From contig PXQN01000017.1 of the NCBI GenBank assembly GCA_003021305.1, forward strand, positions 1-39,973: a stretch of DNA of 39,973 nt, in the 5' to 3' direction. This stretch comes from Halobacteriales archaeon QH_10_67_22 (lineage in GTDB: Archaea > Halobacteriota > Halobacteria > Halobacteriales > Haloarculaceae). This document shows positions 1-39,973 of this stretch, piece after piece. Position 1 is the stretch's first letter. Every line of letters begins with the position of its first letter. A model generated the notes under the pieces. It searched no databases, was not told where the DNA came from, and saw only the letters and a list, made by a program, of their open reading frames with translations. Both the position numbers and the translations under genes were made by a program.

Positions 1-623
1 AGCATCTCCGCAAAGAGATGCACACCACCCTGAAACGACTCCAAGAGCGAGACGCCGCCGAGTGGCGGATAGACGAGCGATTCGACCACTATCAGAACGC
101 ACTCACCGATATTGTGGAGAAGGCGTCTCGGCAGGCTGTTGAGTACGCCCGGCAATTCGAGAAGCCGGTGCTGGTACTGGAAGACTTGACGTACATCCGC
201 GAGTCGCTGGACTGTGGGAAATTCATGAACCGGCGACTCCACGCATGGGCGTTCGCCCGATTGCAGGACCGTATCGAGGACAAAGCGACCGAAGCTGGAA
301 TCCCAACAACGTACGTCAATGCGGCGTATACGTCCCAGACCTGCCACGAGTGCGGGCACATCGGCTATCGAGACAGTGGCGGAGAGTTCCACTGTACGTA
401 CGAGAAGTGCCACATCACGACGTTCGAGGGTGACGTAAACGGCGCAATCAACATCGCACAGCGGGCAGACCCGTGGGGAGAGAGCGTGCCGCTGAAACCG
501 GCAGGCAATGACTCGCCTCGGGATGGGAGTGCCTGTGACAGCACCACGACCCACACTGAGCAGAGCCAACCAGAGCAGATGACGCTCAGTGAGTTCGGGT
601 CGAAACCCACTGCCAGCGATTAG
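1..623 (+). CDS. tnpB: TnpB (IS1341/IS605 OrfB-type) RNA-guided nuclease, 3' part
   Basis: The frame is open to the left edge, so the N-terminus lies outside the window. What remains is the C-terminal half of a TnpB: a RuvC-II segment with the catalytic Glu in VLVLEDLTYIRE, the TSQTCHECGH zinc-finger half with a second pair of cysteines in CTYEKC, and the RuvC-III Asp in GDVNGAINIA. TnpB proteins are RNA-guided DNA nucleases of IS200/IS605 elements. No TnpA is visible, so this may be a solo-tnpB element. The last 40 codons are low complexity and probably overlap the 5' part of the guide-RNA scaffold, as in other elements of this class. Family call firm; activity unknown because the first catalytic Asp is outside the window. 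Confidence 0.9.
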   Translation, partial: HLRKEMHTTLKRLQERDAAEWRIDERFDHYQNALTDIVEKASRQAVEYARQFEKPVLVLEDLTYIRESLDCGKFMNRRLHAWAFARLQDRIEDKATEAGIPTTYVNAAYTSQTCHECGHIGYRDSGGEFHCTYEKCHITTFEGDVNGAINIAQRADPWGESVPLKPAGNDSPRDGSACDSTTTHTEQSQPEQMTLSEFGSKPTASD

Positions 624-720
624 CTGGTATTCCCACGCAGGGAAGCCGCGCCGTCGTCGGGCGACGCCCGACTGCCTGAGGGACGGAGTCCCTCTCTGTT
701 CACGGCGCGGAGGATGTCAC
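624..720 (+). ncRNA. IS right end / putative omega-RNA scaffold
   Basis: Directly after the tnpB stop lies a structured segment. An outer stem CCGCGCCGT (646-654) pairs with ACGGCGCGG (702-710), and the region between holds two smaller stems (CGTCGGGCGACG-like and GGGACGGAGTCCC-like). It ends in GGAGGATGTCAC at 709-720, a motif I recall from right ends of haloarchaeal IS1341-type elements. In TnpB systems the RNA runs off this end, so the guide would begin at about 721 (AGAGGAAGCGATCGAC). The exact RNA 5' end cannot be read from sequence. Confidence 0.65.
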
Positions 721-960
721 AGAGGAAGCGATCGACGACGAGATGCTCCAAGGGATCGCTGCCGAACACGGTGGTATGGCCGACGACGACTTCCCGATGA
801 TGCTCGACGTGGAGAGTGAAGACCGGTTCCTCGACCTGTACGCCCACCTGCTCGTCTACGTCAACGATCGATTCGACGTAGTCGAGGATATCGAGACAGT
901 CGACGATTCTGAACTCTCTCGTGCATCGGATCGCCTCGCCGCGAGGGTTTATCTCCGATA
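721..960 (+). pseudogene. Remnant of a gene interrupted by the TnpB element
   Basis: A frame coming directly out of the element right end reads TEEAIDDEMLQGIAAEHGG and continues with a well-composed acidic sequence (DVESEDRFLDLYAHLLVYVNDRFD) to about 960. It then runs on, with non-protein-like composition, through the next gene in another frame. The acidic composition is that of a genuine haloarchaeal protein, but there is no start of its own. I infer the 3' piece of a host gene cut by the insertion; I do not recognise the family. A short gene starting at the ATG at 743 is the alternative. Confidence 0.35.
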
Positions 961-980
961 CCGGGCCCAAATCAGTGTAT

Positions 981-1490
981 ATGGACGAGACGCGACATGG
1001 CGGTTTTATTCCGACCACCGTCCTGCGAGACACCCGCGAACAGCAGCCCTGGACGTTCGACGGGTGTGGGGTCGAGACGCACGACGTGACCCTCTCGACG
1101 GGGGACTACGCCGTCCCGACTGATTGTACGCACGACTCGGCATCGGACACGTACCACCCACAGTTCGCGGTCGAACGCAAATCCGGACACGATTTCCTCA
1201 CGACAGTCACGTGGGAACGGGACCGTTTCACCGCCGAACTACAGCGGGCAGTCGAGTGGCCACGGCCGCTTGCGGTCGTCGTCGAGACGTCCTGGCAAAC
1301 GCTCCTTCGCAACCGGGGCTGTATGCGGCGGCGGGATATCCATCCGAACCAGATCGTCGGGACGCTCTCGGCGTGGACTCGTCACTACAACGTCGCGTTC
1401 CGTTTCGTCGAGTCCCGCCGACGAGCCGAGCTGTGTGCGTTCCTCCTCCTCGTCCGGCACAGTCTGTTACAACGACGTGAGCAGAACTGA
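981..1490 (+). CDS. ERCC4-fold (XPF/Mus81-type) nuclease domain protein
   Basis: About 169 aa. The N-terminus carries the ERCC4 nuclease signature in order: VLRDTREQ (the D-x-RE type metal site), a GDYAVP strand, and VERKSGHDF, equivalent to the V-ERK-S/D active-site motif. No helicase or HhH domain follows, so this is a stand-alone nuclease module of the XPF superfamily, which cuts branched or flap DNA structures. I chose the ATG at 981 over an upstream in-frame start at 921 because a TTTAT box at 948-952 sits about 30 bases before it, as expected for a leaderless haloarchaeal gene. The last 24 bases overlap the convergent gene on the other strand. Confidence 0.75.
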   Translation: MDETRHGGFIPTTVLRDTREQQPWTFDGCGVETHDVTLSTGDYAVPTDCTHDSASDTYHPQFAVERKSGHDFLTTVTWERDRFTAELQRAVEWPRPLAVVVETSWQTLLRNRGCMRRRDIHPNQIVGTLSAWTRHYNVAFRFVESRRRAELCAFLLLVRHSLLQRREQN

Positions 1491-1703
1491 CAGATACTCC
1501 CGGGCAGCGTCTACCCCGTGCCCCGCGAGATCTGCGACCTCACCCGCTGTCGCGGGACTCTCCAGTCCGAGGACGGTACCGAAGAAGTCGTCTCCAGTGC
1601 GGTCCCCGGAAACGAGTTCCTCTGGAGGAATGAGAGCGTCGAAATCCGGCATATCCCGGCGCTCGTCGGTGTCTGCTTCCAGTTCGGGGCGAGGTTCTTC
1701 CAT
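1467..1703 (-). CDS. Short winged-helix-like protein, C-terminally truncated
   Basis: 78 aa: an acidic N-terminus, then SPATAGEVADLAGHGVDAAR followed by EYLSVLLTSL. That is the helix-turn-helix portion of the haloarchaeal wHTH regulators in which the phrase 'parts of A-x-x-VA-x-x-A..T/DAAR.YL..L' is typical. The protein stops right after the recognition helix, so the wing and the usual C-terminal half are missing. It is either a truncated gene or a very short regulator. A TTTAAAA box at about 1718-1724 precedes the ATG. Its 3' end overlaps the ERCC4 nuclease gene by 24 bases. Confidence 0.5.
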   Translation of the reverse strand: MEEPRPELEADTDERRDMPDFDALIPPEELVSGDRTGDDFFGTVLGLESPATAGEVADLAGHGVDAAREYLSVLLTSL

Positions 1704-1780
1704 AGCGGACGTACGATTTTAAACGGAATATCCACTCGGACACGAACCGGGCAACAGTCTCGTCGCCTGTCGGCGCGTCA

Positions 1781-1887
1781 TACGGTCGTGCGTAACTGAT
1801 TTCCGCAGTGTCGGTTCGGATCGGCGTTTCGGACCACGGGGACGGTCGTCTGTTTCGTGGGCAGAAAAAGAATTACGCACGACCGTA
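1781..1887. mobile_element. MITE family A, copy A1 (107 bp)
   Basis: Non-coding element with terminal inverted repeats TACGGTCGTGCGTA / TACGCACGACCGTA, flanked by TCA direct repeats (1778-1780 and 1888-1890). The right TCA is the stop codon (TGA on the minus strand) of the carotenoid oxygenase gene. The interior carries the core TTCGGATCGGCGTTTCGGAC shared by all copies. Confidence 0.9.
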
Positions 1888-3369
1888 TCAATCGGTCGGT
1901 TTCGCACGGAGTTCGGGAAAGTACCGGCCGTGGAAGTCGAAAGGCACCGCGTGGGGGAGGGTCGCCCGTGCGCGCTCGGCGAACGTCTCCCCGTCGAGGA
2001 CGACCAGTCGCGACCGGTCGGCCCCGGCGTCGAGCGCGACGGTCAGGACGACGCCGGCGTCCTCGCTGTCGCCGTCCGGCGCCGGGACGAACAACGGTTC
2101 GCCGAAGTAGTCGCCGCCGGGGTCGGCCTCCGTGACCGTGCCGGTCTCGACGTCGTATTTCATCACTGCGCGTGCCCAGCCCCTGACGGGCTGGTCCATG
2201 CTCATCGCGTACGCGTACCGGTGCTCGCGACACCACCGCGTCGGCGACACTGTCGGGAGTGCCGTCCCGTCGTCGTACTGTCGTTCGCGCTCGACGGTCG
2301 CCTCCCCGGTGCGGTAGCGGCCGGTCCCGCGTCGGCCACCCAGGTCGACGGTGAACCGTTCCAGACGGCCGGCCAGCGTGTCGAGGTCGCCTCCACGGAC
2401 CGTATCGAGGTACAGCGAGTCGATCGACGTCGTATCGGGCACCGTTTCCAGGTCGAAGACGACCTCGGAACCGCCGGCACGCTCGAAGGCGTTGACGTGG
2501 TGGAACCCGAACACCACGTCGGTCACTGGTTCGGCGAGTACCTCACCGGTCGTCCGGTTGAGGACGACCACGCGGGTGCCACGGTCGGGTTCCCACTCGA
2601 ACTGTTCGATGAAGGGGGCCTGCCGGCCCGGCCGGAGGAAGCGAAGCGGGTCCAGTCGGAGCGGGAACTCCGTCAGGACGACGTAGTGGGGCGTGAGCGC
2701 GAAACTGTGCATGTAGGCCGGTTTCTCCGTCGGGACGCTCCCGATGTGGTGGCGCTCGCCGTCGGCCCCCAGCGCGTGGACGTGGTACTGGCTGGTCCGA
2801 CCGAACGCGGTCGCTACGTTGACGAGGACGCCCGTCGTGGGGTCGCGTTTCAGGTGGGCACAGGCCAGTTGCCCGCTCGGTGCCGACCCGTCGTACTGGT
2901 CGTGGCCCAGCGTCGCGAGCGTGTTGGGGTCCAGTTCGACGCGCCGGGGGGACTCGGTCAGGGCGAGATACGCGTCGCCGACTCGCTCGACGACGATGTT
3001 CGCGTTGTCGTAAGGTGCGGTGAGAAAGCCCGCCAGCCGCGAGCGCAGCGTCGTCTCGCCGGTGGCAAAGCCCCCTTCGAACTCGCCGTCGCGGGCAGCC
3101 TCGTAGGCCTCTGTCCGGAGAAACCGGTTGCGGTAGTGGAGGGCGTCGCCGTCGCCGCCGCGGGCGCGGTTCCCGGGGTCGAAGGTGAACCGGTAGACCA
3201 TCGCGAGGCCGTCGAACCAGTGGTCGACGCTGCTCCCGCCGGGAACCGAAAAGGCGCCGGGGCCGTTGCGGAGGAGACTACCCGTCAGCCAGTCCGGGAG
3301 CGAACCCTCGACGGTGAGCGTCTGTGCCGTCTCCTCGTGGAGCGAGTGAAAACCGGGCTGGGTTCCCAT
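1888..3369 (-). CDS. Carotenoid oxygenase (RPE65/CCD family)
   Basis: 493 aa, full length for the family of iron(II)-dependent, seven-bladed-propeller enzymes that cleave carotenoid double bonds with O2. The four iron-binding histidines appear in the expected contexts: AHLK (about H172), YMHSFALT (H221), FGFHHVNAF (H290/291) and FDFHGRYFPE (H480). The N-terminal LPDWLTGSLLRNGPG and DHWFDGLAMVYRF are also hallmark motifs. In haloarchaea such enzymes could make retinal or other apocarotenoids; the substrate cannot be told from sequence. The stop codon coincides with the TSD of MITE A1, so the C-terminus seems intact despite the insertion. Monocistronic, divergent from purM. Confidence 0.93.
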   Translation of the reverse strand: MGTQPGFHSLHEETAQTLTVEGSLPDWLTGSLLRNGPGAFSVPGGSSVDHWFDGLAMVYRFTFDPGNRARGGDGDALHYRNRFLRTEAYEAARDGEFEGGFATGETTLRSRLAGFLTAPYDNANIVVERVGDAYLALTESPRRVELDPNTLATLGHDQYDGSAPSGQLACAHLKRDPTTGVLVNVATAFGRTSQYHVHALGADGERHHIGSVPTEKPAYMHSFALTPHYVVLTEFPLRLDPLRFLRPGRQAPFIEQFEWEPDRGTRVVVLNRTTGEVLAEPVTDVVFGFHHVNAFERAGGSEVVFDLETVPDTTSIDSLYLDTVRGGDLDTLAGRLERFTVDLGGRRGTGRYRTGEATVERERQYDDGTALPTVSPTRWCREHRYAYAMSMDQPVRGWARAVMKYDVETGTVTEADPGGDYFGEPLFVPAPDGDSEDAGVVLTVALDAGADRSRLVVLDGETFAERARATLPHAVPFDFHGRYFPELRAKPTD

Positions 3370-3413
3370 CGTCGGTGGCAGGGCCGCCGCCGACTAAGTA
3401 CTCCCGGCGGTCA

Positions 3414-3504
3414 CGTGGTCGTGCCCACGTAACAGACGACCGTCCCCGTGGTCCGAAACGCCGATCCGAACCGACACTGCAGAAATTAGTTACGCACGAC
3501 CGTA
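3414..3504. mobile_element. MITE family A, copy A2 (91 bp, internally deleted)
   Basis: Same family in the orientation of A3, but 16 bp shorter. The segment between two GTGC tetramers present in A3 (GTGC-GTACTTCTTTCT-GTGC) is missing, leaving GGTCGTGCCCACG. The left terminus has three changes (CGTGGTCGTGC). Flanks are TCA on the left and TGA on the right. It lies in the divergent intergenic region before purM. Confidence 0.85.
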
Positions 3505-3574
3505 TGAGACGACGCCCGAGGGACCGAACAGCCGAAACGGTGGGCTTTTGCTCGCGCCCGGCGGCCTCCCGGAC

Positions 3575-4621
3575 ATGACCGAAGACGACCGCGACTCCGG
3601 CGGGGACCCCGCTCAGCAAGGGACCGACGACAGTGCGAACGACGACGAGGCGGGACTGACCTACGCGGCGGCGGGCGTCGACATCGCCGGCCAGGAGGCC
3701 GCGACGGCAGCGCTGGTCGGCGCGGCCGGCGAGTTCGAGGGCGACTTCGCCGGGTTGCTCGACATCGGGGACCGCTACCTGGCGCTTGCGGCAGACGGCG
3801 TCGGCACCAAACTCCTGGTCGCCGAAGCCATCGACGACTACTCGACCATCGGCATCGACTGTGTCGCGATGAACGCAAACGACCTCGTCGCGGCGGGGGT
3901 CGACCCGGTCGCGTTCGTCGACTACCTCGCCGTCGAAGAACCCGACGACGAGACGGCCGAACAGATCGGCGAAGGGTTGCGCGTCGGCGCCGAGCGGGCG
4001 GGGGTCGCGTTGGTCGGCGGCGAGACGGCCGTCATGCCCGACGTCATCAGGGGGCTGGACATCGCGGGAACGTGTGCCGGCCTCGCACCCAAAGACGGTG
4101 TTTTTGCCGGGGTGGCCGAGCCCGGCGACGCGGTCGTCGGCTGGCCGTCTTCGGGCATCCACTCGAACGGGCTGACGCTGGCCCGGGAGGCCGTCACCCG
4201 CGACCACGAGTACACCGACCCGTTCCCGCCGGATCCCGACCGCACCGTCGGCGAGGAACTGCTGGAACCGACGCGGATCTACAGCGAGGTACTGGCGCCG
4301 CTGCGCGACCATGACGCCCGTGCGGCGGCCCACGTCACCGGCGGCGGCTGGACGAACCTCGCCCGGATGGGTGAGCACCGCTACGAGGTCACCGACCCGT
4401 TCGACGCCCAGCCCGTCTTCGGGTTCGTCAAGCGGGAGGGCGACGTCGCCGACCGGGAGATGCACCGCACGTTCAACATGGGCACCGGGTTCGTGGCCGC
4501 CGTCCCGGAAGACGACGCCGAGGCCGTCGCGGCAGCGACCGACGACGGCCGGGTCATCGGCCACGTCGAAGAGAGGGAGGGCGAGGGCGTGGTGTCGGTG
4601 CGCGGGCTGGAGCTATCGTAG
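3575..4621 (+). CDS. purM: Phosphoribosylformylglycinamidine cyclo-ligase (AIR synthase)
   Basis: 348 aa. PurM closes the imidazole ring of AIR from FGAM with ATP in purine biosynthesis. Seen: LTYAAAGVDIAGQEAA at the N-terminus, DGVGTKLLVAE (the phosphate/ATP-binding glycine-rich region), DCVAMNANDLVAAGVDPVAF, LVGGETAVMPD, GWPSSGIHSNGLTLAR and HVTGGGWTNLAR, all diagnostic of PurM. The ATG at 3575 is chosen over one at 3548 because a CTTTTG box lies about 28 bases upstream of 3575. The first 30 residues are an acidic, low-complexity haloarchaeal extension. It stands alone, not in a pur operon. Confidence 0.96.
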   Translation: MTEDDRDSGGDPAQQGTDDSANDDEAGLTYAAAGVDIAGQEAATAALVGAAGEFEGDFAGLLDIGDRYLALAADGVGTKLLVAEAIDDYSTIGIDCVAMNANDLVAAGVDPVAFVDYLAVEEPDDETAEQIGEGLRVGAERAGVALVGGETAVMPDVIRGLDIAGTCAGLAPKDGVFAGVAEPGDAVVGWPSSGIHSNGLTLAREAVTRDHEYTDPFPPDPDRTVGEELLEPTRIYSEVLAPLRDHDARAAAHVTGGGWTNLARMGEHRYEVTDPFDAQPVFGFVKREGDVADREMHRTFNMGTGFVAAVPEDDAEAVAAATDDGRVIGHVEEREGEGVVSVRGLELS

Positions 4622-4757
4622 GAACCGCGGGCGAGGCGGGGTGTTCGGTCGGAGCGGATCCGGCGGGCATTGCTCGTCTGGCGTTGCCAGTCGTACGCAG
4701 CGAGGACCCACGCAGCGACCGCAAGCGCTTTGAGGCAGCCATCGAAACGACCGGGGG

Positions 4758-6110
4758 ATGACCCAGAGTCGACGCCGGGTGCTGAAACGCGGGAGCGCGG
4801 TGATCGGAACAGTCTCGCTGGTCGGCTGTCTCGGTGGTGGTACCGGGACCGACGCCGGCACAGGGACCGAACGTGCGACGGTGGAGGGGAGCGGCGGGTC
4901 GACTGCGGGTGACGGGGAGTCGACGGCGACTGCCGCGACGACAGGGACAGAACCGCCGGCGAGCGAGCGGCCGGCGACAGACGTAGCGGGGTACACGGAG
5001 TGGTTGCCCGTCCCGTCGGCCGTCGAGTTCGTCCCGGAGACTGGGTACGCGTTCCGGGCGACTGCGCCGGCACAGATCGTCGAACTGGCCGACGCGCTCG
5101 GTCAGGGTGTGACCGAGCCGCTCACCAGAGAGATCCAGGTCCCCGGCATGGAGACGCTGGCCGACGCGACGACCGTCGTCCAGTTGCTCCGGTCGGCGTT
5201 CGTCTACGAGGCGGCGGTCGACCCCGATGCCGTCGAGCGCGGGTTCGAGGACCTCGGGTTCACCGCCGTCGACACCTACCGCGACTTCACGGTCCTCACA
5301 CCGGATTCGAGCGACGACACCCGGGCCGCCGCCGTCGGCGACGGCGTGGTCCTCACCGTCGGGCGCTTCGCCAGCAGCGACGACGTCGCCAAGCGGCCGG
5401 CGGTCGAGACGATCATCGACGCGAAGGCCGGCACTGCCGAGCGGTACACGGATGCGGTTCCCGACTGTGGCCACCTCGCCGACGCGCTGGGACACGGCCA
5501 CTTCGTGACCGGGCGGACTCACGACGCGGGCGCCACCTTCGACGGCGCAGTCAGCGAGGGGACGTCCCTGCACGTCGGCGAGACCGACTCGCGAGTCCGT
5601 GCGAGCGTCGTGTTCGCCGACGCTGCCGACGAGAACGCGGTCGCCGAGTGGGCGCGCGACGCGTCGACCTTCTACGGGACGGCCTCGTCGACCAGGGTCG
5701 ACGGCCGAGTGGTCACTGCCGTCGCGACGGTGCCCTCGGACACTGTCACGGAGGTCCCGGTGGGGTTCCCGGGACCGGCGATACGGGAGGACGGACCCGA
5801 CGCACCCCCTCAGGTCAGTTTCGGGTTCGAGTACGACTCGGCCACGAACGGCCTGCGGATCAGGCACGAGGCCGGCGATTCGGTCCCGGTTGAAGCGTTG
5901 TTCGTTCGGGGGTCGGGCTTCGTCGACTCAGAGGGCGTCGACCAGACGAGCGCCGGGCAGTGGCAGGGAACGGTCGGCGGGGACGGGCGAGTGGTCGCCG
6001 GTGACGAGGTCGTCGTCGGCGCTGCGCCCGACTACGAGGTCCGCATCGAGTGGGAGGCCGGCGACGGGGACGCGGCGACCCTCGCGTCCGACGAAGGACC
6101 CGAGGCCTGA
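4758..6110 (+). CDS. Tat-exported lipoprotein with C-terminal pilin-like beta domain
   Basis: 450 aa. SRRRVLKRG is a twin-arginine signal and LVGCLGG a lipobox, so the mature protein is probably exported folded and lipid-anchored at Cys24. A Thr/Gly/Ser-rich spacer (to about residue 70) is followed by a globular domain I do not recognise. The last 110 residues (VSFGFEYDS, LRIRHEAGDSVPVEALFVRG, then W-x-G, VVAGDEVVV, YEVRIEWEAGD) resemble the C-terminal beta sandwich of archaeal type IV pilin-like proteins; the gene at 15441-16352 has the same module. The stop codon TGA at 6108-6110 is the left TSD of MITE A3. Function unknown. Confidence 0.8.
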   Translation: MTQSRRRVLKRGSAVIGTVSLVGCLGGGTGTDAGTGTERATVEGSGGSTAGDGESTATAATTGTEPPASERPATDVAGYTEWLPVPSAVEFVPETGYAFRATAPAQIVELADALGQGVTEPLTREIQVPGMETLADATTVVQLLRSAFVYEAAVDPDAVERGFEDLGFTAVDTYRDFTVLTPDSSDDTRAAAVGDGVVLTVGRFASSDDVAKRPAVETIIDAKAGTAERYTDAVPDCGHLADALGHGHFVTGRTHDAGATFDGAVSEGTSLHVGETDSRVRASVVFADAADENAVAEWARDASTFYGTASSTRVDGRVVTAVATVPSDTVTEVPVGFPGPAIREDGPDAPPQVSFGFEYDSATNGLRIRHEAGDSVPVEALFVRGSGFVDSEGVDQTSAGQWQGTVGGDGRVVAGDEVVVGAAPDYEVRIEWEAGDGDAATLASDEGPEA

Positions 6111-6217
6111 TACGGTCGTGCGTACTTCTTTCTGTGCCCACGTAACAGACGACTGTCCCCGTGGTCCGAAACGCCGATCCGAACCGACACTGCAGAAATT
6201 AGGTACGCACGACCGTA
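6111..6217. mobile_element. MITE family A, copy A3 (107 bp)
   Basis: Termini TACGGTCGTGCGTA and TACGCACGACCGTA, TSD TGA (6108-6110, 6218-6220). Reversed orientation relative to A1. The left TSD is the stop codon of the upstream lipoprotein gene. Confidence 0.9.
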
Positions 6218-6293
6218 TGACGGACGGTCCCCACCCTTGGCGTCGTTTGTCGGGGTGACAGTATATGAGTCAGGGGGCCGTAGGCGGTCCCGA

Positions 6294-6680
6294 ATGGCGG
6301 GCTATCGCCTCTCTGAGTCGGAGCTGACCGACCTGTTCACGGGACGGGTCGTCGAGAGCCTGGCGGTCAAACAGGACTTCGGGACGGCGACGGTGGGCTG
6401 TCGAGCGTGTGGCGACACCCTCGCCTCGGGCGACCGCGTGACGGTGGCGCTCACCTGTTACGAGGACCACAGCTGGGAGATGGAAGGCGTCTACTGTGGC
6501 GAGCACGGCGTCGACGCCGTCGCGGAGACGATGGGCGTGCGCGCCGAGAACCAGGCGGTCGTCGGGGCGACCCTGGAGTCGGCGGGGTACCTGCCCCCCG
6601 ACGGCAACTTCGAGGCCGACGCGCTCACGCTGGGTGCCGTCGACGTGCTCGACTACAGTCCCACCGGCGACGGGTACTGA
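6294..6680 (+). CDS. Hypothetical zinc-binding protein
   Basis: 128 aa, not recognised beyond a probable zinc site. GCRACGD at about 40, LTCYEDH at about 60 and VYCGEHG at about 72 supply four to five Cys/His ligands, after which the protein has no Cys. The C-terminal half is acidic. I chose the ATG at 6294 rather than 6237 because the upstream segment overlaps the sequence following MITE A3 and looks non-coding. It lies on the same strand, 45 bases before the HVO_0476-type zinc-finger gene, so the two may be linked. Confidence 0.65.
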   Translation: MAGYRLSESELTDLFTGRVVESLAVKQDFGTATVGCRACGDTLASGDRVTVALTCYEDHSWEMEGVYCGEHGVDAVAETMGVRAENQAVVGATLESAGYLPPDGNFEADALTLGAVDVLDYSPTGDGY

Positions 6681-6725
6681 CCCACACTCCACGGACTTAT
6701 ACGCGTTCGCCGTCAGTACGGAAAT

Positions 6726-7376
6726 ATGACAGAGACTGCAGAGCGGGTCGCCGTCGCCTGCCCGTTGTGTTCGTCGGACTTGGAGACGGTCCACGAGGTG
6801 CTCACCACGGGCGGTGGCCATGCGACGGTCCGCTGTACGGAGTGTGGCCACACGCACAAACACCGGCTCGAATCGACGACCGAACACGAGCGGGAGGTAA
6901 TCGTCTCCCAGGACGGCGAGTCGTTCACCGCGACGGCCGACGTCCCCGAGGGCGAACAGCTGGCCGTCGGCGAGGAGTTCCTGCTCGACGCCGAGGAGGC
7001 GCTGATGACCGTCCGCATAACCAGCCTGGAACTCGACGACCGGCGGGTCGACGCTGCGCCGGTCGAGGACGTGCGAACTATCTGGACGCGGGCCGTCGGG
7101 AACGTCCGCGTCGACGCGACGGTCCATCCCAAAGGCGGCGCCCACGACGAGACCCGCAGCGAGCGGTTCCAGGTGCCCGGCGACTACGAGTTCATCGTCG
7201 GGGCGACAGACGAACTCGGCGACGAGGCGTTCACCGTCGAGGGGATCCATCTCCGCCAGGACGCCCACGGGTACGACCACACCAAGCTGGACCACGACGG
7301 CGACAGCGCCGTGGCCAAAGACATCAACCGGCTGTACGTCCGCGACGAGTCCTCGACCGCCTGGTCGGCCTGGTAG
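6726..7376 (+). CDS. HVO_0476-family zinc-finger protein
   Basis: 216 aa. An N-terminal zinc ribbon (CPLCSSDLETVHEV, then VRCTECGHTHKH) is followed by a beta-rich region containing SLELDDRRVDAAPVEDVRTIW and the C-terminal LRQDAHGYDHTKLDHDGD. This matches my memory of the conserved archaeal zinc-finger family named after HVO_0476; biochemical role unknown. A TTATA element at about 6696, 30 bases before the ATG, fits a leaderless promoter. The gene is followed after one base by pcm, so they are very likely co-transcribed. Confidence 0.75.
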   Translation: MTETAERVAVACPLCSSDLETVHEVLTTGGGHATVRCTECGHTHKHRLESTTEHEREVIVSQDGESFTATADVPEGEQLAVGEEFLLDAEEALMTVRITSLELDDRRVDAAPVEDVRTIWTRAVGNVRVDATVHPKGGAHDETRSERFQVPGDYEFIVGATDELGDEAFTVEGIHLRQDAHGYDHTKLDHDGDSAVAKDINRLYVRDESSTAWSAW

Positions 7377-7377
7377 C

Positions 7378-7998
7378 ATGGACACCGAGGCCGCGCGCGA
7401 GCAACTGGTCGACCGCCTCCGCGGGCGCGTCGACGACGAAGCCGTTCTCGACGCGATGGCGGCAGTCCCGCGCCACGAGTTCCTCCCCGCCGACCGCCGC
7501 GAGGCGGCCTACCGCGACACGCCACTCCCCATCGGCGCGGGCCAGACGATCAGCGCACCCCACATGGTCGCGATCATGGCCGAACTGCTCGAACTCGACG
7601 AGGGCGACCGCGTCCTCGAGATCGGCACTGGCTGTGGCTACCACGCCGCGGTCACGGCCGAACTCGTCGGCGACGGGAACGTCTACAGCGTCGAGTACCA
7701 CGAGGGCTTGGCCGAGCGAGCGCGCCGGCGGCTCGACCGACTTGGGTACGGGGGCATGTCGGTGCGGGCCGGCGACGGCCGCGAGGGGTGGCCCGACCAC
7801 GCGCCCTACGACCGGGCGTACCTGACCTGCGGGGCGGCCGACTTCCCCGAGGCCGTCGTCGAGCAGGTCAGGCCCGGGGGGATCCTGCTGGGGCCGCTGG
7901 GGACGCGCAGACAGAGCCTCGTCCGGGCGCGTCGCCGGGCCGACGGGTCGCTCGACCGCGAGGACCACGGCGGCGTCCGCTTCGTCGAAATGCAGTGA
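7378..7998 (+). CDS. pcm: Protein-L-isoaspartate O-methyltransferase
   Basis: 206 aa, the normal size. PCMT transfers a methyl group from SAM to isoaspartyl residues to start repair of damaged proteins. Seen: PRHEFLPADRR, the family motif LPIGAGQTISAPHMVA, SAM-binding motif I VLEIGTGCGYHAAV, post-I acidic region VYSVEYH and the C-terminal RPGGILLGPLG. The stop of the upstream zinc-finger gene is at 7374-7376 and this ATG is at 7378, implying coupling. A diverged paralogue starts 41 bases downstream. Confidence 0.92.
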   Translation: MDTEAAREQLVDRLRGRVDDEAVLDAMAAVPRHEFLPADRREAAYRDTPLPIGAGQTISAPHMVAIMAELLELDEGDRVLEIGTGCGYHAAVTAELVGDGNVYSVEYHEGLAERARRRLDRLGYGGMSVRAGDGREGWPDHAPYDRAYLTCGAADFPEAVVEQVRPGGILLGPLGTRRQSLVRARRRADGSLDREDHGGVRFVEMQ

Positions 7999-8039
7999 AG
8001 CCGCGGCTTTCATTACCGTTCGGAGCGGAGTGACCCCCA

Positions 8040-8771
8040 ATGGACCCTGCGGTGTTGCGCGACGATATGGTCGACAGCCTGGAACACGAGAGCAAGGGCT
8101 GTGTCCGGACGACGCGGGTCTCTGCCGCGATGCGAGCGGTGCCTCGCGAGGCGTTCGTGCCCGAGGAGCGGGGTGCCTACGCGGACCGCCCGTTCGAACG
8201 CTTCGGCACGCGGGTGCTCGCACCCAGCACCGCCGCCCGACTCGTCGAGGCCCTCGAGGTCGAGGCGGACGACTCGGTGCTCGTCGTCGGCGCCGGCGTC
8301 GGGTATACTGCGGCTGTCCTCGCGGAACTGACCGGCCAGCGCAACGTCCACGCGGTCGACATCACCCGCCGACTGGTCGTTGACGCGCGACGGAACCTCG
8401 CGGAGGCCGGCTACGACGGCGTTCTGGTCGACCGCCGGGACGGCGCCGACGGGCTCCCCGAGTACGCACCCTACGACCGTATCCTGCTCGAAGCGGCGGC
8501 CATCAGCCCGCCCGCGGCACTGCTCGACCAGCTGGCCGACGACGGTCGGCTCGTGATGCCACAGGGGACGGGCGAACAGACCCTCGTCGTCGTCGAGGGC
8601 GGCGAGGTGGTCGAACGGCTGGGCGGCGTCGCGTTCCGGCCGATGCTCGTCGAGGGCGAACAGGCCGACACCGTCGAGCGCAACCGGACCCGCCGCGAGG
8701 ACCGCGAGTTCGCCCGCCGCGACGCACAGGCCCGCACCGGCTGGGAACAGGACTGGATCGAGTGGGACTAG
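8040..8771 (+). CDS. Protein-L-isoaspartate O-methyltransferase-like paralogue
   Basis: 243 aa. Clearly the same fold and family as the preceding gene: VPREAFVPEE, motif I SVLVVGAGVGYTAAV, HAVDITRR, APYDRILLEAAA and DDGRLVMPQGTGEQ. The signature loop differs: the GQTISAPHM of true PCMTs is here GTRVLAPSTAARL, and motif I has VGAGVGY instead of IGTGCGY. The C-terminus has a charged extension (RTRREDREFARRDAQ). It may therefore have a different methyl acceptor or be a non-catalytic partner. The last four bases CTAG form the stop codons of both this gene and the convergent one. Confidence 0.82.
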   Translation: MDPAVLRDDMVDSLEHESKGCVRTTRVSAAMRAVPREAFVPEERGAYADRPFERFGTRVLAPSTAARLVEALEVEADDSVLVVGAGVGYTAAVLAELTGQRNVHAVDITRRLVVDARRNLAEAGYDGVLVDRRDGADGLPEYAPYDRILLEAAAISPPAALLDQLADDGRLVMPQGTGEQTLVVVEGGEVVERLGGVAFRPMLVEGEQADTVERNRTRREDREFARRDAQARTGWEQDWIEWD

Positions 8772-9217
8772 TCCCGGAGAACCAGCACCTCCGTGTTCTC
8801 GCGTTCGTCGGCGTACTGGCTGCCCGCGGGTGGTTTCACCTGTAACTCGACGGTCCCCTCGTCCTGATTGGGCCCGAGTGACGGGGAGAGTGACAGCGTC
8901 GCCATCCCGGAGGCGTTGGTGCTTGCGGTCGCAACCGATTCGAGCGTGGCAGTACCACCCGACGCGATGACGGTCGCGTTCGAGACGTGGTCGCCGTTCG
9001 GTCCGACGACGGCGACGACTATCGATTCGTTGTCGCCTTCGTAGACGACTTCCGGTTCGGGCTGGACGTCGAGTTCCGTCACGCCGAGGGTCTGGATGCC
9101 GCCGAGTGTGTTCATCATGACGCTCAAACTCGCCACGCCGACGACCAGCGCGATGACCAGCCGGATCGGCAGTCCTTCGATCGCCCGTTCGTCCGCGGTG
9201 AGTGTGTGTGACTGCAT
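8768..9217 (-). CDS. Membrane-anchored protein with extracellular beta domain
   Basis: 149 aa. One N-terminal hydrophobic helix (LPIRLVIALVVGVASLSVMM, about residues 16-35) preceded by the charged TADERAIEG, then a Ser/Thr/Gly-rich domain with an Ig/invasin-like look (ESIVVAVVGPNGDHVSNATV, GMATLSLSPSLG, GTVELQVKPP). I recall the 'ERAIEGLPIRLVIALVVG' N-terminus from small haloarchaeal secreted or pilin-like proteins but cannot name a function. Start taken at the ATG at 9217, immediately before the TM segment; longer in-frame extensions upstream are Arg-rich and implausible. Confidence 0.7.
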   Translation of the reverse strand: MQSHTLTADERAIEGLPIRLVIALVVGVASLSVMMNTLGGIQTLGVTELDVQPEPEVVYEGDNESIVVAVVGPNGDHVSNATVIASGGTATLESVATASTNASGMATLSLSPSLGPNQDEGTVELQVKPPAGSQYADERENTEVLVLRD

Positions 9218-9300
9218 GGGACTGGCTGGTCCCGCTCTCGCACATAAACGCTCGGACGGGTCCGAGACCGGACGGTGGTCAGAGGTGAGCCCGACCGGGA

Positions 9301-10611
9301 TCAGTCGCTCAGGGCGTAGAAGTTCCCGTCGCGACTGCCGATGAACACCCTGCCGCCGGCGACGACGGGTGCCGGATCGACGATCGCACCCTCGGTCTCG
9401 AACCGCCACTGTCGGTCGCCAGTCTCGGCGTCGAGGGCGTAGACACGGTCGTCCTGACAGCCGAAGTAGACGGTCCCCTCGACGACGACTGGTGGGGCGG
9501 TGATCGACGCGCTCGCGCCGTCGAACTCCCACTGGACGATGCCCTCGCCGCGGTCCATCGCGTACAGCTTGTTCCCCCGCGTGCCGACGTACACGAGGTC
9601 CTCCGTGATCGCGGGTGTCGTCGCTACGTTCCCTTCGATGTCCCGGATCCAGAGCACGTCGCCGCGCGTGTTCAGTTTCAACAGGTCACCGCCTTCACGG
9701 GCGGCGTACAACCCGCCGTCACGCATCGACAGCCCGTTGACCGTCACGTCCTTCTCGTACTCCCACTCGAGACCCCCGCCTTGCTCGTTGAGTCCGTAGA
9801 TGCTGCCGTCCCGACTCCCGACGAACACCATCCCGTCGTTGACGACCGGGGCCGACGGGATCTGGCTGAACGTACGGTAGGTCCACTCGCGCGCGCCGCT
9901 GAGTTTGTTGATCTTGAACAGCCGACCACTGTCGGCACCGAAGTAGACGGCTTCGTCGGTCGCCGTCGGGGGGCCGAAGTTCACCCGGCCGTCGAGTCCG
10001 GACGACCACAGGACGCTCCCGTCGGTGCGGAGTGCACGGAACCCTTCCCCGGTCGCGATGAAGACGAAGTCGTCGCTGACGACGGCCCCACCGGTGATCG
10101 GGCCATCGAGCGTCGTGCTCCACAGCGTCTCACCGGTGACCGGGTTCAACGCGTACAGCGTTCCCTCGTCGTCGTTCGGGCGGCCGTCGCCGACGTACAG
10201 TTGCCCGTCCGCCAGCACTGCCGTCGCGTTCGCCTGTGCCGCGTTGAGGTCGCGCTGCCAGTCGACCGACACCGGCCCGTCGGGACCGACCGCGTCCGGA
10301 TGGTCGCCCCAGTTCTGTTCGTTGTACATGTAGGTCGGCCAGTCCGAGTACGACGTCGGGTCCGGCGTCGGTGTCGGCGACGGCGTCGGTTCCTCCGTCT
10401 CCGTCTCCGGCGGGAGTTCCGTCACCGTCTCCGCTGGCGTGTCCGTCGGTGTCGCTGTCGGCGTCGGCGTCCCAGTCTGTGCGCCCGTCCCCGTCGGTTC
10501 GTTCGCCGTCTCGGTCGACGACCCGTCGGACCCACAGCCACTCAACCCGACCGCTGACAGTCCCGCCACGGTTGCGATGAACCGCCGTCTGCTCGCCTGC
10601 CAATCACTCAT
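9301..10611 (-). CDS. Tat lipoprotein with PQQ-type beta-propeller
   Basis: 436 aa. SRRRFIATVAGLSAVGLSGC combines a twin-arginine signal with a lipobox (Cys26). A Thr/Pro-rich linker (TPTPTATPTDTP...) of about 60 residues follows, then repeated blades of the form 'A-VYFG...D-x-x-VYALDAETG-x-x-QWRF' (e.g. LYALNPVTGETLWS, VYALDAETGDRQWRF), i.e. a PQQ-like/Kelch-type propeller. Such haloarchaeal proteins are extracellular, lipid-anchored and mostly of unknown function. A GGAGGT ribosome-binding site sits directly before the ATG at 10611, which decides the start against longer in-frame reading to 10980. Divergent from the small zinc-ribbon gene at 10789. Confidence 0.88.
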   Translation of the reverse strand: MSDWQASRRRFIATVAGLSAVGLSGCGSDGSSTETANEPTGTGAQTGTPTPTATPTDTPAETVTELPPETETEEPTPSPTPTPDPTSYSDWPTYMYNEQNWGDHPDAVGPDGPVSVDWQRDLNAAQANATAVLADGQLYVGDGRPNDDEGTLYALNPVTGETLWSTTLDGPITGGAVVSDDFVFIATGEGFRALRTDGSVLWSSGLDGRVNFGPPTATDEAVYFGADSGRLFKINKLSGAREWTYRTFSQIPSAPVVNDGMVFVGSRDGSIYGLNEQGGGLEWEYEKDVTVNGLSMRDGGLYAAREGGDLLKLNTRGDVLWIRDIEGNVATTPAITEDLVYVGTRGNKLYAMDRGEGIVQWEFDGASASITAPPVVVEGTVYFGCQDDRVYALDAETGDRQWRFETEGAIVDPAPVVAGGRVFIGSRDGNFYALSD

Positions 10612-10757
10612 ACCTCCCACATTGAGTACCTGCTTAATATCATCTGCGGTCGTTTCAGTGTCGCGTCCCATCCAGTTCTCCGCCGGAAAACTGCCAGCAC
10701 TTCGAACCGGCTGCCGGTTCCAGCACGTCTGTGTGATATTTTCCCACACCAGTAAAC

Positions 10758-10786
10758 CTATATAGTGCTGTGCTATACCATAGCAC
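10758..10786 (+). promoter_or_regulatory. TATA box and 7-bp inverted repeat before zinc-ribbon gene
   Basis: CTATATA at 10758-10764 lies 25-31 bases before the ATG at 10789. Between box and start is a perfect inverted repeat GTGCTAT-ACC-ATAGCAC (10770-10786), placed over the expected transcription start, as an archaeal repressor site would be. The binding protein is unknown. Confidence 0.5.
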
Positions 10787-10788
10787 GT

Positions 10789-10968
10789 ATGGCATCCGCA
10801 CCGAGCACCGACGACAACCTGCTCGACGAGTTTCTGACCCAACGTGGACACGATGTCGAAGCTGCAGGCTGGGACGAGAGTTACAACAAGAAACAGTGTC
10901 CCGACTGTGGTGGCCTCCACGAGACAGCCGCGACGGAGTGCTCGGTATGTGGCTGGTCGCCGACCTGA
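10789..10968 (+). CDS. HVO_0416-type small zinc-ribbon protein
   Basis: 59 aa. DEFLTQRGHDVEAAGWDESY followed by a single zinc ribbon CPDCGG (about residue 40) and CSVCGW. The composition and order match what I recall of the HVO_0416 family of tiny haloarchaeal zinc-finger proteins; role unknown, possibly regulatory or RNA-binding. ATG at 10789 chosen because of the TATA box 25-31 bases upstream. Divergent from the PQQ lipoprotein gene. Confidence 0.75.
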   Translation: MASAPSTDDNLLDEFLTQRGHDVEAAGWDESYNKKQCPDCGGLHETAATECSVCGWSPT

Positions 10969-11587
10969 CCGCGACGACACCGCGCTGTCGACACCACTCG
11001 TTTCACGCAGTGCACACTCGCGACTCGCCAGGTGGTCACCGTCAGCCGACGGATTCGGAGACGGAGAAACTCCCGTTTCGAGGTTTCTGTGAGAGTGGGG
11101 AAAGGAAGTTGGGGGGGAAGTTAGGGGGGGAAGTTAGGGGGGAGTCGCTTGCGCATCGGCGAGCACCGCCCGGAGCGTGGCAGTCGGCCACGCGGGAAAT
11201 CCTGGCGTCCCCGCGAAACGCGTCGTGGGGGGGGAAGTGACGCGTCGTGGGGGGAAGACCCTGGGAACGCCCTCCTGCGACGGACTCGAACCGACGAGGA
11301 CCGAACCAGGCAACACCCTCCCGACACGCGGGGGGAGTCACCGGTTGTCGACGAGGCGTGGTCCGGTGCCAGAGCCCGCAACCCACGCCCCACCAGGCAC
11401 ACGGATGCGCACAGTGCGAGTCAGTGGGCGTTGCCTGCGTTCGGTCCGCATCACTACCTATTGCCGGGAGTGTCTTATAGGGTGTGGCGCGTTTTCTGAG
11501 CTTGAAAGAGCCACCATCGGTCGCTCGCCTGACAGACCGTCTCCCCCTCGAAAAGTCTTAGTAGTATCTGGTGATAAAGAGACAGCA
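10969..11587. other. Gene-free stretch with G-run tandem repeats
   Basis: No convincing coding frame in 619 bases; the open frames here are Arg/Pro/Gly-rich artefacts. Two local repeats stand out: three units of about 13 bp (GGAAGTTGGGGGGG / GAAGTTAGGGGGGG / GAAGTTAGGGGGGA) at 11103-11143, and CGCGTCGTGGGGGG repeated at 11219-11256. The right end (11551-11563, AAAAGTCTTAGTA) is the promoter of the wHTH gene. Another TATA-like CTTATAG sits at about 11472. Confidence 0.6.
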
Positions 11588-11938
11588 GTGGACGAATCAC
11601 GCAGTATCGAGGAGATCCTCGACACCATCGGCGACGAACACGCCAGAGAGGTACTCGCGGCGATCAGTCGCGAACCCCAGTCCGCCAAAGACCTCGCCAA
11701 GGAGTGTGACCTGTCTCTGCCGACCGTCTACCGTCGCATCGAGATGCTCAACCAGTACGACCTCGTCAAAGACCAGACGCTCGTGGCCGACGACGGTAAC
11801 CACTACAAAGTGTACGAGTCGAACTTCGAGTCGACTGTGATCTCCCTGAAAGACGACGAGTACCGCGTCCGCATCTACCGGGAGGACAACCTCCCCGACC
11901 GGTTCAGCCAGCTCTGGGACGACCTCAACCCCGAGTAA
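11588..11938 (+). CDS. ArsR-like winged-helix transcription regulator
   Basis: 116 aa. SIEEILDTIGDEHAREVLAA, then SAKDLAKECDLSLPTVYRR, form the wHTH: helix 2, turn, and the recognition helix with the TVYRRIEML signature seen in haloarchaeal ArsR/TrmB-like regulators. The wing includes KVYESNFESTVISLKDD. I start it at GTG 11588 because the TCTTAGTA box is about 27 bases upstream, giving a leaderless message; no in-frame ATG lies near. The stop TAA (11936-11938) is the left TSD of repeat B1. A DUF7521-like membrane protein follows on the same strand, a pairing I recall in other haloarchaea, suggesting the repeat split an operon. Confidence 0.82.
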   Translation: MDESRSIEEILDTIGDEHAREVLAAISREPQSAKDLAKECDLSLPTVYRRIEMLNQYDLVKDQTLVADDGNHYKVYESNFESTVISLKDDEYRVRIYREDNLPDRFSQLWDDLNPE

Positions 11939-12047
11939 TACTGTCGGACACGAGTACGTGAACACGCTCGTCAGTGTTTCACCATCGAGACGTCTCGGAG
12001 ACCGCCAACCGAAGTATCGAGTGTCGACTTGCTTGTGTCCGACAGTG
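11939..12047. mobile_element. MITE family B, copy B1 (109 bp)
   Basis: Terminal inverted repeats TACTGTCGGACAC / GTGTCCGACAGT(G), with TAA on both sides (11936-11938, 12048-12050). Inserted in the stop codon of the wHTH gene. No coding capacity. Interior shares GAGACGTCTCGGAGACCGCC with B3 in the opposite orientation. Confidence 0.88.
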
Positions 12048-12158
12048 TAAGCCCGGTCACGCGTGGTCGAGCACTGTCGGCGCAGGCGGTGACAAGGCAC
12101 CTCCTCGACACCGGCGGTATTAAGAGCACGCTCACAGACACATTGTCACAGGTCAAGT

Positions 12159-12458
12159 ATGGTCGAGAGTGTTGCCTTCCTTCGAGGTCTGTTGGTGGTC
12201 ATGCGGCTGGCCGTCTTCGGGCTCACCCTGGGGATCACGCTGATCAGCTTCCAGGCCTACCAGAAACGCCCCTCGGACCAACTCCAGTACGCGTTCCTCG
12301 GGTTCGCGTTCATCAGCATGGGCGTGGCGGTGAGCAGCGTGATCACGCAACTGGGCGTCGACGGGGCCTCCGAGCTGGTCCGGATATTCTTCGGGATGAC
12401 TGAGACGATCCCCTTTATTATCGGATTCTCGATGCTATACGTTTCGCTGTACCGCTGA
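12159..12458 (+). CDS. DUF7521-like small membrane protein
   Basis: 99 aa with three predicted hydrophobic helices (about 9-31, 43-62, 77-95). The phrase TLISFQAYQKRPSDQLQYAF between helices 1 and 2 is the family-like signature of haloarchaeal proteins usually found next to an ArsR-type wHTH gene. Function unknown; regulation or sensing at the membrane together with the wHTH protein is an inference from context only. A GTATTAAGA box lies about 40 bases before the ATG, so it now has its own promoter, downstream of repeat B1. Confidence 0.72.
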   Translation: MVESVAFLRGLLVVMRLAVFGLTLGITLISFQAYQKRPSDQLQYAFLGFAFISMGVAVSSVITQLGVDGASELVRIFFGMTETIPFIIGFSMLYVSLYR

Positions 12459-12513
12459 CAGTTGTGGGACCGAGTCGCGTCGTTTATGACCCACCCGCCC
12501 CTTTCGTTGTCCA

Positions 12514-14370
12514 ATGACTGGTTCGTCCACCCAGGTGACACGCCTGTTCGGTGGTCCCGGGAGTGGGAAGACGACGGCACTGCTCGACCGCGTCGAACAG
12601 TTGCTCGAAGACAACGACGACCTGACGTTTCGTGACGTCCTGGTGGTTTCGTACACGCGTGCGGCCGCCACCGAGATCCGCGAGCGCCTCGCCGAGCGTC
12701 TCGACGAGTCGCCGCGGGCGCTCAAGGGCAACGTCTGTACGATGCACGCGAAAGCCTACGAGTTGCTCGACCTGTCGCGGGGGGACGTGGTCGGCGAGTC
12801 GGACAAAGAGGAGTTCTGTGCGGAGTACGGCATCGAGTACGAGGACGAGTACGAGGGCTCGCGCCGACGGTCGGCCCGTTCGACGACGATCGGCAACAAG
12901 ATAATCGCGACGAGTCAGTGGCTCCAGCGCACCCGCCGGGACGTCGCCGACTGGTACGACGTGCCGTTCAAGTGGGACGACGAGACGGTCCGGCTCCCGC
13001 CGGAGGTCGACGACAACGCCCAGACGGGCAACAAGTACACCCCGACCTGGCCGTCCGACGACGACCGCATCAGCGTCCCCGAGACGATCCGGGCCTGGCG
13101 CCAGTACAAGGGTGACAACGGCGTCGTCGGCTTCGCGGACATGCTCGAACGGGTCGGCCAGCGCTCGCTGTTGCCCAGCGTCGACCACCTCGTCATCGAC
13201 GAGTTCCAGGACATCACCACCCTCCAGTACGAGGTCTACGAGGAGTGGCGCCCCCACGTGGACCGGGTGCTCATCGCGGGCGACGACGACCAGGTCGTCT
13301 ACGCCTGGCAGGGCGCAGACCCCGACCTGCTGCTCGAAGAGGAGGTCACCGAGGACGTCATCCTGCCCAACTCCTACCGACTGCCCTCGCGGATCCTCAA
13401 CGTCGTCAACAGGGAGGTCAGTCACATCGAGAAACGCCAGGAGAAAGACCTCAACCCGCGCAAGGAGGGCGGCCGCGTCGAAGGGATCCAGAACCCCTCG
13501 ATGATCGACCTCGTGCGCAACGTCCGGACCACCGTCGAGGAAGACGCCGAGGGCACCGCGATGGTCCTGTTTCGCGCGCGCTATCAGCTGTTCCAGTTCA
13601 TCAACGAGTTCATCGACGAGGGGATCCCCTTCACCGCGCTGACCGACCAGCGGCTGTGGACCGACCGCCTGACCCAGTACGTCCGCGCCATCGAGGCACT
13701 CGACGCCGACGACCCGGTGACGGGGCTCCAGGCCCGTCGTCTCGCGGACATGCTCGCCGACTCGGCTTTCGGCACCGGCGAGCGCGACGAACTGTTCGAC
13801 GAACTCGACGCGCTCGAGGAAGACGCCGACACCGACGACCTGGAGGCGATCATGGTCGAACCGGACACGGTGCGCGAGTACGCGCCGTTCGTCCCGGACC
13901 CGCGGGCGGCCGCGGACATGCTCCGGAAGGTGACCAACTTCCAGGAGCGCACCGTCGAGTCGTACTTCGCGGGCGACTACGAGGGGTTCGACCCCAACCG
14001 GGTCCGCGTCGGCACCATCCACAGCGCGAAGGGTCGCGAGGCCGACCACGTGTTCGTGGCGACCGATCTGACCGAGAAGGTCGTCGAACAGATGGCCGCC
14101 ACCGTCGACCAGCAGGACCGGGAGGTGCCCGAGGTCGAGAAGTTCACCAAACACACCTCGCCGGTCCCGACGCTCACTGACAACGAACGCCGCGTGTTCT
14201 ACGTCGGGATGTCGCGGGCCCGCGAGCGACTGGTCGTCATGGAGAACCTCGTCGACGGCGCACCGACGCTCCCCATCGACGTCCTCCTGAACAACGAACC
14301 GACCGGCGAGTCCGTCGAGGACCTCCTGGCCGACGCCCAGGAGACCGAAGACGCCGTCGCTGCCGACTGA
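12514..14370 (+). CDS. UvrD/Rep-type superfamily 1 DNA helicase
   Basis: 618 aa. SF1A motifs in order: Walker A GGPGSGKTTALL (about 14), motif Ia VVSYTRAAATEIRERL, DEFQDITTLQ (motif II), AGDDDQVVYAWQGADP (motif III), YRLPSRILNVVN (motif IV), VGTIHSAKGREADHVFVATD (motif V) and RRVFYVGMSRARERLVV (motif VI). The 2B region is short relative to bacterial UvrD (about 720 aa). It is an ATP-driven 3'-5' DNA helicase by family. TTTAT at about 12482, 30 bases before the ATG, suggests a leaderless message. Convergent with, and immediately abutting, the next gene. Confidence 0.92.
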   Translation: MTGSSTQVTRLFGGPGSGKTTALLDRVEQLLEDNDDLTFRDVLVVSYTRAAATEIRERLAERLDESPRALKGNVCTMHAKAYELLDLSRGDVVGESDKEEFCAEYGIEYEDEYEGSRRRSARSTTIGNKIIATSQWLQRTRRDVADWYDVPFKWDDETVRLPPEVDDNAQTGNKYTPTWPSDDDRISVPETIRAWRQYKGDNGVVGFADMLERVGQRSLLPSVDHLVIDEFQDITTLQYEVYEEWRPHVDRVLIAGDDDQVVYAWQGADPDLLLEEEVTEDVILPNSYRLPSRILNVVNREVSHIEKRQEKDLNPRKEGGRVEGIQNPSMIDLVRNVRTTVEEDAEGTAMVLFRARYQLFQFINEFIDEGIPFTALTDQRLWTDRLTQYVRAIEALDADDPVTGLQARRLADMLADSAFGTGERDELFDELDALEEDADTDDLEAIMVEPDTVREYAPFVPDPRAAADMLRKVTNFQERTVESYFAGDYEGFDPNRVRVGTIHSAKGREADHVFVATDLTEKVVEQMAATVDQQDREVPEVEKFTKHTSPVPTLTDNERRVFYVGMSRARERLVVMENLVDGAPTLPIDVLLNNEPTGESVEDLLADAQETEDAVAAD

Positions 14371-14616
14371 CTACCCGTCCTCGTCGTCCGAGTCGGCCAG
14401 TCGCCCGACCGTCTGTTCGGCGACGATGCTGGGCACGTCGTCCGGCGTCGTCACGTACTCCTCGACGGCGACCATCAACACGGCCACGACGACGAGCGCG
14501 ACCCCGGCGACCGTCCGCCCCTGCACGAGCAGGAACTCCAGTCCCAGGACGGCCGCCGGCAGCGCGAACACCAGCGTCGCGCCCAGTCCGACCAGTCCGA
14601 GGATACTCCGCGCCAT
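14371..14616 (-). CDS. Small two-helix membrane protein
   Basis: 81 aa, two transmembrane helices (about 4-28 and 34-52) with an acidic cytoplasmic-type tail EQTVGRLADSDDEDG. It resembles a group of short haloarchaeal membrane proteins (DUF7533-like by memory) but I cannot assign a function. Its stop codon directly abuts that of the helicase gene without a spacer. Confidence 0.65.
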   Translation of the reverse strand: MARSILGLVGLGATLVFALPAAVLGLEFLLVQGRTVAGVALVVVAVLMVAVEEYVTTPDDVPSIVAEQTVGRLADSDDEDG

Positions 14617-14714
14617 ACCCCCTCTACCCCGTCACCGATAAAAAGGGACGCGTCTCGTCCCGTCACAGATCCGGGAAAACTAACTCTTTTGTGACGGTGT
14701 CGTCAAGCGCGGGT

Positions 14715-15359
14715 ATGTTCACGGGTATCGTCGAGGAGACGGGTCGCGTCGAGCGAGTCGAGGACACCGACGGGGGCCGCCGGTTGCGGATCGGGACGAC
14801 GTTCGAGGACCTGACGGCGGGTGCGAGCATCGCCGTCGACGGCGCCTGTCTCACCGTCGAGGAGTTCGAACCCGGCGCGTGGTTCTCGGTCTTCCTGGCG
14901 AGCGAGACGATAGACCGGACGACCTTCGAGGGGGTCGAGGCGGGCGACAGCGTGAACCTGGAGCGGGCGATGGCGGCCGACGAGCGCTTCGACGGGCACG
15001 TCGTCCAGGGCCACGTCGACGGGACGACCGAGATCCGTGCGGTCGAACGCGTCGGCGACGACTGGGCCTACACCTTCGCGCTCCCGCCGGAGCTGGGTCG
15101 GTACGTCGTCGAGAAGGGGTCGGTCGCACTGGACGGGATCAGCCTGACCGTCGCACGCCTGGACGACGAGGCGGGGACGTTTTCGGTGGCGGTCATCCCG
15201 ACGACCTACGCGGAGACGACGCTCTCGGAGAAGGCAGCCGGCGACCGGGTCCACGTCGAGGTGGACGTGTTCGCCAAGTACGTCGAGCGACTGGTCGCCC
15301 ACGAGGAGAGCGGGGCCGACGCCCGGGTCAGGCGAGAACTGGACGGCCGATCCGGGTAG
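14715..15359 (+). CDS. ribE: Riboflavin synthase, alpha-subunit type
   Basis: 214 aa. MFTGIVEETGRVERV is the classical N-terminus. The two lumazine-binding repeats each show their motif: IAVDGACLTVEEF and VALDGISLTVARL, with GHVVQGHVDGT and VIPTTYAETTL between and after. The enzyme dismutates two 6,7-dimethyl-8-ribityllumazine molecules to riboflavin. This is the bacterial/eukaryotic-type synthase rather than the RibC-type known in methanogens, as is usual for haloarchaea. The ATG at 14715 is the family start. AACTCTTTTG at about 14682-14691 serves as promoter. Confidence 0.95.
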   Translation: MFTGIVEETGRVERVEDTDGGRRLRIGTTFEDLTAGASIAVDGACLTVEEFEPGAWFSVFLASETIDRTTFEGVEAGDSVNLERAMAADERFDGHVVQGHVDGTTEIRAVERVGDDWAYTFALPPELGRYVVEKGSVALDGISLTVARLDDEAGTFSVAVIPTTYAETTLSEKAAGDRVHVEVDVFAKYVERLVAHEESGADARVRRELDGRSG

Positions 15360-15440
15360 CGGCGACTCAGGTCGGCGTGACCTCGGTTGTCGACCGCTGG
15401 TGCGAAAGCGAGAACGGGCGCAACCGCGACGCTCCCCGAG

Positions 15441-16352
15441 TCAGCCGTCCTCGCCACACTCGTACATGGCAAGTGTTGTCGCGAACCTGGGTTCATCGCT
15501 CGGCCGATAGACGACCCGCACGTCGCAGTCGCGGGTGACGCCGACCGTCGTCTCGTTGCCGACGCCGACCAGTCGCCGGTCGCCTCTCTGGACGGTCCCG
15601 CCGGCCCAGGCTCCGGCCGCCTGGTCGGCCCCCGCGACTTCGGTGACACCGTCGCCGGTGACGAACAGGCGGTCAGCCTGGACGGCGTCACCGCCCGCGT
15701 GACGGACCGTCAGGGAACGCCGGTTTCCGTCGACCGCCTCCTCGGAGAACTCGAATGCGACCTGAGGCGTGGCGAACCTGTCGTGCTCGACGAGCGTCTC
15801 GGCACCGACGGTCGTTCCGGCCAGGCCGACGACGACGCCGAGACAGACGACGCCACAGACTGCGAGCGTCGCCGTCGGACCGAGGCCGGTCGGGGTCGCC
15901 CGGTCACCGTCGTCCTCCCCCGCACCCAGCAGTCCGAGCACGCGTGCAACCAGCAGCGCCACGAGCGGGAGACCGGCCACGAGCAGGACGACGACGACCA
16001 GCTGTCCCACCCTGAACCCGAACAGGAAACTGGCGACACCGAGCACAGCCAGCGATGGCACACCGAGGCCGGCGCCCAGCGTCGCGATGCCGACGTTCGC
16101 ACGCTCCGCGACGCGACTTCCGAACGCGGCGACGACGACCACCGCACAGACGGGCGCGAGAACCAACACCAGCGTCGCCGCGTCGAGAACCGTCGTCGCG
16201 ACCCGGGTAGCCGGTCCGGTCACGACGGCGTTCGTGTGACTGCTGCCGAAGGGAAAGCGACCGAGCATCGTCGCGACCGTCGCCGCGAGCGCGGCCACGG
16301 CGACGTACTGGGCGACGAAGAACACGACGACGCTGTTGCGCGCGCTCGTCAT
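15441..16352 (-). CDS. Polytopic membrane protein with C-terminal pilin-like domain
   Basis: 303 aa. Five or so hydrophobic helices occupy residues 8-190 (VVVFFVAQYVAVAALAATVA; LVLVLAPVCAVVVVAAFG; ATLGAGLGVPSLAVLGVASF; GQLVVVVLLVAGLPLVALLV; TLAVCGVVCLGVVVGLAG). The last 105 residues (QVAFEFSEE, LTVRHAGGDAVQADRLFVTG, then W-x-G, DVRVVYRPSD) match the C-terminal beta module of archaeal pilin-like proteins and of the lipoprotein at 4758-6110. It overlaps the upstream gene by four bases (ATGA), so they are translationally coupled. Function unknown. Confidence 0.72.
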   Translation of the reverse strand: MTSARNSVVVFFVAQYVAVAALAATVATMLGRFPFGSSHTNAVVTGPATRVATTVLDAATLVLVLAPVCAVVVVAAFGSRVAERANVGIATLGAGLGVPSLAVLGVASFLFGFRVGQLVVVVLLVAGLPLVALLVARVLGLLGAGEDDGDRATPTGLGPTATLAVCGVVCLGVVVGLAGTTVGAETLVEHDRFATPQVAFEFSEEAVDGNRRSLTVRHAGGDAVQADRLFVTGDGVTEVAGADQAAGAWAGGTVQRGDRRLVGVGNETTVGVTRDCDVRVVYRPSDEPRFATTLAMYECGEDG

Positions 16353-17056
16353 GGGAACAACGCGAGGACGACGACACCGAGCAGCGGCGCCAGCAGGAGG
16401 TTCAGGACCGTCACGTACGCGAGCCAGGCTCGTCGCTTGAGCGGGTTGGCGGGAAAGCGGTCGCCGACGAGGCGATACCCGACGTACTCCGCGACTGCGG
16501 CCGCACCGACCCCGGCTACTGTCGCTATCGTCCGGGCGAGCGCACAGCCGACCGGCCCACAGTCGGTGACGAACTGGACTTCACTGGGGTATGTCGGCTG
16601 GATACGCGCCGCCTCGGCCCGTGTGAGACCGGTTTCGTCGAGCCACTCGACCAGCGGGCCGTCCTCGACGTCCTCCAGGCGGACGGCGTTGTCCGTCGCA
16701 GCGACGCGTTTGACCAGTTCCGTCCGCCCGTCGGCACGGAGCATCGCCGCCACCGCGCACGGGACGCCGTCGGCACCGACGAACTGCGGGGCCCGTTCCG
16801 GCACCGACCGGTTAGTCGGGACGGCGCTCTGCTGCCGGTAGGCACGGAGGGCGTCCAGCGCCGCCATCCGTCGCCGGTGACGCTCCTCGTCGAGGTGGCT
16901 CGTGTCGGCTACGCGGAGGGCACGCTCGGTCCGACGGAGGTGTTCACGTACTCTGTGGCGCGTCAGCCAGGCCAACACGACCCGGAGTGTGGCGTGGAGA
17001 CGCTGGCGAAGCGACCCGCGGGGGCCGGTGGGTTCGGCGCGTCCGGTCAGCGGCAT
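16349..17056 (-). CDS. Membrane protein carrying a bacterial-type 'GVPCAVAAML...IQPTYP' domain
   Basis: 235 aa. The N-terminal 90 residues are Arg-rich. Residues about 90-160 hold FVGADGVPCAVAAMLRADGR, VAATDNAVRLEDVED and LTRAEAARIQPTYP, closely following a conserved pattern (F-D-x-x-G-x-x-CAV-x-x-L ... A-x-x-DN ... WL-x-x-x-GLT-x-x-E-A-x-IQP-x-Y) that I know from uncharacterised bacterial proteins. Two transmembrane helices (about 170-195 and 212-233) close the protein. First gene of a two-gene minus-strand operon with the pilin-domain membrane protein. Possibly acquired from bacteria; function unknown. Confidence 0.7.
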   Translation of the reverse strand: MPLTGRAEPTGPRGSLRQRLHATLRVVLAWLTRHRVREHLRRTERALRVADTSHLDEERHRRRMAALDALRAYRQQSAVPTNRSVPERAPQFVGADGVPCAVAAMLRADGRTELVKRVAATDNAVRLEDVEDGPLVEWLDETGLTRAEAARIQPTYPSEVQFVTDCGPVGCALARTIATVAGVGAAAVAEYVGYRLVGDRFPANPLKRRAWLAYVTVLNLLLAPLLGVVVLALFP

Positions 17057-17252
17057 ACGCGACGGACGGTATCCGACTACTTCACCGTTTTGCCGCGTGT
17101 CAGCAGTCGACGAAAAACATCAAAACGGGCGCCAGGGACTTTCCGGACGGTTCGTTCGGGCGATGGACCGCTGGTCCGACTGTGACCCCCGTCCCCGGCA
17201 CCGAGCGCCGGTGACAGAAACGCATAAGCCGGCGGAGCCCCCGCTTTCTGTC

Positions 17253-19616
17253 GTGTCCCAGTCCGAGGCCGAGGAGGGCGTCGCCGTTGCCGAGGTGCTC
17301 CCCGACTACGCCGGCGCGTTCCCGTTCGAACGGTTCAACCGGATGCAGACCGAGGCACTGCCCGCCCTGCTGGGTGGCGAGGGCGACAACGTCGTCGTCA
17401 GCGCACCGACCGCCAGCGGGAAGACGGCCCTGGCGGAAGTCGCGATCTGCCGGACGCTCGATGCGGGCGGGACGGCGCTGTTTCTGGCGCCGTTGCGCGC
17501 CCTGACAAACGAGCGCGAGAGCGAGTGGGAACGCTTCGAGGACCTGGGCCACTCGGTGTACGTCGTCACGGGCGAACGGGACCTCGACCCCCGGCGCGCC
17601 GAGCGGGCCGACATCCTCGTGATGACCCCCGAGAAGGCCGACTCGGCGACGCGCAAACACGACTCGCCGCGGTACTCGTTCGTCACCGACGTCGACTGCT
17701 GTGTCATCGACGAGGTCCACCTGCTGGATTCGGAGAAACGCGGCTCGGTGCTGGAGGTGACGGTCTCGCGCCTGCGCCGGCTGTGTGAGCCCCGGATCGT
17801 CGCGCTCTCGGCGACGATGCCCAACGTCTCGGACGTGGCCGACTGGCTCGACGCCCCCGAGAACTGTACCTTTTCGTTCGGCGAGGCGTACCGCCCGGTC
17901 CCGCTACACGCCGACGTGCGCACGTACAGTCACGGCGAGAACGCCTTCGCAGACAAGTACCGCCGGCTCTACCGGGCGCTGGACCTGGCCGAACCCCACA
18001 TCCGCGAGGAGGGCCAGGCGCTGGTGTTCGTCTCCTCGCGACAGGACACCGTTCAGGCCGCGAAGAAGGCCCGCGACGAACTCGTCGAGCGCGACGTGCC
18101 GGTCGGGGCCCGGGGTGACTACGATTTCCACACTGACGCGTCGGAACTGTCCAACGACACGCTGCGCCAGTCGGTGCTCGACGGCGTGGGCTTTCACCAC
18201 GCCGGCCTCTCGAAAGACGACAAGTCACTCGTCGAAGGGTGGTTCAAGGAGGGCGAGATCCAGGTGCTCTTCTCGACGTCGACGCTGGCGTGGGGCGTGA
18301 ACCTGCCGGCACGGTGTGTCGTCATCCGCGACACCAAACTCCACGACCCCCTGGAGGGGGAGGTGGACATGAGCCCGCTGGACGTCCTCCAGATGCTCGG
18401 GCGGGCCGGCCGGCCCGGCTACGACGACCAGGGGTACGCCTGGGTCGTCTGTGACCGCTCGGACGCCGACCGGTACCGGCGCCTGCTCACCGAGGGGACC
18501 GACATCGAGTCCCGCCTCGCGGAAGACTTAGACGCCCACCTCAACGCCGAGATCGCGCTGGGCACCGTCTCTGACATCGAGGACGTGATGGACTGGCTGG
18601 AGACGACCTTCTACTACGTGCGCGCTCGGAGCGTCCCCGACCAGTACGCCTCCGAGAGCGACCTGCGCGACCAGGTGGGCGAGACGCTGCGCTCGCTGGT
18701 CGACCGCGGGTTCGTCGAACGCGACGACCTCTCGCTGTCGACGACGCCGCGTGGCCAGCTCGCCTCGAAGTTCTACCTGGGGCTGGACACCGCCCACGAG
18801 TTCGCCCGGCTGTGCGAGCGTGATTCGCTCGACGCCGACGCCGTCTTGCGGGCCGTCGCGACCGCCGCCGAGTTCGACAGCGTCAGCGCCCGCTCGGACG
18901 AGGAAGACGCCGTCGCGGCCGTCCTGGGCGAGACGCCCGAATTAGACCCCGGGTCGCGGAAAGTACTCGCGATCCTGGCGTCGAGCATGCGCGGGACGAC
19001 ACCGACGGAACTGCAGAGCGACGCCTGGGTGATCCGCCAGAACGCCCAGCGGTTGCTGGCGGCGCTACGGGCGTTTCTCGACAGGTTCGCCGACGCCCGG
19101 GCCGCCAACCTGGCCCGGCGCATCGAGGCCCGCATCGAGAACGGCATCAGCGACGACGCGGTCGGGCTCACGGCTATCGACGGCGTCGGGTCCGGACGGG
19201 CGGGCAAACTCGCCGCCGAGGGGCTGACCACCCCCGCCGACGTGCGCGAGGGCGGCGTCGAGCGACTGCAAGCCGCGGGTCTCTCGGCGGGCGTCGCCGA
19301 CCGCATCGTCGAGAGCGCCGGCGAGTTACCGGCCGTCGTCGTCGAGTGGGGTGACTTTCCCGACGCCGTCGCCCGAGGGGACAACGACATGCGCGAGGTG
19401 ACGGTCCGGTCGGTCGGCGGTGCCGCCCGCGCGGGCATCCGGGTGACGGTCAACGGCGTCGAAATGACGACGAAAGCCAGCTATCTGGGCGAGGCTACGG
19501 TTCCCGTCGGCGTGTTCGGCGGTGACGCCGACGAACTCGAGTTCGCCGTCGAAGTCGTCTTCCCCGAACTTCCCCTCCATCCTTCCGTCGAGACGCGTAC
19601 CGTCCGGGTGACCTAG
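17253..19616 (+). CDS. Ski2/Brr2-like superfamily 2 helicase with HhH tail
   Basis: 787 aa from the GTG at 17253, chosen because CATAAG lies about 30 bases upstream and the preceding in-frame extension looks non-coding. Motifs: APTASGKTALAE (Walker A), LAPLRALTNER (Ia), MTPEKAD (Ib), DEVHLLDSEKRG (II), SATMPNVSDVADWL (III), VFVSSRQDT (IV), GFHHAGLSKDD, TSTLAWGVNLPA (V) and QMLGRAGRPGYDDQG (VI). A winged-helix/ratchet region and a Sec63-like part with helix-hairpin-helix IDGVGSGRAGKLAAEG follow, then a C-terminal beta domain. Related to Hel308 but closer to the Brr2/ASCC3 branch in motif wording; likely DNA or RNA unwinding in repair or RNA processing. The 3' end overlaps the next gene by 122 bases. 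Confidence 0.9.
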   Translation: MSQSEAEEGVAVAEVLPDYAGAFPFERFNRMQTEALPALLGGEGDNVVVSAPTASGKTALAEVAICRTLDAGGTALFLAPLRALTNERESEWERFEDLGHSVYVVTGERDLDPRRAERADILVMTPEKADSATRKHDSPRYSFVTDVDCCVIDEVHLLDSEKRGSVLEVTVSRLRRLCEPRIVALSATMPNVSDVADWLDAPENCTFSFGEAYRPVPLHADVRTYSHGENAFADKYRRLYRALDLAEPHIREEGQALVFVSSRQDTVQAAKKARDELVERDVPVGARGDYDFHTDASELSNDTLRQSVLDGVGFHHAGLSKDDKSLVEGWFKEGEIQVLFSTSTLAWGVNLPARCVVIRDTKLHDPLEGEVDMSPLDVLQMLGRAGRPGYDDQGYAWVVCDRSDADRYRRLLTEGTDIESRLAEDLDAHLNAEIALGTVSDIEDVMDWLETTFYYVRARSVPDQYASESDLRDQVGETLRSLVDRGFVERDDLSLSTTPRGQLASKFYLGLDTAHEFARLCERDSLDADAVLRAVATAAEFDSVSARSDEEDAVAAVLGETPELDPGSRKVLAILASSMRGTTPTELQSDAWVIRQNAQRLLAALRAFLDRFADARAANLARRIEARIENGISDDAVGLTAIDGVGSGRAGKLAAEGLTTPADVREGGVERLQAAGLSAGVADRIVESAGELPAVVVEWGDFPDAVARGDNDMREVTVRSVGGAARAGIRVTVNGVEMTTKASYLGEATVPVGVFGGDADELEFAVEVVFPELPLHPSVETRTVRVT

Positions 19617-20652
19617 GGGCTTCTCGGCGGTCGTCGGAGTCCCGGTCGGGGGCCAGGTCGTCGTAGGCCTCCTGGTAGACGTCGAGCAGTTCCCCGAGGA
19701 CGGCGTAGATCACCGGGCCGACGAAGATACCGATGGGGCCGAACAGCGAGACGCCGCCGATGACCCCCAGCAACACGAACAGGTCGTTCAGGTCGACCGC
19801 CTCGTCGACCAGCAGCGGCCGCGCGACGTTGTCCAGCGCGCCGATGAGCACCCCGCCGTAGGCGAGTAACGCGACCCCCGCGACTGGGTCGCCGGTCGCG
19901 ACGAGGTACACGCCGGCCGGCGCCCAGACAAGCGCCGACCCGACCATCGGGATGAACCCGAGGATCACCATACAGAACGTCCAGAAGAAGACGCTCGGGA
20001 TGCCGGCGAGCCAGAGGCCGACGCCGGCGGCGACCCCCTGGAGGACCGCGACGAGCACGTGACCCTTGACGACCGACCAGGTCGCGCCGCCGGTGGTCTC
20101 GTACAGGCGGTCCTGGAGTTCGGTCGGGAGGACGTCGAACTCCCGCGTCCAGTCGGCAAAGCCCTGCCAGTCCCGGACCGCGTAGAACTGGACGAGCAAC
20201 ATCAGCGAGACGCCGATGAACGCCCCCGCCGCCGCTCCGACGAGGCCCGACGCAGAGTCGGCCGCCCAGACGCCTATCGCCCGCAACGCCGCCTTCGCCC
20301 GGCTTTCGATGTCTATCTGCTGGCCGGTGTACTGCTCGACGAGCCCCTCTATCCGGGCGCCGTTGGGTAGCTGGTCGAGCGAGACCGAACTCGCCAGCTG
20401 TGCGGCGTCGTCGGCCACCGCTCCGACCATCACCACGACCGGCAGGACGGCCACGAGCACGGTCCCGAGCACCACCAGGACCGCCGCGACCGACGCCGGG
20501 AGCCGACTCGCCAGGCGTCGCTGTGCCGGCCGCGTGACGAACGCGAGGACTACCCCGGCCAGAAGATACTGGACGTACCCGGCGACCATCAGGACGCTGA
20601 TTGCCCCACCCAGTGTGATAATTCCGACAAAGAACGTCTGCTGTCTATTCAT
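19495..20652 (-). CDS. AI-2E family transporter (PerM/TqsA-type permease)
   Basis: 385 aa. Typical layout of the AI-2E transporter superfamily: two N-terminal helices, a helical extracytoplasmic part (residues 70-140), and a block of C-terminal helices with FILGFIPMVGSALVWAPAGV and the conserved GPIGIFVGPVIYAVLGELLDVY. Members export autoinducer-2 in some bacteria or act as ion antiporters; substrate here unknown. ATG at 20652; a GTG at 20679 is possible. The last 40 residues are an Arg-rich tail read antisense through the end of the helicase gene; a stop TAG just after the probable natural end (around 19612) is one frame off. Confidence 0.85.
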   Translation of the reverse strand: MNRQQTFFVGIITLGGAISVLMVAGYVQYLLAGVVLAFVTRPAQRRLASRLPASVAAVLVVLGTVLVAVLPVVVMVGAVADDAAQLASSVSLDQLPNGARIEGLVEQYTGQQIDIESRAKAALRAIGVWAADSASGLVGAAAGAFIGVSLMLLVQFYAVRDWQGFADWTREFDVLPTELQDRLYETTGGATWSVVKGHVLVAVLQGVAAGVGLWLAGIPSVFFWTFCMVILGFIPMVGSALVWAPAGVYLVATGDPVAGVALLAYGGVLIGALDNVARPLLVDEAVDLNDLFVLLGVIGGVSLFGPIGIFVGPVIYAVLGELLDVYQEAYDDLAPDRDSDDRREAPRSPGRYASRRKDGGEVRGRRLRRRTRVRRRHRRTRRREP

Positions 20653-20792
20653 GTGCGAGACACGACTGTTTTGAGACACTATCCGGGCACCAGCACAAGA
20701 ACGTTCGGGTCACGCCGTCGCTGACCGCTCTCCTCTGTCGGGTCCGTGTCCGCCGCTGTTTCGGCCGTCCTCTCGCCACTGTGAATCTTTCA

Positions 20793-20899
20793 TACGGTCG
20801 TGCGTACCCAATTTCGGCAGTGTCGATGAAGACCGGCGTTTCGGACCACGGGGACAGTCTTCTGTTTCGTGGGAATCAAAAGAATTACGCACGACCGTA
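20793..20899. mobile_element. MITE family A, copy A4 (107 bp)
   Basis: TIRs as in A1, TSD TCA (20790-20792, 20900-20902). A1 orientation; interior diverged at GTGTCGATGAAGACCGGCG. Lies in the divergent intergenic region upstream of the AI-2E permease. Confidence 0.88.
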
Positions 20900-21029
20900 T
20901 CACTCGAACTGTTCCGTCGCCCGTGGCCACGACTGTCCCGCGTTGTCGCTCGCCGCGACCGCCGCCGGCCGCTCTTCCCGTCGAGGTCTCCCTGAACACC
21001 GAAACGCTCTCAAAACCTGCCGTAAAACC

Positions 21030-21160
21030 TCTAAATACTTTTGAGTCAGTAATAAAAGGTCAGAAAAACGAATAAAAGGTCCCGATGATATCCTGGTTCG
21101 TCGTTGATTTGCGCGAATCGAGCCAAAATGACGCCAACCGTCGGCCCTTTATATGGGGTG
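21030..21160 (+). promoter_or_regulatory. AT-rich region with stacked TATA-like boxes
   Basis: Upstream of the small membrane gene at 21192 are CTAAATACTTTTG (about 21030), AATAAAAGGTC twice in direct repeat (21051-21061 and 21070-21080), and CCTTTATATGG at 21147-21157. Such AT density is exceptional in this GC-rich window. CTTTATATGG is the best promoter for 21192, with about 15-20 bases of leader and an AGGTG-type ribosome-binding site. Confidence 0.45.
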
Positions 21161-21191
21161 TGGGATCCATGGTGGAGATAGGTGACGCCCG

Positions 21192-21437
21192 ATGTCCAGT
21201 GTTTCCCCGTTCCGGCGCTCGCCGGACGTCCGTCCTGCCCGTGGCGCACAGCTCCTCCGAACCGTCCTGCTCGGCTCGATGCGGTTCGCCGGCTTCTGGT
21301 CGGCCATCGCGCTGCCGTTCGTCCTCCTCGCGATGGTCGTCGTCGGCGTCGCCGCCCAGCAGACGGAACTGTTCGCCGGTCTCGTCGGGACGAACCTGGT
21401 CGCGCTCCGGCTCGGTCGCGAGTACAACCGCGAGTGA
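21192..21437 (+). CDS. Small membrane protein
   Basis: 81 aa, not recognised. A basic N-terminus (FRRSPDVRPARGAQLLRT) leads into two hydrophobic stretches (GFWSAIALPFVLLAMVVVGV and LFAGLVGTNLVALRLG), ending in an acidic-basic tail REYNRE. It lies alone between MITE A4 and MITE B2. Coding nature is supported by composition and by the strong TTTATATGG promoter; function cannot be proposed. Confidence 0.6.
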   Translation: MSSVSPFRRSPDVRPARGAQLLRTVLLGSMRFAGFWSAIALPFVLLAMVVVGVAAQQTELFAGLVGTNLVALRLGREYNRE

Positions 21438-21574
21438 GCCCGGTTCCGGCGAGCCGTTCCCCGCCACGACCGGGGGCTGTGTCACTGCCACGCCGGTTCC
21501 CCGCGTGGCATCCCCGGGCCGTCCCCCTGCCCACGTCTGCCGATGTCGGGCGTTCACCACTACGGTCCTCCTGA

Positions 21575-21681
21575 TACTGTCGGACACAAGCGAGTCGACA
21601 CTCGATATCTCGTTTGGCGGTCTACGAGACGTCTCGATGGTGAAACACCGACGAGCGTTCACGTACTTGTGTCCGATAGTA
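21575..21681. mobile_element. MITE family B, copy B2 (107 bp)
   Basis: TIRs TACTGTCGGACACAAG / CTTGTGTCCGATAGTA with TSD TGA (21572-21574, 21682-21684). Opposite orientation to B1. Intergenic. Confidence 0.88.
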
Positions 21682-21793
21682 TGACGGACGAACAGCGACC
21701 TACGTGTTCGGACTCTCGAAAGAGCGGACGGGCGAGTTAGACGGCTGCTGGCTCACTGACCGCGTTCTGCTCGAGTGAGCCGGTCGAACGTGA

Positions 21794-21900
21794 TACGGTC
21801 GTGCGTAATTCTTTTGATTCCCACGAAACAGAAGGCTCTCTCCGTGGTCCGAAACGCCGATCCGAACCGACACTGCGGAAACTGGTTACGCACGACCGTA
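21794..21900. mobile_element. MITE family A, copy A5 (107 bp)
   Basis: A3 orientation, full-length with intact termini. Flanks differ: TGA on the left (21791-21793), TCA on the right (21901-21903). The right TCA is also the left flank of the family C half-copy that follows directly. Confidence 0.86.
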
Positions 21901-21903
21901 TCA

Positions 21904-21926
21904 TAGTGATTATTGTAGCGATTTAC
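21904..21926. mobile_element. MITE family C, half copy C3
   Basis: TAGTGATTATTGTAGCGATT (and the next few bases) is identical to the left end of C2, but the internal hairpin and the right terminus are missing; the sequence then diverges. Directly joined to A5 through a shared TCA. Confidence 0.7.
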
Positions 21927-21975
21927 TTCGCAGCGGTCCGTGCGTTTATCACTGAGAGCGCGACCACCCCCGTCC

Positions 21976-22695
21976 ATGCACGACGAAGTGCGCGTCGTCG
22001 CCGGGGAGTGTACGGCGACGTTCGACGATGGTACGGAACGCGAACACCGCGGCGACGTTCTAGCGGTGATCAAGCCCGACAACACAGTGCTGGTCCACGA
22101 CGCCGACGGCTACCAGCCGGTCGCATGGTTGACCCGGGCCGAGAGCGTCCAGATGTTCGACGGTGAAGTGCGCGCCCGTGACGGCGACCAGCGCTTGCGC
22201 GTGACCGTCCACGACGAACACGCCAGCGGCCGCCATCCCGTCTCGGACGCGGGCGTTCCGGTCGGGGACTGTCCCGACTGCGAGGGGACGCTCGTTCTCG
22301 CGTCCGGGCGGGTCTCGTGTCTCGACTGTGCAACCGGCCACAGTGTCCCCCGCGACGCAGCAGTGCTCGACGAAATCTGCGAGGACTGTGGCCTCCCGCG
22401 GATGCGCGCCGAGCGCGGGCGGGCGTTCGAGGTGTGTCTGGACCGCGAGTGCGAGTCGCTCGACGAGGAAGTCCGGGCGGCGTTCGACCGCGAGTGGGAC
22501 TGTCCGGCGTGTGGGAGCGACCTGCGGATACTCCGGCGGGGCGGACTCATCGCCGGCTGTGAGCGCTATCCCGACTGCGAGACGGGGTTTTCGCTCCCGG
22601 CGGGGGTCGTCGACGGGGCCTGCGAGTGTGGACTCCCCGTCTTCGAGACGCCGGGCGGTCGCCGGTGTCTCGACCGGACGTGTTCGTCCGGGTGA
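21976..22695 (+). CDS. NucS-N-like domain fused to four zinc ribbons
   Basis: 239 aa. Residues 1-60 (VRVVAGECTATFDDGTEREH, then GDVLAVIKPDNTVLVHDADG and YQPVAWLTRAE) resemble the N-terminal DNA-binding/dimerisation domain of NucS/EndoMS. No NucS nuclease domain follows; instead there are four Cys-rich units like the C4 zinc fingers of bacterial topoisomerase I: CPDCEG...CLDC, CEDCGLPR...CLDREC, CPACGSDL...CERYPDC and CECGLPVF...CLDRTC. Probably a DNA-binding protein; catalytic residues not seen. ATG at 21976 chosen at the beginning of the conserved domain; TTTATCAC about 25 bases upstream may be the promoter. Confidence 0.75.
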   Translation: MHDEVRVVAGECTATFDDGTEREHRGDVLAVIKPDNTVLVHDADGYQPVAWLTRAESVQMFDGEVRARDGDQRLRVTVHDEHASGRHPVSDAGVPVGDCPDCEGTLVLASGRVSCLDCATGHSVPRDAAVLDEICEDCGLPRMRAERGRAFEVCLDRECESLDEEVRAAFDREWDCPACGSDLRILRRGGLIAGCERYPDCETGFSLPAGVVDGACECGLPVFETPGGRRCLDRTCSSG

Positions 22696-22867
22696 TCCGA
22701 CGCTCGCCGCCGGTCTGACGACCCACCCCGTGAACCCGGTCGAACTGTGTGTTCGACGCGACGGGCGAGCGATCGGGAGTTTACCGCGTTGCTCCGTAAC
22801 CGATCCGGCGCGTTCCTGACAAAGAACTGATGCGTGAGTTTACGATGCTCCGGCTCCAACGTTGCAC

Positions 22868-23221
22868 ATGGTCTCATCCCCGCGCGGTCACAGCCCGGAC
22901 GAAAGGCAGGCAGACGAGTGGGACGCGGGTCGGCCCGACGTCCGCCGAGTCTGGGGGGCCCTCGACGTGGCGAAAGTCGCCGTTCCGGTCGTCGTCGGCA
23001 GCCTCCTGGTCTCGGTGCCGTACGCCCTCCTCGTGGTCTGGGTGACGAACGGTTTGCTGGCCTGGGTCGACGCGCTCGGCCCCAGCGTCACGCTCGGCCT
23101 CGTCGTCTTTTTCACGACCACGGTCTTCGTGAGTTTCCTGTTCAGCGCCGTCATGCTGGTCGACCGCCTCCTCCCGTGGGAGTCGCCGCTCGCGCTCGAG
23201 GAAACGCCCCGTCGCTCCTGA
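22868..23221 (+). CDS. Small two-helix membrane protein
   Basis: 117 aa, not recognised. A polar N-terminus of about 35 residues is followed by two hydrophobic helices (VAKVAVPVVVGSLLVSVPYA and SVTLGLVVFFTTTVFVSFLF) around a short linker. Start at the ATG 22868, with GTTTACG about 30 bases upstream. The stop TGA (23219-23221) is the TSD of MITE C1. Confidence 0.62.
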   Translation: MVSSPRGHSPDERQADEWDAGRPDVRRVWGALDVAKVAVPVVVGSLLVSVPYALLVVWVTNGLLAWVDALGPSVTLGLVVFFTTTVFVSFLFSAVMLVDRLLPWESPLALEETPRRS

Positions 23222-23301
23222 TAGTGATTATTGTAGGTCTGTTCCGGATCGACCGCACGCAGTCGTGCGGTCGTACCGGTAAATCGCTCCAATAATCACT
23301 A
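23222..23301. mobile_element. MITE family C, copy C1 (80 bp)
   Basis: Termini TAGTGATTATTG / CAATAATCACTA with TSD TGA (23219-23221, 23302-23304). Contains a perfect internal hairpin CGACCGCACG-CAGT-CGTGCGGTCG. Left TSD is the stop codon of the preceding gene; the right edge creates an ATG at 23301 in frame with endA. Confidence 0.88.
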
Positions 23302-23384
23302 TGAGCGCGGCCCCGGGACCGACTCCAGCGCCCTCCCGCCCACGGGATCGCAGGGGCTTTGCCCCGCCGGCGGCCAGAGCCCAC

Positions 23385-24437
23385 ATGGACGCGACGCTTT
23401 CGGGGGAGGCCGTCCGTGCCGGCCCGGCCGCCCGCGAGCAGTTCCACGACGCCCGTGGCTACGGCCGACCCGTCGGCGGCGACCTGGAACTGGCGCCGGT
23501 CGAGGCTGCCCACCTGCTCTACCGGGGTGACCTCGCCGGCGTCGACGGCGCGGGGTTCCGGGCGTTTCTCGCCTCGACCGCCGTTTCCGAGACCGACTTC
23601 CTCGTGTACAAAGACTTGCGAGACCGCGGTTTCTACCTCTCGCCGGCCCGGGCCGACTGGCCCGGCGTCACGCACGACGTGGCCGGCGACCCCGCGGTCG
23701 ATTTCGTCGTCTACCCGCGCGGGTCGGGCCCCTGGGACGGCGACGTCGCCTACCGCGTCGGCGTGGTCGGAGAACGCGAGGCCGTCCCGGCCGGCGACCT
23801 GGGCGGGGTCGTCCTGGCCGTCGTCGACGAGGAAAGTGAGATCACCTACCTCGAAACGGCACGCCCCGACCCGACGGGGACCAGTGGGGTCGCCCTGCCC
23901 GAGGACGCCGACGGGGACCTCCTCTCGGACCGCGTGGTGCTGTGGGACCCGCCCGCGCGACTCTACGACCGCGGGTTCTACGGCCAGCGCCTCGACGACC
24001 AGGGCGGCGACGCCCTCCAGTTGTCGCTGGTCGAGGCTGCCCATCTCGCTCGCCAGGGCGTCCTCGACGTCGACGGCGGTGCCGGGGCGGTGCTCGACAG
24101 GGGGCGGGCCGTCGAGGGCGACCAGTTCGACCGCCGCCTGCGGGTCTACGCGGCGCTCCGCGAGCGTGGGGTCGTCCCCAAGACCGGGTTCAAGTTCGGC
24201 GCCGACTTCCGGACCTACGCCGACGTGGCGTCCGTCGAGGATCTGGGCCACTCCGAGTTGCTGGTGCGTGTCCTCGGGGCCGACCACGTGTTCTCGCCCC
24301 GGGACCTCGCGCTGGACGTGCGACTGGCCCACGGCGTCCGGAAGACCATGGTGTTCGCGCTGGTTGCGGATGCAGGAGGCGAGCAGGGCGGGTCGGACGG
24401 CGTGACCTGGCTCTCGGTCGAACGACTGACGCCGTGA
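23385..24437 (+). CDS. endA: tRNA-splicing endonuclease (alpha-prime type)
   Basis: 350 aa, about twice a simple EndA subunit. Two similar halves: an N-terminal, catalytically reduced copy (GRPVGGDLELAPVEAAHLLY, DFLVYKDLRDRGFYLSP) and a C-terminal copy (FYGQ..., LQLSLVEAAHLARQGVLDVD, VVPKTGFKFGADFRTYADV). The catalytic triad is in the second half: Tyr in FRTY (about 277), His in LGHSELLVRV (about 290) and Lys in GVRKTMVFAL (about 320). It excises tRNA introns at bulge-helix-bulge motifs as a homodimer. I prefer the ATG at 23385; an ATG at 23301 created by MITE C1 would add 28 Pro/Arg-rich residues. Confidence 0.93.
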   Translation: MDATLSGEAVRAGPAAREQFHDARGYGRPVGGDLELAPVEAAHLLYRGDLAGVDGAGFRAFLASTAVSETDFLVYKDLRDRGFYLSPARADWPGVTHDVAGDPAVDFVVYPRGSGPWDGDVAYRVGVVGEREAVPAGDLGGVVLAVVDEESEITYLETARPDPTGTSGVALPEDADGDLLSDRVVLWDPPARLYDRGFYGQRLDDQGGDALQLSLVEAAHLARQGVLDVDGGAGAVLDRGRAVEGDQFDRRLRVYAALRERGVVPKTGFKFGADFRTYADVASVEDLGHSELLVRVLGADHVFSPRDLALDVRLAHGVRKTMVFALVADAGGEQGGSDGVTWLSVERLTP

Positions 24438-24535
24438 GCTGTGTCGAGGATCGAGTAACGGACCCCGTCTGTGGATTTGCGATCTAGTTGGTCAGCTCGG
24501 CGCGCGCTGTCGCGCGTTTCATCGCGCGAAGGGCC

Positions 24536-24745
24536 GTGCGAGGGACGAGTAGCGCAGGAGCGACGCGACGAGCAACGCAGTCGGCTGGGGAGGTTGTGGC
24601 TATGGCTACTCTCCTGGCGGACTGAAAGGGCGAGGGGCGCTCGGCGGCTCCCCGGGGACGCAAGGACCGCAGGAGCGAACGCAGTGAGCGACGAGGACCG
24701 CAGCGACCCGCGGAGTCCCGAGCGCACCGAGGGCTTTCTGTTGTG
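24536..24745. repeat. Dispersed repeat D, copy D1
   Basis: Non-coding segment sharing TGCGAGGGACGAG, GTCGGC-GGGGAGGT, CTGGCGGACTGAAAGGGCGA and CGAGGGCTTTC, in the same order, with the reverse complement of 24946-25135. Preceded by a 7-bp hairpin TCGCGCG/CGCGCGA (24510-24529) after endA. The two copies face each other around MITE B3. Confidence 0.7.
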
Positions 24746-24775
24746 GGAACGAGCGAACTCGGAGCGGAGAGATCA

Positions 24776-24884
24776 TACTGTCGGACACAAGCAAGTCGAC
24801 ACTCGATACTTCGGTTGGCGGTCTCCGAGACGTCTCGATGGTGACCCATCGACGAGCGTGTTCACGTACCTGTGTCCGACAGTA
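24776..24884. mobile_element. MITE family B, copy B3 (109 bp)
   Basis: TIRs TACTGTCGGACACAAG / TGTGTCCGACAGTA; TSD TCA (24773-24775, 24885-24887). Sits between the two inverted copies of repeat D. The minus-strand RecA-like reading frame terminates inside it. Confidence 0.88.
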
Positions 24885-25782
24885 TCAGAGAGAGATTGAG
24901 ATCGAAGACGACAGATCCGAGACAGCGAGCACGAGTGAACCCGACAGCTCGCGAAAGCCCTCGGCGCGCTCGCGGGTACTGTGCGGGATATCCTCGCTCG
25001 CGGTGCTCGCTCGGATACTGGCCCACACAGTACCCGCGACCGCCCCTCGCCCTTTCAGTCCGCCAGGACAGCACCGCCGGCCACACACCTCCCCGGCCGA
25101 CTCGTTCGGCTACGATGGGCTCTCGTCCCTCGCAGGTCCACGACGTGGGTCGGCGTCCGAACCCGCGGACGCGCCCCTCCAGCGTTCCGTCGTCGGTTTC
25201 GCGGAGTTCGATCACGCCGTCGAACTGACCCCGGATCGTGTTGACGACCTGCTGGTCGTGGCTGTCGCCGTCGAGAGTGTAGATCCCCAGCCCCTCGGTC
25301 GTCTCGATCCGTTTGGTGTACACGTGGATGAACTTGAACACTTTGCGGCTGTCGAGATACTGCAACAGCGTCGAAAGAGAGATCAACCCGTACCGGACGT
25401 CGGAGATACCCCGACTCTCGAAGTGCTGGAACAGTTTGGACATGCCGATGCTGATCCCGGTGAGGTCGCCCGGTGACGCGGTCGATTCGATGGTCGCATC
25501 GAGCAACTCGGTGCCGTCTCTTCCGGAGGTGTCGACGATCCCGATACGGTTCCTGTCGAGCGAGTCGACGTGGCGCTCGATGTCCTCGTACACCGTCTGT
25601 GCGCTCTCGGTCGTGATACAGAGGATCCCGTCGCCGTACTGGTACCCCGTCGCGAGCAGTTCCAGCGCGATCTCCTGCTTGCCGCTCATCGCGGGGCCGA
25701 GGATGAGGAGGTTCGTCCCCGCGGGGACCTCGTCTAACATCCCGTCGGGCAACACGCCGCTGACGTCGAACGAGTCACTCAC
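24862..25782 (-). CDS. RecA-superfamily (KaiC/RAD55-like) ATPase with repeat-derived C-terminus
   Basis: 306 aa. Residues 1-216 are a KaiC/RAD55-like ATPase: a modified Walker A GPAMSGKQEIALELL, ILCITTESAQTVYEDI, IGIVDTSGRDG, the LISLSTLLQYLDSRKVFKF core strand/helix, and IRGQFDGVIELRETDDG leading to GRVRGFGRRPTSW, which normally lies a few residues from the end. The remaining 90 residues (from CEGREPIVAERVG) are an Arg/Gly-rich translation of repeat D2 and part of MITE B3. Starts at GTG 25780-25782, overlapping the response regulator stop by four bases, so it is the third gene of the kinase operon. Probably a signalling output ATPase; activity of this version uncertain. Confidence 0.78.
   Translation of the reverse strand: MSDSFDVSGVLPDGMLDEVPAGTNLLILGPAMSGKQEIALELLATGYQYGDGILCITTESAQTVYEDIERHVDSLDRNRIGIVDTSGRDGTELLDATIESTASPGDLTGISIGMSKLFQHFESRGISDVRYGLISLSTLLQYLDSRKVFKFIHVYTKRIETTEGLGIYTLDGDSHDQQVVNTIRGQFDGVIELRETDDGTLEGRVRGFGRRPTSWTCEGREPIVAERVGRGGVWPAVLSWRTERARGGRGYCVGQYPSEHRERGYPAQYPRARRGLSRAVGFTRARCLGSVVFDLNLSLILSDTGT
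24946..25135. repeat. Dispersed repeat D, copy D2 (inverted)
   Basis: Reverse complement of D1 in the blocks listed there. Its outer edge lies at about 25134, exactly where the minus-strand RecA-like protein stops looking like its family. Confidence 0.7.
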
Positions 25783-26456
25783 TGGTCGTCACCCCCGACC
25801 CCGTCGTCCTCGAACCCGCCGTCGTCGGAGTCGTCGTCCAAATCGTCCAGGTCGAAGTCGTCTTCGTCGAACTCGTCTTCGTCGTCCGCTTCGATCCCGC
25901 GCACTGCACTGACGAAATCGACCTCGGCTTCCATCTCGCCCAGGTCGTCGTCGACCTCGGCTCGTTTCGCCTCTATCCGGTCGAGCAGTGCCTGGTACGC
26001 GTCGTTGTCCGCGAGTTCCGCCTCGGTTTTCTGTGTCTGGAGTGTGCCCTTGCGAGCCATCAGCGAGTGGTACTCCTGGAAGGCCTCGCCGACCTCGGCA
26101 CGGTCGACGAGTTGCGCGATCGTATCGAGCAACTCTTTCCGGTCCGGTGGTTTGGTGATGTAGGCGTCGAACCCCATCTCGACGATATCGAAATCGGGTT
26201 CGACCGCCGTCACCATCGCCACTCGGCAGTCGTCACCGCGCGCCCGCATCGCTTCGAGGACCTGCGTGCCCGACAGTTCGGGCATCATCCGGTCGAGCAA
26301 CACGACGTCGACGCTGTCGTCGACCATGTCCAGCGCTTCCCGGCCGTTCGTCGCGACCCTCGTCTTGTACGTCTCCGCGAGCCAGAGTTCGTACCCCTCC
26401 GCGATAGACGGCTCGTCCTCGGCTATCAGGACGACCGGCCGGTCGTCGTCGGTCAT
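25779..26456 (-). CDS. Response regulator with HalX domain
   Basis: 225 aa. Receiver domain at the N-terminus: acidic pair in VLIAEDEPS, phosphoacceptor Asp in VVLLDRMMPELSG (D55), Thr in VAMVTAVEP, Lys in DAYITKPPDR. Residues 125-185 form a coiled HalX output domain (SLMARKGTLQTQKTEAELAD). A poly-acidic tail DEDEFDEDDFDLDDLDDDSD follows. No DNA-binding domain is evident. Starts at ATG 26456, 43 bases after the kinase stop, and overlaps the RecA-like gene by GTGA; the three form one operon. Confidence 0.9.
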   Translation of the reverse strand: MTDDDRPVVLIAEDEPSIAEGYELWLAETYKTRVATNGREALDMVDDSVDVVLLDRMMPELSGTQVLEAMRARGDDCRVAMVTAVEPDFDIVEMGFDAYITKPPDRKELLDTIAQLVDRAEVGEAFQEYHSLMARKGTLQTQKTEAELADNDAYQALLDRIEAKRAEVDDDLGEMEAEVDFVSAVRGIEADDEDEFDEDDFDLDDLDDDSDDGGFEDDGVGGDDQ

Positions 26457-26499
26457 TCGTTCCTTCAGTGTTCGAGCGGCCGACACATTAACCTTCCCG

Positions 26500-28569
26500 T
26501 CATTCGAACGCACTGGCCCGTGACAGTTCGATCACGAAACAGGCGCCGCCCGCGTCGCTATCTTCGACCCGGACTTCTCCGCCGTACTTCTCGATCATCA
26601 CGTCGACGAAAAAGAGCCCGAACCCCGACCCGCTCTCCTTGGCGTGGGACGTCTCGCCCCGATGGAAGACGGATTCCTTCCGGTCGTCGTCGATCCCCTG
26701 CCCGTTGTCGGCGATCCGTATCCGGACCGTCTCGGGGTCGACGTCGACGGTGGTCTCGACTCTGAGGCTGTCGGTGTCGTTGTGTTCGATACTGTTTGTG
26801 AGGACGTTGCCCAGCACCTCCGCGAGTAACTCGTCGGCCCCAACGTGAACGTCGTCCGGGACCGTCGTCTCGAAGGCCGTCCCCGGATAGGCATTCTCCA
26901 GTTCCCGGCACTTCCGCTGGAGGATCCGCGAGACGTCGACCGCTTCGAGCTGGTGCTTTTCGTCCGGCGTCGAGAGCGTCTCGATAACCTGGCGGACGCG
27001 CTGGGTGACATCGGTTGTCGTCTCACACCAGTCCAGGATCGTCTGTGCGTACTGAGCCTGGTGTCCGTCCAGTTCGTCGGCGAGGAGTTCGGCGCGCATC
27101 TTGATGACGGTCATCCCGTTGAGGACGTCGTGGCGCAGGATCGAATTGAAAAACTCCATGCGCTTGCGCTGGCGCTGCAGTTCCGTGACGTCCATCGAGA
27201 CGCCGATCACGCCCGTCACCTCGCCGTCCGAGTAGAGCGGCGTGTAGTGCGTTTCGAGCGTGATGTCGCCGAGCGTGACGGTGTAGCGGAACGACTCCCC
27301 GTCGAGGGCGCGCCTGGCCGCCGCGATCACACGTTCGTTGTCGGCGTAGGCGTCGAAGATGTTCTCGCCGATGAGGTCGCTCTGTTCGAGCCCGAGTTTC
27401 CTGAGCATCTCGCCGCGGGCCTCCTTGAAGACGCCGTTGCTGTCGAACCGGTACAGGACGACTGGTACCGCGTCCAGTATCCGCCGGAGAGCTTCCTCGC
27501 GGTCGGAGATGTCCGTCGAGACGGCCGCGATACCGTCGTCGTAGGGGTAGGCCTGGACGGCGACCCAGTAGTCGCCGGACTCGTACTGGTAGTCGAAGTT
27601 CACCGGCACACCCGTTTCCATCACCCGTTCGAACGACCGTTCGACGACGGTCCCTTTCGCCTCCGGCACCAGGTCCCAGAGCAGTTTCCCTTCGACTTCC
27701 TCGACCGGTCGGCCGAGTCGCTCCGCCAGCGCCTCGTCACAGAAGGTGAACCGCCAGTCCTCGTCTATCGTGTAGTGGGCGTTGGGGAGGCGTTCGACGA
27801 GCTGGCGGTACTGGCGCTCCTGGGTCCTGAGCGCGTCCTCGTGCTCTTTTCTGTTCGAGATGTCGGTCATGATGCCGACCATCCGGCCGTCCTCACCGCT
27901 CCCGTGGAGTTCGCCGCGCGCGTGGACCCACCGCTGTTGTCCGTCGACGCGCCTGATGCGGTACTCCGCCTCGAACAGTTCACCGCTTTCGAGTACGGCT
28001 TCGACCGCGTCCTGGAGCCGCGGGATGTCGTCCGGGTGGACGCGCCGCGCGAACGCCCCGAACGTCCCCTCGAACGTCCCGGGGTCGAGACCGAACAGCC
28101 GTTCCATGCTCTCGGTCCAGATGACCTCGTCGCTCGCCACATCCCACTCCCAGACGCCGGTGTCCGTTCCGGCGAGTGCGACCTGGAGCCGTTCCTCCGT
28201 CGGCGAGCGCGCCGGCCGTATCTCCGCGTCATCGACCGTCCGGACCGTCGAGAGCAGTCTCGTCCCGGTCTCGTCGCTGATCGGACGGAGTTCGAGCGTT
28301 ACCTCCCGGATCCTGCCGCTGCCGTCGACCAGTTCGACCTCGACGACCTCGCTGTGGCCGTCGAGCGCCCGCCTGACCGCTGTTGACAGGGTCCCGGCGT
28401 CCGCTGTGGCGATATCCCTCAGTGACCGCTCCTCCAGTGTCTCCCGGTCGTATCCGAGCGTGTCGGCATACGCGTCGTTGACCGACGAGAACCGGTCGGG
28501 CTCGGGGTCGTAGACCGCCATCGGTGCCGACGTCTCGTCGAACACCTGCTCGTAGAGTGCCTCTGACAT
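26500..28569 (-). CDS. Multi-PAS sensor histidine kinase
   Basis: 689 aa, no transmembrane segment. Four PAS-like units: about 5-110 (FSSVNDAYADTLGYDRE), 125-245 (VWEWDVASDEVIWTESMERL ending in GIMTDISNRKEHE), 255-365 (HYTIDEDWRFTFCDEALAER, ending in VSTDISDREEA) and 370-480 (VLYRFDSNGVFKEARGEML, ending in MDVTELQRQRKR). The HisKA box is FFNSILRHDVLNGMTVIKMR with the phosphorylated His; the ATPase has N box VLGNVLTNSIEHN, G1 IADNGQGID and G2 GSGFGLFFV. A cytoplasmic sensor, signal unknown. I chose the ATG at 28569 over extensions running into MITE C2; a TATATATAT box at 28607-28615 is the promoter. Confidence 0.92.
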   Translation of the reverse strand: MSEALYEQVFDETSAPMAVYDPEPDRFSSVNDAYADTLGYDRETLEERSLRDIATADAGTLSTAVRRALDGHSEVVEVELVDGSGRIREVTLELRPISDETGTRLLSTVRTVDDAEIRPARSPTEERLQVALAGTDTGVWEWDVASDEVIWTESMERLFGLDPGTFEGTFGAFARRVHPDDIPRLQDAVEAVLESGELFEAEYRIRRVDGQQRWVHARGELHGSGEDGRMVGIMTDISNRKEHEDALRTQERQYRQLVERLPNAHYTIDEDWRFTFCDEALAERLGRPVEEVEGKLLWDLVPEAKGTVVERSFERVMETGVPVNFDYQYESGDYWVAVQAYPYDDGIAAVSTDISDREEALRRILDAVPVVLYRFDSNGVFKEARGEMLRKLGLEQSDLIGENIFDAYADNERVIAAARRALDGESFRYTVTLGDITLETHYTPLYSDGEVTGVIGVSMDVTELQRQRKRMEFFNSILRHDVLNGMTVIKMRAELLADELDGHQAQYAQTILDWCETTTDVTQRVRQVIETLSTPDEKHQLEAVDVSRILQRKCRELENAYPGTAFETTVPDDVHVGADELLAEVLGNVLTNSIEHNDTDSLRVETTVDVDPETVRIRIADNGQGIDDDRKESVFHRGETSHAKESGSGFGLFFVDVMIEKYGGEVRVEDSDAGGACFVIELSRASAFE

Positions 28570-28655
28570 TGTCGTTGTTCGACCGTCCCTATCTCTCTCG
28601 TCCCGGTATATATATCTCGCCCCCGTCCGTCCGTCGATATGTTCGCCGAGCGTCA

Positions 28656-28735
28656 TAGTGATTATTGTAGCGATTTACCGGTACGACCGCACGCAGTCGT
28701 GCGGTCGATCCGGAACAGACCGACAATAATCACTA
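28656..28735. mobile_element. MITE family C, copy C2 (80 bp)
   Basis: Termini TAGTGATTATTGT / ACAATAATCACTA, TSD TCA (28653-28655, 28736-28738), internal hairpin CGACCGCACG-CAGT-CGTGCGGTCG. Lies between the divergent kinase and trpS leader promoters. Confidence 0.9.
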
Positions 28736-28784
28736 TCAGTATTCGGGGGTATGTGACCGTATCGGGACGCTTCCCCGATCGAAA

Positions 28785-28796
28785 ACCGTTAAATCC
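28785..28796 (+). promoter_or_regulatory. Promoter of the trpS leader frame
   Basis: ACCGTTAAATCC (TATA-type core GTTAAATC at 28788-28795) is centred about 27 bases before the ATG at 28818, the geometry of a leaderless haloarchaeal transcript. GAAAA just upstream could be the TFB-recognition element. Confidence 0.55.
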
Positions 28797-28817
28797 TCCC
28801 TGACGGAACGTGCGTGT

Positions 28818-28901
28818 ATGCCGTCCACTTCCAGGACCGACGCGTGGCGCTGGCGCTGGCACGAGACGGAAGTGGACAGTGTCGCGTTCCCCGGCCGATG
28901 A
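28818..28901 (+). CDS. Candidate Trp-rich leader peptide upstream of trpS
   Basis: A 27-codon frame, ATG to TGA, containing DAWRWRWHE, that is three TGG codons at 28845, 28851 and 28857 in alternation with CGC. It starts about 27 bases after a TATA core, as a leaderless gene would. A perfect 10-bp stem pairs 28823-28832 (GTCCACTTCC) with 28868-28877 (GGAAGTGGAC), and the Trp codons lie in its loop. Downstream come a GC hairpin with T6 and then trpS. Inference: a ribosome stalling for lack of charged tRNA-Trp would prevent the stem and change downstream folding. Caution: the Trp codons lie in a TGGCGC hexamer repeat. Confidence 0.5.
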   Translation: MPSTSRTDAWRWRWHETEVDSVAFPGR

Positions 28902-28916
28902 CGCCGGTCGCGGGCC

Positions 28917-28938
28917 GCGGTGCTCACTCCGCTTTTTT
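28917..28938 (+). terminator. Terminator-like hairpin with T6 in the trpS leader
   Basis: GCGG (28917-28920) pairs with CCGC (28929-28932), followed at once by TTTTTT (28933-28938), 40 bases before the trpS ATG. The preceding GGTCGCGGGCCGC can form competing pairs. Alternatively CTTTTTTC is simply the TATA element of a separate trpS promoter. Confidence 0.4.
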
Positions 28939-28977
28939 CACGTGACACACGTTCAACCGCACTTCCCACCGCAACCG

Positions 28978-30615
28978 ATGACACCCGACACGAACCCGAC
29001 CGACGACGCGACGGACGGACCGACCGACGACCCAACTGACGGGTCGACTGACCAACCGAGCGACGACGCCCGCCTCGCGCCCGACGGCGGCGTCGACGCC
29101 GGGGGGGCAGACGAGACGACGCTGGACCCCTGGGGGTCGGCGACCGTCTCGGACTACCGGAACCTCTTTGCCGAGTTCGGCATCGAGGAGTTCGACGAGA
29201 TCCTCCCGGAGGTGCCCGACCCCCACTACCTGATGCGCCGGGGTGTCATCTTCGGCCACCGCGACTACCGCCCCGTCGCACGCGCCATGCGCGAGGGCGA
29301 CCCCTTCGCGGCCCTCTCGGGATTCATGCCGACCGGCGACCCCCACATCGGCCACAAACTCGTCTTCGACGAGATCATCTGGCACCAGCGACAGGGCGGC
29401 GACGCCTACGGCCTCATCGCCGACCTGGAGGCCCACAGTGCCCGCGGGATGACCTGGGACGAAATCGACGAACACGCCCGCGATTACGTGCTCTCGCTGC
29501 TCGCCCTGGGCTTTGACCCCGAGGACGGCGAGCTCTATCGTCAGTCCGACAACCGCGAGGTCCAGGACCTGGCGTTCGAACTCGGTATCGAGGCCAACTA
29601 CTCGGAGTTGCAGGCGATCTACGGGTTCGACGGCGAGACCGACGTCTCGCACATGCAGTCGGTCGTCACCCAGATGGCCGACATCCTCTACCCGCAACTC
29701 GACGAACCCAAACCGACCGTCATCCCCGTCGGTCCGGACCAGGACCCCCACGTCCGCCTGGCGCGGGACCTGGCCGCCCGGACCCGCTACTTCGGCGTCA
29801 CAGAAGCCTACGCCAGTTTCGCCGTCGACGACGACGAACGCGCACTCCTCGCGGCGGCCTACGAGACGCTCTCGGAGCGCCACCCCGACCGGACAGTCCG
29901 GTGTGGCGACGCCGCGACCTACCTCGAAAACGAGCGCGACCCCGGCGCGACCGACGCCCGCGCGACGACCATCGACTCGCTGGTGACGATGCTCTCGGAG
30001 GCGGGCAAAGAACCGCTTCGCCCCCGCGTGCGCTTTCTGGAGCGCAACGCCACCGGGGACGCCTTCGAGGCGCTGATCGAGGCCATCGACGGCGAGAAAC
30101 GGGTGTACGACGAACACGTCGACGCCTTCGACCTGGACCGCGCGGCCGCTGAACGGCTGGCCCGCGACGTCGAACTCGACCACGGCGGCTACGGCTTCCG
30201 CGCGCCGTCCTCGATCTACCACCGGTTCATGACCGGCCTGACAGGAGGCAAGATGTCCTCGTCGGTGCCGGCCTCACACATCAGCCTGCTCGACGACCCC
30301 GAGGACGGCTACGACAAGGTGCAGTCGGCGACGACCGGCGGCCGCGAGACCGCCGAGAAACAGCGCGAACTCGGCGGGAAAGCCGACGAGTGTCCGGTCT
30401 ACGAGCTGTACGCGTACCTGCTGGCCGGCGAGGACGACGAGTTCGCCACCGAAGTCTACGAGGAGTGTGTCGGCGGCGAGCGCCTCTGTGGCGGCTGTAA
30501 GGAACAGGCGGCCGAACTCATGCGGAAGTTCCTCGAGGACCACCAGGACGAACGCGAGAAGTGGGCCGACCGCCTCGACGAACTCGACATCGACTTCGAC
30601 ACCGACCGCACGTGA
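28978..30615 (+). CDS. trpS: Tryptophan--tRNA ligase
   Basis: 545 aa. Class I synthetase that charges tRNA-Trp. The HIGH motif is TGDPHIGHK (about residue 120), preceded by the archaeal/eukaryal-type SGFMPTG; KMSKS is GGKMSSSVPASH (about 422). Also seen: VIPVGPDQDPHVRLARDLA and ADECPVYELYAYLLAGEDDE with ECVGGERLCGGCKEQA near the end. The first 45 residues are a Thr/Asp repeat (TDGPTDDPTDGSTDQPSDD) not needed for catalysis. The ATG at 28978 is the last one before the conserved part; an in-frame start at 28810 would read through the hairpin region and is rejected. Likely regulated by the leader described above. Confidence 0.95.
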   Translation: MTPDTNPTDDATDGPTDDPTDGSTDQPSDDARLAPDGGVDAGGADETTLDPWGSATVSDYRNLFAEFGIEEFDEILPEVPDPHYLMRRGVIFGHRDYRPVARAMREGDPFAALSGFMPTGDPHIGHKLVFDEIIWHQRQGGDAYGLIADLEAHSARGMTWDEIDEHARDYVLSLLALGFDPEDGELYRQSDNREVQDLAFELGIEANYSELQAIYGFDGETDVSHMQSVVTQMADILYPQLDEPKPTVIPVGPDQDPHVRLARDLAARTRYFGVTEAYASFAVDDDERALLAAAYETLSERHPDRTVRCGDAATYLENERDPGATDARATTIDSLVTMLSEAGKEPLRPRVRFLERNATGDAFEALIEAIDGEKRVYDEHVDAFDLDRAAAERLARDVELDHGGYGFRAPSSIYHRFMTGLTGGKMSSSVPASHISLLDDPEDGYDKVQSATTGGRETAEKQRELGGKADECPVYELYAYLLAGEDDEFATEVYEECVGGERLCGGCKEQAAELMRKFLEDHQDEREKWADRLDELDIDFDTDRT

Positions 30616-30647
30616 CGGCTGGGGGGGTCCGTCGCTGACGGCACCGT

Positions 30648-30848
30648 CTACTCTTCGATCTCTATCTCGATCGGTCCGTCGTCTCCGAATTCGATCGGTT
30701 CCCCGTCCGTACCCGAGAGCACCCAGCTCGCGACGGCGCCGGCCCCACCGAGCACCAGTCCCGCCAGTTTCCCGGTCGAACCCCTGTCGACGCCGCGACC
30801 CGCCGACGACCGTTTCCGTCTCGAGTCCGCCCGGACAGTCTTGCACAC
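30648..30848 (-). CDS. Short single-helix membrane protein
   Basis: 66 aa from a GTG at 30848. A basic N-terminus, one hydrophobic helix (KLAGLVLGGAGAVASWVLSG), then an acidic tail GTDGEPIEFGDDGPIEIEIEE-like. I recall similar short haloarchaeal proteins with this acidic tail but no function. The A-rich GCAGAAAAAAACAACC upstream on this strand could be the promoter. Coding status moderate. Confidence 0.5.
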   Translation of the reverse strand: MCKTVRADSRRKRSSAGRGVDRGSTGKLAGLVLGGAGAVASWVLSGTDGEPIEFGDDGPIEIEIEE

Positions 30849-30966
30849 GCAGGCCGAACGGTTGTTTTTTTCTGCACCAACCCCCTGGCGTGACCGAACG
30901 CCAGCGACACACTGTCGTCCCGGACAGTGATACGAACAGGACTGCGGCGGCGGGCGGGGTGAACAC

Positions 30967-31404
30967 ATGACGGACGCGCCAGCTGATGGTCTCCCGGACC
31001 TGAGTGAGACGGAGGCCGACGCCGTCCACGAGGTCGAACTCGGCATCGAGTGGCTGCGACGGGCACACGGCGACCTGCTGGGCGTCCACCACAAGACCGG
31101 CCACGCGTTCGACCACTTCGATGAAGCGGTGTCGCTGCTGGCGGCGGCCGGTCACGAGGACCTGGCCGACGCGTTGCTCGAAGACCACCTGACCAGTGGC
31201 GTCGTCGATGATCGCTGGACCTACGACTTGGTCGAATCGTTCGAGAGCGGGATCTACGACGACCTGAACGGGTTCGAACGACGCGTCCGCGAGGCGATCA
31301 CCGACGGCCAGCGCCACGTCGTCGAACGCCAGCAAGAACAGCGGTGGGAACGGCGCGCTGGCGACGAGCAGGCGACGGGCGAGACGACGTCCGGCGACGA
31401 GTGA
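30967..31404 (+). CDS. Hypothetical haloarchaeal protein
   Basis: 145 aa, soluble, mostly helical and acidic, His-rich in the first half (RRAHGDLLGVHHKTGHAFDH). No family recognised. EVELGIEWLRRAHGDLLG and ALLEDHLTSGVVDDRWTYDL look like conserved helical blocks; the His pairs could bind metal but this is unproven. C-terminus is a polar tail (EQATGETTSGDE). Confidence 0.65.
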   Translation: MTDAPADGLPDLSETEADAVHEVELGIEWLRRAHGDLLGVHHKTGHAFDHFDEAVSLLAAAGHEDLADALLEDHLTSGVVDDRWTYDLVESFESGIYDDLNGFERRVREAITDGQRHVVERQQEQRWERRAGDEQATGETTSGDE

Positions 31405-31482
31405 GAATCGGGTGGGCTGCTCCACAAGCGGTGGCGACGGAAAGACCCAAACCGGTAAGCCGCGGCGAGCGAACGGACGGAT

Positions 31483-31782
31483 ATGGACCACACCGGGTGG
31501 TCCGCGAGCGGGCGGCCGAGTTCGGGTTCGACGCGCTCGGTGACCGACTCGACGGGGATGTCGTGGTGCCGGGCGACGAAGCCTACGCCGAGGCCCGCCG
31601 CGTCTGGAACGGCATGTTCAACGAGTACCCCGCCGGGGTGTCCTACTGCGAGACGGTCTGTCGAATCCGGCGGGCTGGTCGTCGACTGCTCCCGGCTGAC
31701 GTGGGTCCGGGTCGACCCCGACGACCGGACGGTCCGGGGTCGCTACGACCCCGACGGCGTGTTCGCCTACGAACGGGAGTGA
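31483..31782 (+). pseudogene. FAD-binding (berberine-bridge-type) oxidase remnant
   Basis: Pieces of an FAD-linked oxidoreductase N-terminus are spread over two frames. After ATGGACCACACCGGGTGG the second frame gives VRERAAEFGFDALGDRLDGD and VVVPGDEAYAEARRVWNGMF, the typical 'P-G-D-x-x-Y-x-x-AR-x-VWNG' segment. The first frame resumes with SGGLVVDCSRLTWVRVDPDD and RTVRGRYDPDG, which in intact proteins follows the HNVAG flavin-attachment region. That region, and everything after the RTVR segment, is missing. So there are at least two frameshifts, an internal deletion and a 3' truncation. Confidence 0.65.
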
Positions 31783-31824
31783 CCGTTCGGTAGATACTTC
31801 CCCGTCGCTCTCCGAGCAGAAGAC

Positions 31825-31998
31825 ATGAGTGAGTTCACAGTGACCGGGCGCTGGCAGGCCCGCGACGGCTGGCAGTCGTTCGAGAAGACGATCGAGGCCG
31901 ACAACGAGGACGTCGCCCGAGAGCACACGTTCGCGGAGTTCGGGTCCAAACACGGGCTCAAACGTCCGCAGGTCGAGATAGAGGGGGTCGACGCATGA
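31825..31998 (+). CDS. rpl18a: Large-subunit ribosomal protein LX (L18a/L20a)
   Basis: 57 aa. FTVTGRWQARDGWQSFEKTI, then AREHTFAEFGSKHGLKRPQV and EIEGV, is the full archaeal LX/L18Ae protein of the 50S subunit. The stop overlaps the prefoldin start by four bases (ATGA). GTAGATACTT about 30 bases upstream is a fitting promoter. It heads the conserved rplX-pfdA-ftsY set; the usual upstream partners (rpl39e, rpl31e, tif6) are not present here, where the FAD-oxidase remnant lies instead. Confidence 0.93.
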   Translation: MSEFTVTGRWQARDGWQSFEKTIEADNEDVAREHTFAEFGSKHGLKRPQVEIEGVDA

Positions 31999-32459
31999 GC
32001 CTCGGTGGTGGCGGCGGCCAGCAGCAACTCCAGCAGTTGGCCCAGGAGCTCGAACAGATAGACGAACAGATCACGGCCCTCGAAGAGGAGGTCACGGCCC
32101 TGCAGACCGAGAAGACCGAGATCGACGAGGCCATCGAAGCCATCGACACCCTGGAGACCGGCGCCACGGTGCAGGTGCCCCTGGGCGGCGGCGCGTACGT
32201 CCGGGCCGAAGTCCAGAACATCGACGAGGTCATCGTCGAGTTCGGCGGCGGCTACGCGGCCGAACGCGGCCAGGGCGACGCGACCGAGACGCTCGAATCC
32301 AAGAAAGACACCCTCGACGAGCGCATCGAAGAGGTGCGCTCGGACATCGCGGAACTGGAGACCGAGAGCGAGGAACTCGAACAGCAGGCCCAGCAAATGC
32401 AACAACAGCAGATGCAACAGCAGATGCAACAGCAACAGCAGATACAAGACGACGAGTAA
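31995..32459 (+). CDS. pfdA: Prefoldin alpha subunit
   Basis: 154 aa. Two long coiled-coil helices (about 10-55 and 95-140) flank the beta-hairpin core TGATVQVPLGGGAYVRAEVQ / IDEVIVEFGGGYAAERG characteristic of alpha prefoldin. It works with the beta subunit in a jellyfish-shaped chaperone that hands unfolded proteins to the thermosome. The C-terminus is an unusual Gln/Met run (QQMQQQQMQQQMQQQQQ). Translationally coupled to rplX upstream; ftsY starts four bases after its stop. Confidence 0.95.
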   Translation: MSLGGGGGQQQLQQLAQELEQIDEQITALEEEVTALQTEKTEIDEAIEAIDTLETGATVQVPLGGGAYVRAEVQNIDEVIVEFGGGYAAERGQGDATETLESKKDTLDERIEEVRSDIAELETESEELEQQAQQMQQQQMQQQMQQQQQIQDDE

Positions 32460-32463
32460 CGGG

Positions 32464-33717
32464 ATGTTCGACGGACTGAAGGACAAACTCGGTCGCTTCA
32501 GCGACGACGTCGAGGAAGACGTCGACGACTCGGCGGTCGAGGGCGACGACGGGGCCGACGCCGACGCTGCGGACGCCGACACCGCCACGGCCGACGACAC
32601 GGAAGTGGCCGATACCGAACCGGGGGCGACCGAGAGCGGCGCCGACGGCCCGGGCGGGGAGTCCCGGGCGGCTGACGCGGACACCCCTCCGACGGCCGAC
32701 GAACCGACGGCCGAGACCGAGGCCGACGTCGACTCGGACGACGCCGCCGGGACCGAAGCCGAGGACGGTGACGGCGCCGACACAGCGGGCAGGACCGAGG
32801 ACGACGAGTCCGAGGCCGACGAGGACGACGGACGGAGCCTGAGCGAACGGGCGAAACTGTTCGCGACGGGCAAGACCGTCATCGACGAGGAGGACCTGCA
32901 GAGCCACCTCGACGACCTGGAGCTGGCGCTGTTGAGCAGCGACGTCGAGATGAGCGTCGCCGGGGAAGTGCTGGACGGCGTCGAGGCGAACCTCGCGGGA
33001 GAGACGCGCCGCCGGCTCTCCTCGACGGGGAGCATGGTCCGTGACGCCCTGCGGGAGGCGCTGTACGACGTGATCAGCGTCGGGCAGTTCGACTTCGACG
33101 AGCGGGTCGCCGAGGCGGACAAGCCGGTCGTGATCGTCTTCACCGGCGTCAACGGTGTCGGGAAGACGACGACAATTGCCAAGCTCGCCGACTATTTCGA
33201 GAAACAGGGCTACTCGTCGGTGCTGGCCAACGGCGACACCTACCGGGCGGGTGCCAACGAACAGCTCGAACAGCACGCCGAGAACCTCGGCAAGCGGATC
33301 ATCTCCCACGAACAGGGGTCGGACCCGACGGCCGTGATCTACGACGCCGTCGAATACGCCGAGGCCAACGACGTCGACGTCGTCCTCGGGGACACCGCCG
33401 GACGACTCCCCACCTCCGACGACCTGATGGACCAGCTGTCCAAGATCGACCGGATCATCGACCCGGACATGACGCTGTTCGTCGACGAGGCCGTCGCCGG
33501 CCAGGACGCGGTCAACCGCGCCCGCGAGTTCGACGACGCCGCCGAAATCGACGGGACCGTCCTCACCAAGACCGACACCGACTCACAGGGAGGCGCGGCG
33601 ATCTCGATCGCCCACGTCACCGGGAAGCCGATCCTCTTTCTCGGGACCGGTCAGGACTACGAGGACATCGAACGGTTCGACCCCGAGCGGATCGTCGACC
33701 GACTCCTGCCCGAGTAA
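32464..33717 (+). CDS. ftsY: Signal recognition particle receptor FtsY
   Basis: 417 aa. An N-terminal amphipathic MFDGLKDKLGRF is followed by about 110 residues of Asp/Glu/Ala/Thr linker, then the N domain and the SRP GTPase: G1 TGVNGVGKTTTIAKLA, the insertion-box motif NGDTYRAGANEQLEQHA, G3 LGDTAGRLPTSDDLMDQL, G4 LTKTDTDSQGGAAIS and G5 GKPILFLGTGQDYEDIERF. It docks ribosome-SRP complexes at the membrane. Members usually have DTAGR followed by a basic or His residue; LPTSDD here is a mild variant. Third gene of the rplX-pfdA-ftsY operon; ffh, often next, is not in the window. Confidence 0.96.
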   Translation: MFDGLKDKLGRFSDDVEEDVDDSAVEGDDGADADAADADTATADDTEVADTEPGATESGADGPGGESRAADADTPPTADEPTAETEADVDSDDAAGTEAEDGDGADTAGRTEDDESEADEDDGRSLSERAKLFATGKTVIDEEDLQSHLDDLELALLSSDVEMSVAGEVLDGVEANLAGETRRRLSSTGSMVRDALREALYDVISVGQFDFDERVAEADKPVVIVFTGVNGVGKTTTIAKLADYFEKQGYSSVLANGDTYRAGANEQLEQHAENLGKRIISHEQGSDPTAVIYDAVEYAEANDVDVVLGDTAGRLPTSDDLMDQLSKIDRIIDPDMTLFVDEAVAGQDAVNRAREFDDAAEIDGTVLTKTDTDSQGGAAISIAHVTGKPILFLGTGQDYEDIERFDPERIVDRLLPE

Positions 33718-33829
33718 CGGCCGGGAACCGTCGGTACGGGCCGACCGGGGATCGGTTCCGTGGACACGCCGCTCCGCGCTCTTTCTGTGAGACGGGCATA
33801 AACGATTGACACTGGTGAGAACGGGTTCA

Positions 33830-33936
33830 TACGGTCGTGCGTACCTAATTTCTGCAGTGTCGGTTCGGATCGGCGTTTCGGACCACGGGGACAGTCGTCT
33901 GTTACGTGGGCATAAAAAGAATTACGCACGACCGTA
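33830..33936. mobile_element. MITE family A, copy A6 (107 bp)
   Basis: A1 orientation, TIRs intact, TSD TCA (33827-33829, 33937-33939). The right TCA is the stop codon (TGA on the minus strand) of the small acidic protein gene that follows. Confidence 0.9.
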
Positions 33937-34101
33937 TCAGTCGTCCCGCTCGTCGGAGAGGTGCTCCCAGACTTCCGCACAGCCACAACCGTCGTCGATG
34001 CCGTCGAGGTATGTTGTGTCGATGTCCTCGTAGTCGCCGTCGTCAGGTTCGTCCGCCTCGTCGACTGTCTCGGCCGTCGCCGTCTCGCCGCTCTCGGTCA
34101 T
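33937..34101 (-). CDS. Small acidic CGC-motif protein
   Basis: 54 aa, strongly acidic (DEADEPDDGDYEDIDTTYLD) with a conserved-looking C-terminus IDDGCGCAEVWEHLSDERDD. Two cysteines in GCGCAEVWEHL hint at metal or thiol chemistry; I recall similar small haloarchaeal proteins but no function. The start at ATG 34101 is supported by GTGTTTATAC (34131-34140) about 30 bases upstream; longer in-frame versions have implausible composition. The stop is the TSD of MITE A6. Confidence 0.65.
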   Translation of the reverse strand: MTESGETATAETVDEADEPDDGDYEDIDTTYLDGIDDGCGCAEVWEHLSDERDD

Positions 34102-34140
34102 TCGGGTATCCCACCCTATACCCCGAATCAGTATAAACAC

Positions 34141-34557
34141 CCGCTGACCCCACGTCACTCGCCACTGCTCGGTGACAGCGACAATACTTTCCGGTTCCGG
34201 AACGGTGTCGAACGGACGGATCAGCGTGCAGTCACCGGGTTTTCGCCTCTGACTGTGCGTGTGTGTCACATGACAAAGGGAGAAACCACCAGACCGCGCT
34301 CCAGCACACCACAGCGCCTGTTTCGGTCCGGTCTGAGCCGACCGAACCGGTTCGAGCGCGTCACACGTAGCGGCAATCGTGGTGGGGTTTCGGTTTGACG
34401 TGGCAGGGTTGGCCGAGACGAGCAGATACAGGGAAGGGGGGAGCGAATGGGGGGCCACACGCGCACGACGCGCGGAACCTATCATGATGGTCACTGATCC
34501 GGCGACGCCGGTCTCCGGTGTCACGACGACGAACCGACGAGCGAACGAGGGGTTCGC
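34141..34557. other. Long intergenic region upstream of the reductase, with palindrome
   Basis: No convincing gene in about 417 bases. It contains a perfect 12-bp palindrome CGAACCGGTTCG (34343-34354) next to CCGGTCTGAGCCGACCG, and TATCATGATGG at about 34481, which could be promoter or operator parts for the reductase operon. Confidence 0.4.
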
Positions 34558-34620
34558 ATGAACACCGATAGAGCGCCGCTCTATCGAGCACACGCTCGCC
34601 ACCGGAGGTGGCTCGCATGA
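34558..34620 (+). CDS. 20-codon upstream frame coupled to the reductase gene
   Basis: ATGAACACC... to TGA, 20 codons, basic product (LYRAHARHRRWLA at its end). Its TGA overlaps the reductase ATG (ATGA, 34617-34620). It contains an 8-bp hairpin CGATAGAG-CGCCG-CTCTATCG (34566-34586) and the reductase's GGAGGTGG ribosome-binding site. The sequence CGCATGAACAC occurs at both starts, so it may have arisen by local duplication. Could be a regulatory leader or chance. Confidence 0.35.
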   Translation: MNTDRAPLYRAHARHRRWLA

Positions 34621-36344
34621 ACACTGTCGAAGAGTGGAAACAAAAGAAACACCCGCTGGACGTCATCGAAGACCTCAAGCGCTACGCCGAGGAAGAACTG
34701 GACTTCGACGAGATCGAGGACCGTGCCGGCGGCGGCGAGTGGGAGCGCCTGAAGTGGGCCGGCATGTACAGCCACGGCCGCAAGCAGGGCTATTTTATGA
34801 TGCGGACCAAGGTTCCCGGGGGGTACCTGACGCCCGAGCAGGCCGAGGTCATCGGCGAAGTCGCCGAGGCGTACGCCGTCGCCCCCGAGAAGTACGGCGG
34901 CGAGGAACAGAACGACATCTGGGGGGACGCCTATCTGGACATCACGACCCGCCAGGACATCCAGAAACACTGGATCCGCGTCGAGGACGTGCCCGAGATA
35001 TGGAGCAAGTACGACGAGGTCGGCCTGACGACGATCCAGGGCTGTGGTGACTCGGCGCGAAACGTCCTGGGCTGTCCGGCCGCCGGCCTGGACGGTCACG
35101 AGTGTTTCGACGCCCAGCCCGTCATCGACGCCGTCTCGGACTTCTTCACCGAGAACCGCGAGTACGCCAACCTCCCCCGGAAGTTCAAGATGACCATCAC
35201 CGGGTGCAAACACGACTGCGGGCAGTCACAGATCAACGACGTGGGGATGACGCCGGCCCGGAAAGAAGTCGACGGCGAGGAGATCTACGGCTTCCACTGC
35301 AAGGTCGGCGGCGGTCTCTCGGACGGCCCGCGGATGGCCACGGGGATGGACGTGTTCGTCCCGCCGGGCGACGCCGTCGAATTCTGTCGCGCTATCGCCC
35401 AGACGTTCAAAGAGCTGGGCGACCGCAACAACCGCGGGGTCTGCCGGATGCGCTATCTCGTCCAGCAGCTGGGCACTGAAAAGTTCGAGCGGGCCGTCCG
35501 CACCCGCTGTGAGGTCGAGTTGCCCACAAGCGGCGTCGACCTGACGGAGGGGTACACGGGCGACCACGTCGGCGTCCACGACCAGAAACAGGACGGTCTG
35601 AACTACGTCGGGTTCAACGTCATCGCCGGCCGGATGGGCGGCGACGAGTTCGCCGAGGCCGCCCGCGCCGCCAGGGAGTACGGCACCGACGAGGCCTCGG
35701 TCCGCCTGGCGACCGACCAGAACTTCCTCGTCACCCACATCCCCGACGAGAACGTCTCCGAACTGCTGAACGAGCCCTTCGCCCGCAAGTACAGCCCGGA
35801 CCCGGGTCCGTTCTCGCGGGGTGCGGTCGGCTGTACGGGCTCTGAGTTCTGTAACTACGGCATCATCGAGACGAAAAACCGCGTCTACCGGTGGGCCAAG
35901 GCCCTGGACCGCAAGATCGACACGCCCGAGGACCTTGACGTGGTGCGGATGCACATGTCGGGCTGTTCTGCCTCGTGTGCCCAGCCCCAGATCGCCGACA
36001 TCGGTTTCCGCGGCGAGACGGTCCAGGTCGACGACCCCGGGACCACCACCAACGAGGAGGGCGACAACATCGTCGAGGGGATGGACTTCGGTCTCGGCGG
36101 GGCGCTGGGCACCGACAACGAGTTCCTCGATTGGGTCGAGAACGCCGTCCCCGCCAGCGCGGTCATCCCGGCCATCGAACAGCTGTTCGACGCCTACGTC
36201 GCGGAGCGCGAGGAGGGCGAACGCTTCTACGAGTGGTCGCGCCGGGTCGACAACGACCGCCTGCGCGCGGTCATGCAACGGGCCGACGCCAACGTCTCCG
36301 GCGGGATCGCCCACGACGGCGAGGGAGGTGTCGCCGATGACTGA
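34617..36344 (+). CDS. nirA: Ferredoxin-dependent nitrite/sulfite reductase
   Basis: 575 aa. Siroheme and [4Fe-4S] ligands are in GCTGSEFCNYG (Cys about 406 and 412) and SGCSASCAQPQ (about 450 and 454), the C-x5-C...C-x3-C pattern of the NirA/Sir family. The two ferrodoxin-like halves are seen (YLDITTRQDIQKHWIRVEDV and VRLATDQNFLVTHIPDENV; TITGCKHDCGQSQIND in the first half). It reduces nitrite to ammonium or sulfite to sulfide with six ferredoxin electrons; which one is not certain, though length and wording suit haloarchaeal NirA. ATG at 34617 has GGAGGTGG upstream. The stop overlaps the next gene's start (ATGACTGA). Confidence 0.85.
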   Translation: MNTVEEWKQKKHPLDVIEDLKRYAEEELDFDEIEDRAGGGEWERLKWAGMYSHGRKQGYFMMRTKVPGGYLTPEQAEVIGEVAEAYAVAPEKYGGEEQNDIWGDAYLDITTRQDIQKHWIRVEDVPEIWSKYDEVGLTTIQGCGDSARNVLGCPAAGLDGHECFDAQPVIDAVSDFFTENREYANLPRKFKMTITGCKHDCGQSQINDVGMTPARKEVDGEEIYGFHCKVGGGLSDGPRMATGMDVFVPPGDAVEFCRAIAQTFKELGDRNNRGVCRMRYLVQQLGTEKFERAVRTRCEVELPTSGVDLTEGYTGDHVGVHDQKQDGLNYVGFNVIAGRMGGDEFAEAARAAREYGTDEASVRLATDQNFLVTHIPDENVSELLNEPFARKYSPDPGPFSRGAVGCTGSEFCNYGIIETKNRVYRWAKALDRKIDTPEDLDVVRMHMSGCSASCAQPQIADIGFRGETVQVDDPGTTTNEEGDNIVEGMDFGLGGALGTDNEFLDWVENAVPASAVIPAIEQLFDAYVAEREEGERFYEWSRRVDNDRLRAVMQRADANVSGGIAHDGEGGVADD

Positions 36345-37982
36345 GGACGACCCGATGCCGGGCGTCCCCGAGACCGACGCCGACGACGATCCGTCCGTCC
36401 CGAAGACGTCCGGCGTCAGCGTCGACCGGCCCGCGACCGAGAGCAAGACGATCCCCGGCGACCAGGTCGGACCGGCCGACGAGGAGTACGTCTACCACGA
36501 CCCCGACAGCGGTGACCGTGGCGGTCACGACCACGGTGACGGTCACGAGCGCGTCCACGACGACGGCGGGTGGAGCTCGGGAGGGTCGTGTGGCTGTGGC
36601 GGACAGGACGCCGGGGCGCGGACGGACCGGCGCGCCGATCAGCCGGCGAGTGCCGTCCCCGACGGGGCACCCGGGAGCGACGGCTCGGGGGAACTCGCCT
36701 CGGACGGCGGAACGACACCGTCGAACGTCGACGACCAGGGACAGCTGCGCGATCTGGAGTTCACGAAACCGGCCGAGGGCAAGAGCCAGGACTTGGAGGA
36801 GACGGCGCCCGACCAGCGCGTCCAGCGGCCCGGCGAGGAAGACCTGGCGCTGGACACGCCGTCCTACGAGATCCGCTCGCAGATGAACGACATCGAGACG
36901 CCCGACGACAAGACGTGGTTCATGGAGCTGGACGAGGCGGTCATCGACGACGACCGCTGTATCCAGTGTGGGACCTGTGTCGCTGCTGGGACTTCTGTCC
37001 CCGCGGCGGCCTGCGCTACGAGCGCCAGTGGAAGATCACCGGCGGCGACGACAACGTCAAGGGCGCGGGCGACCCGATCACGGAGTTCTCCGCGAAAGTC
37101 GAGGACGACTGGCGCGAGAACGCCCAGGACGGTGGACTGGTCACCGCCGTGCTGGTCCACCTGCTCGAAGCCGGCGAGATCGACGGCGCGCTCATCGCCA
37201 CCGAGTCCGACGAGGACCCCTGGAAAGCCGAGTCGTTCCTCGCGACCACGCCCGAGGAGTGTATCGACAACGCCGGCAGCTGGTACAACCAGACGATGGC
37301 ACTCGGGAATCTCGACCTCGAACAGTGGGAACACAAACTCGACGTCTCCCTGGAGGAGGCCTCGCTCGCACTCGTCGGGACGCCTTGCGAGATAGAGGGG
37401 ATCCGGGCCCTGCAGGACTTCGCGTGGGACTACGCTAGCCACGAGTCCGGCGTCCGCTCGATCGACTACGCGATCGCCCTGATGTGTACGAAGAACTTCA
37501 ACTACCGGAAGCTGATGGGCGAGAAACTCGTCGAGGAGCGGGGCATCGACCTGGACGACGTCGCGAAGATGGACGTGCTCCACGGCAAGATGATGGCCAT
37601 CGGCGAGGACGGCGAGATGCTCGTCGAGGAAGACGTCGAGAACTTCCACGACGCCGCGCTCAAGGGCTGTGACGAGTGTGCCGACTTCACGGGGTACTGT
37701 GCGGACCTGACGGTGGGGTCGGTCGGCTCCTCGGAGGAGTACTCGTCGGTCATCGTCCGCACCGAGCAGGGGATGGACGCCTGGAACCGCACGAAAGCGG
37801 ACCTGGACTACCACGACCTGGAGGACCGCTCGGCGGTCGGCAAGCTCCAGGGCTGGGACAAGAAGAAGGCCTTCGACTCGCTGGAGCGGCCCTTCGACCC
37901 CGACGCGCCGCGGTTCATCGAGTACACCGAACACGCCGAACACTACGGCACCGAGACGAACCCACACGACCGCGGGCACTGA
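36337..37982 (+). pseudogene. Ferredoxin-FrhB-like protein broken by frameshift/deletion
   Basis: First frame, from ATG 36337: an acidic, His-rich N-terminal region (GGHDHGDGHERVHDDGG, GGSCGCGG), then DDDRCIQCGTCV, the first half of a 2[4Fe-4S] ferredoxin domain, at about 36950-36985. After that the frame turns into Ala/Ser/Thr-rich nonsense. The other frame resumes at once with CWDFCPRGGLRYERQWKITG and a complete coenzyme F420 hydrogenase/dehydrogenase beta-subunit-like (FrhB) domain (VGTPCEIEGIRALQDF, CDECADFTGYCADLTVGSVG) to 37982. The second CxxCxxC stretch is missing, so a deletion of a few dozen codons probably caused the shift. Partner of the reductase, likely its electron donor. Confidence 0.75.
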
Positions 37983-38043
37983 GTATCGACGGGTCCACCC
38001 CTCGCACAAGACATATTACCGGTCCCCTGTCAGGAAGTCCCGG

Positions 38044-39276
38044 ATGACACCTCGCACTCGCAGAGGCCTCCTCCGGGCCGGTGGCGTGGCGCTGGGCGGA
38101 CTCCTGGCCGGCTGTAACGCCGACGTGTTCGGCGGCGACGAGGACGAGTTTCCGCCGCCGGCCCCGACGTCGGCGGCACCGTCGGAGCCGCAGTCGATGC
38201 CGACGGGGACGGCGTGGCCGCGGTTCGGGGCCGACGCGGGCAACACGGGCCACCGACCGGGGGTGACGGCGGTGCCCGACGACCCGACCGTCTACTGGTC
38301 GTTTTTCACACAGGCGACGCCACCGGTCGTCGAGGACGGAACGCTGTACACCGTCGAGACCAACGGGGGAACGGCTCTCGTCGCTCGCGACGCGGCGACC
38401 GGGCGGGTCGAGTGGACCGCGGAGACGGAGTTCGGCGGCGCACTCGGCGTTCCGGCCGTCGCGGGCGACCGGCTCGTCGTCCAGAGTTTCACCCGTCTTC
38501 TGACGTTCGACCGCGAGACCGGCGACCCGGAGTGGAACCGGGCGGTCGGCAGCGGGCAACCGGGGTCGCCGGTCGTTGTCGACGGCGCCGTCTATCTCGC
38601 GAACGACTCCTTCGACGGCGACCCCGCCGTGGTCTTCGCGTGCGATCTCGCGACCGGCGAGGAACGCTGGACCCACGAACTCGGTTCGAGCGAGCACCTC
38701 CGTGGCTCGGTCGCAGTCGCCGACCGGAGCGTCTTCGTCGGGGCCGGCGACCTCGTCGCGCTCGACGTCGACGATGGCACGGAACGCTGGCGAACGCCGT
38801 TCGCGGACCCGGTCGAGACGACGCCGACCGTCGACGACGGGACGGTCTACGTCACCGACGCTCGCGGGACCTGTCACGCGGTATCGACGGCCGACGGGAC
38901 CGAGCAGTGGACTGCGAGCGTGGGCGAACCCGCGCGGGGAACGGCCGCTGCTGTCGCCGACGGTGCGGTGTACGTCGGAACGACCACGGGGTTACACGCC
39001 ATCTCGAACGCGGGCGAGCGCCGCTGGCAGGTGGATCTGACCGACGCCGTCACGCCCAGCGTCGACACCGAAAGTGTGTACGTGGGCGAGAACGGGTTCG
39101 AGAACCGAGCGATCGTCGCCGTGAATCGGGCCGACGGAACCGAGCGCTGGCGTCGAAACACGGCCGAACGACAGGTTTCGGACACGATACAGGCCGGTGT
39201 CCGCGGTCCCCCGACGACGGTCGAGGGCGGCCTCTACGTCGTCGCCGCCGACGGGATCCGCGCGTTCGGTCGGTGA
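38044..39276 (+). CDS. Tat lipoprotein with PQQ-type beta-propeller
   Basis: 410 aa. TRRGLLRAGGVALGGLLAGC gives twin arginine plus lipobox (Cys about 24). A short Pro/Ser linker leads to WPRFGADAGNTGHRPG, the usual start of haloarchaeal PQQ-like propellers, and seven or so blades with 'VYV...G-x-x-x-A-x-DAATG/DDGTERW' repeats (ALDVDDGTERWRTPF, AVSTADGTEQWTASV). Lipid-anchored outside the cell; ligand unknown. ACATATTACC about 31 bases upstream of the ATG is the promoter. Paralogous in design to the gene at 9301-10611. Confidence 0.88.
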   Translation: MTPRTRRGLLRAGGVALGGLLAGCNADVFGGDEDEFPPPAPTSAAPSEPQSMPTGTAWPRFGADAGNTGHRPGVTAVPDDPTVYWSFFTQATPPVVEDGTLYTVETNGGTALVARDAATGRVEWTAETEFGGALGVPAVAGDRLVVQSFTRLLTFDRETGDPEWNRAVGSGQPGSPVVVDGAVYLANDSFDGDPAVVFACDLATGEERWTHELGSSEHLRGSVAVADRSVFVGAGDLVALDVDDGTERWRTPFADPVETTPTVDDGTVYVTDARGTCHAVSTADGTEQWTASVGEPARGTAAAVADGAVYVGTTTGLHAISNAGERRWQVDLTDAVTPSVDTESVYVGENGFENRAIVAVNRADGTERWRRNTAERQVSDTIQAGVRGPPTTVEGGLYVVAADGIRAFGR

Positions 39277-39320
39277 ATCGCCCGAACCTCGTTCCAGCGG
39301 CGCGTCGACGGACTCCTCGT

Positions 39321-39539
39321 CTAGATGACCTTCTCGGTCCGAGCGACCACCGTCGAGACCATGTCGGCGACGTAGACGACAGCGCCGACCAGCATCAGCA
39401 GACTCACGACGACCGCCTGCATCGGGTGCCCGGCGTAAAGGTTCCACCCCGCCAGCACGACGCCGAGCGTGACGACCCATCCCCAGCACGCCATACACAG
39501 TTTCGTCCGCGACCAGTCGGTGATCGAGGCGACGCTCAC
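39321..39539 (-). CDS. Small two-helix membrane protein
   Basis: 72 aa from GTG 39539. Two hydrophobic helices (LCMACWGWVVTLGVVLAGWN and MQAVVVSLLMLVGAVVYVAD) with a short basic N-terminus and VVARTEKVI at the end. C-M-A-C before helix 1 is notable. Not recognised as a named family. Confidence 0.6.
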   Translation of the reverse strand: MSVASITDWSRTKLCMACWGWVVTLGVVLAGWNLYAGHPMQAVVVSLLMLVGAVVYVADMVSTVVARTEKVI

Positions 39540-39691
39540 GCGTCGGCCACCTCCGACCCAGCGGACGGTTCGTCCGCGCAGTTCGTCTGTCTCTGGCCGC
39601 CACTAACGGCTCTTTCCGTATGCTCTCTCGCTTGCATGACCCTCACCACCCAGGTGACTGTCAATTTATCGTACATTCGATTCGCGTATTA

Positions 39692-39844
39692 ATGTTTCTA
39701 TCGAGAGATCTGATTCGAAAGGCCCGGCGGAGAGCAGCACATCTGGAAGTCGCTAAACGAAAACGCCCCGAGCTTGCTGGTGGCGTCGCCGAAGAAATGG
39801 TTGCCCGTGCGCGATACGAGTGGGCCGACTCTGGATCCGAATAA
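39692..39844 (+). CDS. Small basic hypothetical protein
   Basis: 50 aa, Arg/Lys-rich helix (RDLIRKARRRAAHLEVAKRK) followed by an acidic end (YEWADSGSE). The basic, less GC-rich character differs from the neighbours. AATTTATCG about 27 bases upstream (39662-39669) is a good leaderless promoter for the ATG at 39692. No function proposed; its place beside a tRNA fragment suggests it may belong to an integrated element. Confidence 0.5.
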   Translation: MFLSRDLIRKARRRAAHLEVAKRKRPELAGGVAEEMVARARYEWADSGSE

Positions 39845-39871
39845 CGACACCGAACGAACGATGTTTTGAAG

Positions 39872-39900
39872 TGCCCGCTCAGGGATTCGAACCCCGGGAC
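39872..39900 (-). other. tRNA 3'-end fragment, possible attachment site
   Basis: Read on the minus strand: a T arm CGGGG-TTCGAAT-CCCTG followed by AGCGGGC and discriminator A, the 3' part of a tRNA gene without CCA. The matching 5' acceptor strand (GCCCGCT) and D/anticodon arms are absent; instead a coding frame ends just upstream. Such fragments usually mark the far end of an element integrated into a tRNA gene. Confidence 0.45.
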
Positions 39901-39904
39901 TGGC

Positions 39905-39973
39905 TCAGTCGCGGTACTCTTCGACCTCGACGACTTTTTCCGTCTCTTCGTGCGTGAGGTCGCCGTCGTCGGA
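39905..39973 (-). CDS. C-terminal end of a protein running off the window
   Basis: The last 22 codons (DDGDLTHEETEKVVEVEEYR, ending in D and TGA) are seen; acidic, helical. Too short to name. It ends five bases before the tRNA 3' fragment. Confidence 0.5.
   Translation of the reverse strand, partial: SDDGDLTHEETEKVVEVEEYRD

Follow-up and report, generated by a model that had tools for sequence, protein, structure and literature searches.

The trpS Locus and Its Leader

The window analyzed here is a 39,973-nucleotide stretch of DNA from Halobacteriales archaeon QH_10_67_22 (contig PXQN01000017.1, forward strand). It contains trpS, which is preceded by a short open reading frame rich in Trp codons and by a set of RNA strands that can pair in more than one way (Table 1). 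Matches to tryptophanyl-tRNA synthetase (TrpRS) entries in the PDB support the assignment of the trpS product as a genuine TrpRS, and trpS is the sole TrpRS gene found in its own genome, the assembly of which is 77% complete. A class I synthetase match elsewhere in this genome (C83) was first taken as a second TrpRS and was then rejected; its open reading frame reads as TyrRS. The leader frame upstream of trpS translates as MPSTSRTDAWRWRWHETEVDSVAFPGR, and a BRE/TATA-like sequence, CGAAAAccgTTAAAT, stands ahead of it with TTAAAT at 28789-28794.

Table 1. Features of the trpS leader region, with positions counted from the first letter of the window
Feature	Position	Strand	Basis and remarks
Leader promoter, CGAAAA (BRE-like) and TTAAAT (TATA-like)	28780..28794	+	sequence; centered about 27 nt 5′ of the leader start codon
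Leader ORF, 27 codons, leaderless	28818..28901	+	stop TGA at 28899-28901; start codon is the inferred transcription start
Strand 1 (GTCCACTTCC), 5′ arm of the Trp stem P1	28823..28832	+	perfect 10-bp pairing with 28868-28877
Sensor codons TGG, W-R-W-R-W	28845-28847, 28851-28853, 28857-28859 (span 28845..28859)	+	in the leader frame
Strand 2 (GGAAGTGGAC), pairs with strand 1 (P1) or strand 3 (P1alt)	28868..28877	+	folds, covariation
P2 5′ arm (AGTGTCGCG), immediately 3′ of strand 2	28878..28886	+	covaries with 28916-28924
P2 apical hairpin, contains the leader stop codon	28887..28915	+	in relatives often GGGC-CTAA-CCCG
P2 3′ arm (CGCGGTGCT), running into the invariant GCTC	28916..28924	+	all 57 aligned copies have GCTC
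Strand 3 (TCCGCTTTTTT), pyrimidine tract able to pair with strand 2	28928..28938	+	helix-length test; 84% pyrimidine over 14 nt
trpS, tryptophanyl-tRNA synthetase, 545 aa	28978..30615	+	NF008928, 1017 bits; ATG at 28978, stop at 30615

A first-pass annotation of the window had proposed transcriptional attenuation at this site, and every part that it named is present where it was placed. The TATA core, the 27-codon leaderless frame, the W-R-W-R-W run, and trpS itself were all confirmed in the sequence, as was a perfect 10-bp stem with all three Trp codons in its loop. The GC hairpin that it described exists but required correction, as it belongs to a longer helix formed by 28878-28886 and 28916-28924. 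Farther upstream, an 82-bp near-palindrome (28655-28736; 39-nt arms, the outer ATAGTGATTATTGT perfect) sits between a PAS histidine kinase gene and the leader promoter. With about 40 copies genome-wide at 91-100% identity, it is a MITE- or REP-like repeat family.

Taken by itself, the window sequence is statistically unremarkable. Folding of the region from the window's single sequence is no better than that of shuffled controls (z +0.74 and -0.65), and a consensus terminator scan of the window found no intrinsic terminator. The case for a regulatory element therefore depends on relatives.

A Conserved Element in Halobacteriales

Eighty named trpS relatives were fetched, and about 10 of them carry the same leader and stem upstream, among them those of Halorhabdus amylolytica, H. 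salina, Halapricum hydrolyticum, Haloarcula pellucida, Halorientalis pallida, and Salinibaculum litoreum. A covariance model built from 8 sequences (R1) matches 76 of 146 family genomes and 16 of 22 genera. A second model built from 57 sequences (R2) matches 178 of 392 Halobacteriales genomes, representing 55 of 95 genera, and 159 of 392 genomes in an overlapping class-level draw; every match in a phylum draw falls within Halobacteriales. Model searches of the 160 genomes without a first match added one further genome with a clear match (G059), plus a few weak ones. Since this second search was nearly empty, the absence of the element from many genera is real. Weak matches at L160, L162, and L269-L277 were dropped as false positives. 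A search of Rfam 15 with the window and six relatives returned no hit at the gathering score and none of relevance at E values up to 5, and the conserved RNA element corresponds to no Rfam family.

The element is tied to TrpRS genes. Seventy-five of 79 family matches stand just upstream of a TrpRS gene, as do 51 of 56 further loci. These genes are of two kinds, the 545-aa type of the window (NF008928) and a distant type of about 385-400 aa (NF008927) that is only about 32% identical to it. The element therefore tracks function rather than a single locus. One further copy, with four Trp codons in its leader (MLSAFRSWSWRWYRSGKRTVS), precedes trpD, a gene of tryptophan biosynthesis. The check suggested in the first-pass annotation, whether Trp codons and stems are kept or covary among relatives, gives a positive answer: 128 distinct Trp-type copies retain in-frame Trp codons, stem P1, and the structure downstream of it, with compensatory changes. 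This recurrence across the order before TrpRS genes, together with the compensatory changes, excludes a chance origin.

A few genomes hold more than one copy. Two genomes (G370 and G431) have two short-type TrpRS genes each, and every one of these has its own Trp leader (L205/L206 and L207/L208); one of these leaders stops right after its Trp codons. In another genome, a second Trp leader copy (L201, G205:C6) has no TrpRS gene behind it and faces a converging gene instead, and is probably a decayed duplicate.

Sensor Codons and a Codon Swap

An attenuator that senses codons should have a leader with multiple cognate codons. Among the 128 Trp-type copies, a homologous leader frame begins with ATG in 118 and GTG in 10, where the start codon was picked solely by its closeness to strand 1. 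TGG occurs 271 times in the leader frame compared with 55 and 11 times in the other two frames. At least one in-frame TGG is present in 125 of 128 copies and at least two in 112. The 13 copies that have only one Trp codon count against the attenuator reading. Leader length and stop position vary among copies (the stop falls before strand 2 in nine of them), whereas the Trp codons are kept. This part of the definition is met, with the proviso that translation itself is inferred from conservation of the frame.

A concern raised with the original proposal was that the Trp codons might be no more than part of a TGGCGC repeat. This caveat fails. The codon between the Trp codons is variable (CGC, CGT, CGG, CGA, CAG, CAC, CAA, CCG, CCC, TGC, and TCA have all been found) and TGG stays constant and in frame. 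The caveat is also countered by copies in which Ser codons replace the Trp codons. In two genomes (G295 and G313), the element lies before a seryl-tRNA synthetase gene (PF02403, TIGR00414), and its leader, MESTSRSRSQSSFWEVDS, has Ser codons where Trp codons usually stand (SRSRSQSS). A broken serS in G313 has a second copy of the scaffold ahead of it (L257), whose leader, MVSTSHSRSRPHRWEVDS, is Ser-rich. These serS copies are few and related and represent one or two evolutionary events. Codon identity nevertheless follows the synthetase, and the Ser swap is the change that a codon-sensing mechanism predicts.

Two Helices That Share a Strand

Two mutually exclusive helices that share a strand, one of which cannot form while a ribosome occupies the sensor codons, make up the second part of an attenuator. 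The evidence is strongest for P1. In an alignment of 57 copies that was built from sequence only, pairing in P1 stands at 93.8%, and 6 of its 10 pairs show double changes. When P1, P2, and the apical hairpin are taken together, 17 of 25 pairs have changed on both sides and 87.7% of the cells remain paired, which exceeds all 500 shuffles (0/500) and every slid register. Permutation among genera gave 0/20000 for P1 and likewise for P2.

Pairing of strand 2 with strand 3 was first noticed in folds and was then followed in 69 copies by a longest-helix test and a single-column test. The longest 2:3 helix has a mean of 7.91 pairs, compared with 7.40 ± 0.10 after genus permutation (0/20000) and 5.26 ± 0.14 with shuffled tails. 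One 2:3 column pair appears as A-U in 20 copies, G-C in 19, and G-U in 18, with 6 mismatches. By the pairing rule used, the same column pair is paired in 59 of 65 cases, compared with 48 ± 2.5 under permutation (0/5000). An energy-only swap test of the helix, run on 57 copies, gave no significant result (p about 0.19).

Folding models for all 128 copies place strand 2 mainly on strand 1 in 111 when the RNA is free and mainly on strand 3 in 124 when a ribosome sits at the first Trp codon. The stalled-ribosome model excludes P1 by construction, and strand 2 still pairs often when the tails are shuffled (0.67 versus 0.79 for native tails), so the stall model alone proves little. Shuffled tails demonstrate that much of the 2:3 pairing in this model stems from purine/pyrimidine composition. 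For the window RNA, the full-length equilibrium fold slightly prefers 2:3 and the nascent RNA prefers 1:2. The 2:3 helix is supported, but we rank it below P1 because of the nonsignificant swap test and the fairly good pairing of shuffled tails. The Trp codons are flanked by strand 1, a median of 6 nt to their 5′ side, and strand 2, a median of 11 nt to their 3′ side, and a ribosome stalled on them must therefore hold the two strands apart. The element thus has two exclusive helices that share strand 2, one of them blockable from the sensor codons.

A Single Promoter and a Pyrimidine Tract

Attenuation also calls for a regulated gene downstream that lacks a separate promoter. Across the 128 copies, AT content reaches a maximum of 84-88% at -27 to -29 from the leader start, with flanks of roughly 30-40%. 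The position of this peak fits a leaderless leader transcript that starts at the start codon, although the start is inferred from sequence alone. Applied to the synthetase ATG, the same test shows no AT-rich peak at -27 and thus no sign of a second promoter. On sequence evidence only, then, the downstream gene has no promoter of its own. A second caveat to the original proposal, that the T run might be the TATA box of a separate trpS promoter, fails on this missing peak and on the rarity of the T run, which reaches five or more residues in only 14 of the 128 copies.

That rarity also bears on how transcription might end. The window has six T residues at 28933-28938 and is unusual in this respect. 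A bacterial-type terminator, defined as a GC hairpin followed by a U run, is not supported, given the 14 of 128 copies with a T run of at least five and the empty consensus scan of the window. The GC hairpin and T6 terminator of the first-pass annotation is accordingly not a conserved feature. What is conserved is a pyrimidine tract (84% pyrimidine over the 14 nt that follow GCU, in the 128 copies) that switches between an unpaired state and pairing with strand 2, the 3′ arm of P1. The distance from strand 3 to the synthetase ATG has a median of 55 nt and a range of 14 to 127 nt, without overlap with the start codon. By the classical standard, free strand 3 is a weak terminator, as T runs of at least five are rare. 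The missing hairpin-U form lowers only the claim of a bacterial-type terminator, however, and archaeal termination does not need that form. The termination factor FttA attaches to U-rich nascent RNA and cleaves it, and it has been suggested to compete with the ribosome (PMC11616081). T stretches act as terminators in Haloferax volcanii, where one tested hairpin terminated 59% of transcripts (PMC7237163). In light of these data, a pyrimidine tract exposed after a hairpin is a plausible archaeal terminator, though the termination step here is inferred.

Proposed Mechanism and Alternatives

The likely reading of this locus is a codon-sensing, ribosome-mediated attenuator before trpS in archaea. 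No expression data are available, and the stalling, the ON state, and the termination output are all inferred. Transcription would begin at the start codon of the leader, and a ribosome would translate the leader behind RNA polymerase. With charged Trp-tRNA at hand, the ribosome would clear the Trp codons, P1 (1:2) would form, and strand 3 would be left free after P2. Transcription would then end early, before trpS, either intrinsically or through the archaeal termination factor FttA/aCPSF1. Under a shortage of charged Trp-tRNA, the ribosome would stall at the Trp codons, keeping strands 1 and 2 apart and preventing P1. Strand 2 would instead pair with strand 3, hiding the tract, and the polymerase would read into trpS. 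The direction of the switch cannot be read from the sequence; we assign 2:3 as ON and free strand 3 as OFF because the synthetase is needed when charged tRNA runs short. What comparison establishes is the leader frame with its sensor codons, both helices, the one promoter, the link to TrpRS genes and trpD, and the Ser swap before serS. Comparison supports the originally proposed attenuation before trpS to this extent, with stalling, termination, and the response to Trp remaining inferences.

The alternative that survives best keeps the codon-sensing switch and moves its output to a later step. It is possible that the choice of helix governs how the trpS mRNA is translated or degraded (for example, through a nuclease cut in the free tract) rather than whether transcription terminates early. 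In its favor, the T runs are weak in most copies, strand 3 precedes the synthetase ATG by the median distance given above, and FttA is a ribonuclease that prefers U-rich RNA (PMC11616081). One version, masking of the translation start site, is disfavored by the lack of overlap between strand 3 and the synthetase start codon and by the variable gap between them.

The remaining alternatives do away with codon sensing. TrpRS autoregulation, in which TrpRS would bind the leader RNA as a mimic of tRNA-Trp and the Trp codons would be incidental, draws support from the strong RNA structure tied to TrpRS genes. It is very unlikely, as the Trp codons hold the reading frame across variable loops, Ser codons substitute before serS, the same scaffold also precedes nonsynthetase genes, and no tRNA-like or other Rfam match was obtained. 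We consider it just as improbable that the leader encodes a functional micropeptide to which the RNA structure is secondary. A recurring peptide core (e.g., WRW...EVDS) speaks for this idea, but strand 2 and P2 determine the C-terminal half of the peptide, which is absent from copies whose leader ends ahead of strand 2, and the compensatory changes keep the pairing rather than the peptide. Finally, a chance juxtaposition of a Trp-rich GC repeat and a hairpin, with trpS transcribed from its own promoter at the T run, would suit a window sequence that folds no better than shuffles and is all but ruled out by conservation in 55 genera together with covariation, an unconserved T run, and the lack of an AT-rich peak ahead of the synthetase gene.

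Wider Use of the Scaffold

The scaffold is not confined to synthetase and tryptophan genes. Two copies (L148 and L150, each at 2001-2125 on the minus strand) precede a gene for a 620-aa ABC exporter. In their leaders, MMSATELGPVLWHGSVAADS and MMSATGLGPVLWHGSTVADS, a conserved core, GPVLWHG, replaces the tandem Trp codons, and these leaders may conceivably act as an arrest-peptide sensor. Four others (L203, L260, L266, and L217) stand before GNAT acetyltransferase genes, with leaders MSALSTFAVTSRERTVRSAA, MSAPNASAGRSRERTVRSAA, MSSTYGCNRSPSCVDSGVPSPVWA, and MVALSGWRRRVPGRATSVVSSR. Another two (L204 and L261, G310), near-identical and on different contigs, precede a SAM methyltransferase gene with leader MVSVSYLMRWLTFWEADSASNAVFRASLG. 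Such copies hint at the possibility that the same switch senses other causes of ribosome stalling.

A bolder reading, toward which we lean by a narrow margin, is that of a general, reprogrammable haloarchaeal attenuation scaffold whose codons are matched to the gene that follows: Trp for the two TrpRS families and trpD, and Ser for SerRS. Arrest-like leaders (e.g., MMSATELGPVLWHGS) would control the ABC exporter, GNAT acetyltransferases, and methyltransferase. This would be the first ribosome-mediated attenuation in Archaea, operating on leaderless mRNAs and probably through FttA.

Comparison with Known Systems

In bacteria, attenuation through ribosome stalling is textbook knowledge. The system closest in purpose is the auxiliary trpRS1 gene of Streptomyces coelicolor, which is reported to be under ribosome-mediated transcriptional attenuation (Vecchione & Sello 2010, J. 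Bacteriol. 192:3565; cited in PMC4787780). As in the element described here, a leader peptide with Trp codons precedes a TrpRS gene, and a response to uncharged tRNA-Trp was proposed. The Streptomyces system is bacterial, with a leader that is reportedly Shine-Dalgarno-led and a classical hairpin-U terminator. In contrast, the archaeal element is leaderless, has a pyrimidine tract after its hairpin, and is unrelated in RNA sequence.

In the enterobacterial trp (trpL), his, thr, and leu attenuators, a ribosome on cognate codons picks between two exclusive helices. These attenuators and the archaeal element are alike in having strand 1 near the codons and a shared strand 2. They part ways at strand 3, which in trpL is common to the antiterminator (2:3) and the terminator hairpin (3:4). 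In the archaeal element, strand 3 is itself the tract that is exposed or hidden, and hairpin P2 exists in either state. T-box riboswitches of Gram-positive synthetase genes offer another parallel, as they provide charging-dependent control of synthetase and biosynthesis genes with a specifier that changes with the gene. They differ in binding tRNA directly, without translation. We rejected a T-box identity for the archaeal element given the absence of an Rfam match and the position of the sensor codons within a start-to-stop frame.

Archaea couple transcription and translation, but with a eukaryote-like polymerase and FttA. Promoter-proximal premature termination linked to aCPSF1/FttA in Saccharolobus (PMC8448881) similarly suggests control of output by early termination in archaea; it differs in having no leader peptide, RNA switch, or specific signal. 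The same 2021 paper stated that archaeal regulation was known to act only on recruitment at the promoter. No precedent for archaeal ribosome-mediated attenuation was found in the open-access literature searched, which misses most subscription journals. Without a bench test, the element is a strong candidate for the first archaeal case of attenuation by ribosome stalling. If this assignment is correct, a widespread codon-programmed switch would show that attenuation arose independently on leaderless mRNAs, and the element would offer a direct in vivo probe of both transcription-translation coupling and FttA-dependent termination.
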